From Macrococcus epidermidis (GTDB lineage: Bacteria > Bacillota > Bacilli > Staphylococcales > Staphylococcaceae), in assembly GCF_003259695.1 (NCBI RefSeq), contig NZ_PZJH01000001.1, positions 434,001 through 498,000 of the forward strand: a stretch of 64,000 nucleotides of DNA, written 5' to 3'. A program made the position numbers and the translations under genes. This document shows, one piece after another, positions 1 through 64,000 of the stretch. The stretch's first letter is position 1, and each line of letters begins with the position of its first letter. A model generated the notes under the pieces. That model ran no database searches. It was not told the DNA's origin and saw nothing but the letters and a program-made list of their open reading frames with translations.

Positions 1-303
1 ACTACGGCGTCATGGGTTAAAGCGGGGACATTGTATCTAAAATAAATTTTCAAAAAGACGAAAATATATGCCATAATTTTGAAAATCAATAAACATATTT
101 TAAGGTTATAAAAAATAAATTTTACAAATAATAATGTAAGATTTATAAAAAATATATAAGTAGATTATTGTAGCAATTATAGCTATAATGATGTAACATA
201 AGTTTGGAAAAGTATATTTACCGCATAGAACTTTTTAACTTCTTTCAAAAGTAAATATATGAAAAATATACGCAAAGCGTAAACTAAAGGATAGGTGTTT
301 ATT
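1..303. other. AT-rich leader region upstream of capO; no complete gene
   Basis: I see no complete gene here. Frame 1 is open from base 1 to a TAA at 43-45 and could be the last 14 codons of a gene entering from the left, but this is too short to identify. A TATAAT hexamer lies at 184-189 without a convincing -35. A small inverted repeat, TACGC-AAA-GCGTA, lies at 269-281 just before the ribosome binding site of the next gene and could form a 5-bp hairpin in its leader. Confidence 0.4.
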
Positions 304-1557
304 TTGAAATTAACAACAATCGGATTAGGCTACATAGGTTTACCTACTTCTATTATGTTCGCTAAACATGGGGTAGATGTATTAGGAGTAGACATTAAAC
401 AAGATGCAGTTGATAAATTAAATAGTGGTCAAATTCATATCGAAGAACCAGGTCTTCAGGAAGCTTTAGATGAAGTAATAGCGAGTGGTAAATTCAGAGC
501 ATCAACTAAACCTGAAGAAGCTGATGTATATATTATTGCTGTACCAACGCCAAATAAAGATGACGAGCACAAATCTTGTGATAATTCGATCGTAATGGCT
601 GGTGTAGAAAGTATCGTACCATTGCTTAAAAAAGGTGATACAGTTATTGTTGAATCTACAATTGCACCACGTACAATGGATGACTTTGTAAAACCTTATT
701 TAGAATCAAAAGGTTTTGTTATTGGAGAAGATATTTATTTAGTTCACTGTCCGGAACGTGTATTACCTGGACAAATTATGCATGAATTAATATACAACAA
801 CCGTATTATCGGTGGTATCACACCTGCATGTGTGGAAGCTGGTAAAAAAGTATATGGTATTTTTGTAAAAGGTGAAATGATTGAAACACAAGCTAAAACT
901 GCTGAAATGTCTAAGTTAATGGAAAATACTTATCGCGACGTAAATATCGCATTAGCTAATGAATTAGCTAAGATTTGTAACAAATTAAACATTAATGTTC
1001 ATGATGTTATTTCTATGGCAAATAAACACCCACGTGTAAACTTACATACACCTGGTCCTGGCGTTGGAGGTCACTGTTTAGCAGTAGATCCATACTTTAT
1101 CATTGCAGAGGCTCCTGAAGTTGCTAAATTAATTAAATTATCACGTGATATTAACGTTTCTATGCCAGAATATGTAGTTGAATATGCTAAAAAAGCACTA
1201 GCTAAAGTTGGTGGTAACAAAGTCACTGTTTTCGGCTTAACATACAAAGGTGATGTTGATGATATTCGTGAATCACCAGCATTTGACATCTATGAAATGC
1301 TTAAAGCTGAAAAAGATTTAGAAGTATCTGCATTTGATCCACATGTGCAATTAGATTGGGTTGAAAAAGATATCGATAAAGCATTAGAAGGCAGTTCATT
1401 AGTATTAGTATTAAGTGATCATTCTGAATTTAAATTATTAAAAGATGAAGATTTCAAAGCGATGAAAGATAAAGTCATCTTTGATACGAAAAACGTAGTA
1501 CCTAATGAATTTAAGGAAGTAAAATACTACAACTATGGAAATATCCAAAATTTATAA
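304..1557 (+). CDS. capO: UDP-N-acetyl-D-mannosamine dehydrogenase, CapO/WecC family
   Basis: Predicted cytoplasmic NAD-dependent enzyme oxidising UDP-ManNAc to UDP-ManNAcA, a capsule or teichuronic-type precursor. The N-terminus has the Rossmann motif GLGYIGLP, the middle the helical dimer domain (AEMSKLMENTYRDVN), and GGHCLAVDP carries the catalytic cysteine of UDP-glucose/UDP-ManNAc dehydrogenases; the C-terminal UDP-binding domain has GLTYKGDVDD. At 417 residues it has the family length, and from memory it resembles S. aureus Cap5O along its whole length. A GTG at 295 is in frame, but TTG 304 is preferred: AGGTG at 293-297 sits 6 bases upstream and translation then begins MKLTTIGLGY, as in homologues. 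It stands alone, ending at a bidirectional terminator. No UDP-GlcNAc 2-epimerase gene is in the window, so the substrate must be made by a gene elsewhere. Confidence 0.9.
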   Translation: MKLTTIGLGYIGLPTSIMFAKHGVDVLGVDIKQDAVDKLNSGQIHIEEPGLQEALDEVIASGKFRASTKPEEADVYIIAVPTPNKDDEHKSCDNSIVMAGVESIVPLLKKGDTVIVESTIAPRTMDDFVKPYLESKGFVIGEDIYLVHCPERVLPGQIMHELIYNNRIIGGITPACVEAGKKVYGIFVKGEMIETQAKTAEMSKLMENTYRDVNIALANELAKICNKLNINVHDVISMANKHPRVNLHTPGPGVGGHCLAVDPYFIIAEAPEVAKLIKLSRDINVSMPEYVVEYAKKALAKVGGNKVTVFGLTYKGDVDDIRESPAFDIYEMLKAEKDLEVSAFDPHVQLDWVEKDIDKALEGSSLVLVLSDHSEFKLLKDEDFKAMKDKVIFDTKNVVPNEFKEVKYYNYGNIQNL

Positions 1558-1563
1558 TCCATA

Positions 1564-1598
1564 AAAAAACAGAAACAGCAGCGCTGTTTCTGTTTTTT
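1564..1598. terminator. Bidirectional intrinsic terminator between capO and the convergent lipoprotein gene
   Basis: A 16-bp perfect stem (left arm 1564-1579, right arm 1583-1598) closes on a 3-base loop. A-run and T-run flank it, so it can act on both strands. Confidence 0.85.
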
Positions 1599-2166
1599 AT
1601 GAGTTCTGGTTAATTACTTCATTCATTTGACCTTTAAATTGGCGATATGCTTCATTCACTTGACCATAATAATTACGATTGATTTCGATTACTTTATTTT
1701 CATAAATACGGTCAGCTTCTGCACGCATACCTTCGTGTTGTCTTACTGCATCTGCATTAGAACTACTATTTAATAATGCATCGGCTTTTTGATACGTTGC
1801 ATTTCTTTCAGATAAAGCAGCTTGTAATGCATTATTTCGGGTTGATACGGCATTTTGAATAGCTTCATCACGATTTGCCACTGAAGTTTTTATTTCTTCC
1901 GGTGTTTGTTCATCATTAGTTTCTTTTTGTGGCGTTTCAGTAGTAACAGTTTCATTTGTTTTTTCTTCGGTAGAAGTGTTTTTGCTATTTTTCTCTTTTT
2001 CAGCTTTTAATTCTTCTTCTTTTTCTTTTAATTTGTCTTTAGCGATTTGTGCTTCCTTTTTAGCTTTTTCTATTGCTTTTTCTTCTTCGTTATCCCCACC
2101 ACAAGCAGTAAGAAATAATGTAGATGACAAAAATAGAATAGAAAGATTTTTAAGTTGTTTGTGCAT
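1597..2166 (-). CDS. Putative lipoprotein with charged coiled-coil stretch
   Basis: A 189-residue protein with a lipoprotein signal peptide: positive start, hydrophobic stretch from about 9 to 19, then lipobox LTAC with Cys22 followed by GG. Residues 28-60 are almost entirely Glu, Lys and Ala, likely a charged coiled coil. Residues 61-90 are Thr/Glu-rich low complexity. The C-terminal half is helical, with NRDEAIQNAV-like and RNNALQAALSERNATYQ stretches. GGAGG precedes the ATG. It is convergent with capO and divergent from the glycosyltransferase block, so it interrupts the polysaccharide locus. Function unknown; probably surface-exposed and membrane-anchored. Confidence 0.75.
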   Translation of the reverse strand: MHKQLKNLSILFLSSTLFLTACGGDNEEEKAIEKAKKEAQIAKDKLKEKEEELKAEKEKNSKNTSTEEKTNETVTTETPQKETNDEQTPEEIKTSVANRDEAIQNAVSTRNNALQAALSERNATYQKADALLNSSSNADAVRQHEGMRAEADRIYENKVIEINRNYYGQVNEAYRQFKGQMNEVINQNS

Positions 2167-2295
2167 AATATGCCTCCTTTTATATCTTGTCTATCAATAT
2201 AACATAAGTTCCATTTTATTGGAATTCTGATGTATATCTATGTAAATAATGCTATAATAAATTAAGTTTAAAACTAATGTGTGGAGGATTAACTT

Positions 2296-3216
2296 GTGAT
2301 AAAAATAGCTATCTTGCATGAAGGTAAAGCATATATGCCAGAAATCGGTGCTTATGCTTCTTATTTAAATGAATCTGGAGAATTTTTGGTTGATGTTGTA
2401 GAAGATGCTGCTCAAATTACGGAAGAATACGATATCGTCTGGAAAGTCATGGGACTAGACCGTAAACGTAATAACAAGCAAGCTTTGATTCATGAATATA
2501 ACACGATAACGGTAGGAAAAAATGCTAAAATAAAAGACTTCCTAAAAAAATTATTAAATGCAAAACCTGATGGTCGTATTTTCCAAAATAAAAAGGTGCA
2601 TCAAGTTTTTAATTTTAAAGATAATCAACCATTTATATATAGAGATATGGGGATTAACAAGCAATACTTTCTGCAAAATGATGTAGAAAAAGAATATGAT
2701 TTTGTATACATAGGTACGATGGATCCATCAAGAGAACTCAATAAGATGCTGGAAATGTTTAAGAAAAATAGTGACCTTTCAATTATTTTAATCGGAACAC
2801 CTGATCCGAATCTGGAAAAAGATTATGGTGAGTTGCCGAATGTTCATTTCATTGGCCGTGTACCATATGAAGAACTACCTTTAACAGCAGCGAAAGCACG
2901 CTATGGTATGAATTATATTCCTGATGTATTTCCATTTAACAAACAAACTTCCACGAAATTACTTGAATATTGCGCTTTAAATTTAAAAGTGGTAACGACA
3001 AGTTATGAATGGGTGAATGAATTTGAGAAAGAAAATAATGCACGTTTTTACAAATTAAATGGTGATTTATCAAATTTAAATCGAGACGCATTAGAAAAAT
3101 TCGATTTTGTTACACCTGACTTAAGTCATTTTGAATGGCATACATTATTTGATAAAGCTGAATTAATACCTTTTATTAAAGCAGTATATGAAAATCACAA
3201 AAGGAAACAAAAGTAA
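2296..3216 (+). CDS. Glycosyltransferase, probably GT4/GT-B type
   Basis: A 306-residue protein with the C-terminal half of a GT-B glycosyltransferase: a FVYIGTMDPSREL strand-loop, then IILIGTPDPN, NVHFIGRVPYEELP and a TSTKLLEYCALN segment corresponding to the acidic donor-binding helix. The N-terminal acceptor half is short and divergent. It starts at GTG 2296, with GGAGG at 2283-2287 eight bases upstream. It opens a block of five genes on the same strand and overlaps the following acetyltransferase by one base (TAATG), so the two are translationally coupled. Likely role: adding a sugar during capsule repeat-unit assembly on the inner membrane face. Donor and acceptor cannot be inferred. Confidence 0.7.
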   Translation: MIKIAILHEGKAYMPEIGAYASYLNESGEFLVDVVEDAAQITEEYDIVWKVMGLDRKRNNKQALIHEYNTITVGKNAKIKDFLKKLLNAKPDGRIFQNKKVHQVFNFKDNQPFIYRDMGINKQYFLQNDVEKEYDFVYIGTMDPSRELNKMLEMFKKNSDLSIILIGTPDPNLEKDYGELPNVHFIGRVPYEELPLTAAKARYGMNYIPDVFPFNKQTSTKLLEYCALNLKVVTTSYEWVNEFEKENNARFYKLNGDLSNLNRDALEKFDFVTPDLSHFEWHTLFDKAELIPFIKAVYENHKRKQK

Positions 3217-3839
3217 TGAAGTTAATCATTATTGGAAATAGCGGACATAAAAAGGTTGTTTCGGAAGTAGCTGCTCACTTGGGCTATACAATAGTAGGTA
3301 TCGCTGATGATGCTTTTGAGAAAAGATTTGAAAAGAATGGTGTGTTATACGGCAACTCACATCACATCTCTGAAATGGTAAAAGAAACAAACGCATTGCT
3401 TTTCTTCGGCATTGGAAATAATAAAGTTCGTAAATTAATTATTGAAAGAGAAAATTTAACAGATGAAATGTTTGCTCGGTTACTCTCTCCGCTTGCGATT
3501 ATTTCTAAAAGTGCCCAAATAGGTAGTGGTACTTTAGTTATGCCAGGCGCAATAATCAATGCTGATGCAAAAATAAATAAACAGGTGATCATTAACAGTG
3601 GGGCAATCGTTGAACATGATTGTGTTGTAAATAATTATGCTCATATTTCTCCAAATGCTACTTTAACAGGTGCTGTCAAAATTGGTGAAGGAACACAAAT
3701 CGGTGCTTCAGCTGTGGTGAATCCCACGATAAGTGTGGGAGATTGGGTCACTATAGGTAGTGGTGCGAGTGTCGTAAAAGATATTCAGTCAAATGTAATT
3801 GCTGTAGGTGTACCTGCAAAAGTGATAAAGAATACATAA
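3216..3839 (+). CDS. Acetyltransferase of the NeuD/PglD hexapeptide-repeat family
   Basis: A 207-residue protein with the two-part NeuD/PglD layout: a small N-terminal Rossmann-like nucleotide-sugar domain (MKLIIIGNSGHKKVV, residues 1-80) and a C-terminal left-handed beta helix of hexapeptide repeats (residues 95-200). IVEHDCVV contains His134, corresponding to the catalytic base of PglD. PglD transfers acetyl from acetyl-CoA to the 4-amino group of UDP-4-amino-4,6-dideoxy-GlcNAc, giving UDP-N,N'-diacetylbacillosamine. A PglE-type aminotransferase, a CapD/PglF-type dehydratase and a PglC-type transferase are in the same locus, which favours PglD over NeuD (sialic acid) function. No sialic acid synthase or cytidylyltransferase is seen here. 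Confidence 0.75.
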   Translation: MKLIIIGNSGHKKVVSEVAAHLGYTIVGIADDAFEKRFEKNGVLYGNSHHISEMVKETNALLFFGIGNNKVRKLIIERENLTDEMFARLLSPLAIISKSAQIGSGTLVMPGAIINADAKINKQVIINSGAIVEHDCVVNNYAHISPNATLTGAVKIGEGTQIGASAVVNPTISVGDWVTIGSGASVVKDIQSNVIAVGVPAKVIKNT

Positions 3840-3849
3840 GGAGCATTTT

Positions 3850-4863
3850 ATGAAATTAAGTATAATTATGCCAGTTTATAATGTTGAACAATACTTACCT
3901 GAATCTATAGAAAGTATACTTAAACAGGACGTCGATCCTAATTTATATGAAATGATTATTGTAAATGATGATTCTCCGGACAATTCATTACATATTGCAG
4001 AAGATTATAAAAAGAATCATTCAAATATTAAAATAATCAGTCAGGCTAATGGTGGAATAGCTGCTGCTAGAAATACAGGTATTCGCGCAGCACAGGGTGA
4101 ATACATTGTAATGCTTGACTCAGATGATTTTTATTCAAAAGTATTTTTTGATGATATTTTTAGCTTTATTGAGCAAAATAATCATCCAGATATTGTGCTA
4201 TTTGATTATAATTACTTTTATATGCTTGATAATAAACATGAACGTGTTAAAAGACCATTTATGCCAGAAGATTTTAAAGGTTTATCTGGTAAGCAAGTTT
4301 TAGAAATGATTTTAGATAAAGAATTGATGTTTAGTTGGTATGCATGGCCATTTTTTGTAAAAACTAAAATTATTAAAGATAATGAACTTTATTTTATTAG
4401 GAATAAGAATTACGAAGATATGATGTGGACACCGATTGTATTTGCCTTAGCAAAGTCAGTTGCATACTTTGATGAAGCGGTATTAGAATACCGTCAACAA
4501 CGAGCAGGTCAAATTACGGGTACGATGAGTTACAAAAATATTGTTGATCCTCTATATGCTTCAAAAATCGTTGATGATTTATTTGAAAAGCATGATATAA
4601 AATTGAATGAAAACACTGAATTTAAATTGAAGTGCAATATAGCGAATAAATATTTTATTGCTTTCATCTATGGTGCACTATTAAATAGAAATGAGCGAAA
4701 TCAATTAATAGCCGAATTAAAATCTCATGATTATTTGCGTCAATATGCATATACTAAGTTAACGAAACGTATAAATTTATTGATAAGTGGTATAGGTATT
4801 AAAAATACGATTAAATTATTTAGTATCGTTTTACCTATCTACAGAAAAATTAAGGGCAAATAA
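3850..4863 (+). CDS. Glycosyltransferase family 2
   Basis: A 337-residue GT-A enzyme. The N-terminus has the GT2 signature: SIIMPVYNVEQYL (nucleotide-binding strand), IIVNDDSPDNS, ANGGIAAARNTGI, and the metal-binding DSDDFY around residue 90. The C-terminal 200 residues are helical and mostly polar, with a YEDMMWTPIVFALA segment typical of capsule GT2 enzymes. Ribosome binding site AAGGAG precedes ATG 3850, ten bases after the previous stop. Probably extends the lipid-linked repeat unit; sugar specificity is not visible. Confidence 0.85.
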   Translation: MKLSIIMPVYNVEQYLPESIESILKQDVDPNLYEMIIVNDDSPDNSLHIAEDYKKNHSNIKIISQANGGIAAARNTGIRAAQGEYIVMLDSDDFYSKVFFDDIFSFIEQNNHPDIVLFDYNYFYMLDNKHERVKRPFMPEDFKGLSGKQVLEMILDKELMFSWYAWPFFVKTKIIKDNELYFIRNKNYEDMMWTPIVFALAKSVAYFDEAVLEYRQQRAGQITGTMSYKNIVDPLYASKIVDDLFEKHDIKLNENTEFKLKCNIANKYFIAFIYGALLNRNERNQLIAELKSHDYLRQYAYTKLTKRINLLISGIGIKNTIKLFSIVLPIYRKIKGK

Positions 4864-4905
4864 TCGTAGCGATATTGATAAAACATTAATAAAAGAGGGA
4901 TTAAA

Positions 4906-6021
4906 ATGAAAAAGGTATTATTTTCAGCGAATGTATTTCGTCATTTTACTGCGTTCCATACGCCGTATATGAAAATGTTAATGGATAAAGGTTATGAAGT
5001 TTATGCTATAGCGAATGAAGATTATGGCGGTCATAAAGAACAGCTAGATCAAATTGGTGTACATACGATTGAAGTACCGATAAATCGTAATCCACTATCT
5101 ACAGATAATTTAAAAAGTTATCAAATATTAAAAGAAACGATGAAAAGTGAAGATTTTGATATTGTTCATGTTCATACACCTATAGCAGCATTCTTAACGC
5201 GTTTAGCAAAACCGGCCCATATGAAAGGGAAATTAATCTATACAGCTCATGGATTTCATTTCTTTAAAGATGCGCCGCTGATGAACTGGTTGTTGTATTT
5301 TCCATTAGAAAAAATGACTGCTGCAAAAACTGATTTATTAATTACTACTAATAATGAAGATACTGTGACAGCTAAACGATTAGGGTTTTCAAATGACAAT
5401 TTAATACATATTAAAGGTGTAGGGGTTGAAATTGATCACCCACAATTAACAGATGAAGAGAAATTAAATTTGAGAACTGAATTAGGTTTGTCTTCATCAG
5501 ACAAAGTGATTATTTGTGTTGCTGAAATGAATGACAATAAAAATCAAATGTTTATTTTACAAAATTGGAATAATATCAAGGAAGCAGTACCAGAAGCTGT
5601 ATTATTATTTGCTGGTATTGGCCCAAATCTGGAATTATATGAACAGTATAAAACTAACAATCACTTAAAAGATGTACATTTCTTAGGGTTCAGAAGGGAT
5701 GTTCCTAACTTATTGCAAATTTCTGATGTTATGACATTATTAAGTCATCGTGAAGGCTTACCTAAAAGTATTATGGAGGGTATGGCACAAGGTTTGCCAT
5801 GTGTTGTAACTGATACACGTGGTTTAGTAGATTTAGTAGATGATAATGAAAATGGTTATATCGTAGAAAAAGGAAATGATGAAAGTTTAACTTATGCATT
5901 TGTTAAATTATTAAAAGATGATAATCTACGTAAGAATATGGGTGATAAAAGTAAGGAAAAGGTTGAATCTTTCACTTTAGATTCTGTAATGAAGGATTAT
6001 GAACAGGCATATCTTAATTAA
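4906..6021 (+). CDS. Glycosyltransferase family 4
   Basis: A 371-residue GT-B enzyme. The N-terminal acceptor domain has FSANVFRHFTAFHTPYM and the conserved DIVHVHTPIAA and YTAHGFHFF segments. The C-terminal donor domain includes ICVAEMNDNKNQ, LLFAGIGP, VHFLGFRRDVP and the GLPKSIMEGMAQGLPCVVTDTRG stretch with the retaining-GT E-x7-E arrangement. Family members act in exopolysaccharide and capsule assembly. It is separated by 42 bases from the GT2 gene and 27 from the flippase gene, consistent with one transcript. Confidence 0.85.
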   Translation: MKKVLFSANVFRHFTAFHTPYMKMLMDKGYEVYAIANEDYGGHKEQLDQIGVHTIEVPINRNPLSTDNLKSYQILKETMKSEDFDIVHVHTPIAAFLTRLAKPAHMKGKLIYTAHGFHFFKDAPLMNWLLYFPLEKMTAAKTDLLITTNNEDTVTAKRLGFSNDNLIHIKGVGVEIDHPQLTDEEKLNLRTELGLSSSDKVIICVAEMNDNKNQMFILQNWNNIKEAVPEAVLLFAGIGPNLELYEQYKTNNHLKDVHFLGFRRDVPNLLQISDVMTLLSHREGLPKSIMEGMAQGLPCVVTDTRGLVDLVDDNENGYIVEKGNDESLTYAFVKLLKDDNLRKNMGDKSKEKVESFTLDSVMKDYEQAYLN

Positions 6022-6048
6022 TATGCACGTGATTGGAGTTTTTTCTAG

Positions 6049-7329
6049 ATGAAAAAAATGAATTTTGTTTGGATGTTTTTAGGCACTGGTATGGGTGCCA
6101 TTATGGGGTTACTCATGAACATTCTCCTTGCACGTAATCTTGCTAAGGAAGATTACGGTATCTTTGGTATAGGTCTAACTTTTATTAATATATTATCAGT
6201 GATAATTGGCTTTGGTGTAGCAGATTTTATTGTTAAAAGTTTCGCTGTAGAAGGTAGAAGAGCATATCGTTATGTGAATGCATGTATTTCATTATTTACC
6301 ATTAGCTTTACGATCACCTTGTTAATACTTTTAATAGTTGTATTCTCACCAATGTATGATTTTGAAACAAAATACTTTCTATTATTAATTGTACCGAATA
6401 TTTTCTTGCAAGGTATATATGCCATAAACAATTCAATCAACCAAATTGAAGAAAATTTTAAAGCTGTTTCATTAAGCAACTTCTTATTATACTTTGTACG
6501 CTTTTTTGCAGCCGTACTAGCAGTATTAACATTCAAAGATATTATTGCATTAGGATGGTATATTGTAATTCTATCTATACTTGCTATTTTTCCTTTTTGG
6601 CGTGTTGTTAGAAAGTTATATACTCGCGAAATAAAAGTGCCTGTATTACAAGATGCCAAGATTCCTGAAGATGCTACAGTTTTAGAAACATTTAAAGAAA
6701 CTTATCCTTTCGGTTTGATAGGTATATTTTATTTTATTTATTATCAAAGTAATGTATTATTATTATCATTTTTAGTTGGAAAAGTAGCAGTAGGTGAATA
6801 CAATGCTGCATTTGCAATAATTCAACTTGCATTTATGTTTCCTGATTTAATATTTAGACGTATTTTTTATACACGAATACATGTCTGGGCAACCCATGAT
6901 CCAGTTCAGCTAAAAAGGTTTAATCAAAGAAGCTCGATTATATTATTTTTACTTGGTGTAGTAGGGATAGTATTTATATGGTTCACAGCGAAGTACTTAA
7001 TATTGTTCACGGCTGGAGAAAAATATTTAGATTCAGTGTTTTATCTTCAACTATTGAGTCTGGCGATATTATTTAAATTTGCTACTGCGGTAAATGGCAC
7101 AATACTTTCTACGCAACATATGGTATATAAAATGATGAGAATCAATGCGATTATTGCAATTATCAACCTCATTGCAAATATTATATTAATTCCAATATTT
7201 AAAGTGGAAGGTGCTATATTTGCTACACTTATTTCTGAATTTACAATGGCAATCATTGTATTTATCGTATCTCATAAATATTTAAATCGATTAGTAGCTA
7301 ATGCAACTGAAAATAATTTGGATAGTTAG
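6049..7329 (+). CDS. Polysaccharide flippase, Wzx/MVF family
   Basis: A 426-residue, almost wholly hydrophobic protein with about 12 predicted membrane helices, the first at residues 8-28. It begins FVWMFLGTGMGAIMGLLMNILLARNLAKEDYGIF, the usual start of oligosaccharide flippases of the Wzx/RfbX group. Predicted to move undecaprenyl-linked repeat units across the membrane for polymerisation outside. It ends the first glycosyltransferase block; the capA block follows after 171 bases. Confidence 0.8.
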   Translation: MKKMNFVWMFLGTGMGAIMGLLMNILLARNLAKEDYGIFGIGLTFINILSVIIGFGVADFIVKSFAVEGRRAYRYVNACISLFTISFTITLLILLIVVFSPMYDFETKYFLLLIVPNIFLQGIYAINNSINQIEENFKAVSLSNFLLYFVRFFAAVLAVLTFKDIIALGWYIVILSILAIFPFWRVVRKLYTREIKVPVLQDAKIPEDATVLETFKETYPFGLIGIFYFIYYQSNVLLLSFLVGKVAVGEYNAAFAIIQLAFMFPDLIFRRIFYTRIHVWATHDPVQLKRFNQRSSIILFLLGVVGIVFIWFTAKYLILFTAGEKYLDSVFYLQLLSLAILFKFATAVNGTILSTQHMVYKMMRINAIIAIINLIANIILIPIFKVEGAIFATLISEFTMAIIVFIVSHKYLNRLVANATENNLDS

Positions 7330-7340
7330 CGACGAATATC

Positions 7341-7384
7341 TTATTGTAAAGTTTTTGTAAATATCACTTAAAATTTTTGTAAAT
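7341..7384 (+). promoter_or_regulatory. Phased 11-bp T-rich direct repeats upstream of capA
   Basis: TTATTGTAAAG (7341-7351) and TTTTTGTAAAT (7352-7362) are adjacent 11-mers. An exact second copy of TTTTTGTAAAT is at 7374-7384, 22 bases after the first. The interval 7363-7373 is a weakly similar 11-mer. This spacing puts the copies on one face of the helix, as in sites for regulators that bind direct repeats. No regulator can be named from this alone. Confidence 0.4.
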
Positions 7385-7448
7385 TCATTTTGAAATAGAC
7401 ATTTTATAAACAAAATTTCTAAAATGTAGTAAAAACATAAATTTCTTA

Positions 7449-7457
7449 TGGTAAAAT
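7449..7457 (+). promoter_or_regulatory. Extended -10 promoter candidate for the capA block
   Basis: TGGTAAAAT (extended -10, hexamer 7452-7457) lies 44 bases upstream of the capA start, with no good -35. A promoter lacking a -35 usually needs an activator, which fits the phased repeats 65-108 bases upstream. Confidence 0.4.
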
Positions 7458-7500
7458 AAATTGATTATAAAATTAATTAGAACTTTTTGGAGGTAACAAA

Positions 7501-8169
7501 ATGCAAGATACCATGAATTTCACTCAAATTTTTGAGGCATTAAAGAAAGGTTGGAAATTTATTCTAGGTGTTACGATTTTATTTGCTTTACTCGCTGCAG
7601 CAATTTCTTATTTTTTACTAACACCAGTGTACAAGTCAGAAGCTACTTTACTTGTAAATCAAGAAACGCGTACAAGCAAGAGTAATGATGCTGTAGATTT
7701 ACAAACGAACTTACAATCTATTACTACATATGCAAGTATCGCAAAATTACCAGACACACTTTTACCGGTAATAGATAAGTTGAATCTTAATGTATTACCA
7801 GAAGATTTAGCAAAAGATATCGATGCAACAGCTGTTCAAAACTCGACATTATTAACGATTACAGTTGAGAACCCTTCACAAAAACGTGCTGTAGATATTG
7901 CAAACGAAATTACGAAGACAATGGTAGAAAAAAACTCATTAGATTTAAACAACTTAAAAGTTGCTTCTAAAGCACGTGTTATCCGCAATGCAAAACCAGT
8001 TGAACCTACGCCTTTAATCAATATCGGTATTGGTGCAGCTTTAGGTCTGTTATTAAGTCTATTCTATGTTTTAGCTAAAGCTTTAATGGATGTATCTCTT
8101 AAAACTTCAGAGCAAGTTGAACGTGAAATTGGCGTTTCAGTAATCGGTAACATTCCATATATCAAATAA
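7501..8169 (+). CDS. capA: Capsule chain-length regulator and kinase activator, CapA/YveK (Wzz) family
   Basis: A 222-residue membrane protein with the Wzz architecture: an N-terminal helix (about 19-40), an extracytoplasmic domain starting TPVYKSEATLLVNQ, a proline-rich KPVEPTPLI motif and a second helix (about 175-195). The cytoplasmic C-terminal tail of about 30 residues is the part that activates the separate BY-kinase in Firmicutes. GGAGG is well placed before ATG 7501. The kinase follows 26 bases later. Confidence 0.88.
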   Translation: MQDTMNFTQIFEALKKGWKFILGVTILFALLAAAISYFLLTPVYKSEATLLVNQETRTSKSNDAVDLQTNLQSITTYASIAKLPDTLLPVIDKLNLNVLPEDLAKDIDATAVQNSTLLTITVENPSQKRAVDIANEITKTMVEKNSLDLNNLKVASKARVIRNAKPVEPTPLINIGIGAALGLLLSLFYVLAKALMDVSLKTSEQVEREIGVSVIGNIPYIK

Positions 8170-8195
8170 TCATTGAATGACAAAGGAGTTTTATT

Positions 8196-8897
8196 ATGTT
8201 CAAGAAAAGTAAAAGTAAGATAAAAAATAGAACGGAAAAAGCTAGAAAATTAATCACTTTAGAAGATCCTAAATCGCCTGTGTCAGAGCAATTCAGAACT
8301 TTACGAACAAACATTTCATTTTCGACACCAGGTAGCCAATTACAAAAGTTACTTGTAACATCTTCTGTACAACAAGAGGGTAAGTCAACAGTTTCAGCAA
8401 ATCTTGCCTGTGTATTTGCGCAAAATAATACAAAGGTTTTATTCATTGATGCAGATATGCGAAAACCGACTGTTCATAATACGTTTGGAGTAAAAAATGC
8501 TGTTGGTCTGTCGACATATCTCACAGAACAAAGCACATTGAAACAAACTATTCAACCAACTGAAGTAGAAAACTTAGATATTATGTCAGCTGGGCCTGTC
8601 CCACCAAATCCTTCTGAGTTATTAAACTCAAAAAATTTAGACATAATGCTTGATGAATTATGCACATACTATGATTTAATAATCTTTGACAGTCCTCCAG
8701 TTTTATCTGTAACTGATTCACAAATTATTTCCGCAAAAGTAGATGGCATGGTATTAGTTATTGATAAACAAGAAAATAATAAATCCAATGTTAAAGAAGC
8801 GCGTGATTTATTAACTGTAAGTGAAAACTCTAAATTATTAGGTATAGTATTTAATAATGACGAGTATGACACAGATAAATATTACGTTTATCAATAA
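8196..8897 (+). CDS. capB: Capsular tyrosine-protein kinase, CapB/YwqD family
   Basis: A 233-residue cytoplasmic BY-kinase. Walker A lies in VTSSVQQEGKSTVSANLA, Walker A' is VLFIDADMRKPT and Walker B is LIIFDSPPVLS. The last 14 residues hold a tyrosine cluster (EYDTDKYYVYQ), the autophosphorylation tail. It needs CapA for activity and controls polysaccharide export and chain length. Unlike the usual capABC layout, no CapC-type phosphotyrosine phosphatase follows: the next gene is capD. Confidence 0.9.
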   Translation: MFKKSKSKIKNRTEKARKLITLEDPKSPVSEQFRTLRTNISFSTPGSQLQKLLVTSSVQQEGKSTVSANLACVFAQNNTKVLFIDADMRKPTVHNTFGVKNAVGLSTYLTEQSTLKQTIQPTEVENLDIMSAGPVPPNPSELLNSKNLDIMLDELCTYYDLIIFDSPPVLSVTDSQIISAKVDGMVLVIDKQENNKSNVKEARDLLTVSENSKLLGIVFNNDEYDTDKYYVYQ

Positions 8898-8921
8898 TTA
8901 GTTATAGAGAGGATTTTTTGT

Positions 8922-10733
8922 ATGCATAAGAATTTCAAAACGTTACTACTCGTCTTAATCGATACCTTAATAGTAATTGGCTCAGTATTTCTTGCCTGGT
9001 TAATTATTAAAGGATCGACTCCTGAGCCGAATATATACTTTGTAGTAACAGCTGTATCGATATTATTAGCCTATCTCTTATTTGCCTTTTTATTTAATTT
9101 ATTTAATAGATTATGGATTTACGCAAGTGTTAAAGAATTATTATCTATTGTTTATGCCGTAACATTAGCAGTATTTGTCGGTACAGTATTAACATATTTA
9201 GTTTTAACTTTGATGAAAGAAACGAACAACATTATCTTTGGTGCAGTAATCATCATTTGGTTATGCCTTATCGTCTTTATTGGAGCAACACGTATTTTCT
9301 TTAGAGTTTTCAAAAAGAATAATGAGAATACTGAAGAATTTGAACGTGTATTAATATTTGGTGCTGGTCGAGGCGGTACAACACTCGCACGCCAAATGGA
9401 AAATGTACCTTCTATGAAAATGAAGCCGGTAGTATTTTTAGATGATGATGTTAACAAATATAAGCAAGTCATTAACGGTGTTAAAGTGATGGGTTCTCGA
9501 AATGATTTACGTGCTTCGATCGATAAATATAATATTGATAAAGTAATTCTAGCGATTCCATCGTTGACTCAATATAAATTAAAAGAACTTTATGATATAT
9601 GTATTGAGTCAGGCGTTAAAGTTCAAATAATGCCTAATATTGATGATGTATTAACAGGAAAAAAAGAAGTTGCCCATCTTAAAAATATTGATTTAGAAGA
9701 TTTACTCGGTCGAGATCCTGTTAAATTAGATTCAGATGGTATTCGAGATGAAATTAATAATAAAACAATATTAATTACTGGCGCTGGAGGCTCTATTGGT
9801 TCTGAAATCGTTAGACAAGCTTCTAGCTTTGGTCCGAAACGTGTGTTATTAGTAGGTCATGGTGAGAATAGTATATATAACATCACAATGGAAATGAAGA
9901 ATCGTTTTAAGGATGGACACATTAATTTTGTACCTGTTATTGCCGATATTCAGGATCGTGACAGAATGTTTAAAATTGTTGAGAAATATCGTCCAGACAT
10001 CGTTTTCCATGCTGCAGCACATAAACATGTACCATTAATGGAAGCTAATCCTAAAGAAGCGATTAAAAATAATATTTTTGGCACAAAAAATATTGCTGAA
10101 GCGAGTGATGCATTTGGCGTTAAAACATTTGTAATGGTGTCAACTGATAAAGCAGTTAATCCGCCAAATATCATGGGTGCAACGAAACGTTGGGCAGAAA
10201 TGGTTGTACAAAATTTAGACAAACGATCTGAAACTAAATTTGTTGCTGTTCGTTTTGGTAATGTTTTAGGTAGTCGTGGATCAGTAATTCCATTATTTAA
10301 AAAGCAAATTGAAAATGGTGGTCCTGTAACAGTCACACATCCTGATATCACAAGATATTTCATGACGATTCCAGAAGCAAGTAGACTCGTTATACAGGCA
10401 GGAGTACTAGCTGATGGTGGGGAAGTGTTTGTACTTGATATGGGAGAACCAGTTAAAATCGTCGATTTAGCAAAAAATGTTATTGAACTTGCGGGTTATT
10501 CAATTGAAGATATTGGTATTGAATTCACTGGATTAAGACCTGGTGAAAAAATGTACGAAGAATTATTGAATGAAAATGAGGTTTCTGAAGATCAAGTTCA
10601 TGAAAAAATTTATGTTGGTCGTGCAGTACCTAAAGACTATGATGCGTTAATGGCAGATATTGATCGATTAATGTCAATGTCTGATGATGATGTTAAGGCA
10701 CTTGTGATCGGTGAAGCAAATAAGAAGTTTTAA
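8922..10733 (+). CDS. capD: Membrane-bound UDP-sugar 4,6-dehydratase, CapD/PglF family
   Basis: A 603-residue protein with four N-terminal membrane helices (about 8-28, 42-62, 75-97, 102-122), a CoA-binding-like Rossmann domain (FGAGRGG near 145) and a C-terminal SDR dehydratase with GAGGSIGSE near 287. VSTDKAVNPPNIMGATKR carries the non-tyrosine catalytic set typical of PglF/FlaA1/CapD enzymes. These convert UDP-GlcNAc to the 4-keto-6-deoxy sugar; PglF does so as the first step to bacillosamine. Given the PglE- and PglD-like genes in the locus, the same role is inferred. S. aureus CapD supplies the FucNAc branch instead, so the exact product needs biochemical proof. Confidence 0.85.
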   Translation: MHKNFKTLLLVLIDTLIVIGSVFLAWLIIKGSTPEPNIYFVVTAVSILLAYLLFAFLFNLFNRLWIYASVKELLSIVYAVTLAVFVGTVLTYLVLTLMKETNNIIFGAVIIIWLCLIVFIGATRIFFRVFKKNNENTEEFERVLIFGAGRGGTTLARQMENVPSMKMKPVVFLDDDVNKYKQVINGVKVMGSRNDLRASIDKYNIDKVILAIPSLTQYKLKELYDICIESGVKVQIMPNIDDVLTGKKEVAHLKNIDLEDLLGRDPVKLDSDGIRDEINNKTILITGAGGSIGSEIVRQASSFGPKRVLLVGHGENSIYNITMEMKNRFKDGHINFVPVIADIQDRDRMFKIVEKYRPDIVFHAAAHKHVPLMEANPKEAIKNNIFGTKNIAEASDAFGVKTFVMVSTDKAVNPPNIMGATKRWAEMVVQNLDKRSETKFVAVRFGNVLGSRGSVIPLFKKQIENGGPVTVTHPDITRYFMTIPEASRLVIQAGVLADGGEVFVLDMGEPVKIVDLAKNVIELAGYSIEDIGIEFTGLRPGEKMYEELLNENEVSEDQVHEKIYVGRAVPKDYDALMADIDRLMSMSDDDVKALVIGEANKKF

Positions 10734-10771
10734 TTATAACCGAACAAAATAAGTGAGTAGGAGTACAAGCA

Positions 10772-11974
10772 ATGGAAAAAAGTCAAATACGAACTGCTGT
10801 AATTTTTACAGCGTTTATTACAATAATGTTTTTAATAACCATCGCCTTGTATTATGTGAGCTTAGCTACTGGATACCATGGTCTCGCTATCCCCATTTTA
10901 GGTGGTAGTGATGATGGAGTATTCTATTTAGAAAATGCACTTGAAATTAAGAATGGTGGTAATGCCATTCTTACTTCAGTGCATGTTCTTGTATTAGGCT
11001 ATGTTTTAAAGCTCTTTAATACAGAATATGTATTTTACTTAAAGATGTTTAACTTTTTAGGTGTTATACTGTTTGCGATTGTTTCGTATTTATTAATACG
11101 TACATTAGTTGGTAATCGACATGCAATGAATCTTTATAGTTTGTTTTTAGGGATGATGTTACTATTTATTAGTTTCGTCTATGTTTCAACCATTTCCATT
11201 ATCCGTGATATTTGGATATTTGATTTCTTCTTGTTAACGGTTTGGTTATTTGCTATTTTTCTAAAATCAAATAGTATTGCAAAAGTTTTATTAATAATAC
11301 CTATATTGTTATCTATGTTTCTATTATTTAGTTATAGAGATTATGCGGCAGCCTCATTTTTAGGTGCGGCAGGATTATTTATCTTCTTTAATCGCAAAAA
11401 TAAATCTACAAATACTGGACTTGTAGTGATCACTGTTCTTGTATTACTTGGAATTTACTATACTGTGTTAAAAGACTTTGAAATTCCTTTTGTAGGTCTA
11501 AGCTTAGCTGATGCCTTAAATTATCGTAAAAACGGACAAGAACTGTATGCTGGTGCAAGTCAGTTGAATATTTCACTGGATCAACCGAATTACATTTTCT
11601 TTTTATTCAGTTATGTTTATAGTCTTATCAGTAATGCATTAGGACCATTACCTTTTCAAGTACGTGGTTTTAGTACACTTGTATTATTCTTAACAGAATC
11701 AATTCCTATGACAATTATTTTCTTTTATATATATAAAAATAGAAAATCATTAGAATATATCGATAAAATGTTATTAACACAAAGTTTAATCTGGTTTTTA
11801 TTTATTGGAATAACAAATGATAATCTAGGTACAGGTTCACGTCTTAGAATTTCAGGCTACTTATTTATCTTGCTCGTATTTGCAAAAATTTTCTATATGA
11901 AAAATTGGGGCAAAAAAATAGATGAAAAACATGAAATTTGGAAAAATAAAAGTCAGTTTGTAAACAGAAGATGA
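10772..11974 (+). CDS. Polytopic membrane protein, candidate Wzy polymerase
   Basis: A 400-residue protein with about 10-11 predicted membrane helices, beginning at residues 8-30, and a long external loop (about 30-65) containing GGSDDGVFYLENALEI. A second non-membrane loop near residues 235-275 includes YRKNGQELYAGASQ. I recognise no sequence family. The locus otherwise has a flippase, a chain-length regulator and an initiating transferase but no polymerase, so this is the best Wzy candidate; Wzy proteins diverge strongly. An alternative is a GT-C-like or acyl-modifying membrane protein. Confidence 0.55.
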   Translation: MEKSQIRTAVIFTAFITIMFLITIALYYVSLATGYHGLAIPILGGSDDGVFYLENALEIKNGGNAILTSVHVLVLGYVLKLFNTEYVFYLKMFNFLGVILFAIVSYLLIRTLVGNRHAMNLYSLFLGMMLLFISFVYVSTISIIRDIWIFDFFLLTVWLFAIFLKSNSIAKVLLIIPILLSMFLLFSYRDYAAASFLGAAGLFIFFNRKNKSTNTGLVVITVLVLLGIYYTVLKDFEIPFVGLSLADALNYRKNGQELYAGASQLNISLDQPNYIFFLFSYVYSLISNALGPLPFQVRGFSTLVLFLTESIPMTIIFFYIYKNRKSLEYIDKMLLTQSLIWFLFIGITNDNLGTGSRLRISGYLFILLVFAKIFYMKNWGKKIDEKHEIWKNKSQFVNRR

Positions 11975-11982
11975 GGTGACCT

Positions 11983-12972
11983 ATGGATTTCTTAAAATTA
12001 AGAGAAGAGTTTAAAACGCAAAGTTATGATTCAATTGTTCTAGCGACAACTTCTAATCATCGTTCCGATTTTCTTAGATTACCTGATAAATATATTAATG
12101 GTCAGAAATGTATGAGTTTCTCAATCGCTAATCCAGCGATAGCGACAGAAGTAATTCAAATCTTTGATGGTACTGCAAAATATATTTATGTAGATGTTGA
12201 AAGAAAACAAGATATAGATTTTATTACGATTGCACAAGAGAATATACAAATAAGTCGTTTACGTGAAATGAAGCCTAACGATTTAGCTATGGAAGCGGCA
12301 GATATTTTAATCTACAAAACAATTAAAGATAAGAATTCAAATGTATTAATTGTTGGTACAGGAAATATAGGTATTAAACTTGCTATACGTTTAACAGAAC
12401 GTAACTATAATGTCTTCTTACACGGACGTAATAAAGAAAAGGTCGATAACTTTGTAACGATGATAAATCAAATGTTACCAAAATATAGTAAAAAAATTAA
12501 AGCATGGAACGAAGAATCTATAGATGTATTATGCTCGATGGTTTCTGCAGTTGAAGTAATTGATGATTCATATATTCCATACCTTAAAAATGGTGCGCTT
12601 GCAATCGACGGAGGCATCGGCAATTTCTCTAAAGGATTTATTAAAAATGCACATTTAAAAGATATCAATGTGTTACGTTTAGACGTACGAATTTCAAATG
12701 ACCTACTAAATGGTATAGATCAATCTTATAATTCTAATTTCTTTACTGATATTAAAGGTGAAAAGGATTTTAATGGTATCCATATCGTATCTGGTGGTAT
12801 TATTGGAAAAGAGGGAGATGTAATCGTTGATCGAATCCATATTCCTAAACGCGTTATAGGCATTGCTAATGGCATCGGTGGTGTAAAACCAGTTGATACA
12901 ATCAGTGATAAAGAAAAAGAACAAATCAATATCATTAATGAAGAAATTCGAAAAGAGGCAGATAGAAAATGA
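11983..12972 (+). CDS. Unrecognised Rossmann-fold oxidoreductase-like protein of the capsule locus
   Basis: A 329-residue soluble protein. [20 protein letters not shown] (residues 121-140) is a textbook NAD(P)-binding beta-alpha-beta turn followed by [12 protein letters not shown], where HGR would suit NADP. The first 110 residues are a separate domain. After the Rossmann core come [15 protein letters not shown] and [13 protein letters not shown], both glycine-rich. The layout resembles shikimate/quinate or alanine dehydrogenase folds but no specific family is recognised. Its last four bases overlap the sugar transferase start (ATGA), so it is translationally coupled to a capsule gene. Possible roles are making an unusual sugar or a non-sugar substituent. 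Confidence 0.6.
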
Positions 12973-13559
12973 AAAGACTATTTGATATCGCAGTAAGTGG
13001 GACAGCACTTGTATTACTTAGCCCTGTTATCGTAACTTCTGCAGTGCTGATTAAGAAAAAGCTTGGTTCACCCGTATTATTTAAGCAAACTCGTCCTGGT
13101 AAAAACGGTGAACCATTTGAGATTTATAAATTTCGTACAATGACTGACGAGAGAGATACACAAGGTGAATTATTACCTGATGCAGAGCGTTTAACTGATT
13201 TCGGTAAAACATTACGTAAACTCAGTATCGATGAATTACCTCAATTGTTAAATGTGTTAAAAGGTGATATTAGCTTAGTCGGACCTCGTCCATTACTGAT
13301 GCAATATTTACCATTATATAATGAACATCAAAAACGACGTATGGAAGTTCGACCTGGGATTACTGGGTGGGCACAAGTAAATGGTCGTAATAACATCAGT
13401 TGGGAAGAAAAATTTGATTTAGATGTATGGTATGTTGACCATCAAAGTTTTATACTAGATTTATACATCATATACTTAACAGTTGTAAAAGTATTTAAAC
13501 AGTCAGATATTAGTCAGGATGGGCATGCTACAGTACCGGCATTTACTGGTACAAAATAA
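12969..13559 (+). CDS. Initiating phosphosugar transferase, PglC/CapM/WcaJ C-terminal type
   Basis: A 196-residue monotopic enzyme. A single N-terminal re-entrant hydrophobic segment (about 8-28) is followed by [46 protein letters not shown] and [13 protein letters not shown], all hallmarks of the bacterial sugar transferase family. It has only the catalytic domain, like PglC, without the large N-terminal region of WbaP. It would attach the first sugar phosphate to undecaprenyl phosphate at the inner membrane face. Adjacent bacillosamine-type genes suggest diNAc-bacillosamine as the substrate. Confidence 0.85.
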
Positions 13560-13588
13560 AATCGTAATAAATGAAAGAGGGCATTATA

Positions 13589-14725
13589 ATGAATAAACGT
13601 TTACATTTATCAATTGCACATATCGGTGAAAATGAACAAAAATATGTTAAAGAAGCATTTGATCAAAATTGGGTTGCTCCTCTCGGACCTAACGTAGATA
13701 AATTTGAAGAAGTAGTATCTAATTATGTAGGAAGACATTCAGGTGCGGCTTTAAATTCTGGAACTTCAGCGATTCACTTAGCAATTAAATTGTTAGATAT
13801 TAAAGAAGGAGACACAGTCTTCTGTTCTTCACTGACATTTATTGCAAGTGCAAATCCAATTTGCTACGAAAAAGCAACGCCTGTATTTATCGATAGTGAA
13901 CGCGAAACATGGAATATGTCTCCTGTTGCATTAGAAAAAGCATTAAAAGAAGCGAAAGTTAATGGTAAATTACCGAAAGCAGTTGTGATTGTAAACCTTT
14001 ATGGTCAACCTGCGAAGTTCGATGAATTACTTGCATTATGTGATGAATACGGTGTACCAGTAATTGAAGATTCAGCTGAAAGTTTAGGTGCTGAATACAA
14101 AGGAAAGAAATCAGGATCTTTTGGTAAGTTCTCAATCTTTTCATTCAATGGCAACAAAATCATCACAACAAGTGGTGGTGGTATGTTGATGACAGATGAT
14201 GATGAATTAACGAAAAAAGCTCGTTTCTTATCTACACAAGCTCGTGATCAGGCTATTCATTATCAACATAGCGTGGTTGGATATAATTACCGTTTAAGTA
14301 ACGTATGTGCAGGTATTGGTCGTGGACAAATGGAAGTTTTAGATGATCGTGTAAATCGTCGTCGTGAAATCTTTGATATTTATGCGCGTGAAATTGGCGA
14401 TATCGATGGTATTGAATTAATGCCTGAATTAGCAGAAACGAAATCAAATCGTTGGTTAACAGCTTTAACGATTGATCCAGTTAAATTAGGTATTCAACCT
14501 AATGATTTAATTGCTAAATTAGCTGAAGAAAATATTGAATCTCGTCCTGTATGGAAACCATTGCATATGCAACCTGTATTTGAAGGTACAAAATATTATA
14601 CACATGATGAAGATGTTGCCAAAGATTTATTCGAAAGAGGATTATGTTTACCATCAGCTTCATTAATGACTGACGAAGATGTTGTATTTGTTTGCGATTC
14701 AATTAAGAAAATTATTCAAAAATAA
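13589..14725 (+). CDS. PLP-dependent sugar aminotransferase, DegT/DnrJ/EryC1 family (PglE-like)
   Basis: A 378-residue enzyme. NSGTSAIHLAIKLL (57-70) forms the phosphate-binding cup, VIEDSAESLGAEYKGKKSGSFG carries the PLP-ring aspartate, and FSFNGNKIITTSGGG has the Schiff-base lysine at Lys190. Family members aminate 4-keto-6-deoxy UDP-sugars with glutamate; NGNKIITTSGGGML is especially PglE-like. ATG 13589 is chosen over ATG 13571 because GAAAGAGGG (13573-13581) then serves as ribosome binding site and translation starts MNKRLHLSIAHIG, as in homologues. It should take the CapD product and pass it to the PglD-like enzyme encoded at 3216-3839. Confidence 0.85.
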   Translation: MNKRLHLSIAHIGENEQKYVKEAFDQNWVAPLGPNVDKFEEVVSNYVGRHSGAALNSGTSAIHLAIKLLDIKEGDTVFCSSLTFIASANPICYEKATPVFIDSERETWNMSPVALEKALKEAKVNGKLPKAVVIVNLYGQPAKFDELLALCDEYGVPVIEDSAESLGAEYKGKKSGSFGKFSIFSFNGNKIITTSGGGMLMTDDDELTKKARFLSTQARDQAIHYQHSVVGYNYRLSNVCAGIGRGQMEVLDDRVNRRREIFDIYAREIGDIDGIELMPELAETKSNRWLTALTIDPVKLGIQPNDLIAKLAEENIESRPVWKPLHMQPVFEGTKYYTHDEDVAKDLFERGLCLPSASLMTDEDVVFVCDSIKKIIQK

Positions 14726-14733
14726 ATCCAATT

Positions 14734-14765
14734 AAAAACTGAAATGAAAGTTTCAGTTTTTTTTT
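14734..14765 (+). terminator. Intrinsic terminator after the aminotransferase gene
   Basis: AAAAACTGAAA (14734-14744), a 6-base loop, then TTTCAGTTTTT continuing into an 8-base T run. It separates the capsule genes from the two YdcF-like genes. Confidence 0.75.
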
Positions 14766-14804
14766 GAATAAAGTGAAAAATGAGCTGTTGAAAGTGGGTT
14801 TTAT

Positions 14805-15371
14805 ATGAAAAACTTTTGGCGACTATTATTAATATTTACCATTCTTTTATATATTGGAAGTACATTAGTATTTACAATCTTTCATCATCAATTCAAACAT
14901 CTAGCGATAAATGATCATATAAAATCAAGTAATTGTGTATTGGTTTATAACCCTGAGCAAGATAAAGAGATATTAAGCACTGCAAAACAATTATTAGTTA
15001 AAAATCCAGGAAGTAAACTTATATATACGCCTTTTATTGTCAATGATGATGTTAATAGTTTACAATTACTGAAAGAAGTAGGCATTAATAAGTCGAGCGT
15101 CATTCCAGAATATTATAGTGTTTCTATGAAAGATTCAGCGATAAGTGCTGCTGAAATTATGCATAATGAAAATATGGATGATTGTATTCTTGTTGGGCGT
15201 GACTATGAAATGAAACGTTTAGTTTCAACATTTGAGAAAACTAATCCATTATTTAACTTTTATCATCAGTCTGTGAAATTAAAAGGTAAGAATTATTTAG
15301 AAACAGCTGAAGGTAGAAAATCAGCAGAACATGAGTTATGGCAATATCCAAAACTATGGTTAAATCGATAA
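14805..15371 (+). CDS. Divergent YdcF/DUF218-like membrane-anchored protein
   Basis: A 188-residue protein with one N-terminal helix (about 7-26) and an extracytoplasmic domain. The order of elements (LVYNPEQDKEILSTAKQLLVKNP, IYTPFIVND, LQLLKEVGINKSSVIPEY, DDCILVGRDYEMKR) parallels the DUF218 protein encoded directly downstream, so it looks like a diverged tandem copy. The conserved SDYHATR-type motif is degenerate. It may not bind the family ligand. Function unknown; envelope-related role inferred from location and family. Confidence 0.55.
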   Translation: MKNFWRLLLIFTILLYIGSTLVFTIFHHQFKHLAINDHIKSSNCVLVYNPEQDKEILSTAKQLLVKNPGSKLIYTPFIVNDDVNSLQLLKEVGINKSSVIPEYYSVSMKDSAISAAEIMHNENMDDCILVGRDYEMKRLVSTFEKTNPLFNFYHQSVKLKGKNYLETAEGRKSAEHELWQYPKLWLNR

Positions 15372-15387
15372 CAGGAGGAACAAATCA

Positions 15388-15972
15388 ATGAAGAAGAAAT
15401 TGCTTGGTATTATCGGTGTGTTATTATTATTAGCAATCATTGCAGTGGGAATTGGAATATGGAGTTATAACAATGTTGATCATGGTGATAAACCGAAGAA
15501 AAGCGATGTAATCATAATGATTGATGGTGGAGATAGTGGTCGATATACTGAAACAGGTCGTTTCTATGAAGAAAACTATGCACCTAAAGTCATGATTTCA
15601 CCTGCAATTGAAGATAAAAATGGTTTAAATAATGTTAAAGCAGTAGAAGAAGCGGGTGTACCAAGTAAGGCTATAATAAAAGAGATGAAGGCTACATCAA
15701 CCTGGACTAATGCTACGGAAACTTTAAAATTAATGAAAGAACATAATTTAAAGTCAGCGTTAGTAGTTACAAGTGATTATCATGCAACGCGTACGAAACT
15801 TGCATACGATCGTGCAAATAAAGATTATGGCTATGATATTTCAGTAGTCGGTGTTAAAAGTAAAGATGGACTTAAATGGAATGAATATCAGTCAGGTAAA
15901 GATCAAGCATTCCGTGAAGCGTATATTCTTCCGGCATATTGGTTAGGTTTGTATAAATTTATTGACCTATAA
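15388..15972 (+). CDS. YdcF/SanA/ElyC-like DUF218 protein
   Basis: A 194-residue protein with one N-terminal helix (about 5-26) and a DUF218 domain: KSDVIIMIDGGDSGRYTETGRFYEE, ATSTWTNATETLKLMKEHNLKSALVVTSDYHATRTKLAY. Family members (ElyC, SanA) act in envelope or undecaprenyl-carrier metabolism in other bacteria. AGGAGG lies upstream and it starts 17 bases after its sibling. Position at the end of a capsule locus fits an envelope role, but the reaction is unknown. Confidence 0.75.
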   Translation: MKKKLLGIIGVLLLLAIIAVGIGIWSYNNVDHGDKPKKSDVIIMIDGGDSGRYTETGRFYEENYAPKVMISPAIEDKNGLNNVKAVEEAGVPSKAIIKEMKATSTWTNATETLKLMKEHNLKSALVVTSDYHATRTKLAYDRANKDYGYDISVVGVKSKDGLKWNEYQSGKDQAFREAYILPAYWLGLYKFIDL

Positions 15973-15980
15973 ACATATTG

Positions 15981-16010
15981 AAAGCACTAGGAGAAATCCT
16001 AGTGCTTTTT
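15981..16010. terminator. Bidirectional terminator between the DUF218 gene and nsrR
   Basis: An 11-bp perfect stem (15981-15991 with 15998-16008) and a 6-base loop, followed by T run. It ends both convergent genes. Confidence 0.85.
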
Positions 16011-16422
16011 ATAGTGTAAATGTTTTTTTCGCAAGTATATCTTTTAAAGTATATTGATCAAGCACTTTTAAATATGCAGACAAAGCTTCTCCTAACACAC
16101 TCATCAAACCGCAATGATCAATAATTGGACAAGTATTCGTCTCTCTATCAAAGCATTCAACAATATTGAAATGTTCTTCTGTTTTTCTGATAAGTTTGCC
16201 AATATTGATTTCATCAGGAGCCATCTTAAGCGTAATACCACCACAACGACCACGGGTAGTTTCGATATAACCTAAAGTACCTAAATTATTTACAACTTTA
16301 GTTAAATGATTTTTAGAGATATTATAAAATTTTGCAATTTCATCTATTTGTGTACGTTGCTCAGATCTCGCCAGAAACATGAGTACTCGTAAAGAATAGT
16401 CTGAGTATAAAGTAAGCTTCAT
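16009..16422 (-). CDS. nsrR: Nitric-oxide-sensing repressor NsrR, Rrf2 family
   Basis: A 137-residue Rrf2-family protein. The winged helix covers about 1-60 (YSLRVLMFLA, ISKNHLTKVVNNLGTLGYIETTRGRCGG). Three cysteines, Cys90, Cys98 and Cys104 in VECFDRETNTCPIIDHCGL, have the C-X7-C-X5-C spacing of NsrR iron-sulfur ligands. In B. subtilis NsrR loses repression when its cluster reacts with NO. The divergent hmp gene is its classic target and settles the choice against IscR or CymR. Confidence 0.85.
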   Translation of the reverse strand: MKLTLYSDYSLRVLMFLARSEQRTQIDEIAKFYNISKNHLTKVVNNLGTLGYIETTRGRCGGITLKMAPDEINIGKLIRKTEEHFNIVECFDRETNTCPIIDHCGLMSVLGEALSAYLKVLDQYTLKDILAKKTFTL

Positions 16423-16517
16423 GTTAATCCTCTCCTCATACCATTATTATAGTCTTTTTTTTATCAAATAAAAAATTAATATTTTACTAATTTATGAATA
16501 TTATTAAAGGATTATGG

Positions 16518-16546
16518 TTGAGTTTTTCTCTTTATAGATGTAACAT
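16518..16546 (+). promoter_or_regulatory. Candidate hmp promoter
   Basis: TTGAGT (16518-16523), a 17-base spacer and TAACAT (16541-16546). Both hexamers match consensus at four of six positions. The predicted start point lies just upstream of the NsrR-like dyad. Confidence 0.4.
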
Positions 16547-16561
16547 TATAGATGTGTTTTA

Positions 16562-16584
16562 AAGATATATTTTAAATACTACTT
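16562..16584. promoter_or_regulatory. Candidate NsrR operator in front of hmp
   Basis: Two 11-base arms around a single T: AAGATATATTT (16562-16572) and AAATACTACTT (16574-16584). The arms are complementary at eight of eleven positions. The layout matches the known NsrR consensus of AAGATGCATTT-type inverted arms with a one-base centre. It lies 15 bases before the hmp start codon, where a bound repressor would block transcription. Confidence 0.5.
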
Positions 16585-16599
16585 TTAGGGGGAAGAAAA

Positions 16600-17748
16600 A
16601 TGTTAACAGAAGAAACAAAAAGTATTATCAAGGCAACGATTCCGGTTTTAGAAGAGCATGGTGACGCAATTACTACAGCATTTTATAAACATATGTTTGA
16701 AGAACATCCGGAATTACTGAATATTTTCAATAAAACAAATCAAAAATTAGGCCGACAACAGACTGCATTAGCTCAAACAGTAATTGCAGCAGCAAAACAT
16801 ATTGATCATTTAGAAGCCATTATTCCAAATGTTAATCAAATAGCACATAAACATAGAGCTTTACAAATTAAAGAAGAACATTATCCAATCGTTGGAGAGA
16901 ATTTAATTTGGGCGATTGGTCATGTATTAGGAGATGCAGCGACACCAGAAATTATTGATGCATGGACGAAAACATATGGCGTTATCGCTGATGTCTTTAT
17001 TCAAATGGAAAAAGCGTTATATGAAGAAGAAGAATGGCATGATTTTAAACCGTTTAAAGTTATTGATATTAAAGAAGAAAGTGCAGAAATTAAATCATAT
17101 ACTGTTATTTCTGATGATATTAAAGTTCAACCGATTAAAGCTGGACAATATATTACAGTTAAAGTACATCCTGAAAACGAAGAAAATGATGCATTACGCC
17201 ATTATTCAATTTGTTCAGTAGATTCTACTAAAGGGATTAAATTTGCAGTGAAACGTGATGTAGCAGGCAGTGAAAAAGGAATGGTTTCTAATTACTTACA
17301 TGATAATGTAAAAGTTGGAGATGAATTATTATTATCAGCACCGGCAGGAGAGTTTACTGTAGATGCACCGCAAGAGAAAGATATCGTATTAATCAGTGGT
17401 GGTGTAGGTATGACACCAATTATGGCAATGCTAGAAGATGAAGATAAAAAAGGGCGTAATATTAAATTCATACATTCTGCTTATAATAGAGACGCTGTGC
17501 CATTTAAAGCAGAAATAAAGAAATTTCATAATAAAGAAAATGTTCAATTTTTCTTCAATTATTCAGAATCTGTTGGTCGTTTAAATAAAGCAAAATTAAC
17601 GGATATTATAAATGGTAATGAGGAAATTTATATGTGTGGATCTGTTGCTTTCATGGAAGCGATGTTAGAAGTATTCAATGAAATGAATATTGATCGTAGC
17701 CAAGTTCACTTTGAACCATTTGGTCCAAAAATGAGTATAACAATATAA
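16600..17748 (+). CDS. hmp: Flavohemoprotein, nitric oxide dioxygenase
   Basis: A 382-residue three-domain enzyme that oxidises NO to nitrate with O2 and NAD(P)H in the cytoplasm. The globin domain (1-140) has B10 Tyr29 (AFYKHMF) and proximal His85 (HKHRALQI). The FAD domain has RHYSICS, and the NAD domain has ISGGVGMTPIMAML and EIYMCGS. The C-terminus ends HFEPFGPKMSI, as usual. GGGGGAAG precedes ATG 16600. Control by the divergent nsrR is inferred from the dyad upstream. Confidence 0.93.
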   Translation: MLTEETKSIIKATIPVLEEHGDAITTAFYKHMFEEHPELLNIFNKTNQKLGRQQTALAQTVIAAAKHIDHLEAIIPNVNQIAHKHRALQIKEEHYPIVGENLIWAIGHVLGDAATPEIIDAWTKTYGVIADVFIQMEKALYEEEEWHDFKPFKVIDIKEESAEIKSYTVISDDIKVQPIKAGQYITVKVHPENEENDALRHYSICSVDSTKGIKFAVKRDVAGSEKGMVSNYLHDNVKVGDELLLSAPAGEFTVDAPQEKDIVLISGGVGMTPIMAMLEDEDKKGRNIKFIHSAYNRDAVPFKAEIKKFHNKENVQFFFNYSESVGRLNKAKLTDIINGNEEIYMCGSVAFMEAMLEVFNEMNIDRSQVHFEPFGPKMSITI

Positions 17749-17777
17749 AAAACTGGTACATTTGTACCAGTTTTTTT
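17749..17777. terminator. Bidirectional terminator between hmp and folD
   Basis: AAAACTGGTAC pairs with GTACCAGTTTT around an ATTT loop, followed by T run. Confidence 0.85.
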
Positions 17778-17785
17778 GTCTATAT

Positions 17786-18634
17786 TTACTTCATACTGCG
17801 TTTTGCTGCTAATAATGTATTGTTTAATACCATTGTAATTGTTAATGGACCAACACCACCTGGTACTGGTGTAATTGCACTGGCTACTTCACTTACTTCA
17901 TCATATTTCACGTCGCCTGTTAATTTACCATCTACTACAGTGTTACCAACATCTACTACAACAGCTCCTGGCTTAACATCTTCTTTAGTAACCAATCCAG
18001 GCTTACCAACCGCTGAAACAATAACGTCAGAACGTTTTAATACATCTTTCATATTCTTACTACGAGAGTGTAATAATGTTACCGTTGCGTTTGCATCAGT
18101 TAATAATTTAGAAACAGGTTGTCCTACAATATGGCTACGTCCAATTACTGCAACGTCTTTGCCTTCTAAATCCATATCAGCATTTTTTAAGATCTCCATG
18201 ATGCCAAGTGGCGTACATGGAATATATGTTTCAACACCTGCATACAAGCGACCTATATTGATTGGATTAAATCCATCAACGTCTTTTTCTGGTGCAATTT
18301 TTTCTAATACTTTTGTTTCATCAATTTGCTTAGGTAGTGGCACTTGTACTAAAATACCATGAACATTTGCATCATTATTCAATTTTTCAATTTCGTTTAA
18401 TAAAGTTTCTTCTGTTGTCGTTTCATCTAAGTGAATAATTTCAGATGACATTCCAATTTTTTCTGCTGATTTTTTCTTGTTATTTACATAACTTTGACTT
18501 GCACCATCATTTCCTACAAGGATTACTGTTAAATTTGGTGTAACGCCTTGTGCTTTTAACGCTTCTACTTCTTTTGCTAATCCTGCGCGATAATCTACCG
18601 CAATTTGTTTACCATCTAACACTTTTGCTGTCAT
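17786..18634 (-). CDS. folD: Methylenetetrahydrofolate dehydrogenase/cyclohydrolase
   Basis: A 282-residue bifunctional enzyme interconverting 5,10-methylene-THF and 10-formyl-THF, the formyl donor for purine synthesis. [13 protein letters not shown] carries the catalytic lysine, followed by VQVPLPKQ, the DGFNPINIG motif, [14 protein letters not shown] (cofactor turn) and the C-terminal [12 protein letters not shown]. The frame stays open upstream, but ATG at 18634 is chosen: GGAGGG precedes it and [10 protein letters not shown] is the family start. It is divergent from purE with shared PurR-box-like sites, which fits its place in the purine regulon of B. subtilis. Confidence 0.95.
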
Positions 18635-18652
18635 GAAAAAATCCCTCCATCT

Positions 18653-18749
18653 TTTTTTCGAACGATTAAGTTTATTATAGCAAAAAAACAATCAAAAATA
18701 CGAACGAATATTAATATTTTCATAAAAAAGTTTGTAATTGTTCGTAATT
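18653..18749. promoter_or_regulatory. Candidate PurR boxes between folD and purE
   Basis: Three CGAAC-type cores lie here: TTCGAACG at 18657-18664, ATACGAACGAAT around 18697-18708, and GTTCG at 18740-18744, which reads as AATTACGAACAATT on the minus strand. The last two face each other, as in B. subtilis PurBox pairs, but the gap between the 14-mers is 27 bases rather than the usual 16-17. Binding by PurR is inferred. Confidence 0.55.
18674..18682 (-). promoter_or_regulatory. Extended -10 promoter of folD
   Basis: Read on the minus strand this is TGCTATAAT, a perfect extended -10. The central PurBox-like site overlaps the -35 position, and the TTCGAACG site lies just downstream of the expected start point. 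Confidence 0.55.
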
Positions 18750-18753
18750 TACA

Positions 18754-18782
18754 TTGAAAAATCAAACCCTAATTGTTATGCT
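18754..18782 (+). promoter_or_regulatory. Promoter of the purine operon
   Basis: TTGAAA (18754-18759), a 17-base spacer and TATGCT (18777-18782) preceded by an extended TG. The predicted start near 18790 leaves only about 55 bases of leader, too short for a purine riboswitch. Confidence 0.55.
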
Positions 18783-18844
18783 ATATAAGTAATATACACT
18801 TAATTTAAAGCGTTTATCAAATAATTCATAAAGGGTGATAAAAG

Positions 18845-19327
18845 GTGAAGGTAGCAGTAATTATGGGATCCTCTTCTGACTGGTCTACAATGAAGGAAGC
18901 TTGCGAAATGTTAGAATATTTTGATATTTCTTATATTAAACAAGTTGTTTCGGCGCATAGAACCCCATTAGAAATGGTTGAATTTGCAAAGAATGCACGT
19001 AATAATGAAATCGATATTATTATCGCTGGTGCTGGAGGTGCTGCTCACTTGCCAGGTATGGTAGCTTCTATGACTACTGTTCCGGTGATTGGTGTGCCAA
19101 TCGAAACGAAGACGTTAAAAGGAATGGATTCATTACTTTCTATCGTACAAATGCCGGGTGGAATTCCTGTAGCAACAACAGCTATCGGTAAAGCGGGTGC
19201 TAAAAATGCTGGTATACTAGCTGCGCGAATATTGAGCTTAAAAGATGCAAAGCTAATTGAGCAGTTAGATCGATATGAAGCTTCATTAGTAGAGAAAGTT
19301 GAGGCGATGCAGCATGACCTTAAATAA
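18845..19327 (+). CDS. purE: N5-carboxyaminoimidazole ribonucleotide mutase
   Basis: A 160-residue class I PurE that converts N5-CAIR to [14 protein letters not shown] near the start, VVSAHRTP and [11 protein letters not shown] form the nucleotide and CO2-transfer site. The start is GTG 18845, with AAGGGTG at 18831-18837. First gene of the operon; purK begins within its last 14 bases. Confidence 0.95.
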
Positions 19328-20432
19328 GTTTAAAATTGGTCAGTCGATTGGAATCATTGGCGGTGGACAGCTTGGAAAGATGATGGCACAGTCCGCTCAG
19401 AGAATGGGATTTAAAGTGAATATTTTAGATCCAGATCCAACATGTCCAGCAAGATTTGTTGCACATCAATTTATTGAATCACCTTACAATGATTTAAAAG
19501 GTTTGAAAGCGTTAAGCAACGTTAGTGATGTAATCACATATGAATTTGAAAATATCAATGCAGAAACATTAAAAGAAATCTGTAGTGAAAACAATGTTCC
19601 CCAAGGATATGAAACTGTTGGCATTTTGCAAAATCGTCTTTCTGAAAAAGAAGCAATCGCATCAAGCGGTGCTAAAGTTGTACCATACTATAAAGTTGAT
19701 TCTAAAGCTTCTCTTGATATTGCGATAGCCGATCTTGACTATCCGATTGTATTGAAAACTGTATTTGGTGGATATGATGGTAAAGGTCAGCTTGTATTAA
19801 AGAGTGATGCTGAGCTGGATGAAGCATATAAAATGGTAGAAGATGCAGTACTTGTTGCTGAAAAAATGATCGAACTTGATAGAGAGATTTCTATAACGGC
19901 ATCACGAAACATACAAGGGGAAATTGTTTATTTTCCTGTACAGGAAAATATTCATCGTAATCAAATTCTTTTTAAGACAACAGTTGAAAAGGAACATGCA
20001 TATAAAGATGCAGCAGTTGCAGAAGTTGAAAAAATTATCTCTAAAATTCACTTTGTTGGTACATTTACTGTTGAATTCTTTATTGATAAGACTGGTGAAT
20101 TATACGTTAACGAAATTGCGCCAAGACCTCATAATTCAGGTCATTATTCTATAGAAGCATGTGATTATTCACAGTTTGATACACATATCCTATCAGTAAT
20201 TGGCTATACATTACCTAAACAAATCAGACTACACGAAAAAGCTGTGATGTATAACTTATTAGGACAAGATTTAGATGCTATGGAGCATTATTTCCATAAT
20301 CATCCGGAATGGCATGTTCATGTGTATGGCAAAGAAGTGAGAAAAGAAAATCGTAAAATGGGACATATTACCCTTTTATTAGACGATAAAGAGGATACGT
20401 ATTATCCTATATATGAGGAGATGATGTCATGA
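19314..20432 (+). CDS. purK: N5-carboxyaminoimidazole ribonucleotide synthase
   Basis: A 372-residue ATP-grasp enzyme making N5-CAIR from AIR, bicarbonate and ATP. It has [20 protein letters not shown] at the N-terminus, the FGGYDGKGQ loop and [22 protein letters not shown] at 19299 is in frame, but ATG 19314, with GAGGCG upstream, gives the family start. It overlaps purE by 14 bases and purC by 4 (ATGA). Confidence 0.95.
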
Positions 20433-21130
20433 CATTAATTTATGAAGGTAAAGCTAAACGCGTATTCAATACTGATGATAGTAATATTTATCGTATTAAA
20501 TATAAAGATGAAGTAACAGCTGGTAATGGTGCAAAGAAAGATAAGATGGAAGGAAAAGGGCGCTTAAATAACTTAATTACGAGTTATTTCTTTGAAAGAT
20601 TAGCAAAAGAAGGCGTTGATAGTCATTTTATTGAACGTATGAGTGACACGGAGCAACTCGTGAAGAAAGTAACGATTATTCCGTTAGAAGTTGTTGTAAG
20701 AAATTTTGCTGCAGGATCAATTGTAAAAAGACTGGGCTTTGAAAATGGTCAGGCATTTGAAAAACCGCTCGTTGAATTCTACTACAAAGAAGATGCATTG
20801 AATGATCCTTTTATCTCCGATGACCATGTTAAGTTATTAGGTCTAGCAAATGACGCAGATATCGCTGAATTAAAACGTCAGGCATTAATCGTAAATGAAA
20901 CATTAATTAAGATAATGGATGAAATGAATTTAAAACTTATTGATTTTAAAATTGAATTTGGTAAAGATAGCGTTGGCAATATATTGTTAGCTGATGAAAT
21001 TTCACCGGATACTTGTCGTATTTGGGATAAAGAAACAAATGAGAACTTCGATAAAGATGTTTACCGCAATGATACTGGATCACTAATTGAAACATATACT
21101 AAATTTTATAATAAACTGGAGGCATTATAA
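20429..21130 (+). CDS. purC: SAICAR synthetase
   Basis: A 233-residue enzyme joining aspartate to CAIR with [12 protein letters not shown], the [10 protein letters not shown] strand-loop and the [18 protein letters not shown] signature are present. Length is typical. Its ATG overlaps the purK stop codon. Confidence 0.95.
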
Positions 21131-21132
21131 TC

Positions 21133-21393
21133 ATGACTAAAATTGAATTACACATCACTTTACAACCACAGGTATTAGATACTCAAGGCCAAGCTTTAAC
21201 ACGTGCAGTACACGATTTAGGATATAAACAGGTTGATGACATTCGCGTTGGAAAAGTATTATATATGACGGTTGACGAAGCAAGTGAGCAGGCAGTAGCG
21301 AATGTTGTAAATACATTAAGTGAAAAATTGTTTGCAAACACAGTTATCGAGGAGTACAGCTACAAAATTATTGAAGATGAGGAGACAAAATAA
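21133..21393 (+). CDS. purS: FGAM synthase subunit PurS
   Basis: An 86-residue small subunit that bridges PurQ and PurL and helps pass ammonia between them. It has [22 protein letters not shown] and the VDDIRVGK segment typical of the family. It starts 2 bases after purC and overlaps purQ by one base (TAATG). Its presence fits the split Gram-positive enzyme, with PurQ and small PurL. Confidence 0.93.
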
Positions 21394-22055
21394 TGAAATT
21401 TGCTGTTATTGAATTTCCTGGTTCTAACTGTGATAGAGATATGTTCAATGCAGCTCTTAACACAGGCTTTGAAGCGGAATATGTTGATTATAGAAAAACT
21501 TCATTAGAAGGATTTGACGGTGTATTAATTCCTGGTGGATTTTCATTTGGTGATTATTTACGTTGTGGCGCGATGGCTCGCGTTGCTCCGATTGTTCCTG
21601 AAGTTAAGCGTTTAGCAGAAGAAGGTCGTCCTGTATTAGGTGTTTGTAATGGGTTTCAAATTTTAACGGAGATTGGATTATTACCTGGTGCTTTAATGCA
21701 TAATACAAGTCATAAGTTTATTTGTCAAAATGAATTATTAACTATTGTTAATAATGAGACGAAATTTACGCATCAATATGATAAAGACGAAACAGTCATC
21801 TATCCTATCGCACACGGTGAAGGTAATTATTATTGCTCACCTGAAACGTTAAAAGAATTACAGGACAACAATCAGATTATCTTAACTTATAAAAACAATC
21901 CAAATGGTTCTATTGAAGATATTGCTGGCATTGTGAATAAAGAAGGTAACGTATGCGGCATGATGCCTCACCCAGAGCGTGCAATGGAATCATTATTAGG
22001 TACAGATGATGGCGTGAAGTTATTCCAATCAATTTTAGAAAGTTGGGGGAAATAA
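21393..22055 (+). CDS. purQ: FGAM synthase glutaminase subunit PurQ
   Basis: A 220-residue class I glutamine amidotransferase. GVCNGFQIL carries the nucleophilic cysteine and [10 protein letters not shown] the His-Glu pair; [15 protein letters not shown] is the oxyanion region. It supplies ammonia to PurL. Confidence 0.95.
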
Positions 22056-22057
22056 GA

Positions 22058-24238
22058 ATGGTTAAATTTTTAGAGCCAAATGAACAAGAGATTAAAGATA
22101 ATAAGTTATATGCAGAAATGGGCCTAACAGATACAGAATACGATAAAGTAGTAGAAATATTAGGGCGTAAGCCAAACTACACTGAAATCGGAATTTTTTC
22201 TGTAATGTGGAGTGAACATTGTTCATATAAACATTCTAAACCTTTCTTGAAACAATTCCCTGTAACTGGTGAACGCGTATTAATGGGTCCTGGTGAAGGT
22301 GCTGGGGTCGTTGATATCGGTGATAACCAAGCTGTAGTATTTAAAGTAGAATCTCATAACCATCCTTCTGCAATCGAGCCTTACCAAGGTGCAGCAACAG
22401 GTGTTGGTGGGATCGTTCGTGATATCGTATCAATCGGAGCACGTCCAATCCAATTATTAAATGCATTACGTTTCGGTGAATTAACCGAAAAACAAAATAA
22501 ACGATTGTTCTCAGGTGTCGTTGCTGGTATCGGTGGATACGGTAACTGTATCGGAATTCCAACGGTAGCTGGTGAAATTGAATTTGATTCTCGCTATGAT
22601 GGTAACCCACTTGTTAATGCAATGTGTGTTGGTATTATTGATCACGACAAAATTCAAAAAGGAACTGCTAAAGGTACTGGCAACCCTGTAATTTATGTTG
22701 GTTTAAAAACTGGTCGTGACGGTATTCACGGCGCGACATTCGCATCTGAAGAGTTAAGTGAAGAAAGTGAAGCGAAACGTCCATCTGTACAAATTGGTGA
22801 TCCATTCGTAGGTAAAAAGTTAATGGAAGCAACACTTGAAGCGATTACTTATCCAGAATTAGTCGGTATTCAAGATATGGGTGCTGCAGGTCTTACTTCT
22901 TCAAGTTCAGAAATGGCTGCAAAAGGTGAGTCCGGTATTCACTTACATTTAGAGAAAGTACCTACACGTGAAGCGGGTATTTCACCATACGAAATGATGT
23001 TATCAGAAACACAAGAACGTATGTTACTAGTAGTAGAAAAAGGTACGGAACAAAAATTCTTAGACTTATTTGAACACCACGAATTAGACGCAGCAGTAAT
23101 CGGAGAAGTTACAGATACAGATCGCTTCGTTTTAACATATGAAGGTGAAGTCTTTGCAGACATTCCTGTTCAACCGTTAAGCGATGAAGCACCTGTTTAC
23201 GTATTAGAAGGTAAAGCAGCTGAATTTGCTGATGTTGATCATAACTATGACAACATTGATGCAAAAGATGTATTTACTCGCCTGTTAAATCATCCAACAA
23301 TTGCGTCTAAAACATGGGCATATTCACAGTATGATCAACAAGTTGGTGCAAATACGATTATTAAACCAGGTTTATCAGCTGGTGTAACGCGTGTGGAAGG
23401 CACAAATAAAGCAATTGCTTCAACAATTGATGGTGAAGCACGATATGTCTTTAATAATCCATATGAAGGCGGAAAAATGGTAGTAGCGGAAAGCTACCGC
23501 AACTTAATTGCAGTTGGTAGTTTACCACTTGCGATGACAGATTGTTTAAACTATGGTAATCCAGAAAAGCCTGAAATTTATCAGCAATTAGCTGATTCTA
23601 CTAAAGGTATGGCCGAAGCGTGTGCTGCACTTAATACGCCAGTAGTATCAGGTAACGTATCTTTATATAATGAAACAAAAGGTGATGCAATCTTCCCAAC
23701 ACCAGTTGTAGGTATGGTTGGATTAATTAAAGATGTAAATTATTTAAACGATTTCAAACCACAAGCTGGTGAGAAAATTTACTTAGTTGGAGATATTAAA
23801 CCAGATTTCGGTGGATCACAGATTGAAAAATTATTATTCAATGAAGTATCTCACGTAACGTCAAATATAAATTTAATAGAAGAAGTAGAACGTGGAGAAA
23901 CAATTCGTAAAGCGATTACTGAAAGTAAATTATCACACGTACAAGCAGTAGGTAAAGGTGGATTAGCGATTAAATTAGCGCAAATCACTGCTTACTTTAA
24001 TACAGGAATTGATGCTCGAGTGGATGCATCAAACGCAGAAGTATTTGCAGAAACACAAGGCAATTATATTTTAATCGCAAAAGAAGGTTATGTTCCTGAA
24101 AATGCAGTTGAAATTGGAACATTTGGTGGAGATACATTTACATTAAAAACAAACCAAGGCGAAATTACTGAAAGTGTTGAAACAATCAGTCAGTCTTGGA
24201 AAGGGGCAATCGAAACATGTATGACATCAGAGGCCTAA
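22058..24238 (+). CDS. purL: FGAM synthase catalytic subunit PurL
   Basis: A 726-residue ATP-dependent synthase of the small Gram-positive type, without fused glutaminase. It contains [19 protein letters not shown], the [20 protein letters not shown] catalytic stretch, and duplicated AIRS-like domains, the second with [31 protein letters not shown] at 22045-22050 selects ATG 22058. The last 22 bases overlap purF. Confidence 0.95.
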
Positions 24239-25635
24239 ATGAAGAATGTGGCGTTTTCGGTATTTGGGGTCACCCAAATGCCGCTGACCTCACGTATATG
24301 GCACTACATTCATTACAGCACCGTGGGCAGGAAGGTGCTGGTATTGTATGTTCTGACGAGTCGAATATTTACGGTGCACGTGGTATGGGTTTATTACCAG
24401 AGGCGATCAGTCAAGTTAAACTAAGTTCATTAAGTGATTTTAATCATGCGATTGGACATGTTCGATATGCAACAACAGGTGCATCTGAACTGTCAAATGT
24501 GCAGCCGTTTATTTTTAAACATTCTAAAGGTGATATCGGTTTAGCACACAACGGTAACTTAACAAACGCAGAACAAATTAAATTAGCACTAGAATCTGAA
24601 GGTGCAATCTTCCAGACATCTAGCGATTCTGAAGTATTAGGGCATCTACTTTTAAAGGCGAAATCAAATAATAAATTAGCTAATTTTAAAGCTGCACTAA
24701 ACCAAATTAAAGGTGCATTTGCATTTTTAGTTTTACATCCGGATCAAATGTTTGTGGCACGTGATAGTAATGGTGTACGTCCGTTAATGTTAGGAAAAGT
24801 AGACGGCGCTTATTGTGTTGCAAGTGAAACATGTGCATTTACAGCAATAGGTGCTGATTACATTCGTGATATAGAACCAGGTGAAGTACTTGTATTTTCT
24901 CATGACGGTTTAGTAGAAGATACTTATACAACGAACACTGAATCACATATGTGTTCAATGGAATATGTATATTTTGCTCGACCTGATTCTGAATTCAGAA
25001 AACACTCGATTTATGAAGTTCGTAAAGCTTTAGGGAAACAACTTGCAAAAGAGATGAATATAGAGGTTGATATCGTTATCGGAGTTCCTGATTCCTCTTT
25101 ACAAGCAGCAAAAGGATTCTCTATTGAATCTGGTATTCCGAATGAACAAGGATTAATTAAGAATCGTTATGTGGGTCGTACATTTATCGCACCTAACCAA
25201 ACTCTACGTGAACGTGCGGTACGTATGAAGCACTCACCAGTTAGAGACGTCATTGAGGGGAAGCGTGTCGTTGTCATCGATGATTCTATCGTACGTGGGA
25301 CAACAAGTAAGTTTATTGTGAAGACTTTAAAAAATGCGGGTGCAAAAGAAGTACATATGGCTATTTCTTCTCCGCCACTTATTCATCCTTGCTATTACGG
25401 TATCGATGTTTCAACACATGCCGAACTCATCGCATCCGATAAAAGTGTAGCAGAAATTAAAGACATTTTAGAAGTAGACTCATTAACATATTTATCTGTT
25501 GAAGGTATGCACGAAGTGTTTAGTCAATTCGATTCAAAAGGTGAATGTAACGCTTGTTTCACTGGAAATTATCCGATCGAAATTATTGATCACTTATTAC
25601 CTGAAGACAAAGAGAAAAAGAAGAAGGGAGTCTAA
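24217..25635 (+). CDS. purF: Amidophosphoribosyltransferase
   Basis: A 472-residue enzyme making phosphoribosylamine from PRPP and glutamine, the committed step. As in B. subtilis there is a short propeptide: [10 protein letters not shown] precedes Cys11, which becomes the N-terminal nucleophile. The PRPP loop is [14 protein letters not shown]. Cysteines in HMCSMEY, HPCYYG and GECNACFTG match the Fe-S ligands of the Bacillus enzyme, so an oxygen-sensitive cluster is expected. ATG 24217 lies inside the purL end; no better upstream start gives the propeptide. Confidence 0.95.
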
Positions 25636-25637
25636 CC

Positions 25638-26669
25638 ATGGCTGAGAGTTATAAAGAATCTGGAGTAGATATTCACGCTGGGTATGAAGCGGTAGAAAGA
25701 ATGAAGAAACACGTTGATAGGACGATGCGTAAAGAGGTACTTGGTGGATTAGGTAGCTTTGGTGCTGCATTTGATCTTTCACAGTTAAACATGAAGCAAC
25801 CTGTACTTGTTTCAGGTACTGATGGTGTCGGAACGAAATTACGATTAGCAATTGATGCTGACAAACACGATACAATCGGTATTGACGCTGTGGCAATGTG
25901 TGTTAATGATATTTTAACGACAGGTGCAATGCCACTATATTTCTTAGATTATTTAGCATTAAATAAAGTAGACCCAGTCATCGTTGAACAAATTGTTAAA
26001 GGTGTAGCTGAAGGGTGTGTACAAAGTGAATGTGCATTAATCGGTGGAGAAACCGCTGAAATGGGCGATATGTATCACACTGGAGATTATGATATTGCTG
26101 GATTTGCAGTTGGTGCTGTTGAGAAACCTGAATACATCGATGGTTCAAAAATTGCTGAAGGTGATGTTATTTTAGGATTAGCATCAAGCGGTATTCATTC
26201 TAATGGCTATAGTTTAGTTAGAAAAATTATTAAAGATAATCATTTAGATTTAAATGCTGAGTTTGCTGATGGTAAAACCCTTCTAGACACAGTATTAGAA
26301 CCTACGCGAATTTATGTCAAAGCAGCTAAAGCAGTATTAGAAAATGCAAAAGTAAATGGCATGTGTCATGTTACTGGTGGAGGTTTTATCGAAAATATTC
26401 CACGTGTATTTCCTGCTGGCTTTTATCCGGAAATCGATGTTACTTCAATACCTAAATTACCGATCTTTGATTTATTACAGGAAAAAGGTCAAATCGATGC
26501 TTTAGAAATGTATAATATTTTTAATATGGGTATTGGTTTCATCTTTATCGTGAATGAAAGTGAAGTTGAAAAAATTCAATCAATTATTCAATCTCAATTC
26601 AATGAAGAAATTTATACGATTGGTAAAGTTGTCTCAGGTGATAAAGAGATAGAAATCACGGGGGTATAA
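25638..26669 (+). CDS. purM: AIR synthetase
   Basis: A 343-residue enzyme closing the imidazole ring. [37 protein letters not shown] and the [13 protein letters not shown] segment are diagnostic. It starts 2 bases after purF and ends 1 base before purN. Confidence 0.95.
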
Positions 26670-26670
26670 C

Positions 26671-27237
26671 ATGAAGAAAGTTGCAATTTTTGCATCTGGT
26701 AATGGTTCTAACTATGAAAAGATTATGGAAAATATTCAGGCAGACTATTTAACAGATATTGAAGTAGTTGGACTATATACTGACAAAAGAGAAGCTTTTG
26801 CTATAGAACGCGCAAGAAGATTTAGAACCCCTATTCAAATCTTTGAGCTTGCACAATATGACAATAAAATTGCTTACGAAAAAGCTATATTAGAACAACT
26901 TCAAAAAGATAAAGTAGAATGGATAATTCTTGCTGGATATATGAAACTTGTTGGGGAAACTTTGCTGGATGTTTATGAAGGAAAAATACTCAATATTCAT
27001 CCTTCACTTTTGCCGAGTTTTCCGGGCAAGAATGCAGTTGGACAAGCTTTGCAATACGGTGTTAAAGTGACAGGTGCAACAGTGCATTATGTCGATATGG
27101 GAATGGATACTGGAAAGATTATAGATCAGATGAGTTGTCCGATTTACGAAGACGATACCGAAGCTACTTTACAATTGCGTGTACAAAATCTTGAATATGA
27201 ATTGTACCCTAGAGTAATAAAAAAATTGATTCAATAA
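26671..27237 (+). CDS. purN: Phosphoribosylglycinamide formyltransferase
   Basis: A 188-residue enzyme using 10-formyl-THF made by FolD. It contains [11 protein letters not shown], the catalytic [13 protein letters not shown] with its Asn-His pair, and [17 protein letters not shown] with the catalytic aspartate. Confidence 0.94.
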
Positions 27238-27247
27238 GGAGTCGACA

Positions 27248-28726
27248 ATGAAAAAAGCATTATTAAGTGTATCTGACAAAACTGGCATTATTGAATTTGC
27301 ACAAAATTTAGTAGCAAATGACTATGAAGTATATTCTACTGGTGGAACTAAAAAAACTTTAGAAGAAAATAATATACCCGTAAAATCAGTGAGCGAATTA
27401 ACTAACTTTCCTGAAATTATGGATGGAAGAGTAAAAACATTACATCCTAAAATTCATGGTGGTATTTTAGCGGATCGTGATAATAGCGAACATGTTGCAG
27501 CATTAAAAGCCCATAACATTGCCCCAATAGACCTTGTTGCAGTAAACCTTTATCCGTTCGAAGCCACGGTAGCTAAACCAGATGTTACTGAAGCGGATGC
27601 AATTGAAAATATCGATATTGGTGGACCAACAATGTTACGTTCTTCTGCTAAAAACTTTAAACATGTTATTACAGTAGTTGATCCGTCAGATTACAATACA
27701 ATAATTGAAAAAATTAAAGCAGATGCGGTTGATTACGAATTCCGTAAATCATTAATGGTAAAAGTATTTTCTCACACAAATAAATATGACGAAGCGATAG
27801 TAAACTTCTTTAGCAATAATAAAGAATCATTACGTTATGGTGAGAACCCTCATCAAGCGGCTGAATTCATAAAAACGAGTGACGCAAATAATACATTAGC
27901 AGGTGCGAAACAATTGCATGGTAAGCCGCTAAGCTTTAACAATATTAAAGATGCAGATGCTACCCTTTTCTTAGCGAAACAGTTTGATATGCCTGCAGCA
28001 GTGGCTGTAAAACATATGAATCCTTGTGGTGTTGGAACGGGCAGTACAATTCAGGAGGCTTTCCAAAATGCTTATGATGCGGATGCACAAAGTATCTTTG
28101 GGGGTATTGTTGCAGTGAACCGTGAAGTTGATAAAGCAACTGCTGAAATTATGCATTCAATATTCTTAGAAGTTATTATTGCACCAAGCTTTAGCAACGA
28201 AGCTTTAGCAGTGCTTACGCAAAAGAAAAATTTACGTTTACTTGAAATTGATATGACGATTGAAGATAAAGAAAAAGAATTTGTTTCTGTTTCTGGCGGA
28301 TATTTAGTACAAGATAAAGATTTATTAAACGTTAAAAAAGAAGACATGCGTGTTGTAACAAATACACAACCTACAGAAGCACAATGGAAAGCGATCGAAT
28401 TAGGCTGGAAAGTAGTAAAAAGTGTGAAATCGAATGCCATTGTTTTAGCGAATGAAAAACAAACTGTCGGTATCGGTGCTGGTCAAATGAACCGCGTTGG
28501 TTCAGCTAAGATTGCCATTGAACGTGCAATTGAAATAAATGATAATGTAGTCATGGCAAGTGACGGATTCTTCCCGATGAGTGATACTGTTGAAACAGCA
28601 CATGCTGCCGGTATTAAATGTATCGTTCAGCCAGGAGGATCAATTAAAGATCAGGATTCAATCGATAAAGCAAATGAATTCGGTATCACAATGGTTATGA
28701 CAGACGTTCGTCATTTTAAACACTAG
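27248..28726 (+). CDS. purH: Bifunctional AICAR transformylase/IMP cyclohydrolase
   Basis: A 492-residue enzyme for the last two steps to IMP. The N-terminal MGS-like cyclohydrolase domain has [24 protein letters not shown] and [14 protein letters not shown]. The C-terminal domain has [12 protein letters not shown], the VKHMNPCG active-site stretch and [10 protein letters not shown]. Confidence 0.95.
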
Positions 28727-28735
28727 GAGGCAGTT

Positions 28736-29968
28736 ATGAAAGTATTAGTTATTGGTTCTGGTGGTAGAGAACATGCTTTAGCGCGTAAGGTTGGTCAATC
28801 TGAACGCGTAGATGAGGTATATGTAATTCGAGGCAATGAAGCGATGGCAAAAGAAGCTAAAGTCATTGATATCGCAGAAAATGACCATGATGCAATTGTG
28901 AAGTTTGCAAAAGACAATCAAATTGATTTAGTCGTTGTAGGTCCGGAACAACCATTAATTGATGGATTAAGTGATCGTTTAACAGAAGCAGGTATCAAGA
29001 CGTTTGGTCCGAATGCAAATGCAGCCCAAATGGAAGGATCAAAAGATTTTGCAAAAGTATTAATGGAAAAATATAATATTCCGACAGCAAAATATAAAAC
29101 AATCAACTATAAAACAGAAGCAATCGCCTATGTGAAAGCACAAGGAACACCAATCGTCATTAAATATGACGGATTAGCAGCTGGTAAAGGTGTAGTAGTT
29201 GCAATGGATGATGAAACTGCCTTTGACGCTATTAATGATTTTTATACAGAAAAGGATGCTAAAGTTGTCTTTGAAGAGTACCTTGAAGGTGAGGAATTTT
29301 CACTGATGGTATTTGTAAACGATGATTTCTGTATTCCGTTTGATACGATAGCTCAGGATCATAAACGTGCATATGATGGTGATAACGGACCAAATACAGG
29401 AGGCATGGGTGCATACTGCCCTGTAAGTCATATTAGTGATGAAATAATCGAACGCACAAATAATGAAATTGTTTATCCTATCGTTGAAGCGATGCATAAA
29501 GAAGGACTCAATTATTTCGGAATACTTTATGTTGGTGCTATTGTAACTGCAGAAGGTCCGAAAGTCATTGAATTTAATGCAAGGTTTGGTGACCCTGAAG
29601 CACAAGTTTTATTACGCCGATTAGAAACAGATTTCATTGATTTGATTGAAGCGGTTGATCAAAAACAACCTCTTGATTTAGTATGGAGAAATAAGACGAT
29701 ATGTGGTGTAGTTCTTGCGTCAAAGGGATACCCGGGTAATTATGATAAGGGAACGGTTGTTAAAGGATATGATTATCAGCAAGATTATATTGTATCGGCT
29801 TTAAAACAAGTAGACGGTGAATGGGTCACTACAGGAGGCAGAGTAATGATTGCTCTAGGAGAAGGTCATGATTTAGCAGAGGCTCAGTCAAATAGCTATA
29901 AACTTGTTGAAAATATTAAAAGCGATGGATTGTTTTATCGAACAGATATTGGTAATAAAGGTATTTAA
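28736..29968 (+). CDS. purD: Phosphoribosylamine-glycine ligase
   Basis: A 410-residue ATP-grasp enzyme. VLVIGSGGREHALA at the start, VVVGPEQPL, KYDGLAAGKGV and the GPNTGGMGAYCP and EFNARFGDPEAQVLL motifs are all present. It is the last purine gene and is followed by a terminator. Confidence 0.95.
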   Translation: MKVLVIGSGGREHALARKVGQSERVDEVYVIRGNEAMAKEAKVIDIAENDHDAIVKFAKDNQIDLVVVGPEQPLIDGLSDRLTEAGIKTFGPNANAAQMEGSKDFAKVLMEKYNIPTAKYKTINYKTEAIAYVKAQGTPIVIKYDGLAAGKGVVVAMDDETAFDAINDFYTEKDAKVVFEEYLEGEEFSLMVFVNDDFCIPFDTIAQDHKRAYDGDNGPNTGGMGAYCPVSHISDEIIERTNNEIVYPIVEAMHKEGLNYFGILYVGAIVTAEGPKVIEFNARFGDPEAQVLLRRLETDFIDLIEAVDQKQPLDLVWRNKTICGVVLASKGYPGNYDKGTVVKGYDYQQDYIVSALKQVDGEWVTTGGRVMIALGEGHDLAEAQSNSYKLVENIKSDGLFYRTDIGNKGI

Positions 29969-29994
29969 AAAAGTCGCCAATTTGGCGACTTTAT
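29969..29994. terminator. Bidirectional terminator between purD and a small minus-strand gene
   Basis: AAGTCGCC (29971-29978) pairs with GGCGACTT (29984-29991). On the minus strand it is followed by a 6-base T run, so it is stronger in that direction. Confidence 0.8.
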
Positions 29995-29997
29995 TTA

Positions 29998-30129
29998 TTA
30001 TTCAAATGTTTTTTGGATATCTTCTTTTGTTTGCTCGTTGCCACCATTTTCATTCTCTTGCTCTTGCTTATCATTATTTTCTTTTGCTTCTTCAGCAGCT
30101 TCTTTAATTTCTTCGTATTTGTCAGTCAT
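29998..30129 (-). CDS. Small acidic hypothetical protein, 43 residues
   Basis: A short frame beginning MTDKYEEIKEAAEEAK and ending in a TAA just inside the shared terminator. The Shine-Dalgarno sequence GGAGG is perfect and 8 bases from the ATG. Composition is strongly biased (about a third Glu, with Lys, Asn and Gln) and there is no hydrophobic core, so the protein is probably unstructured or a single helix. The ideal ribosome binding site and dedicated terminator support a real gene. No function is recognised. Confidence 0.65.
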   Translation of the reverse strand: MTDKYEEIKEAAEEAKENNDKQEQENENGGNEQTKEDIQKTFE

Positions 30130-30269
30130 ACTAACTACCTCCTATACTTGTTATGTTTTATTTATTCCCTGAATTAAATAGGTTAAACATTCTCATACTT
30201 AAGGATGATTTTTTATGATTTAAAAGACATTTAATAAGTATTTTCATATAATGGTAGAGAGGTGGAATT

Positions 30270-31550
30270 ATGAACTGGATTAAAACACATTTTGAAATAC
30301 TAATTGGCTACTTTATAGCTGCCATAAGTATATTTTTGGGTATTTTTATTATTTATCATGGCAATCAGATTGCGCATTTTAAAGATATAGATATCAATAA
30401 ATTACATATGTATAACTTTTTTGATTTTATTAATATTTATATTTTTGAATTAATTAAACTATTAAGCCATTATATCAAAAATTATCCTGCTATTTACGGC
30501 GTTCTATTAATTATTATAGGTTTATCATTTATCTATATTTCAAGAAAGCTTAAAGAAACGACCATTTTTGATAAAACGATCGCATACTATTATCTTTTAG
30601 CAGCAAGTATCATTTTGCTTGTAATCATCATCTTTTTATTTGAAGTATATGGTATATTTTCATTGTTTTATTTATTATTTTTTATCTTTCTTGTTTATTA
30701 TACGATTAATCGCCGTAAACTCAATGAGCATTACCGTAAATTTCATTTTGTGGTATTGATTGGAGTATACGGGATAGCTTATTTTATGTCACAACTTGCT
30801 GTCTATGATAATTTAAATAAAGAAAAAGTATCACCGTTAGATGTGATGAGTATTAACTTTTATTTTATAGTACTACTTTTAATTGCAGCATTATGTTTGT
30901 TTAATTATGTTTTCCTGAAAAGAACATTACCAACAAAAAATGATGATCATGAAAAATTAAGTCGCCGCAATAAAAAGAAAAGAGATTTACAAATCAATCA
31001 GAAGTTACAGGAAGGAACAAATTCAACGATTGAAAAACTATCAACAACGTCGTTAAAGGTTGATGAAAAAATAATATTATGCTTTAAAAGAGCGATTAAT
31101 TCTATTAAAGATAAAATTAATCTTGAAGAAGAAGACATACCTTCGTGGTTTAAACGTCCAAGATGGATAAGGTCATTTCATATTGAAATTTTACTTAGTG
31201 CATTAATGTTCGTCATTACAGTTATTGAACTGAATAATCGTAATATCTTATTTGATGCAAGTAAATTTAATGTCGTAAAAATGCAATATTTCTATGAATG
31301 GATTAATCTTGTTGGACTACTGATGATTATCATAGCATATATTTATTTCTCTATTAGAATTCATTTCAAAAGAAAAGGATACTTTGGTCAACTTTTTACA
31401 ATTTCTTTTTTGACGCTAAAAATTGTGACGAGTATTTATTTAATGGTATTTAAAGGTATAAACTTAGCACTGTTTATCCCACCTATTTTATTGATGATGT
31501 TTATGTTTGTTGTACCGCTGTATATTATTCACATACGTAAACGATATTAA
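30270..31550 (+). CDS. Polytopic membrane protein, positional counterpart of S. aureus AuxA
   Basis: A 426-residue protein with about ten membrane helices: six in the first 225 residues, then a basic cytoplasmic loop (KRTLPTKNDDHEKLSRRNKK, to about residue 300), then four more. No catalytic motif is seen. In S. aureus the gene between purD and the ptsHI region is auxA, reported to help stabilise lipoteichoic acid and affect beta-lactam tolerance. The assignment here is by position and topology only. GAGAGGTGG precedes ATG 30270. Confidence 0.55.
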   Translation: MNWIKTHFEILIGYFIAAISIFLGIFIIYHGNQIAHFKDIDINKLHMYNFFDFINIYIFELIKLLSHYIKNYPAIYGVLLIIIGLSFIYISRKLKETTIFDKTIAYYYLLAASIILLVIIIFLFEVYGIFSLFYLLFFIFLVYYTINRRKLNEHYRKFHFVVLIGVYGIAYFMSQLAVYDNLNKEKVSPLDVMSINFYFIVLLLIAALCLFNYVFLKRTLPTKNDDHEKLSRRNKKKRDLQINQKLQEGTNSTIEKLSTTSLKVDEKIILCFKRAINSIKDKINLEEEDIPSWFKRPRWIRSFHIEILLSALMFVITVIELNNRNILFDASKFNVVKMQYFYEWINLVGLLMIIIAYIYFSIRIHFKRKGYFGQLFTISFLTLKIVTSIYLMVFKGINLALFIPPILLMMFMFVVPLYIIHIRKRY

Positions 31551-31591
31551 TACGCGTGATATAACACACCGCTTAATTAATTTGTGAAATT

Positions 31592-31624
31592 ATTGTTGTG
31601 TACTACAACAATACGGTATATAAT
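31592..31624 (+). promoter_or_regulatory. Promoter with overlapping dyad for a candidate small RNA
   Basis: TTGTGT (31596-31601), a 17-base spacer and a perfect TATAAT (31619-31624). A dyad of ATTGTTGT (31592-31599) and ACAACAAT (31605-31612), with a 5-base centre, covers the -35, as a repressor operator would. Confidence 0.6.
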
Positions 31625-31629
31625 CAAAG

Positions 31630-31712
31630 AGTAAACATTAACCCATGGGGATGGGAGTTAATTTTTCCGAATATATATCACGCAGTTGCCTCTGATGGCA
31701 ACTGCCGTTTTT
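31630..31712 (+). ncRNA. Candidate small regulatory RNA, about 85 nt
   Basis: The expected start lies near 31630, seven bases after the -10. The first hairpin has UUAAC-CCAU (31639-31647) pairing with AUGG and GUUAA across a 2-base bulge, exposing a GGGG loop. A single-stranded AU-rich linker follows. The RNA ends at a 9-bp terminator stem (31682-31690 with 31697-31705) and a T run at 31708-31712. The only frame inside (16 codons from 31648) has no ribosome binding site. A G-rich loop of this type could pair with C-rich motifs of mRNAs or other small RNAs. It could also be a leader of the downstream gene, although the terminator argues for a separate transcript. Confidence 0.55.
31682..31712 (+). 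terminator. Terminator of the candidate small RNA
   Basis: GCAGTTGCC, loop TCTGAT, GGCAACTGC, then CG and five T. Confidence 0.65.
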
Positions 31713-31750
31713 GTGTTATAGTAAAATTATCAAACTAAAGGAGTACAAAC

Positions 31751-32920
31751 ATGAAAAGCGTATTACTCAAAAAAAATAAACAGGAAAAATTTAAACAAGG
31801 TTATCTTTTAATAGAAAATGATGATATTTATCAAAAAGATGATATCCATGAGGGAGAATTATTTATTGTTCAAAGTGATACCGGCCAGCATTTAGGTACA
31901 TTTTATTGTGGATTACAAAATAGAGGATTTGGCTGGAAAGTTAGTGAAGGCTATGTATCAGCTTTAGAGACATCATACTTTATTAATTTATTTGAAACTG
32001 CTAAAGAATTTAGAGCGTCTTTATTCAATGCGACTGATACAAATGCATTTCGACTATACAACGGTGAGGGCGATGGATTAGGTGGCTTCACGATAGATAG
32101 TTATGATGGACATTTATTAATTCAGTGGTATTCAAAAGGAATCTATCAGTTTAAAACTGTGATTGTAGAAGCAATTCAACAAATCTTTGAATATAAAAGT
32201 ATATTTGAAAAACTTAGATATGATAAAAATGTGACGACTCACCAAATAACTGATGAAACTATTGAATTTCCAATAATGATCTTAGAGAATAATCTCAGTT
32301 ACATGATTGATTTAAATGACGGTGCTATGACCGGTCTATTTCTGGATCAACGAGATGTACGTAAGAAATTATTGAAGCTTGAGACGAAAGGAAATGACTT
32401 CCTGAATCTATTTGCTTATTCGGGTGGCTTTTCTATTGCTGCAGCAACGAATAGCTATAAAACTACAAATGTGGACATTGCAAAGCGATCTATTGAACTG
32501 ATGGAACAGAATTTCGCTATTAACGAATTACCTTTAGAATCTCAGAAGTTTTATACTTTAGATGCGTTCGATGCATTGAAATATTTTGCGCGTCATCTTA
32601 ATACATTTGATGCGATCATCATAGATCCACCTAGTTTTTCACGTAATAAGAAAAAAGTATTCTCTGTAAAAGATAATTATCATGAACTCATAGAGGCTGC
32701 TGTTCCGCTCGTGAACTATAATGGTTATTTAATTTTATCGACGAATGCTTCTAATGTACCGTTAAAACAATTTAAAAAAATGATAACAGATACGCTAACG
32801 CCATTATGCCAATTTGAAATTGAATCAATTATGGGTCTTCCTAAAGACTTTAAAACAACTGATAAATATAAAGCTTCGAAATATTTAAAAGTAATTACAA
32901 TTAAAATCTTATCAGAATAA
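31751..32920 (+). CDS. Class I SAM-dependent rRNA methyltransferase, RlmI/RlmK-like
   Basis: A 389-residue protein with a PUA-like N-terminal region (1-80), a central RlmI-like domain (RLYNGEGDGLGGFTIDSYDG) and a C-terminal Rossmann methyltransferase. TGLFLDQRDVR, FLNLFAYSGGFSIAAA (SAM loop) and AIIIDPPSFSR (catalytic DPPSF) match the RlmI family, which makes m5C in 23S rRNA. Homologues elsewhere modify cytosine or guanine, so the target base is not assured. AAAGGAG precedes ATG 31751. Confidence 0.8.
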   Translation: MKSVLLKKNKQEKFKQGYLLIENDDIYQKDDIHEGELFIVQSDTGQHLGTFYCGLQNRGFGWKVSEGYVSALETSYFINLFETAKEFRASLFNATDTNAFRLYNGEGDGLGGFTIDSYDGHLLIQWYSKGIYQFKTVIVEAIQQIFEYKSIFEKLRYDKNVTTHQITDETIEFPIMILENNLSYMIDLNDGAMTGLFLDQRDVRKKLLKLETKGNDFLNLFAYSGGFSIAAATNSYKTTNVDIAKRSIELMEQNFAINELPLESQKFYTLDAFDALKYFARHLNTFDAIIIDPPSFSRNKKKVFSVKDNYHELIEAAVPLVNYNGYLILSTNASNVPLKQFKKMITDTLTPLCQFEIESIMGLPKDFKTTDKYKASKYLKVITIKILSE

Positions 32921-32994
32921 AACTTTTAGATTAAAACTAAATTATTTAGGGAATATACTCTTAAGAAATTTGATTAAATTTTAGAGGTGATAAT

Positions 32995-33528
32995 ATGGGT
33001 ATTTTAAATTCAGCAATTAATATAGCGACCAATGCTATGAATAAAGATCAAAAAGTTAAGAAAGAAATTAATCAGCTTCCTAAAAATGAAAGTGATTTAA
33101 TTGATCGTCGTGAACGCTCGGAAAAATTAATTCATAATAAATCGTTAATGAGTTCAGCAGCAGCAGTTGTTCCGATTCCTGGCATTGATGTGACTGCAGA
33201 TATGAAATTAATGTCAGATATTATTGAGGAAATTAATGCAGTATATGGTTTAAGCCATAAACAAGTGAGTGGTTATAGTGATGAAATGAAACAAAAAATA
33301 GTTTTTTCGGCTGCTAAAACAGGCAGCGATTTCATAGGTAAAAAAATTACTAAAGGATTAGTAGCTGTTTTATTTAAAACACTGCTTCGAAGAGAAGTAC
33401 TGAAACAATCGAAATGGGTACCGGTTATCGGACAAGCTGTCTCTGGGACAATAAGCTATTATATGATGCAAAAGTTAGGCAAAGCACATATTGAAAAATG
33501 TGAAAAAGTAGCAAGAGAATTAATGTAA
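32995..33528 (+). CDS. DUF697-like protein
   Basis: A 177-residue protein. The first 45 residues are polar and charged. Then come SSAAAVVPIPGIDVTADMKLM and, near the C-terminus, KWVPVIGQAVSGTISYYMM, the two amphipathic segments of the DUF697 family. Such domains often follow small GTPase domains in other bacteria, but none is fused here. Function unknown; peripheral or membrane association is likely. GAGGTGATA precedes ATG 32995. Confidence 0.6.
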   Translation: MGILNSAINIATNAMNKDQKVKKEINQLPKNESDLIDRRERSEKLIHNKSLMSSAAAVVPIPGIDVTADMKLMSDIIEEINAVYGLSHKQVSGYSDEMKQKIVFSAAKTGSDFIGKKITKGLVAVLFKTLLRREVLKQSKWVPVIGQAVSGTISYYMMQKLGKAHIEKCEKVARELM

Positions 33529-33708
33529 ATCAAAAATTTAAATTTTACAAGTTTCAGACATTTTGATATTTGTAGTGATAATTGTCTAATATAATACGTT
33601 GAATTAATTGAAGTTAAGGGATTTATTTGATATATTATCTATCGTATAGACTAATAAAGTTATATATAAAATAAACTGTTGCAAATGCAACCAAAGGAGA
33701 CTTTTATT
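33529..33708 (+). promoter_or_regulatory. ptsHI leader region
   Basis: TATAAT at 33590-33595 is the best -10, with no strong -35 at the right distance. A short hairpin, GTTGC-AAAT-GCAAC (33679-33692), sits directly before the ptsH ribosome binding site AAAGGAG and could modulate translation. No catabolite response element is evident. Confidence 0.35.
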
Positions 33709-33975
33709 ATGGAACAACAATCTTACGTTATTATTGATGAAACAGGTATTCATGCACGTCCAGCAACAATGTTAGTACAAACTGCTAGTAAATTTGAATC
33801 AGATATTCAATTAGAGTATAATGCAAAAAAAGTTAACTTAAAATCAATTATGGGTGTAATGAGTTTAGGAGTTGGCAAAGATGCTGAAATCACGATCTAT
33901 GCTGAAGGTTCAGATGAGAAAGAAGCGATTGAAGCTATCTCTGATGTTTTAGTTAAAGAAGGTTTAAGTAAATAA
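33709..33975 (+). CDS. ptsH: Phosphocarrier protein HPr
   Basis: An 88-residue protein carrying phosphate from enzyme I to sugar permeases. His15 in [10 protein letters not shown] is the phosphorylation site. Ser46 in [12 protein letters not shown] is the HPr kinase site, through which it acts as a CcpA corepressor. The frame extends upstream to 33679, but ATG 33709, with AAAGGAGA upstream, is the conserved start. It overlaps ptsI by one base. Confidence 0.96.
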
Positions 33976-35684
33976 TGGAACACATTAAAGGGATAGGCGC
34001 ATCTGATGGTGTAGCGATTGCTAAAGCCTACCTTATGATTGAACCTGACTTATCTTTTTCAGATGAAAAAGTTACAGATACAGCTGCTGAAGTTGAAAAA
34101 TTTAAAGCAGCTGTAAATCAATCAAAAGTAGAGTTAACGCAAATCAGAAATAATGCTGAAGTTGCATTAGGACCTGACAAAGCTGCTATATTTGATGCAC
34201 ATTTGTTAGTATTAGAAGATCCGGAACTTATTAACCCAATTGAAGAAAATATTAAAAATAATCAATCAAACGCTGCAGCTGCTTTATCTGAAGTAGCTAA
34301 TAATTTTGTTACTATCTTTGAATCGATGGATAATGAATATATGAGAGAGCGTGCAGCAGATATTAAAGACGTATCAAAACGTGTTTTATCTCACATTTTA
34401 GGCGTTACATTACCAAATCCGACGTTAATTGATGAGCCAGTAGTAATTATTGCAGAAGACTTAACACCTTCAGATACAGCTCAATTAAATAAAGATTTTG
34501 TTCAGGGATTTGCTACTAATATCGGTGGCCGTACTTCTCACTCTGCAATTATGAGCCGTTCATTAGAAATTCCTGCTGTTGTTGGTACAAAAAATATTTC
34601 TTCACTAGTTAAACAAGGTGATTTTGTAATCGTAGACGGTATCGAAGGTGAAGTGATTCTTAATCCTGATGAAGCTACAATTACAGCCTATAAACAGAAG
34701 CAATCTCAATTTATTGAGGAGAAAGAACTACTTAAACAACTTGTTAATGATAAAACTGTAACGTCTGAAGGAAAACATGTTGAACTTGCAGCAAATATTG
34801 GAACACCTGATGATTTAACTGGTGTTGTAAACAATGGCGCTGAAGGTATTGGTTTATATCGTACTGAGTTTCTATATATGGGACGCGACACTATGCCTTC
34901 TGAAGATGAGCAGTATGAAGCGTATGCTAAAGTTTTAAAAGAGATGAATGGTAAACGTGTAGTAGTAAGAACATTAGATATTGGTGGAGATAAAGAGTTA
35001 CCTTATCTAAACTTACCTAAAGAAATGAATCCTTTCTTAGGGTACAGAGCGATACGTTTATGTCTTGCACAACCTGAAATTTTCAGACCTCAACTTAGAG
35101 CTTTATTACGTGCATCTGTTCATGGTAATTTAAGTATCATGTTCCCTATGATCGCAACAATTAACGAATTCCGTGAAGCAAAAGCTATTTTAGAAGATGA
35201 AAAAGCTAACTTAACGAAGGAAAACATTAAATTTAGCGATAATATTGAATTAGGCATCATGGTTGAGATTCCATCAACAGCAGCTATGGCTGATATCTTT
35301 GCTAAAGAAGTTGATTTCTTTAGTATCGGTACGAATGACTTAATTCAATATACAATGGCTGCAGACCGTATGTCTGAGCGTGTTTCTTATCTATACCAAC
35401 CATATAACCCTGCAATTTTAAGACTTGTAAAACAAGTCATTGATGCGAGTCACAAAGAAGGTAAGTGGACAGGTATGTGTGGAGAAATGGCTGGAGATAC
35501 AACAGCTATTCCATTATTATTAGGATTAGGCTTAGATGAGTTTTCAATGAGTGCGACGAGTATTTTACGTGCTCGTCGCCAAATTAAAAACTTAAGCCAA
35601 GTTGAAATGTCTAAACTTGCTGAGCAGGCATTAAATAGTTCAACACAAGAAGAAGTAATCTCTTTAGTAGATGCTTATCTATAA
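33975..35684 (+). CDS. ptsI: PEP-protein phosphotransferase, enzyme I
   Basis: A 569-residue cytoplasmic enzyme that moves phosphate from PEP to HPr. [12 protein letters not shown] carries the active histidine (His189). The C-terminal PEP-binding barrel has [21 protein letters not shown] and MCGEMAGD with the proton-donating cysteine. Coupled to ptsH by a TAATG overlap. Confidence 0.96.
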
Positions 35685-35691
35685 TTCAACA

Positions 35692-35734
35692 AAATAAAGA
35701 AGAAGCTGAAATCATTTCAGCTTCTTCTTTATTT
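35692..35734. terminator. Bidirectional terminator, 20-bp stem
   Basis: Arms 35692-35711 and 35715-35734 are perfectly complementary around a TCA loop. It serves ptsI and the convergent metallophosphoesterase gene. Confidence 0.88.
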
Positions 35735-36559
35735 GATATAGATTTTTGTTATTTGAGGTTTAGCGAAAAACCTGATTGGCAGATGTGTACTACCAAGACC
35801 ACGGGAAACATGAAGATACATGCTATGTTTTTTATATTTCAAATTAAATAAACCTTTTAAATATTTTCTTCCTAATGATGGTTTAATTGGTGCACCAAGC
35901 ATAGGAATAAAAATTTGTCCCCCGTGACTATGGCCAGATAATTGGAGGTCAACATTGAATTTCTTTACAAAATCTGCATAATCTGGTTCGTGTACTAAAG
36001 TAATAGTGTAGTCATTGGGATGATTTCTGTTTCGTATTGCCTGTTCGATATTTCCGGAAGCATTAAGAATATCATCAGTACCACATATATATATTTCTTC
36101 GCCATCATAATTAATATATTTACCAAAGTTATTCAGCACTGTTATATGACTATTAGTCAATACTGTTTCTAAATCATGTGTTAAGTGTGTACGCTGATCA
36201 TGATTACCATAAGAAAAGTACACGCCTAAAGGGGCTTTAATTGTTTTTAGTAATGGTATATAATCATTAGGATTTTCTTTAAACACTTCTAAATTATCAA
36301 ATAAATCTCCGGTAATCATGACGATATCAGGTTGTAGTTTATTGATTATTTTAATGTGTTCTATTAAATCATGATAATTATACTGAAAGCCGACGTGTAA
36401 ATCTGAGATATGTACAATTGATAGCGGTCGAGCATGGTGTAATCTCAAGCCTTTAATAGTTATATTATCTACATCAACATTTTTGGGATTGGAATGGAAT
36501 AATGGTACTAAACTTTTTCCGAAGCGGTCTATCATGCTATACATTAATAACTTAATCAT
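35729..36559 (-). CDS. Metallophosphoesterase, YkuE/YaeI type
   Basis: A 276-residue dinuclear-metal phosphoesterase. IVHISDLHVG, MITGDLFDN, FSYGNHDQ, LVHEPDY and LSGHSHGGQI give the full set of metal ligands. No clear membrane helix precedes the domain. The frame runs further upstream, but ATG 36559, with GGAGA six bases away, fits best and overlaps the preceding gene by 8 bases. Homologues have been linked to lipid or cell-wall precursor turnover; substrate here unknown. Confidence 0.8.
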   Translation of the reverse strand: MIKLLMYSMIDRFGKSLVPLFHSNPKNVDVDNITIKGLRLHHARPLSIVHISDLHVGFQYNYHDLIEHIKIINKLQPDIVMITGDLFDNLEVFKENPNDYIPLLKTIKAPLGVYFSYGNHDQRTHLTHDLETVLTNSHITVLNNFGKYINYDGEEIYICGTDDILNASGNIEQAIRNRNHPNDYTITLVHEPDYADFVKKFNVDLQLSGHSHGGQIFIPMLGAPIKPSLGRKYLKGLFNLKYKKHSMYLHVSRGLGSTHLPIRFFAKPQITKIYIK

Positions 36560-36785
36560 TTTTAGTCTCCATATACTTTTCAATGGCTTCGATATCTGGT
36601 GTATAGAATAATTTTTCATCTATTTTTATAAGTGGGGTACTCAAAGCATCGTAATCAATCATCTCTATTTTATATGCCATATTTTTGATATTTTTTTCTT
36701 TAAATTGAAGTGAAGATTGTCTGAAGTAGTTTTTAATAAATTCGCATGGTGGACAATTATCTTGTGTGTATATTTCAATATTCAT
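36552..36785 (-). CDS. Glutaredoxin/thioredoxin-like small protein with CPPC motif
   Basis: A 77-residue protein of NrdH/glutaredoxin size. EIYTQDNCPPCEFIKNYF holds a CPPC active site at Cys11 and Cys14, and DALSTPLIKID supplies the cis-proline region. It is coupled to the metallophosphoesterase gene by overlap. No ribonucleotide reductase gene is nearby, so NrdH function is not assured. Confidence 0.75.
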   Translation of the reverse strand: MNIEIYTQDNCPPCEFIKNYFRQSSLQFKEKNIKNMAYKIEMIDYDALSTPLIKIDEKLFYTPDIEAIEKYMETKND

Positions 36786-36971
36786 ATCATTACCTCTTTT
36801 ACTACTTTTTAATAACTATAAATACTATAGCGATTTCAGACAGAATTATCAATATTAATGGTATTATGGTCAAATGTAATTTAAATCGTTCGAAGATGAT
36901 CACATATTTGTCACAAAACTGTTAGGCGTTTCTCTTTATATTCCTTATAAGGTGTATTAAACTTAAAGAAA

Positions 36972-36987
36972 TGTGAGTACAATCACA
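36972..36987. promoter_or_regulatory. Candidate Rex operator upstream of cydA
   Basis: TGTGA-N6-TCACA, a perfect 5-bp inverted repeat matching the core of the Rex consensus TTGTGA-N6-TCACAA. It ends 3 bases before the cydA ribosome binding site. A second, directly repeated pair of TCACA cores lies at 36899-36915. Rex senses NADH/NAD and represses cyd genes in other Firmicutes. Confidence 0.6.
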
Positions 36988-37001
36988 AAAGGAGGATATA
37001 C

Positions 37002-38345
37002 ATGGATGGTGTTGTGTTAAGTCGTTTATTAACAGCGATGACGTTAGGTTTTCATATTATTTTTGCCACAATAGGTGTTGGAATGCCACTGATGATAATG
37101 ATTGCGGAAGGGTTAGGCATAAAATATAATAATCCGAAATATACGGCAATGGCAAGACGTTTTGCAAAAACATTTACAATCACAGTAGCTGTAGGTGTTG
37201 TTACAGGAACGATTATCGGTTTACAGCTGTCATTATTATGGCCATCTTTTATGCAGTTGGGTGGTCAGGTTATAGCATTACCACTCTTTATGGAAACATT
37301 TGCATTCTTTTTTGAGGCAATTTTCTTAAGTATATATTTATATACATGGGATCGCTTTAAAAATAAATGGACACATTGGTTACTTAATATACCAATTATT
37401 ATCGGTTCAACATTAAGCGCATTATTTATCACAAGTGTAAATTCATTTATGAATACACCGGAAGGATTCAAAGTAAAAAATGGAGTGCTAGTAGATATTG
37501 ATCCAATTCAAGCAATGTTAAATAGCTCATTTTTAGTGCGTTCTTTCCATGTTGTAACAACAGGTGGAATGACAATAGCTTTTTGTATCGCAAGTGTAGC
37601 AGCCGTAAAATTATTACGTAATAAATTTCCAGAAGATAAAGATTATCACATGAAATCTTTAAAAATGGCGATGATTGTAGGGTTGATTTTTAGTTTATTG
37701 ACGATATTAGCGGGTGATTTATCAGCGAAGTTCCTGCACAATGAACAACCGGAAAAATTAGCGGCAATGGAATGGCATTTTGAAAGTGATAAAAATGCTG
37801 ACTTAGTCTTATTTGGTGTTCTTGATGAAAAAACACAGGAAGTAAAAGGCGCAATAAAAATACCTGGTATGTTAAGTTTTCTTGCTGATAACAGTTTTGA
37901 TACGACTGTTAAAGGATTAGATGAAATACCTAAAGATGAACAACCCCCTTTGATCATTCATTATTTCTTCGATCTTATGGTGTTCTTCGGTATGTTTAGT
38001 TTTGCTGTCAGTGTACTATATGTAATATTAAATAAAGTTAAAAATAAGTTAGCAACGCATAATTTCATGCTATATCTCATTGCTTTAACTGGACCTCTGT
38101 GCATGTTAGCTATTGAATTTGGATGGTTCCTAGCTGAGATGGGACGTCAACCATGGTTATTACGAGGTTATATGAAAGTTGCTGAAGGTGCTACGCATGC
38201 AGATGGTGTGAGCCTTGTGCTTGTTGCTTTTGGATTACTTTATCTTGTTTTAGGTTTTTCATGTAGCTACGTATTACTCCGTATGTATAAAGATAAGCCG
38301 GCACAATTTGATGTAGAGCAATTTGCCAAAGGGGGTGCCAAATAA
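37002..38345 (+). CDS. cydA: Cytochrome bd ubiquinol oxidase subunit I
   Basis: A 447-residue membrane oxidase subunit with about nine helices that passes electrons from menaquinol to O2 at low oxygen. LSRLLTAMTLGFHIIFATIGVG holds a heme histidine (His18), and RSFHVVTTGG and EFGWFLAEMGRQPWLLRG are conserved; GRQPW is diagnostic. The Q-loop is of the short type usual in Firmicutes. AGGAGG precedes ATG 37002. Overlaps cydB by one base. Confidence 0.94.
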   Translation: MDGVVLSRLLTAMTLGFHIIFATIGVGMPLMIMIAEGLGIKYNNPKYTAMARRFAKTFTITVAVGVVTGTIIGLQLSLLWPSFMQLGGQVIALPLFMETFAFFFEAIFLSIYLYTWDRFKNKWTHWLLNIPIIIGSTLSALFITSVNSFMNTPEGFKVKNGVLVDIDPIQAMLNSSFLVRSFHVVTTGGMTIAFCIASVAAVKLLRNKFPEDKDYHMKSLKMAMIVGLIFSLLTILAGDLSAKFLHNEQPEKLAAMEWHFESDKNADLVLFGVLDEKTQEVKGAIKIPGMLSFLADNSFDTTVKGLDEIPKDEQPPLIIHYFFDLMVFFGMFSFAVSVLYVILNKVKNKLATHNFMLYLIALTGPLCMLAIEFGWFLAEMGRQPWLLRGYMKVAEGATHADGVSLVLVAFGLLYLVLGFSCSYVLLRMYKDKPAQFDVEQFAKGGAK

Positions 38346-39364
38346 TGGATTATCAACATATTGGTATTTTAGTATTATGGACTTTTCTATTTGGTTACGT
38401 TATTTTAGGAGCAATTGATTTCGGTGCCGGTTTCTTTATTTTATATGCGAAACTTACATCACAGGAAAATGAATTAAAAGACGTTATATCAAGATATTTG
38501 AATCCTGTATGGGAAGTTACTAATGTATTTTTAGTGTTCTTCTTCGTAGGTATTGTAGGATTTTTCCCTGATACAGCTTATTATTTCGGTTCAACTTTGT
38601 TGCTGCCTGTAAGTATAGCGCTAATACTGCTTACAATACGTGGATCATTTTATGCATTTGAAACGTATGGGAAAGACTCTAAACTTGCATGGGTAGCCTT
38701 ATATGGTATTTCAGGATTACTGATTCCTGCAGCTTTTTCAACAGTATTAACCATATCAGAAGGTGGCTTTATCACAAAGACTGCTCAAGGTGTTGAATTG
38801 AAATGGTTCGAATTATTAATGAGTCCATTTGCATGGAGTGTTGTATTTTTATGTATCATCTCAGTGTTATATATTTCTTCAGCATTTTTAACAGTTTATG
38901 CACACAAAGCAAAAGATAGACCTGCGTATAAGATACTTCGAACATGGTTTTTAATATGGGCATTACCTATGCTTGTAATTTGTCAGTTTACATTTTTGAG
39001 TTTAAGACAGCAAAATAAAGAGCATTTCGATGTTGCAACAGGACAATACTGGTGGTTATTTGGACTAAGTATCGTATTTTTCTTGATTGCTTTTGCGTTA
39101 TATTATTTTGAAAAAAATCTTGAAATAGGCCTTATCATGGTCATTCTGCAATTTGCTTCTGCATTCTATGGGTATGGGATTTCTAAGTTACCTTATATTT
39201 TATATCCTTATGTCAATATGGACAAAGCTGTTGTAAATGAAACGATGGCATTTGGATTAGTTGTGGTGTTTATTTTAGGTTTACTTTTATTACTTCCTTC
39301 TTTATATTTATTATTGAGACTATTCGTATTTGATACTGAATATGTTAAAGGTAAGAAGAAATAA
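38345..39364 (+). CDS. cydB: Cytochrome bd oxidase subunit II
   Basis: A 339-residue protein with about eight or nine helices. VILGAIDFGAGFFIL, NPVWEVTNVFLVFF and RGSFYAFETYG are the conserved N-terminal segments. It has no separate active site but stabilises the hemes in subunit I. No cydCD transporter genes follow; they are absent from this window. Confidence 0.92.
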   Translation: MDYQHIGILVLWTFLFGYVILGAIDFGAGFFILYAKLTSQENELKDVISRYLNPVWEVTNVFLVFFFVGIVGFFPDTAYYFGSTLLLPVSIALILLTIRGSFYAFETYGKDSKLAWVALYGISGLLIPAAFSTVLTISEGGFITKTAQGVELKWFELLMSPFAWSVVFLCIISVLYISSAFLTVYAHKAKDRPAYKILRTWFLIWALPMLVICQFTFLSLRQQNKEHFDVATGQYWWLFGLSIVFFLIAFALYYFEKNLEIGLIMVILQFASAFYGYGISKLPYILYPYVNMDKAVVNETMAFGLVVVFILGLLLLLPSLYLLLRLFVFDTEYVKGKKK

Positions 39365-39376
39365 CGGAGGGGTAGT

Positions 39377-40039
39377 ATGGAAAAAGAATTTGTAGTTATC
39401 GGTTTAGGACGTTTTGGTGGGAGCATTGTTAAAGAATTAAATGCATTGGATATGGACGTAATGGCTATAGATTCTGATGAAGCGCGTGTCAATGAATATG
39501 CAGATATTGCAACGCATGCTGTTATTGCAGATACTACTGATGAGAACGTATTAAAGAGTTTAGGTATACGTAACTTTGATCACGTGATCGTTGCGATAGG
39601 AGATAACATACAGGCAAGTATATTAACAACGTTAATCTTAAAAGATATCGGTGTAAAAAAAGTTACAGCAAAAGCGCAAAATGATTATCATGCGAAAGTA
39701 TTAAATAAGATTGGTGCAGATACAGTTGTTCACCCTGAACGAGACATGGGAAGAAGAATTGCACATAATGTAGCAAGCTCTTCTGTATTGGATTATCTTG
39801 AACTTTCAGATCAGCATTCGATCGTTGAGATACGTGCCGGAGAAACACTAGCTGGCAATTCTATACTTGATTTAGATATACGTGCAAATTATGGATTAAA
39901 TATTATTGCAGTTAAACGTGGTAAAGAAATAATTGTATCACCAGATCCAAGTGTAGTTATTGAAAATGGAGATATATTAATTATGATTGGCCATGATAAT
40001 GACTTAAATCGTTTTGAGAAAAAGATTATTAATGACTAA
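39377..40039 (+). CDS. ktrC: Potassium uptake regulatory subunit, KtrA/KtrC (RCK) family
   Basis: A 220-residue cytoplasmic RCK protein. The N-terminal Rossmann domain has FVVIGLGRFGGSIVKEL and ends near residue 130; the RCK-C domain (about 135-218) binds c-di-AMP in staphylococcal KtrC. It gates a KtrB-type channel encoded elsewhere. Position right after cydAB matches ktrC in S. aureus. GGAGGGG precedes ATG 39377. Confidence 0.88.
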   Translation: MEKEFVVIGLGRFGGSIVKELNALDMDVMAIDSDEARVNEYADIATHAVIADTTDENVLKSLGIRNFDHVIVAIGDNIQASILTTLILKDIGVKKVTAKAQNDYHAKVLNKIGADTVVHPERDMGRRIAHNVASSSVLDYLELSDQHSIVEIRAGETLAGNSILDLDIRANYGLNIIAVKRGKEIIVSPDPSVVIENGDILIMIGHDNDLNRFEKKIIND

Positions 40040-40046
40040 ATTATCG

Positions 40047-40082
40047 AAATAAAAATAGACCCTTGCGGGTCTATTTTTATTT
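40047..40082. terminator. Bidirectional terminator between ktrC and rnjA
   Basis: GACCC-TTGC-GGGTC core extended by A/T pairs to a 16-bp stem, with T runs on both strands. Confidence 0.85.
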
Positions 40083-41789
40083 TGTCGTTTCTTGTTCAAC
40101 AAGTTGTTCGTTATTTTTATTAACATCCATAATCATCGGTAAGATCATTGGTTTTCGTTTCGTCTTTTCATATAAATACGGTGATAAATTTTCAGTAATG
40201 ACATTTTTAATATGATGCCATTCGAGTTCTTCACCAGAATTTAATTTCTCGATTACTTTCTTTTTCAGTAAGCGACTTGCATCATAAATTAAATGACCTG
40301 ATTCTCGCATATAGACGAATCCTCGTGAAATAATATCCGGACCACTAAGCAACTGATTTGTTTTAAAGTCAATACTCACAACGACAATAACAAGTCCTTC
40401 TTCAGATAATATTTTACGGTCCTTTATGACAACATTTCCGATGTCACCGATACCACTTCCATCAACGAGTATATTACCCGATGGTACACGACCAGCAAAA
40501 CGAGCACTGTCTTTAGTCAATGCTAAAATATCTCCGTTCTCATGGATAAATACATTTTCAGGATTTACACCACAATCAATACCGAGTTGACCATGTAAAC
40601 TTTGCATACGATATTCACCATGAATCGGCATGAAGAATTTAGGTTTCATTAATCTAAGCATTAATTTTTGTTCTTCCTGTGAACCGTGACCTGATGTATG
40701 AATATTTGATAGCTTACCATGAATCACATCAGCACCAGCTTTATATAATGCATTGATTGTTCGGTTAACACTTAATGTATTACCTGGAATTGGTGAAGAT
40801 GAGAATATAACAGTATCATCTGGAATGATTGAGATTTGTCTATGTGTTCCGTTAGCGATACGAGATAATGCAGCCATCGGTTCACCTTGAGAACCCGTAC
40901 ATAAAATCAATAATTTATGTTTTGGGATACTATTAATTTTATTTGCTTCTACAAATGTTTCAGGTGGTACTTTAATATAACCAAGTTCAGTACCGATTTT
41001 AATATTATTTTCCATAGAACGGCCGAATATAACGATTTTACGATCGAACTTAACTGCCGCTTCAATAGCTTGCTGAACACGATATATATTTGAAGCAAAT
41101 GTAGCAAAAATAATTCTGCCTGTACATTTTCTGAAAATCTGTTCTACGTTTTGACCTACTTCACGTTCACTGATTGTAAAGTTAGGAATTTCAGCATTTG
41201 TTGAATCTGATAATAGACATAACACACCTTCTTCACCAAGTTGTGCCATCTTTGCAATATTAGCAGGTTCACCAACTGGCGTGAAATCAAATTTAAAGTC
41301 ACCAGTATGAACTATTTTTCCTTCTGGAGTATCAACGATAACACCATATGCCTCTGGAATAGAATGTGTCGTTAAATAGAAAGACACTTTTAAATGTTTA
41401 AATTCAAAGACACTGTCTTCTGTAATCGGATTTAACTGCGCAGTACGAAGTAAACCATGTTCTTCAAGTTTGTTTCGTATTAAACCCAGTGCAAGTGGTC
41501 CACCGTAAATTGGAACGTTCAACTGTTTTAGTAGGAAAGGGACGCCACCGATATGATCTTCATGTCCATGGGTAATAAATAATCCTTTTATTCGTTCCTG
41601 GTTTTGTACAAGGTAAGTATAATCAGGAATCACATAATCGATACCAAGTAACTCGTCCTCGGGAAACTTGATACCTGCATCAATAACGATAATTTCGTCT
41701 TGATACTCAACGGCGTAGGTATTTTTACCGATTTCACCCATTCCACCAAGGGCGAATACACCAACTTCATTTTTTTGTAAAGGCTTCAT
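40077..41789 (-). CDS. rnjA: Ribonuclease J1
   Basis: A 570-residue metallo-beta-lactamase/beta-CASP RNase with 5' exonuclease and endonuclease activity in mRNA decay and rRNA maturation. [12 protein letters not shown] (His74, His76, Asp78, His79) binds the metals. [19 protein letters not shown] and [10 protein letters not shown] mark the beta-CASP core, and the C-terminal domain ends in a Glu/Lys-rich tail. It begins directly after the rpoY stop. Second in a two-gene operon. Confidence 0.93.
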
Positions 41790-42002
41790 TTAGATAGTCT
41801 CCACACTGTAATTTTCAGCTTTTTGTTCGTACTCTAAGTGAGCACCTTTTAATTCCTGAACAAATTCAATGTTATAAGGACGATCGAGTAAATATCTTCT
41901 AACTTGTTCTTCGCTTACTGCTTCAAAATATTTAACTTGTGTGTTCTCACGAATAATTACTTCACTTTTGTCTTCTTGAAAAAATACTTTAAAAATTGCC
42001 AT
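41790..42002 (-). CDS. rpoY: RNA polymerase epsilon subunit
   Basis: A 70-residue protein with the YkzG/RpoY fold sequence: [51 protein letters not shown]. Length and coupling to rnjA are typical of Firmicutes. AGGAGG lies before ATG 42002. Confidence 0.92.
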
Positions 42003-42040
42003 TAATAAATAGCCTCCTTATTATTATATACATAAAGAAT

Positions 42041-42058
42041 GCCCTAGGAGTCTAGGGC
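42041..42058 (-). promoter_or_regulatory. Hairpin in the rpoY-rnjA leader
   Basis: GCCCTAG and CTAGGGC form a perfect 7-bp stem with a 4-base loop about 40 bases upstream of rpoY. It lacks a T run in the direction of transcription. A 5' hairpin could set mRNA stability or allow RNase J autoregulation. Confidence 0.45.
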
Positions 42059-42237
42059 TAAACATAAACCGTACAAGACATTTATATTAAATGTATAAGT
42101 ATTATTATCTTACATGAATTAATACGGTAGTGTAAAGTCTTTGCATGCAACTTCTTCATATATATAATAATACATTTTTGAATTAATGCGTACAAAAAGG
42201 TAAACTAAAGGTAAATATACTGTACGGAGGATTACAC

Positions 42238-43014
42238 ATGAAGCGACATTTGATATTCTTTGATATTGATGGAACATTGTATAATGACGATAAAGAGATG
42301 AGTGAGCATACGAAAGAAACCATTAGAAAATTGCAGGAAAATGGACATATATTAGCGATTGCTACGGGTCGCGCACCTTTTATGTTACAAGAAGTAATTA
42401 AAGAAACCGGGATAACAAACTATATTTCATTTAATGGACAATATGCGGTGATGAATGGAGAAGTAATCTATGAAAATCCATTAGATATGGAAACTTTGAA
42501 GCAATTAGAGGAAGATGCAAGTTCAAATAATCATCCACTCGTATTTTTAAATGAACTTGAGATGGTATCTAATATTGAATATCATGAGCATATAAAGAAA
42601 AGTATTAGTACATTGAAGTTTGACCATCCAAGACACGAAAAAAATTACTATCTCGATAAACCAATCTATCAGACCTTAATCTTCAATACTGAAGAAGAAG
42701 ATAAATTTTATGATGATCAATACGAAAAAATAAAGTTTATAAGATGGCATGAAGTTAGCCGTGATGTTGTGCCGGTAAACGGTTCGAAGTTTGAAGGCAT
42801 AAAAAAGGTTAGTGAAACTCTAAATATCCCGATAGAAGATTGTATAGCAGTCGGAGACGGTTTAAATGATCTGGAAATGATTCAGGGTGTCGGACTAGGC
42901 ATTGTAATGGGTAATGGAGTAGATGCATTAAAAGAAGTAGCAGATTATGTGACAGAAGATGTACATGAAGAAGGATTAACAAACGCATTTAAACATTTTA
43001 AACTGATAGATTAG
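42238..43014 (+). CDS. HAD-superfamily phosphatase, Cof type
   Basis: A 258-residue HAD IIB hydrolase. FFDIDGTLYNDD holds the nucleophile and acid, ATGRAPF is motif II, KFEGIKKV supplies the motif III lysine, and VGDGLNDLEMIQ binds Mg2+. The large C2 cap is intact. Likely a sugar-phosphate phosphatase; substrate unknown. It is separated by 11 bases from the next gene. Confidence 0.85.
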   Translation: MKRHLIFFDIDGTLYNDDKEMSEHTKETIRKLQENGHILAIATGRAPFMLQEVIKETGITNYISFNGQYAVMNGEVIYENPLDMETLKQLEEDASSNNHPLVFLNELEMVSNIEYHEHIKKSISTLKFDHPRHEKNYYLDKPIYQTLIFNTEEEDKFYDDQYEKIKFIRWHEVSRDVVPVNGSKFEGIKKVSETLNIPIEDCIAVGDGLNDLEMIQGVGLGIVMGNGVDALKEVADYVTEDVHEEGLTNAFKHFKLID

Positions 43015-43025
43015 GAGAAGATTAA

Positions 43026-43289
43026 ATGGATAATATAACAAATATAAAAAAAGTCATTAGTAGAGCTGCCAATCATGAAACTTTAATATTAGATCACCTT
43101 GAGTTTAACAGAAGAGATAACGAAGTCATTATGAACTTTGTTTATCAAAAATTTAATCCGGTAGAAGTGCACACAGCACCACATGTTAATGATCCTGTTT
43201 TGATGGATGTAGAAACGATGCGAGAAGTAATTTCGTATTTAGAAGAAGTAGGTATTCGCTACGAAAAAAGAAAAGACGAATTTATTTAA
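43026..43289 (+). CDS. Small conserved-type hypothetical protein
   Basis: An 87-residue soluble protein with a mixed alpha/beta appearance: an N-terminal helix, strands around TLILDHLEFNRRDNEVIMNFVYQKF, then a helix VETMREVISYLEEVGIRYEKRK. GGAGAAG precedes ATG 43026. It probably shares a transcript with the HAD phosphatase. I recognise no family. Confidence 0.6.
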   Translation: MDNITNIKKVISRAANHETLILDHLEFNRRDNEVIMNFVYQKFNPVEVHTAPHVNDPVLMDVETMREVISYLEEVGIRYEKRKDEFI

Positions 43290-43292
43290 TGC

Positions 43293-43334
43293 AAAAAATC
43301 CGTTAAAACATTAAAGTTTTAACAGATTTTTTTT
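43293..43334. terminator. Bidirectional terminator before def
   Basis: AAAAATC and GTTAAAAC arms pair with GTTTTAAC and GATTTTT across one mismatch, giving a 15-bp stem with an 8-base T run. Confidence 0.8.
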
Positions 43335-43887
43335 ATTGCACTGCGATAGCGTTGTCCTGAACTGCCATCGGATTTTCTTTGTTGATATGATCATAGAACA
43401 TTATACCATTTAAATGGTCAATTTCATGTTGAGCAACAATCGCAGCAAAATCTTTTAGACGTAATTTTACTTCGCTGCCATCAGGTTTAAATGCTTTAAC
43501 AGTAATACGAGCATATCTATGAACTAAACCTGGAATGTTTTCGTCGACGCTAAGGCAACCTTCTCCAGTAGGTAAATAAGCTTTTTCAACACTGTGACTG
43601 ATAATCTTTGGATTAATCAATTGATGTTCAACATATTTTTCAGTTTTTTCATCATAAAAATAAATAACAAGCATACGTTTATTATGATTAAGTTGAGGCG
43701 CAGCTATACCAACACCGCTACGCAATTTATATTTTTTTGAGAGTTCTTCATCCTGACTCATTTTAAGAAATTCTAGCATATCATCGATTAATTTTTGGTT
43801 CTCATTCGATAATGGTAGTTCAACTTCCTGTGCCTTTTCTCGCAAAGTTGGATGGCCATCTCGAATGATGTCGTTCATTGTTAGCAT
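43333..43887 (-). CDS. def: Peptide deformylase
   Basis: A 184-residue type II (Gram-positive) deformylase that removes the formyl group from nascent proteins. [14 protein letters not shown] (Cys111) and QHEIDHLNG (His154, Glu155, His158) bind the metal and catalyse. The insertion after the first helix and the longer length indicate type II. Confidence 0.93.
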
Positions 43888-44010
43888 CGTAACATCTCCT
43901 CACTTTATTATTATAAAATATATCAGATAATCAGGGCAAATGCATTATATACATTGAAATAATATGTAAAAAAATATAACATTATAAGCAAATAAGAGGA
44001 GGCAATGTTA

Positions 44011-44643
44011 ATGAAGCGTGTAAAAGGTATTATATTAGTATTCTTTGTTGTAATACTAGCAGCATGTACGAACAAAACAGCAAACTTAGAAGCTTTTTAT
44101 CAAAAAATTGATGAAGCAAATACTAAAGAGCAGCAAATAGTTAGTGTAAGTGAAAAATTAGAGAAGCTAGAAAATAATAAATTGCAGCTATTTAATAAGG
44201 TGAATAAAGCGAAATCAGGAGAGATGACTGGTCTTGCAGATCAACTGATAAAAAATACGTCAGAACGTAAAGCAATCGCTAAAAAAGAAACAGAAATTAT
44301 GTTAAAATCAAAAGAAATTTTTGATAATTCAAAGAAAGATGCAAAAGCAATAGAAGATAAAACGCAAAAGCAACAAGTAGAGAAGTTAGTCTCTGCTCTA
44401 GACGAGAAATATGCTAAACACTCAAATTTAATGACTTCATATCAAAATATTCTTAATAAAGAGAATGAATTATTTAATTATCTAAAAGAAGATACATTAG
44501 ATAAAAACGTAGTTAATGAAAAAATCAATGTTGTTTCTAAATTATATAAACAGTTTCAGACAAAGACGGATGATTATACTAAGATAACACGACTTGTAGA
44601 ACAAAATAAAAAGCCGATTGTAGAAACATTAAATAAGAACTAA
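44011..44643 (+). CDS. YkyA-family lipoprotein
   Basis: A 210-residue lipoprotein. The signal peptide KRVKGIILVFFVVILAAC carries lipobox LAAC, with the cysteine at about residue 20. The rest is helical and charged, probably a long coiled coil, as in the YkyA family. ATG 44011 is preferred over ATG 44005 because GAGGAGG (43996-44002) is then 8 bases away. Proposed as cell-wall-associated in relatives; function unproven. Confidence 0.75.
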   Translation: MKRVKGIILVFFVVILAACTNKTANLEAFYQKIDEANTKEQQIVSVSEKLEKLENNKLQLFNKVNKAKSGEMTGLADQLIKNTSERKAIAKKETEIMLKSKEIFDNSKKDAKAIEDKTQKQQVEKLVSALDEKYAKHSNLMTSYQNILNKENELFNYLKEDTLDKNVVNEKINVVSKLYKQFQTKTDDYTKITRLVEQNKKPIVETLNKN

Positions 44644-44665
44644 GTATTGTGACAAAATTGTTAAA

Positions 44666-44680
44666 ATGAAAGCGTTTACT
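44666..44680 (+). promoter_or_regulatory. Candidate catabolite response element (cre)
   Basis: ATGAAAGCGTTTACT fits the WTGNAANCGNWNNCW consensus at every fixed position. It lies between the YkyA-like gene and pdhA, overlapping a weak promoter-like pair (TTGTTA 44658-44663, GATATA 44681-44686). CcpA binding is inferred. Confidence 0.55.
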
Positions 44681-44709
44681 GATATATAACAGTAAAAATA
44701 TTGTAGTAA

Positions 44710-45951
<1,242 letters not shown>

Positions 45952-45954
45952 GTC

Positions 45955-46932
45955 ATGGCACAATTAACGATGATCCAAGCAATAACAAATGCACTTCAAA
46001 CTGAACTTAAAAATGACGAAAACGTTTTAGTATTCGGAGAAGACGTTGGTGTCAACGGTGGTGTGTTCCGTGCGACTGAAGGACTTCAAAAAGAATTCGG
46101 TGAAGATCGTGTATTCGATACACCACTTGCAGAGTCAGGTATTGGTGGTTTAGCGGTAGGTTTCACATTAACTGGATTCCGTCCGGTAATGGAAATTCAA
46201 TTCTTCGGATTTGTATTCGAAGTATTTGATTCATTAGCAGCACAATTATCACGTCAAAGTTTCCGTTCTGGTGGAACGAAATCTGCACCAGTTGTTATTC
46301 GTTCACCATTCGGTGGAGGTGTCCACACACCTGAATTACACGCAGATAACTTAGAAGGTTTAGTAGCTCAAACGCCAGGTTTAAAAGTAGTAATTCCATC
46401 AAGTCCTTATGATGCAAAAGGATTATTAATTTCAGCTATTCGTGACAACGATCCAGTTGTATTCTTAGAGCATATGAAATTATACCGTTCATTCCGAGAA
46501 GAAGTACCTGAAGAAGAGTACACAATTGAAATCGGTAAAGCAGCAGTGAAACAAGAAGGTTCTGACCTATCAATCATTACTTATGGTGCAATGGTTCAGG
46601 AATCATTGAAAGCTGCTGAAGAATTAGCAAAAGACGGTCACTCAATCGAAGTCATCGACTTACGTACGGTTCAACCATTAGATATCGAAACGATTATTGC
46701 ATCAGTTGAAAAAACTGGACGAGTTGTAGTGGTTCAGGAAGCTCAAAAACAAGCAGGTGTTGGTGCAGCTGTAGTATCTGAAATTTCTGAACGTGCAATT
46801 TTATCTTTAGAAGCTCCAATTGCACGTGTAGCAGCTGTTGATACGGCATATCCATACACGCAAGCTGAGAATGTTTGGTTACCAAATAAAGAAGACATCA
46901 TTGCAGCAGCTAAAAAAACATTAGAGTTCTAA
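45955..46932 (+). CDS. pdhB: Pyruvate dehydrogenase E1 component, beta subunit
   Basis: A 325-residue transketolase-like subunit. [36 protein letters not shown] and [18 protein letters not shown] are conserved. The C-terminal domain has [15 protein letters not shown]. Length is standard. Confidence 0.95.
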
Positions 46933-46963
46933 TTTGAGTTTTAAAATTGAGTAAGAAGGTAAT

Positions 46964-47001
46964 ATGAAAAGTAACATTGTTTTAACTATGTTACTTTTCA
47001 T
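46964..47001 (+). other. Long perfect hairpin between pdhB and pdhC
   Basis: Arms of 14 bases (46964-46977, 46988-47001) are perfectly complementary around a 10-base loop. No T run follows, so it is a poor terminator. It may be a processing or stability element that separates pdhAB from pdhCD. Confidence 0.65.
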
Positions 47002-47056
47002 CATTTATTGAAATGAATTTTATGATTATAAAATTAATTCTTAGGAGGAATTTATT

Positions 47057-48355
47057 GTGGCATTTGAATTTAAATTACCCGCTCTTGGTGAGGGGATTTT
47101 TGAAGGTGAAATCGTTAAGTGGTTCGTTAAAGCTGGCGATAACATCGCAGAAGACGATATTTTATGTGAAGTACAAAATGATAAATCAGTAGTAGAAATT
47201 CCATCTCCAGTATCAGGAACAATCAATACGATTTTTGCTGAAGAAGGAACAGTAGCTAACTTAGGTGACGTTATCGTTACAATCGATTCTGATGATGCAC
47301 ATGCACAAGAATCAGCTTCTGAATCTAAAGACGAAGCACCAGCAAAAGAAGAAAAAGCTGCAGAAGAAGTTAAAGAAGAAAAACCTTCACAAGCTCCTGC
47401 ACAAGATGTAGAAGTTGATGAAAATCGTCGTGTTATCGCTATGCCATCAGTACGTAAATTTGCACGTGAACAAGGTGTAAATATTAAAGCGGTTACTGGT
47501 ACTGGTAAAAATGGCCGTGTAATTAAAGATGATATTACTGCTTACTTAAATGGTGGCGCTAATACTCAAGCTACAGAAGCACCAAAAGCTGATGCGCCAG
47601 CTGCATCAACTGAAAAAGCTGCACCACAACCAATTGCAGCACCAGAAGGCGAATTCCCTGAAACACGTGAAAAGATTCCTGCAATGCGTAAAGCAATCGC
47701 TAAAGCGATGGTTAACTCTAAACACACTGCACCACACGTTACGTTAATGGATGAAGTTGAAGTACAAGCTTTATGGGATCATCGTAAGAAATTTAAAGAA
47801 GTTGCAGCAGAACAAGGTACGAAATTAACATTCTTACCATACGTTGTTAAAGCGTTAGTATCTGCACTTAAAGCATATCCAGCATTAAATACTTCTATAG
47901 ATGACGCTACAGAAGAAGTTGTTCACAAACATTACTACAATATCGGTATTGCAGCTGATACTGAACGCGGATTATTAGTACCTGTTGTTAAAAATGCAGA
48001 TCGTAAATCTATGTTCGCTATTTCTGATGAAATTAACGAATTAGCTGTAAAAGCACGTGATGGTAAACTTTCTCCTAGCGAAATGAAGGGTGCATCATGT
48101 ACAATTAGTAATATAGGTTCAGCTGGTGGACAATGGTTCACTCCAGTAATCAATCACCCTGAAGTTGCTATCTTAGGTATTGGTCGAATTGCTCAAAAAG
48201 CAATCGTTAAAGACGGAGAAATCGTTGCAGCACCAGTATTAGCATTATCATTAAGTTTTGACCACCGTCAAATTGATGGTGCAACTGGACAAAACGCTAT
48301 GAATCATATTAAACGTTTATTAAATAATCCAGAATTATTATTAATGGAGGGGTAA
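47057..48355 (+). CDS. pdhC: Dihydrolipoamide acetyltransferase, PDH E2
   Basis: A 432-residue core protein. One lipoyl domain (1-80) has the lipoylated Lys43 in QNDKSVVEI. An Ala/Glu/Lys/Pro-rich linker is followed by the peripheral subunit-binding domain ([27 protein letters not shown]), a second linker, and the catalytic domain ending with [12 protein letters not shown] (catalytic His). Start codon GTG 47057, with AGGAGG upstream. Confidence 0.95.
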
Positions 48356-48359
48356 GCAC

Positions 48360-49766
48360 ATGGTAGTTGGAGATTTTCCTATTGAAACAGATACTATTGT
48401 AATCGGAGCAGGTCCTGGAGGATATGTTGCAGCAATTCGTGCAGCTCAATTAGGACAAAAAGTAACAATTGTAGAAAAAGGTAGTTTAGGTGGCGTTTGT
48501 TTAAACGTTGGTTGTATTCCTTCAAAAGCTTTATTATCAGCTTCACATAAATATGAAACAGCTGTACATTCTGAAGATTTCGGAATTAAAGCTGAAAACG
48601 TTACTGTTGATTTTTCTAAAGTGCAAGAATTCAAAGGTGGCGTTGTTAAGAAATTAACTGGCGGTGTTGGTGCATTATTAAAAGGTAACAAAGTTGAAAT
48701 CGTTGAAGGTGAAGCTTATTTCGTTGATCAAAACAACTTAAAAGTTATGACTGAAAAAGCATCTCAAACGTATACTTTTAAACATGCAATTATCGCTACT
48801 GGTTCACGTCCAATTGAAATTCCTAATTTCAAATTCAACAAACGTGTAATCGATTCAACAGGTGCATTAGCATTAACTGAAATTCCAAAAAGCTTAGTAG
48901 TTGTTGGTGGTGGATATATCGGTTCTGAATTAGGAACTGCTTACGCTAACTTCGGTACTAAAGTTACAATTCTAGAAGGCGCGAAAGATATTTTAGGCGG
49001 ATTCGAAAAACAAATGACACAAGTAGTTAAAAAAGGTCTTAAAGCTAAAGGTGTAGACATTGTTACTGAAGCGATGGCTAAATCAGCTGAAGAGAGCGAA
49101 ACTGGTGTTAAAGTAACTTATGAAGCTAAAGGTGAAACTCATACAATTGAAGCAGATTACTGTTTAGTAACTGTTGGTCGTCGTCCTAATACTGAAGAAA
49201 TCGGTTTAGAGTCATTAGGCGTGAAGATGACTGAACGCGGCTTAGTAGAAGTAAATGAAGAAGGACGTACTTCAGTAGACAATATCTTTGCAATCGGTGA
49301 TATCGTTGCGGGACCTCCGTTAGCGCATAAAGCATCATACGAAGGAAAAGTTGCAGCTGAAGTTATCTCTGGTGAAAAATCAGAAGTTGACTATCTTGCA
49401 ATTCCAGCAGTATGTTTCACTGAGCCTGAATTAGCAACAGTTGGTTATACTGAAGCGATGGCGAAAGAAGAAGGATTAGAATATAAAGCTTCTAAATTCC
49501 CTTATGCAGCAAATGGTCGTGCATTATCTATCGGCGAAACTGACGGATTCTTAAAATTAATCACATTAAAAGAAGACGGATTATTAATCGGTGCTCAAAT
49601 CGCTGGTTCTGGTGCATCTGATATGATCGCTGAATTAGGATTAGCAATTGAAACTGGTATGACAGCTGAAGATATCGCATTAACAATTCATGCGCATCCT
49701 TCATTAGGTGAAATTACAATGGAAGCTGCAGAAGTAGCTTTAGGTAATCCAATTCATACTATGTAA
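48360..49766 (+). CDS. pdhD: Dihydrolipoamide dehydrogenase, PDH E3
   Basis: A 468-residue flavoprotein. GAGPGG (16-21) binds [16 protein letters not shown] holds the redox pair Cys47/Cys52, [10 protein letters not shown] binds NAD, and HAHPSLGE near the C-terminus has the catalytic His-Glu. It may also serve other 2-oxoacid complexes. Confidence 0.95.
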
Positions 49767-49785
49767 TTTATTTTTACAAAATATT

Positions 49786-49818
49786 AAGCACTATTCAGAG
49801 ATGAATAGTGCTTTTTTT
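49786..49818 (+). terminator. Terminator after pdhABCD
   Basis: AAGCACTATTC pairs with GAATAGTGCTT around AGAGAT, followed by seven T. The next gene's ribosome binding site follows within a few bases. Confidence 0.82.
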
Positions 49819-49833
49819 AACGGAGGAAGCAAA

Positions 49834-50109
49834 ATGAGCTATAGTTATCCAATTGATCCGGAATGGACACAGGAAGAAATCATTGATGTGGTTAATTTTT
49901 TAGCACTTATTGAAGATGCTTATGAATCTAAAGTGAAGACTGATGATTATGCTGCAGTATATAAAGCATTTAAAAAGATCGCACCTATGAAATCAGATGA
50001 AAACAAAATTTATAAAGCATTTAAAGAAGTTTCTAATTATGACGGATATGTTGTAACGAAACGCTTTAAAGAAGCACAAACTGCAAACGAAAAAACTTTC
50101 AAAGTGTAA
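49834..50109 (+). CDS. UPF0223 family protein
   Basis: A 91-residue soluble protein. MSYSYPIDPEWTQEEIIDVVNFL and AYKAFKKIAPMKSDENKIYKAFKE-like segments match UPF0223 (B. subtilis YktA). An upstream in-frame start lies inside the terminator, so ATG 49834, with GGAGG before it, is used. It also follows pdhD in S. aureus. Function unknown. Confidence 0.8.
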   Translation: MSYSYPIDPEWTQEEIIDVVNFLALIEDAYESKVKTDDYAAVYKAFKKIAPMKSDENKIYKAFKEVSNYDGYVVTKRFKEAQTANEKTFKV

Positions 50110-50136
50110 TTCTGAATTAAAAATTTAGTATTACTG

Positions 50137-50165
50137 TTGTTTTATGCCTTTTTTTCTGCTATATT
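50137..50165 (+). promoter_or_regulatory. Promoter of the pot operon
   Basis: TTGTTT (50137-50142), a 17-base spacer and TATATT (50160-50165) with an extended TGC. Confidence 0.55.
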
Positions 50166-50172
50166 TAAAACG

Positions 50173-50203
50173 TTATTAAACAAATTGTTTACAATTATTA
50201 AAC
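50173..50203. promoter_or_regulatory. Direct-repeat and dyad element at the pot operon start
   Basis: TTATTAAAC occurs at 50173-50181 and 50195-50203, 22 bases apart. Between them TAAAC (50177-50181) and GTTTA (50187-50191) form an inverted repeat. It lies at the predicted transcription start and could be the operator of the XRE-cupin regulator encoded just downstream. Confidence 0.45.
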
Positions 50204-50217
50204 TAAGGTGTGAATAC

Positions 50218-50760
50218 ATGGATATAGGGAAAAAAATAAAAGATTTACGACGCCAAAAGAATTTAACGCAGGAAGAACTAGGGGAAAGAACTGATTTATC
50301 AAAAGGATATATCTCTCAACTTGAACGTAATTTATGTTCTCCGTCTATGGAGACATTCTTTAATATACTTGAAGTTTTAGGATCAGAACCATCAGACTTC
50401 TTTAATGAGAAGATGCATGAGCAGCGCATTTATTATCCTAAATCTGAACAGACAATATATGATGAATATGATAATGGCTATTTAATTCAGTGGCTAGTTC
50501 CAGATTCAAACGAATTTGATATGGAGCCTGTTATAATTACATTAAAACCTGATTCAGAATACAAAAAGTTTGAGCCAAGTCTTTCAGATAGCTTTATTTA
50601 TGTGTTAGACGGAACAGCAAGTATCAGAATCGGTAGAAAAGAGTATACAGCACGTCGTGGTGAATCATTTTATTTTAAAGCGAATGAATCACATCAGTTA
50701 TTTAACAGATATAAAAAAGATGCACGTGTATTAATCGTCGCAACTGAATCATATTTATAG
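50218..50760 (+). CDS. XRE-cupin transcriptional regulator of the polyamine transport operon
   Basis: A 180-residue two-domain regulator. The HTH_3 domain (about 5-60) has IKDLRRQKNLTQEELGERTDLSKGYISQLERN. The cupin domain (about 105-175) has DSFIYVLDGTASIRIGRKEYTARRGESFYFKANESHQLFN. It is like PuuR of E. coli, which senses putrescine. It starts at ATG 50218 (AAGGTG upstream); an earlier ATG has no ribosome binding site. Ten bases from potA. Confidence 0.82.
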   Translation: MDIGKKIKDLRRQKNLTQEELGERTDLSKGYISQLERNLCSPSMETFFNILEVLGSEPSDFFNEKMHEQRIYYPKSEQTIYDEYDNGYLIQWLVPDSNEFDMEPVIITLKPDSEYKKFEPSLSDSFIYVLDGTASIRIGRKEYTARRGESFYFKANESHQLFNRYKKDARVLIVATESYL

Positions 50761-50769
50761 GAGTGTGTC

Positions 50770-51852
50770 ATGAAAGATTTTATTCTATTTAACAATGTAT
50801 CTAAATCATACGGCGTAAACAAAGTTCTGGATAATATTAATTTTGAAATTGAAGAAGGTAAATTCTATACATTACTCGGACCATCAGGTTGTGGAAAAAC
50901 AACAATTTTACGGTTGATTGCTGGTTTTGAAAAGCCAACGACAGGTGATATATTTTTTGAAGGTAATCGTATTAATGATATTCCTGCGAATAAACGACGT
51001 GTTAATACAGTGTTTCAGGATTATGCATTATTCCCTCATTTAAATGTATTTGAAAATGTCGCATATGGATTACGCATCAAAAAAGTAAATAATAATGAAG
51101 TGCAAACGCGCGTAATGGATGCTTTAAAGTTAGTAAAACTAGATGGTTTTGAAAATCGTGAAATAAAAGACATGAGTGGTGGGCAACGTCAACGTGTTGC
51201 TATTGCACGCGCTATCGTTAATGAGCCAGAAATTATACTACTTGATGAACCATTATCAGCACTTGATTTAAAACTCAGAACAGAGATGCAATATGAATTA
51301 CGAGAAATACAGCAACGTCTTGGTAAGACATTTATTTTCGTTACACATGATCAGGAAGAAGCACTAGCAATGAGTGATTATATCTTCGTTATGAACAAAG
51401 GAAGAATAGAGCAAAGTGGTACACCAACTGACATTTATGACGAACCAATCAATCGATATGTTGCAGATTTTATAGGAGAATCAAACATCGTTTCTGGTGT
51501 AATGAAACGCGATTGTGTTGTTGAAATGTATGGCAATGAATATGCTTGTGTTGATAAAGGCTTTCAACCAAATGCTAAAGTAGATGTTGTCATTCGTCCT
51601 GAAGATATTGAAATCACTACGCCTGATGCAGGTAAAGTTAAAGCAGTCGTAGATTCACAATTATTTCGTGGTGTGCATTATGAAATTTGTTGTTTTGATG
51701 AGGCTGGAAATGAGTGGATTATTCAATCAACAAAAAGTGCAAAACCTGGAGAATATGTGGGTCTAACATTTGATGAGGACGCAATACATATTATGCTACC
51801 TGGAGAAACTGAAGAAGAATTTGATGCACGTATCGAATCTTACGAGGTGTAA
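50770..51852 (+). CDS. potA: Spermidine/putrescine ABC transporter ATP-binding protein
   Basis: A 360-residue ATPase with a C-terminal TOBE domain. Walker [10 protein letters not shown], signature [14 protein letters not shown], Walker [12 protein letters not shown] and the H-loop VTHDQEEA are intact. Drives uptake by PotBC at the membrane. Confidence 0.93.
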
Positions 51853-51853
51853 T

Positions 51854-52660
51854 ATGGAAAAAGCAAAAAAATATTTTCTTATTCCTTATTTAATCTGGAT
51901 TGTTATATTTATTATTGCGCCTCTAGTGATGATTTTCTATACAAGTTTTACAAACAATAGTGGTCATTTTACTTTAGAAAATTATAAAGATTTCTTTACG
52001 ATGTCGTATTTTAATATGACACTCAGTTCAATCTGGTATGCAGTAATAATTACGCTGTTATGTCTCATCATTTCTTATCCGATTGCAATGGTTTTACGCA
52101 CAGCAAAAAATAAACAGTTCTGGCTACTTATCATTATTTTGCCGACCTGGATTAATCTTTTATTAAAAACTTATGCCTTTATCGGTATTTTTAGTAAGCA
52201 AGGTACCATCAATGATTTATTGAACTGGATGCACCTTCCCGCAACGAGTTTATTATTTACTAACACGGCATTTATCTTTGTGTCGGTATACATTTATATT
52301 CCTTTTATGATATTACCAATTTTTAATAGTATGAATGCTATTCCGGAAAACTTATTACAAGCATCACGCGATTTAGGTGCAGATGAGATGACAACGTTTA
52401 GAAAAGTAATTATGCCTCTATCATGGGAAGGTGTAAAAACAGGTATTCAAGTGACATTTATTCCTGCATTAAGTCTATTTATGATTACGCGTCTTATTGC
52501 CGGAAACAAAGTCGTTAACTTAGGTACAGCGATTGAAGAACAATTTCTTGTCACACAAAACTACGGTATGGGTTCTACAATAGCTGTATTCTTAATTTTA
52601 GCTATGGCGTTAGTCATGATTATTACAAAGTCAAAAGAGGGAAGTGGGGATGTCAAATGA
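51854..52660 (+). CDS. potB: Polyamine ABC transporter permease PotB
   Basis: A 268-residue permease with six predicted helices. The EAA loop is LLQASRDLGADEMTTFRKVIMPLS. ATG 51854 follows GAGGTG and gives MEKAKKYFLIPYL; an upstream extension would lie inside potA and lacks a ribosome binding site. It overlaps potC by 4 bases. Confidence 0.9.
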   Translation: MEKAKKYFLIPYLIWIVIFIIAPLVMIFYTSFTNNSGHFTLENYKDFFTMSYFNMTLSSIWYAVIITLLCLIISYPIAMVLRTAKNKQFWLLIIILPTWINLLLKTYAFIGIFSKQGTINDLLNWMHLPATSLLFTNTAFIFVSVYIYIPFMILPIFNSMNAIPENLLQASRDLGADEMTTFRKVIMPLSWEGVKTGIQVTFIPALSLFMITRLIAGNKVVNLGTAIEEQFLVTQNYGMGSTIAVFLILAMALVMIITKSKEGSGDVK

Positions 52661-53469
52661 AACTAAAATCTAAAATATTTTTAGCATTTGCATTGTTCAT
52701 TTTATACTTTCCAATATTCTACTTAATGTTTTATTCATTCAATTCCGCTGGAAATATGAATCATTTTAAATCATTTACATTAGATCACTATATAGCTGTA
52801 TTTCAAAATAAGCGTTTAATGGTCATTATCGTTAATACATTAGCTGTTGCATTAATTGCAGCAAGTATTTCTACAGTTATAGGTATATGTGGTGCTTTAG
52901 GTATTCACTACATGAGAAATAAAAAATTAAAAGTTGGTTTACTTACTTTAAATAATATATTGATGGTGAGTAGCGATGTCGTTATCGGGTCATCATTTTT
53001 AATTCTATTTACTGTAATCGGTCACTATACAGGTATGGGCTTAGGATTCTGGTCTGTGTTGATATCACATATCGCATTTTGTGTTCCGATTGTCGTACTA
53101 CTAGTATTACCGAAGTTATACGATATGAATCAATCACTAATCAATGCAAGCTATGATTTAGGTGCAAGTACTTACCAGACGATTACAAAGGTTGTCATTC
53201 CGCATATATTACCTGGCGCTATCGCTGGTTTCTTTATGGCATTAACTTATAGTCTTGATGACTTTACAGTAAGCTTCTTTGTTACTGGTAATGGTTTTAG
53301 TGTACTATCAGTCGAAATTTATTCAATGGCGAGAAAAGGTATTTCTATGGAGATTAATGCAATCAGTACATTACTATTCTTAATTGTGATGACAATCATT
53401 GTAATCTATTACTTAATCTCAAATAACAATGATAAAAGAAGAAAAGTGAAAGCAGGTGTTGTGAAATGA
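52657..53469 (+). CDS. potC: Polyamine ABC transporter permease PotC
   Basis: A 270-residue permease with six helices and an EAA loop LINASYDLGASTYQTITKVVIPHI. Pairs with PotB. Its stop overlaps the potD start (ATGA). Confidence 0.9.
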   Translation: MKLKSKIFLAFALFILYFPIFYLMFYSFNSAGNMNHFKSFTLDHYIAVFQNKRLMVIIVNTLAVALIAASISTVIGICGALGIHYMRNKKLKVGLLTLNNILMVSSDVVIGSSFLILFTVIGHYTGMGLGFWSVLISHIAFCVPIVVLLVLPKLYDMNQSLINASYDLGASTYQTITKVVIPHILPGAIAGFFMALTYSLDDFTVSFFVTGNGFSVLSVEIYSMARKGISMEINAISTLLFLIVMTIIVIYYLISNNNDKRRKVKAGVVK

Positions 53470-54539
53470 AGCAATTGATGCAGTTAATTCTTATATCACT
53501 GGCAGTTGCTGTACTTTTACTTTTCTCAGCAAAGTTTATCGATCCACCACCCAAAAGTGGTAAAGGTAATATACTTTATGTCTATAACTGGGGAGAATAT
53601 ATCGATCCGGCATTACTTAAAAAGTTTGAAAAAAAGTATGGCATTCGTGTAATTTTAGAAACTTTTGATTCTAATGAATCAATGCTCGCAAAAATTAAAA
53701 ATGGTGGGACACATTATGATATTGCTGTACCAAGTGAATATGCGATTCAGAAGATGAAAGAAGAAAAACTTCTTATTCCGATAGATCATAAGAAACTTCC
53801 AAACTTAAAAAATATTAATCCAGATTTTATGAATCTTGATTTTGATAAAGGTAATAAATATTCGATTCCATATTTCTGGGGAACTGTAGGTATATTATAT
53901 AATCCTGATAAAACAAAAGGGATTGACTTCTCGCGTTGGGATAGTCTCTGGGACCCACGTCTTAAAAATAATGTACTCATCGTTGATGGTGCCCGTGAAG
54001 CACTTGGTTTTTCACTTAATAGCATGGGTGAGTCATTAAATGCAACAAATCCACAAAAACTTGAAAAAGCTGAACAAAAGCTTGAAAAATTAGGACCGAA
54101 TGTAAAAGGTGTTGTTGGTGATGAAATCAATACAATGATGGTTCAAAAAGAAGCAGATGTTGCAGTTGTTTGGAGTGGTATGGGTGCTGATATTATGACT
54201 GAAAATGAAAATTTAGATTTTGTTGTACCGAAAGAAGGATCAAATCTATGGTTCGATAATATGGTGATTCCTAAAACTGCACAAAATGTCGATGGTGCAC
54301 ATAAATTTATTAATTTTTTATTAGATGCAAAAATTGGTAAGCAGAATACTGAATGGGTTGGTTATGCTACTCCAAACACAGCAAGTTATAAATTACTTGA
54401 TAAAGAAACGAGAGAAGATGAACGCTTTTATCCAAGTAAGTCAGTACAGGAAAAACTTGAAGTTTACGAAGATTTAGGATTTGAGAATATTAAGAGATAT
54501 AATGAACTATTTTTAAAATTTAAGATGAGTTTGAATTAA
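53466..54539 (+). CDS. potD: Polyamine-binding protein PotD
   Basis: A 357-residue extracellular binding protein. Residues 5-22 are a hydrophobic segment, but no cysteine lipobox follows, unlike most Gram-positive binding proteins; it may be anchored by an uncleaved helix. The mature part has ILYVYNWGEYIDPALLKKFEKKYG, YDIAVPSEYAIQKM and DVAVVWSGMG, typical of PotD/PotF. Specificity for spermidine or putrescine is not decided. Confidence 0.88.
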   Translation: MKQLMQLILISLAVAVLLLFSAKFIDPPPKSGKGNILYVYNWGEYIDPALLKKFEKKYGIRVILETFDSNESMLAKIKNGGTHYDIAVPSEYAIQKMKEEKLLIPIDHKKLPNLKNINPDFMNLDFDKGNKYSIPYFWGTVGILYNPDKTKGIDFSRWDSLWDPRLKNNVLIVDGAREALGFSLNSMGESLNATNPQKLEKAEQKLEKLGPNVKGVVGDEINTMMVQKEADVAVVWSGMGADIMTENENLDFVVPKEGSNLWFDNMVIPKTAQNVDGAHKFINFLLDAKIGKQNTEWVGYATPNTASYKLLDKETREDERFYPSKSVQEKLEVYEDLGFENIKRYNELFLKFKMSLN

Positions 54540-54541
54540 CA

Positions 54542-54570
54542 AGAAGTAAGGCTGATGTCTTACTTTTTTG
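54542..54570 (+). terminator. Terminator after potD
   Basis: AAGTAAG (54544-54550) pairs with CTTACTT (54559-54565), extended by two inner pairs, then a six-base T run. Confidence 0.75.
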
Positions 54571-54648
54571 TTTTATTTTTAAATTCATGCATATATAGGT
54601 TATAGTAGGGTATAGAATATTTAAGTAAAGTTATAAGGAGATGAACAT

Positions 54649-55488
54649 ATGAGTCGTAGAGAATACACACAAACAGTTAAACCTGTAAGTCGCGTTCCGG
54701 AAAAAATCTTTGGGTGGTTAGCTTGGTTACCATTATTAGCACTTTCTATCTTTGGTCTTTATCAATTATTAGTGAACGGTAATAATCCGGAGTTTGTTAC
54801 ACAATTAAAAGAAGCATTAAATAATGAATTTGGTAAAAATCCTGATTTTCAAAATTCGTTAAATGAAGCAAACATGTCAGTAGATGAATTAGTTCCATTA
54901 ATGATAAAGAGTGTATGGGGGATTGTAGCATACACAATTTTACCATTACTATTTGGTTTAATTGGATTACTTAAAATGAAAAAGCGTATTTTAGCTGGTG
55001 TTATGTTATTATTAGCAGGATTACTGACTGCACCATTATTCTTAACAATCATTTTAGGATTTATTCCTTTATTTTTCTTTATCGCAGCAATTTTATTATT
55101 TGCACGTAAAGATAAAGTAATTACTAATAATGATTATTATGAAGATCATCGTGAAGTAGAAACAGTTGAGAGAAAACGCAATGTTGCACCTACTTATGTT
55201 GAACGTGACGAAACAATCGAACGTGAGCGTAATAATGATTATGTATATGATGCTGATGTTACTAAAGAACGTGAAGTAAACTACAACAATCGTACAGTTG
55301 ATACTGAGCGTGATACGGTAATAGAGCAGAAAAATCATTCAAATGTTGATCATGATTTCAACGCATCAAATGAACATAATACGTTTGATAACAATCTTGA
55401 TGGTGATCGTGATCGTGTAACTTATGTTGATAATACAAAAGAAGCAGTTAACGAACGTCGTGATAGCTACAATAATCGTAATCAATAA
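54649..55488 (+). CDS. DUF4064-like membrane protein, positional counterpart of S. aureus AuxB
   Basis: A 279-residue protein. One helix near 23-43, an outer loop of about 45 residues, and two or three helices between about 86 and 150 form the DUF4064-like part (IFGWLAWLPLLALSIFG). The last 125 residues are a highly charged tail rich in Asp, Glu, Arg and Asn, with repeated ERD-type segments and no hydrophobic core. In S. aureus the gene after potD is auxB, reported to support lipoteichoic acid stability. The match is by position and layout. Confidence 0.6.
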   Translation: MSRREYTQTVKPVSRVPEKIFGWLAWLPLLALSIFGLYQLLVNGNNPEFVTQLKEALNNEFGKNPDFQNSLNEANMSVDELVPLMIKSVWGIVAYTILPLLFGLIGLLKMKKRILAGVMLLLAGLLTAPLFLTIILGFIPLFFFIAAILLFARKDKVITNNDYYEDHREVETVERKRNVAPTYVERDETIERERNNDYVYDADVTKEREVNYNNRTVDTERDTVIEQKNHSNVDHDFNASNEHNTFDNNLDGDRDRVTYVDNTKEAVNERRDSYNNRNQ

Positions 55489-55513
55489 AAAAACGCCTCG
55501 GGCGTTTTTTTTA
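55487..55513. terminator. Bidirectional terminator
   Basis: AAAAAAACGCC pairs with GGCGTTTTTTT around a TCG loop. Confidence 0.85.
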
Positions 55514-56122
55514 TTGATATAAAGGTAATAATTCAAAGTATGTTTTCTCAATTTCCTGAATAAATGCTTTATCAGATATTAAAGCAGCATCATTAGGAAA
55601 GAACACCTTACCAAACATTAATTCACCTTTTTTGACATTAATAAGCCGATCGATATAAGCTTCGATATCTTTCTTTTTTATATCTTTAATGAGATCATAA
55701 TTTTCTTTCATATGATCGCCTTTAATGATATATTCATCACCTAATTCTTGAATTGTTTTGATTTGTTTCTTCCATTTTTTCGCCATACGTTCTTTATCCT
55801 GGGACTCATAAATAATACCGAATAATACAAATGCATGACTGCCGAACAATCCAATTTGAAAATGAGGTAACATTTTATACCCACGTTTATTCGTAGCAAA
55901 AGCAACCCATGTATCAATTGGGGGATTAGTTTTTCTGCGTAGATGTTTGGCAACGTGTGGATAGAAAGTTTCATCTGTATGTTCACTTAAATATGCACTA
56001 AAGTGTTCTCCTAGAGCTTCTAGCTTAGGATGTGTCGTTTCAATCAATGCTTCCATACGTGGTGCAAGGCCATCAATATTAAAAACATCGAAATCTTTTT
56101 TTGTAAAAGTATATTTAACCAT
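55511..56122 (-). CDS. UPF0637/DUF1054 family protein
   Basis: A 203-residue cytoplasmic protein like B. subtilis YktB. FTKKDFDVFNIDGLAPRMEALIETTHPKLEALG and HVAKHLRRKTNPPIDTWVAFATNKRGYKMLPHFQIGLF are the conserved stretches. Function unknown. Confidence 0.82.
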   Translation of the reverse strand: MVKYTFTKKDFDVFNIDGLAPRMEALIETTHPKLEALGEHFSAYLSEHTDETFYPHVAKHLRRKTNPPIDTWVAFATNKRGYKMLPHFQIGLFGSHAFVLFGIIYESQDKERMAKKWKKQIKTIQELGDEYIIKGDHMKENYDLIKDIKKKDIEAYIDRLINVKKGELMFGKVFFPNDAALISDKAFIQEIEKTYFELLPLYQ

Positions 56123-56256
56123 AGAAACCTAGCTTATTTTTAATTTTAATTCAAATGAATCATGATAAATACAAGATTACATGAAAAAACATAAAGATAA
56201 AACATTTTTGCATATATTTATTCTTGTGTATAATATATGGAACAGGAGGAGTGCTT

Positions 56257-57078
56257 ATGGAACTTTATAATTTTTTAAAAGATATCACATTGCAGGCTGG
56301 AGAAAATATCCGCAAACAATTAAATGAACCACTTTTAATAGAAACAAAATCAAACCCAAATGATCTTGTTACAAATATGGATAAAGCAACAGAAAAATTT
56401 CTTTTTGATCGTATACAAGATACATATCCGGACCATCGAATTATTGGTGAAGAGGGTAGTGGAAAAGATATCGACAATTTAAACGGCGTCATCTGGATTA
56501 TAGATCCGATAGATGGTACATTAAATTTTGTCCATCAACAAGAAAATTTTGCGATTTCTATCGGTATATTTATTGATGGTGAAAAATATGCAGGTGTTGT
56601 TTATGATGTTATGCGAGACATATTATTTGAAGCGCGTGCTGGATATGGTGCATACAAAAACGGTGTAAAGTTAGAAAATATAACAGAAACACCACTCGCG
56701 ACGTCTATTATTTCTATGAACCCAAATTGGTTAACGAAAGATTTTACGCGAGATATTTATATCCCGCTTGTCAGAGATTCACGCAGTGCAAGAAGTTATG
56801 GTTCTGCTGCATTAGATTTTGCGTATGTAGCATCAAACAAGATAAATGCATATATTACACTTCGCTTACACCCTTGGGATTTTGCAGGTGGATTGATTAT
56901 TGTTGAAGAAGTTGGTGGTATCGTAACAAATCAGTTAGGAGAACCGGTTAATTTACTAACTGCAAATTCTATAGTTGTAGCGAATAAGTCGCTTCATACT
57001 GAAATTATGAATGATTATCTTAGTCCGTTTAAATTAGAATTAGAAAAAATTCATCAAGGAAGATTTTCTAAACGATAA
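56257..57078 (+). CDS. Inositol monophosphatase family protein
   Basis: A 273-residue Mg-dependent phosphatase. RIIGEEGSGKD, WIIDPIDGTLNFVH and the C-terminal LHPWDFAGGLIIVEE carry the metal ligands. Relatives act on inositol phosphates, PAP or NADP; the substrate cannot be chosen. ATG 56257 has AGGAGGA upstream. Its 3' end overlaps the tail of the convergent NERD-type gene. Confidence 0.85.
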   Translation: MELYNFLKDITLQAGENIRKQLNEPLLIETKSNPNDLVTNMDKATEKFLFDRIQDTYPDHRIIGEEGSGKDIDNLNGVIWIIDPIDGTLNFVHQQENFAISIGIFIDGEKYAGVVYDVMRDILFEARAGYGAYKNGVKLENITETPLATSIISMNPNWLTKDFTRDIYIPLVRDSRSARSYGSAALDFAYVASNKINAYITLRLHPWDFAGGLIIVEEVGGIVTNQLGEPVNLLTANSIVVANKSLHTEIMNDYLSPFKLELEKIHQGRFSKR

Positions 57079-57945
57079 TTTGTTTTATTTGTTTCTTTTT
57101 GGATTTTGGAAATAGTTTTTGTAATTGATAATTCGTAAAGAAATAATCAGAAAATCTTTGTATTTTTGCCTTTGTAATCGATTGATCTGAGTGAATTTGA
57201 ATTAATGCATTCAAAGTATAATTAAAAATTTCATCGATAGTATGTATCGTCTGGCATTGGCCGCAATATGCAAGTGATTTGTATTTTGAAATGTGATTTA
57301 ATGCTTTACATTTTGGACAGACAATCCCTGTACTATAAGCAGATTGTTTGTTGAGGATTGGCTCAATATGTGCACTTTTTAAGTACTCACCGTTCTGAGT
57401 GCTTTTTTTTTATTCATTTTGTTGATTTTATTAATATATGGAATGATATCGTGTCTAAAAAGAAATGGATAGTGATCAGAATTGGAATCAAGTTCAAACG
57501 TTTCATCCATGCACACACATTTAATATATATTGGTAAATGTTTGTATTTAGTATCTAATATTGAATATATCGAATATTTTACACAGTTTAACTGTAATAT
57601 ATCCAACTGCGGATGTTCAGTAATGTAGTGTGCCAGAATGCCTTCATTATTGACATAATGAGGGCCAGAATAATTGTTGAGTTTAAAAAGATAGATTGCA
57701 GATTCAGATACTAATATGACATTGATTAATGCATCAACATGATAATCTGAATAATTAAATTGCCATATCATATCAAAATAATCGGTATTTAAATGATTTA
57801 GAAAAGTTTCAAATTCAATTTCTAATCTTTCGATATTGCGCAGTAATGCTAATCTCTCTAACTGTTCTTCAGAAAATTCAATTCTTCCTTCTAAAGCTTC
57901 TAAATAAGCAAGATGTTTATTCTTTTGTCTTGGCTTTAATATCAT
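57068..57945 (-). pseudogene. NERD-domain protein gene split by a frameshift at an A9 run
   Basis: The first reading frame (57379-57945) encodes 188 residues with a nuclease-related domain: EIEFETFLNHLNTDYFDMIWQF, HVDALINVILVSESAIYLFKLNNYSG. It starts at ATG 57945 (GAGGTGATA upstream). Just before its TAA is a run of nine A (minus strand, 57403-57411). Downstream, another frame is open without interruption for 111 codons to TAG at 57068-57070 and encodes NGEYLKSAHIEPIL, then a four-cysteine zinc-ribbon pattern CPKC and CGQC. One extra A, or a -1 slip at the run, would join both parts into a protein of about 292 residues. It may be a pseudogene, phase-variable, slippage-dependent or a sequencing error. 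Confidence 0.75.
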
Positions 57946-58073
57946 GTTATCACCTCTAAATAGAATCAATACAGTGATAATATAATAGACCATTGAATTG
58001 TGTGCAAATTGCAGCATTTCAATTTTTAAATAAATAATTGTACAGAAAATTAAATTTGATTCAAAATATAAGA

Positions 58074-58101
58074 AAAACTGCAAAGATACCTTTGCAGTTT
58101 T
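58074..58101 (-). terminator. Terminator of the ylaF gene
   Basis: AAAACTGCAAAG pairs with CTTTGCAGTTTT around a four-base loop; a T run follows on the minus strand. Confidence 0.78.
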
Positions 58102-58110
58102 ACAAATTTA

Positions 58111-58305
58111 CTATAACCAATCATTTTTTCGGTATTGACTTTTTAGTGTAAATCCATATCCAAAAGTTGCAATGAATAAAACAATTGAAATAACAATTAG
58201 TAAATAATTTAATTCAGCTAAACCAATACTAAAAACGATTAACATAATCACAGCAAAAATTGCGAGCAGTAAAAACGGTAACTTACTTTTTTTCAAAAAA
58301 AACAC
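58111..58305 (-). CDS. ylaF: YlaF-family small membrane protein
   Basis: A 64-residue protein with two helices (about 8-27 and 32-51) and a basic C-terminus. Like B. subtilis YlaF (DUF5325), it sits next to typA, here divergently. Function unknown. Confidence 0.72.
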   Translation of the reverse strand: MFFLKKSKLPFLLLAIFAVIMLIVFSIGLAELNYLLIVISIVLFIATFGYGFTLKSQYRKNDWL

Positions 58306-58355
58306 CCCTTATATTTTGAATCTGGAATTTATCGATATATAATTAACCTATAATA

Positions 58356-58364
58356 TGATATAAT
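58356..58364 (+). promoter_or_regulatory. Extended -10 promoter of typA
   Basis: TGATATAAT is a perfect extended -10, 48 bases before the typA start. A second TATAAT lies at 58349-58354. Confidence 0.5.
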
Positions 58365-58412
58365 ATCACAGTTACATAATAAACTGTAGTTCGATTAAGG
58401 AGAAACAAATTA

Positions 58413-60257
58413 ATGACAAATTTTAGAGAAGATGTTCGTAATATTGCAATTATCGCCCACGTTGACCATGGTAAAACTACCCTTGTTGATGAATTATTAA
58501 AACAATCAGGTACATTCCGTTCAAATGAACATGTTGAAGAACGTGCGATGGATTCGAATGATATCGAAAGAGAGCGTGGTATCACGATCTTAGCAAAGAA
58601 CACAGCGATCGATTATAAAGGAACGCGTATCAACATTCTGGATACTCCAGGGCATGCTGACTTCGGTGGTGAAGTAGAACGTATCATGAAGATGGTAGAT
58701 GGTGTATGTTTAGTTGTAGATGCATATGAAGGAACTATGCCTCAAACACGTTTCGTATTAAAGAAAGCATTAGAACAAAATTTAAAACCTGTAGTGGTAG
58801 TAAATAAAATAGATAAACCTTCAGCGAGACCTGAAGAAGTTTTAGACGAAGTATATGATTTATTTATTGAATTAGAAGCAAATGATGAACAGTTAGATTT
58901 CCCTGTAGTATATGCTTCTGCAATTAATGGTACTGCTAGTCTTGATGCGTCGACTCAAGATGAAAACATGCAAAGCTTATACGAAACGATTATCGATTAT
59001 GTACCAGCACCAGTTGATAACCGTGACGAGCCATTACAATTCCAGGTTGCTTTATTAGATTACAATGATTATGTTGGTCGTATCGGTATTGGCCGAGTAT
59101 TCCGTGGAACGATGGAAGTAGGACAACAAGTTTCGTTAATAAAGATTGACGGAACAATTAAAAATTTCCGTGTTACTAAAATCTTTGGTTTCTTCGGTTT
59201 AAAACGTGTTGAAGTTGAAAAAGCATATGCTGGTGATTTAATTGCCGTATCTGGTATGGAAGACATTAACGTAGGTGAAACGGTTACTCCAGTAGATACT
59301 CCGGAAGCTTTACCGATCTTACGTATCGATGAGCCTACATTACAAATGACTTTCTCAGTTAACAATTCTCCGTTTGCAGGTAAAGAAGGTAAATTTGTAA
59401 CTGCGCGTAATATTCAGGACCGTTTAGAATCACAACTTGAGACAGACGTATCATTACGCGTTGAGTCTGTTGGACCTGATAGCTGGACTGTTTCTGGGCG
59501 TGGAGAATTACATTTATCTATCTTAATCGAAAACATGCGTCGTGAAGGGTTTGAATTACAAGTTTCTAAACCAGAAGTTATCGTAAAAGAAATCGATGGT
59601 AAGAAATATGAGCCATATGAACGCGTTCAAATTGATGTACCGGAAGAAAATACTGGATCTGTAATTGAATCTTTAGGAACACGTAAAGGTGAAATGGTTG
59701 ATATGGTTAACAGTGGTAATGGTCAAACACGTTTAATCTTCAATGTACCTGCACGTGGATTAATCGGTTACCGTACTGAGTTCATGTCTATGACACGTGG
59801 TTATGGTATCTTAAACCACACATTTGATGAATATCGTCCATTATTAAAAGGTCGTATCGGCGGACGTCGTAATGGTGTATTAGTTTCTATGGATAAAGGG
59901 GTAGCTTCAACATATGCTATCTTAGCTTTAGAAGACCGTGGTGTAAACTTTATGGAACCGGGAACTGAAGTATATGAGGGTATGATTGTTGGTGAAAATT
60001 CACGTGATAATGACTTAACAGTAAATATCACTAAAGTAAAAGCTGCTAATAACATTCGAAGTGCTACTAAAGAACAAACAACAACAATGAAAAAACCAAG
60101 AACTTTAACGTTAGAAGAAGCTTTAGAATATTTAAATGAAGATGAATTAGTTGAAGTTACACCTGAATCAATTCGTTTAAGAAAGAAAACGTTAGATAAA
60201 TCTCAACGTGAAAGAGAGCAAAAGAAAGCAAAAGCAGCGATGCAAGAGGAGGAGTAA
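58413..60257 (+). CDS. typA: Ribosome-associated GTPase TypA/BipA
   Basis: A 614-residue translational GTPase related to [18 protein letters not shown] (P-loop), [11 protein letters not shown] (switch I), [11 protein letters not shown] (G3) and [10 protein letters not shown] (G4) are intact, followed by domain II, two EF-G-like domains and the BipA-specific C-terminus with a Lys/Glu-rich tail. It acts in 50S subunit assembly and stress adaptation, especially in the cold. Confidence 0.95.
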
Positions 60258-60260
60258 TCA

Positions 60261-60602
60261 ATGAATTTTATGATCGGAAATGCGCAAGTGAGCGTAGATC
60301 CTGAACAAAGAATGTCATTTCTTGCTAAACTTTTTGCAGTTGATAAACATCCAGAGACTGGCATGTGGTATTTGCTGATAGCGATATTTATATTAAGTGC
60401 AATCGTTTATAATTTAGGATTTGCGAGAAAGTTAAAACCTTGGCAAAACGTGGTCATATATATTCTATTATTCCTGGGCTGTATTATATTAAACTTCCTG
60501 GCAGTATTTTTACCTGTCGGTGAAAGTTTAATCATTGCAGCGATTGTACTTGGATTGTATCGATATCGATTGCATAAAGAGCGACAACAAAAAGAAGCTT
60601 AA
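60261..60602 (+). CDS. ylaH: YlaH-like membrane protein
   Basis: A 113-residue protein with three predicted helices (about 32-52, 62-82, 84-102), a YlaH-like family layout. It starts 3 bases after typA, as in Bacillus. Function unknown. Confidence 0.72.
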   Translation: MNFMIGNAQVSVDPEQRMSFLAKLFAVDKHPETGMWYLLIAIFILSAIVYNLGFARKLKPWQNVVIYILLFLGCIILNFLAVFLPVGESLIIAAIVLGLYRYRLHKERQQKEA

Positions 60603-60626
60603 GACGAAAGTCTTGAGCTTCTTTTT
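60589..60626. terminator. Terminator overlapping the ylaH stop codon
   Basis: A 17-bp stem (60589-60605 with 60610-60626, one G-U pair) around GAAA, ending in five T. Confidence 0.83.
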
Positions 60627-60659
60627 GTGATGATAAATTTCGAATGATTATCTTATAAA

Positions 60660-61139
60660 TTAAATTAACGCAATACCTGTAACGTGTTTCATGATTAATT
60701 TAAGTTCGTCGTTATATAAATAAGCATCTACCATGCCATCGTCGTATAAACGTTTACCGTCTTTAGAAAACTGGAAGTATAACACCTTCAATTCATCTAA
60801 AGTAATTTGCACTTTAGTATCTTCATTCGATAATTCGACTTTTGTTGCGTCACTATCTGGTTCTGCATTAATAATAAATGAATGCATGTTCATTAAAAAT
60901 GTTCCCTCAAGTAAAGCTTGTTTCTTAAATTTCTTTTCAGATACAAGCGTCGGAGGTTTTGAACCACCTTCTAGTATTTCACGGTTCCATTCATAATTAT
61001 CCTGGAAGGTTATTGCTTCTTCTCCTGAGGATTTACCTTGTAATAGTGCTTCCATTTCAACTTTACGATCATCAAAGATAAAAGTAGATGGATCTAATGT
61101 AATATTGAATTTTACTTTCCCTTTAATCTGTATAATCAT
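60660..61139 (-). CDS. YlaL-like conserved hypothetical protein
   Basis: A 159-residue soluble protein. [32 protein letters not shown] resembles B. subtilis YlaL, whose gene lies in the same yla cluster. Strands alternate with charged loops and no catalytic motif is visible. In some staphylococcal genomes similar proteins carry a peptidyl-prolyl isomerase label that the sequence does not support. Confidence 0.6.
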
Positions 61140-61254
61140 ACTATCACCCTTTCATATTTATAATACCATATTCTATTTAAGTAAATGCTTGATTTTTAAG
61201 GACTTGTCATATAGAATTTTAAAGTATAAGAATAATGAAATGAAGGTGTATGCT

Positions 61255-61530
61255 ATGCGTGACCATTTAGATTACAAACAAAAGGCATATGACCAACTCA
61301 ATCAAGATGCAGAAAAAATTTTGCAGTTGATTAAAGTTCAAATGGACAATTTAACAATGCCACAATGTCCTCTTTATGAAGAGGTGTTAGATACACAGAT
61401 GTTCGGTTTAAGTCGTGAAGTAGATTTTGCAACACGTATCGGATTAATTGAAAAAGATGAAGGCAAAAAGATTTTATCTGCTCTCGAGAAAGAACTATCT
61501 AAATTACATGATGCCTTCACAAATGTCTAA
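61255..61530 (+). CDS. ylaN: YlaN family protein
   Basis: A 91-residue helical protein: [57 protein letters not shown] is diagnostic. YlaN is needed under iron limitation and in S. aureus modulates Fur. ATG 61255 follows AAGGTG by six bases and gives the conserved start. ftsW follows after a weak terminator. Confidence 0.9.
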
Positions 61531-61560
61531 AGTCTAGAGCGTTTGCTTTAGACTTAATTT
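61530..61560 (+). terminator. Weak terminator between ylaN and ftsW
   Basis: An 11-bp stem with a GTTT loop (61530-61540, 61545-61555), followed by AATTTTATTT. Read-through into ftsW is likely. Confidence 0.55.
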
Positions 61561-61580
61561 TATTTCAGGAGCGGATTCTT

Positions 61581-62771
61581 TTGAAACACATAAGAAATTT
61601 TATTGATTATATAAAAGAATATACAAAGTATGTAGACTTTCCACTACTTTTAAGTTATGTGGCACTCGTACTCATTGGCCTCGTTATGATATATAGCGCT
61701 AGTATGGTCGCCGCAACGCGTGGGACGTTGACAGGTGGTCGTCCAGTAAATGCATCTTATTTTTATATTAGACAGCTGGTTACAATTATCTTGAGTTTTG
61801 GTATCGTCTTTTTTATGGCCTATTTCATGTCCATTAAAATTATTAAAAATAAACGCGTCCAACAATTCTCGATTATCACGATAATGATTCTATTACTTTT
61901 TACGCGTTTATTTGGCGTAGAAGTAAACGGTGCTAAAAGTTGGTTACCTCTGGGTTTTATGCAGTTACAAACTTCAGAATTACTTAAGATTGTTGTAATT
62001 ATTTATTTAGCATATATTTATGATAAGAAAGAAAATCTTGAAAAGATGAGCTGGGATATTATTGCACCACTTGTTTTAGTAGGTATTTGTGCAGGACTTG
62101 TTATAATCCAGAATGACTTTGGATCTACAATGATAATCTTAATGATAATCGGCTGTATCTTTTTATATTCAGGTATCGCATTTCGTGCCATGATGATTAT
62201 GATAGGTTTAGTAAGTGGTGCTGTGGTCCTTATTATGAGTGGTATGTTTTTAATCACTGGTAAGTTTTTAGCGACGCATCAACAGCAACGTTTTGAGGTG
62301 CTTGCTAATCCTTTTAAAGATGAAGAGGGTGCTGGTTACCATTTATCCAACTCGTTAATGGCGATTGGTAATGGAGGTATATTTGGTAAAGGTTTAGGAA
62401 ATGGTGTGATGAAACTTGGTTATCTACCTGAACCCCATACAGACTTTATTTTTGCAGTTATTTCTGAAGAATTAGGGCTCGTTGGTGTCATCATCATTAT
62501 TTCGTTATTATTCTTTATCGTATATAAAGGATTTATGTATGCAGCACTTGCAGATACTGTTTTTTATAAACTTATATGCGTAGGTGTCGCAAGTTATATC
62601 GGAATTCAGGCTTTTATTAATCTTGGTGGTATATCTGGTTTAATTCCATTAACAGGTGTTCCTCTTCCATTTTTAAGCTATGGTGGATCAAGTTTGTTAA
62701 GCTTATCAATAGCAATTGGATTACTATTAATGGCTGCAAAAGATGTGAAAAAGAAATCATTAGAACAATAA
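61581..62771 (+). CDS. ftsW: Peptidoglycan glycosyltransferase, FtsW/RodA family
   Basis: A 396-residue SEDS protein with ten predicted helices that polymerises lipid II at the septum. It contains LVMIYSASMV, the QQRFEVLANPFKDEEGAGYHLSNSLMAIGNGGIFGKGLGNG loop with its catalytic acid region, LPEPHTDFIFAVISEELG and GVPLPFLSYGGSSLL. It starts at TTG 61581, with AGGAG nine bases upstream. The ylaN-ftsW-pyc neighbourhood indicates FtsW rather than RodA. Confidence 0.9.
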   Translation: MKHIRNFIDYIKEYTKYVDFPLLLSYVALVLIGLVMIYSASMVAATRGTLTGGRPVNASYFYIRQLVTIILSFGIVFFMAYFMSIKIIKNKRVQQFSIITIMILLLFTRLFGVEVNGAKSWLPLGFMQLQTSELLKIVVIIYLAYIYDKKENLEKMSWDIIAPLVLVGICAGLVIIQNDFGSTMIILMIIGCIFLYSGIAFRAMMIMIGLVSGAVVLIMSGMFLITGKFLATHQQQRFEVLANPFKDEEGAGYHLSNSLMAIGNGGIFGKGLGNGVMKLGYLPEPHTDFIFAVISEELGLVGVIIIISLLFFIVYKGFMYAALADTVFYKLICVGVASYIGIQAFINLGGISGLIPLTGVPLPFLSYGGSSLLSLSIAIGLLLMAAKDVKKKSLEQ

Positions 62772-62803
62772 ATTTTATTCAAAAAAATGAATACGTTTAC
62801 AAG

Positions 62804-62835
62804 AATGCATGTGTCTTTTGACACATGCATTTTTG
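62804..62835 (+). terminator. Terminator after ftsW
   Basis: AATGCATGTGTC pairs with GACACATGCATT around TTTT, then a T run. Confidence 0.85.
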
Positions 62836-62889
62836 AATTAATCATTGATGTAAAAACATTGCATGAGTATAACACACTGTAATATTAGT

Positions 62890-62918
62890 ATGACGCAAAT
62901 GAATATTTTATGTATAAT
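62890..62918 (+). promoter_or_regulatory. Candidate pyc promoter
   Basis: ATGACG (62890-62895), a 17-base spacer and perfect TATAAT (62913-62918). Another TATAAT is at 62954-62959 without a -35. Confidence 0.45.
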
Positions 62919-63000
62919 ATGACTTAACAATTTTATTTCGGTAAAGGATTGTATATAATATATGTGAAAAGGATAACATAATAAGCCGAGGAGGAATTGT

Positions 63001-64000
63001 ATGAAACACATTAAAAAGTTACTCGTAGCAAATCGTGGAGAAATCGCAATAAGGATTTTCCGCGCAGCAACCGAACTAGATATACCAACTGTAGCAATTT
63101 ATTCAAAAGAAGATAAAGGTTCTCTTCATAGATACAAAGCGGATGAGTCTTATTTAGTTGGTGAGGATATTGGTCCGACTGAAAGTTATCTTCATATCGA
63201 ACGAATTATTGAAATAGCAAAAAAATGTGGTGCAAATGCAATTCATCCTGGTTATGGTTTCCTAAGTGAAAATATGACTTTTGCTGAACGTTGTGCTGAA
63301 GAAGGTATTATATTTATTGGTCCAGAAACGAAACATTTAGATATGTTTGGAGATAAAGTGAAAGCACGCGCGACAGCAGAAATGGCAGAATTACCGATTA
63401 TTCCTGGTACGAAGGATGCTGTTACTTCTTTTGAAGAAGTAAAGGAATTTACAGATTCATATGGTTTCCCTATAATTATTAAAGCCATTTCTGGTGGTGG
63501 CGGAAAAGGGATGCGCATCGTTAACAATCAGGAAGAATTGGAAGATGCCTATCAACGTGCCCAGTCAGAGGCATTAAAATCATTTGGTAATGCAGAAGTT
63601 TACCTAGAGAAGTATATTGAACAACCAAAACATATTGAAGTTCAAATACTTGGAGACATGCATGGTAATCTGGTTCATTTATTTGAACGTGACTGTTCAG
63701 TACAGCGTCGTCATCAAAAGGTAGTTGAAGTTGCGCCTTCTGTTGGTTTAAATGATGATTTAAGAATGCGCATTTGTGAAGCAGCTGTTCAGTTGATGAA
63801 AAAGATCAATTATATAAATGCAGGTACTGTAGAATTTTTAGTGAGCGGGAATGATTTTTACTTTATAGAAGTGAATCCACGTGTTCAAGTTGAACATACT
63901 ATAACTGAGATGGTAACGGGTGTTGATATTGTAAAAACACAAATATTGATTGCTGACGGTGAGAACATGCATGATGGGCGCATTGCTATGCCGAAGCAGG
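63001..64000 (+). CDS. pyc: Pyruvate carboxylase, N-terminal part (runs off the window)
   Basis: 333 codons are open from ATG 63001 (GAGGAGG upstream) to the window end. The biotin carboxylase domain begins KKLLVANRGEIAIRIFRAATELDI; GGGGKGMRIV is the ATP-grasp loop, ERDCSVQRRHQKVVE and EVNPRVQVEHT are the bicarbonate and Mg sites. Domain alone could be AccC, but the start, and the position after ftsW as in Bacillus and Staphylococcus, indicate pyruvate carboxylase of about 1150 residues. It replenishes oxaloacetate. Confidence 0.9.
   Translation, partial: MKHIKKLLVANRGEIAIRIFRAATELDIPTVAIYSKEDKGSLHRYKADESYLVGEDIGPTESYLHIERIIEIAKKCGANAIHPGYGFLSENMTFAERCAEEGIIFIGPETKHLDMFGDKVKARATAEMAELPIIPGTKDAVTSFEEVKEFTDSYGFPIIIKAISGGGGKGMRIVNNQEELEDAYQRAQSEALKSFGNAEVYLEKYIEQPKHIEVQILGDMHGNLVHLFERDCSVQRRHQKVVEVAPSVGLNDDLRMRICEAAVQLMKKINYINAGTVEFLVSGNDFYFIEVNPRVQVEHTITEMVTGVDIVKTQILIADGENMHDGRIAMPKQ

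Follow-up and report, generated by a model that had tools for sequence, protein, structure and literature searches.

Results

The spacer between auxA and the methyltransferase gene

The window, by which we mean the whole 64-kb stretch of DNA that was analysed, carries an auxA-like gene followed on the same strand by a gene for a class I rRNA large-subunit methyltransferase (Table 1), whose NCBIfam RlmI-type matches fall below the equivalog cut-offs. The spacer between them holds a compact unit made up of a promoter, a short G-rich RNA and an intrinsic terminator. The initial annotation had described a promoter, a dyad, a hairpin with a GGGG loop and a terminator here, and each was recovered within one or two bases of the stated place. 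It had also predicted an 85-nt RNA with one hairpin and a terminator; both elements were found, and the length is here about 82 nt. Judged by sequence and conservation, this discrete sRNA gene is real, with its own promoter and terminator, as in the stand-alone trans-acting layout that had been proposed.

Table 1. Features in and around the auxA–methyltransferase spacer (positions in the window).
Feature	Position	Strand	Remarks
auxA-like gene (lipoteichoic acid stability factor)	30270-31550	+	Upstream neighbour; NCBIfam NF047417.1, 336 bits (cut-off 250)
8-bp dyad ATTGTTGT-N5-ACAACAAT	31592-31612	+	Overlaps the -35 box; perfect only in the three closest species
sRNA promoter TTGTGT–17 nt–TATAAT	31596-31624	+	TTG-N17-TA..T in 24/24 orthologues
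Degenerate cre-like element AGTAAACATTAACC	31630-31643	+	At the predicted start site; 8/11 specified positions
Predicted sRNA	31631-31712	+	Start inferred about 7 nt past the -10 box; end is the T run
Hairpin 1, AUUAACCCAU-GGGG-AUGGGAGUUAAU	31637-31662	+	Predicted fold; inner stem unchanged in nine genomes
Anti-RsaE seed GGGGAUGGGAG	31647-31657	+	Exact reverse complement of RsaE CUCCCAUCCCC
Intrinsic terminator, 9-bp stem GCAGUUGCC/GGCAACUGC and U tract	31682-31712	+	Covaries in relatives
Extended -10 box TGTTATAGT of the methyltransferase gene	31714-31722	+	Separate promoter; TATAGT/TATAAT kept in 24/24
Class I rRNA large-subunit methyltransferase gene (RlmI-like, PUA and SAM)	31751-32920	+	Downstream neighbour; Pfam PF10672, PF17785

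The promoter boxes are TTGTGT at 31596-31601 and TATAAT at 31619-31624. Its match to the consensus does not by itself lift the promoter above chance: a scan of a 1.7-kb stretch listed 11 promoter-like sites, with 10.3 expected, and the sRNA promoter was not among them. The spacing is exactly 17 nt in all 24 orthologues. The terminator is above chance, with four terminator-like sites in the same 1.7 kb, all in the sRNA element, where 0.4 were expected; its nine pairs lie at 31682-31705, followed by TTTTT at 31708-31712. The GGGG loop of hairpin 1 is at 31647-31650, and its G's are 88–99% unpaired in the predicted fold, which is moderately better than that of dinucleotide shuffles (z = -2.1; 6/200). 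A family model, R1, matches 31631-31712 as its sole significant hit in the whole genome. Rfam gave no sRNA family in the window at the gathering score, nor in the local 500 bp at E values up to 10. No match to the exact hairpin was seen in the viral contigs scanned, and a 9-mer pattern search over genomes was too unspecific to discriminate.

Could the element be a 5' leader or attenuator of the methyltransferase gene, with the terminator governing read-through? It shares the gene's strand and has a conserved position 5' of the start codon. However, a -10 box of the methyltransferase gene (TGTTATAGT, TGGTATAGT or TATAAT) is found directly 3' of the sRNA terminator in 24/24 genomes, which argues against a leader. 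Furthermore, the predicted folds contain no alternative antiterminator pairing, the terminator varies in sequence while its stem is kept, and Staphylococcus and the outgroup families retain the methyltransferase gene without the element. We consider a leader very unlikely. Downstream of the methyltransferase gene, a Mammaliicoccus-type genome has a sub-threshold match to Rfam S35 (Staphylococcus sRNA 35) at L023:2102-2276 (55.6 bits; cut-off 69).

Conservation and covariation

The RNA occurs at the same locus in 24/24 sampled non-Staphylococcus genomes of the family, which belong to four genera and have methyltransferase identities from 97% down to 48%; all 24 spacers carry the promoter, a G-rich RNA and a terminator. 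The genomes are grouped as g1, Macrococcoides (the genus of the window, including M. goetzii, M. bohemicum and M. caseolyticum), g2, g4 and g5, Macrococcus (including Macrococcus bovicus and M. brunensis). The names Mammaliicoccus (g4) and Staphylococcus (g3) were deduced from gene content and distribution.

The terminator stem shifts in sequence among nine Macrococcoides genomes while pairing is kept, and seven of the ten pairs show changes on both sides. These amount to 27 cells with both-side changes, compared with 9.4 after shuffling; none of 500 shuffles reached 27, and the signal was lost when the partner strand was slid. Compensatory changes in relatives, which had been named as a check on the prediction, are thus seen in the terminator stem. 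The inner stem and loop of hairpin 1, CCAUGGGGAUGG, are invariant in these nine genomes, so covariation is silent there. The block CCATGGGGATGGG is likewise invariant across the nine, with variable flanks, and the most conserved portion of the RNA is the anti-RsaE seed. RNAalifold on 23 sequences found almost no common structure; as modelled, the fold is conserved within genera and not across them.

It is extremely unlikely that the unit encodes a small peptide, such as MGMGVNFSEYISRSCL. An ATG does lie within the hairpin in Macrococcoides, but it has no Shine-Dalgarno sequence ahead of it, the frame differs in length and sequence among close relatives, and many species have no frame at all. 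We rejected this candidate on the variation and absence of the frame.

Complementarity to RsaE

The G-rich loop had been suggested to act on C-rich motifs such as those of RsaE-type RNAs. The match proved to be to RsaE itself, as an exact 11-nt complement that spans the loop and the 3' arm of hairpin 1, and target prediction with the loop points to the 3' C-rich seed of RsaE. The RsaE gene (RF01820) of this genome, about 84 kb away, scores 93.8 bits (cut-off 79); it contains GAAAAAUUUCUCCCAUCCCCUUUGUUU, and its 3' C-rich region reads AAAAAUUUCUCCCAUCCCCUUUGUUU. The 11-mer CTCCCATCCCC occurs exactly twice in the 2.49-Mb genome, once in RsaE and once on the antisense strand of the sRNA gene. Within the window, no GC-rich stretch of at least 9 nt besides the seed is exactly complementary to RsaE. 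The RsaE model also gives a weak Rfam match of 14.8 bits on the antisense strand at the sRNA locus, because of this complementarity.

The best ungapped helix between the sRNA and RsaE has an energy of -26 kcal/mol, calculated with a table of stacking energies entered by hand, and was reached by 0/150 dinucleotide shuffles. Relative to the two monomers, the predicted dimer ensemble is lower by 18.5 kcal/mol; the RsaE 3' seed and the loop G's of the sRNA are both predicted to be unpaired. When 3118 stretches of the window were compared, duplex formation with RsaE was energetically strongest for the stretch that begins at 31612.

The predicted pairing site is the same 3' C-rich region of RsaE in 24/24 species. 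The match extends to 17 pairs (GGGGAUGGGAGAAAUUU, counting G-U) in M. caseolyticum-type genomes; the g2 and g5 version is GAUGGGAGAA, and a hairpin loop there holds a second GGGG, and in g4 the match is divided into AAGGGGAU and GGGGGAAAUUUU. Since the seed is nearly invariant in both partners, the duplex shows no compensatory changes. In the ungapped-helix test, at most 1/150 shuffles reached the native value in 13/24 species; the result in Macrococcoides, 0 or 1 of 150, was called decisive. The test is weak in most Mammaliicoccus-like and several Macrococcus genomes (4–16/150), since strong pairing is to be expected between any G-rich and any C-rich RNA; in the Mammaliicoccus-type genomes (7–16/150) much of the energy is accounted for by composition.

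We also weighed a trans-acting sRNA that pairs chiefly with C-rich sites in mRNAs, for which the RsaE match would be secondary. S. aureus RsaI has direct mRNA targets as well, and five more sites in the genome match CTCCCATCCCC with one mismatch. Against this, once the sRNA gene itself is set aside, RsaE alone in the genome offers an exact 11-nt complement, and the best-conserved part of the RNA coincides with the anti-RsaE seed. Furthermore, ribosome-binding sites are G-rich rather than C-rich. Thus, action chiefly on mRNAs is quite improbable. A caveat for the RsaE reading is that a G-rich RNA could encounter C-rich partners besides RsaE.

RsaE was present in 37/37 family genomes searched. 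Second, weaker RsaE-like matches of 43 and 34 bits, possibly paralogues, were seen in two Mammaliicoccus-type genomes (G011:C3:288145-288265 and G014:C105:13390-13523, respectively). In the window, two ribosome-binding regions are candidate RsaE targets by their complementarity to the RsaE 5' C-rich region UACCCCUUUG. One is CAAAGGGG, before the ATG at 38345 of a cydB-like gene (38327-38345), and the other is GGAGGGGTAGTATG, at the ATG at 39377 of a KtrA/TrkA-like gene (39366-39379); both genes were named from their translations. A further 9-nt complement of the 5' C-rich region, AAAGGGGTA, lies at 59895-59904.

The promoter region

The initial annotation had read the dyad as operator-like, which did not hold up: it is perfect only in the three closest species, and perfect inverted repeats of 8 bp with loops of 3–8 number 53 in the 64-kb window, so the dyad alone is unremarkable. 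A Rex half-site had also been noted. Of the Rex operator TTGTGAA-N4-TTCACAA only the left half, TTGTGAAATT, is found, at 31582; no TTCACAA partner at the right spacing occurs in any Macrococcoides promoter, including that of the window, and the operator was rejected. At 31582-31599, TTGTGAAATT is followed by a ATTGTTGTG-type repeat, an arrangement that Macrococcoides genomes conserve 5' of the -35 box. It is possibly the site of some regulator, other than a full Rex site.

A cre-like site at the predicted start, which the initial annotation missed, is present in the relatives. It fits 10/11 specified positions in 11 species (g4, g2 and two of g5) and 9/11 in four more, of M. caseolyticum type. 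The site in the window has lost the central CG. Sites with 8/11 positions number 339 on one strand of the window, so this score is not above chance, and CcpA control of the window's copy is doubtful on sequence grounds. The ccpA gene is present. The g2 genome (L021, about 1250-1330) has a second cre-like sequence, AAAGCGCTTGCAAA, which overlaps the -35 box, and a palindrome, GTAAACGTTTAC, at the start site.

Distribution and relation to RsaI

RsaI (RF01775) scores above the Rfam cut-off in 84/108 family genomes, taken to be Staphylococcus, and in 0/24 genomes that hold the sRNA. The distribution of the sRNA among the sampled genomes is thus the exact complement of that of RsaI, a second feature that the initial annotation missed. 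In 12/12 Staphylococcus-type genomes examined, the methyltransferase spacer lacks the sRNA, and auxA is still upstream of the methyltransferase gene in 6/6 of those checked. Outgroup families have RsaE with an identical seed and nothing at the auxA–methyltransferase locus; in one of them (L125) a 425-aa frame, AuxA-like in length and place, abuts the methyltransferase gene. The RsaE/RoxS seed hardly changes across the order.

This distribution, together with the shared presumed target, the G-rich motifs and the apparent CcpA link, would also fit a diverged and relocated RsaI orthologue, with the same function and another history. However, the RF01775 covariance model (cut-off 50 bits) has no match in the window, its best score in this genome being 21.1 bits, elsewhere, and the model built from the sRNA family does not detect RsaI. 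The neighbouring genes and the placement of the cre differ, and Staphylococcus keeps the auxA–methyltransferase spacer without the RNA. Orthology with RsaI is therefore improbable.

Discussion

The auxA-locus RNA is very probably an anti-sRNA that sponges RsaE/RoxS, as its sequence and conservation suggest. We infer its transcription, its pairing in the cell, its effect on RsaE targets and its control by CcpA. In the proposed mechanism, pairing would nucleate between the exposed GGGG loop and the unpaired UCCCC seed at the 3' side of RsaE; the 3' arm of the hairpin, AUGGGAG, would next extend the helix along CUCCCAU, for at least 11 continuous pairs in all. This would mask the seed that RsaE uses on Shine-Dalgarno sites and free the RsaE targets from repression. 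In most of the family, the cre-like site at the start suggests that CcpA would repress the sponge under preferred sugars. When the preferred sugar is absent, the sponge would be made, RsaE sequestered and the metabolic targets released. In the clade of the window, where the cre-like site has decayed, CcpA control may be lost or replaced.

The simplest history, we infer, is a gain of the sRNA at the base of the family, followed by its replacement by RsaI in Staphylococcus. A broader reading, about as likely as not, is that sponges of RsaE/RoxS arose independently at least three times in Bacillota, as RosA in Bacillus, this RNA in Macrococcus/Mammaliicoccus and RsaI in Staphylococcus, with RsaI displacing the older auxA-locus sponge and the CcpA link being kept. 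As part of this reading, the exchange would be a non-orthologous replacement of one anti-sRNA by another.

RsaE/RoxS is among the very few regulatory RNAs that bacilli and staphylococci have in common. Sponges of it have been reported from Staphylococcus, as RsaI, and from some bacilli, as RosA (PMC8216469), and we found no report of one in the lineages between them. The auxA-locus RNA, which is absent from Rfam, would fill that gap. Because its distribution among the sampled genomes is exactly complementary to that of RsaI, the idea of a sponge that is needed and repeatedly replaced is directly testable in food-associated Macrococcoides strains.

Comparison with known sponge RNAs

The inferred target, RsaE/RoxS (RF01820), is a C-rich regulator, of opposite polarity to its G-rich sponges. 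Functionally, the auxA-locus RNA would resemble RsaI and RosA, yet it appears to be a separate RNA family. RsaI/RsaOG of Staphylococcus (RF01775) is likewise a stand-alone sRNA, and it is linked to CcpA. In S. aureus its GGGG motifs base-pair with the C-rich seeds of RsaE, for which it acts as a sponge, and the 3' UCCCC of RsaE is essential (PMC9217828). The window's RNA also has a GGGG motif complementary to that 3' seed. However, RsaI is about 145 nt long and carries a long C/U-rich region and two G-rich motifs that lie apart from each other, whereas the RNA described here is about 82 nt, with one contiguous seed directed only toward the 3' C-rich region and without a second, separate GGGG for the RsaE 5' seed. 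RsaI also lies at a different locus, without detectable sequence homology to this RNA, and its cre is upstream of or over the -35 box, whereas the cre-like site of the auxA-locus family is on the start.

RosA (S345) of Bacillus subtilis is likewise a G-rich, stand-alone sponge, of the RsaE homologue RoxS; it is repressed by CcpA and has its cre at -1 to +12 (PMC8216469), which is also where the auxA-locus family has its cre-like site. The published description sets RosA apart, since it is about 229 nt long, heavily processed, has three G-rich regions and also binds FsrA. Its chief contact is the 5' C-rich region of RoxS (CRR1), whereas the auxA-locus RNA is predicted to pair with the 3' region.
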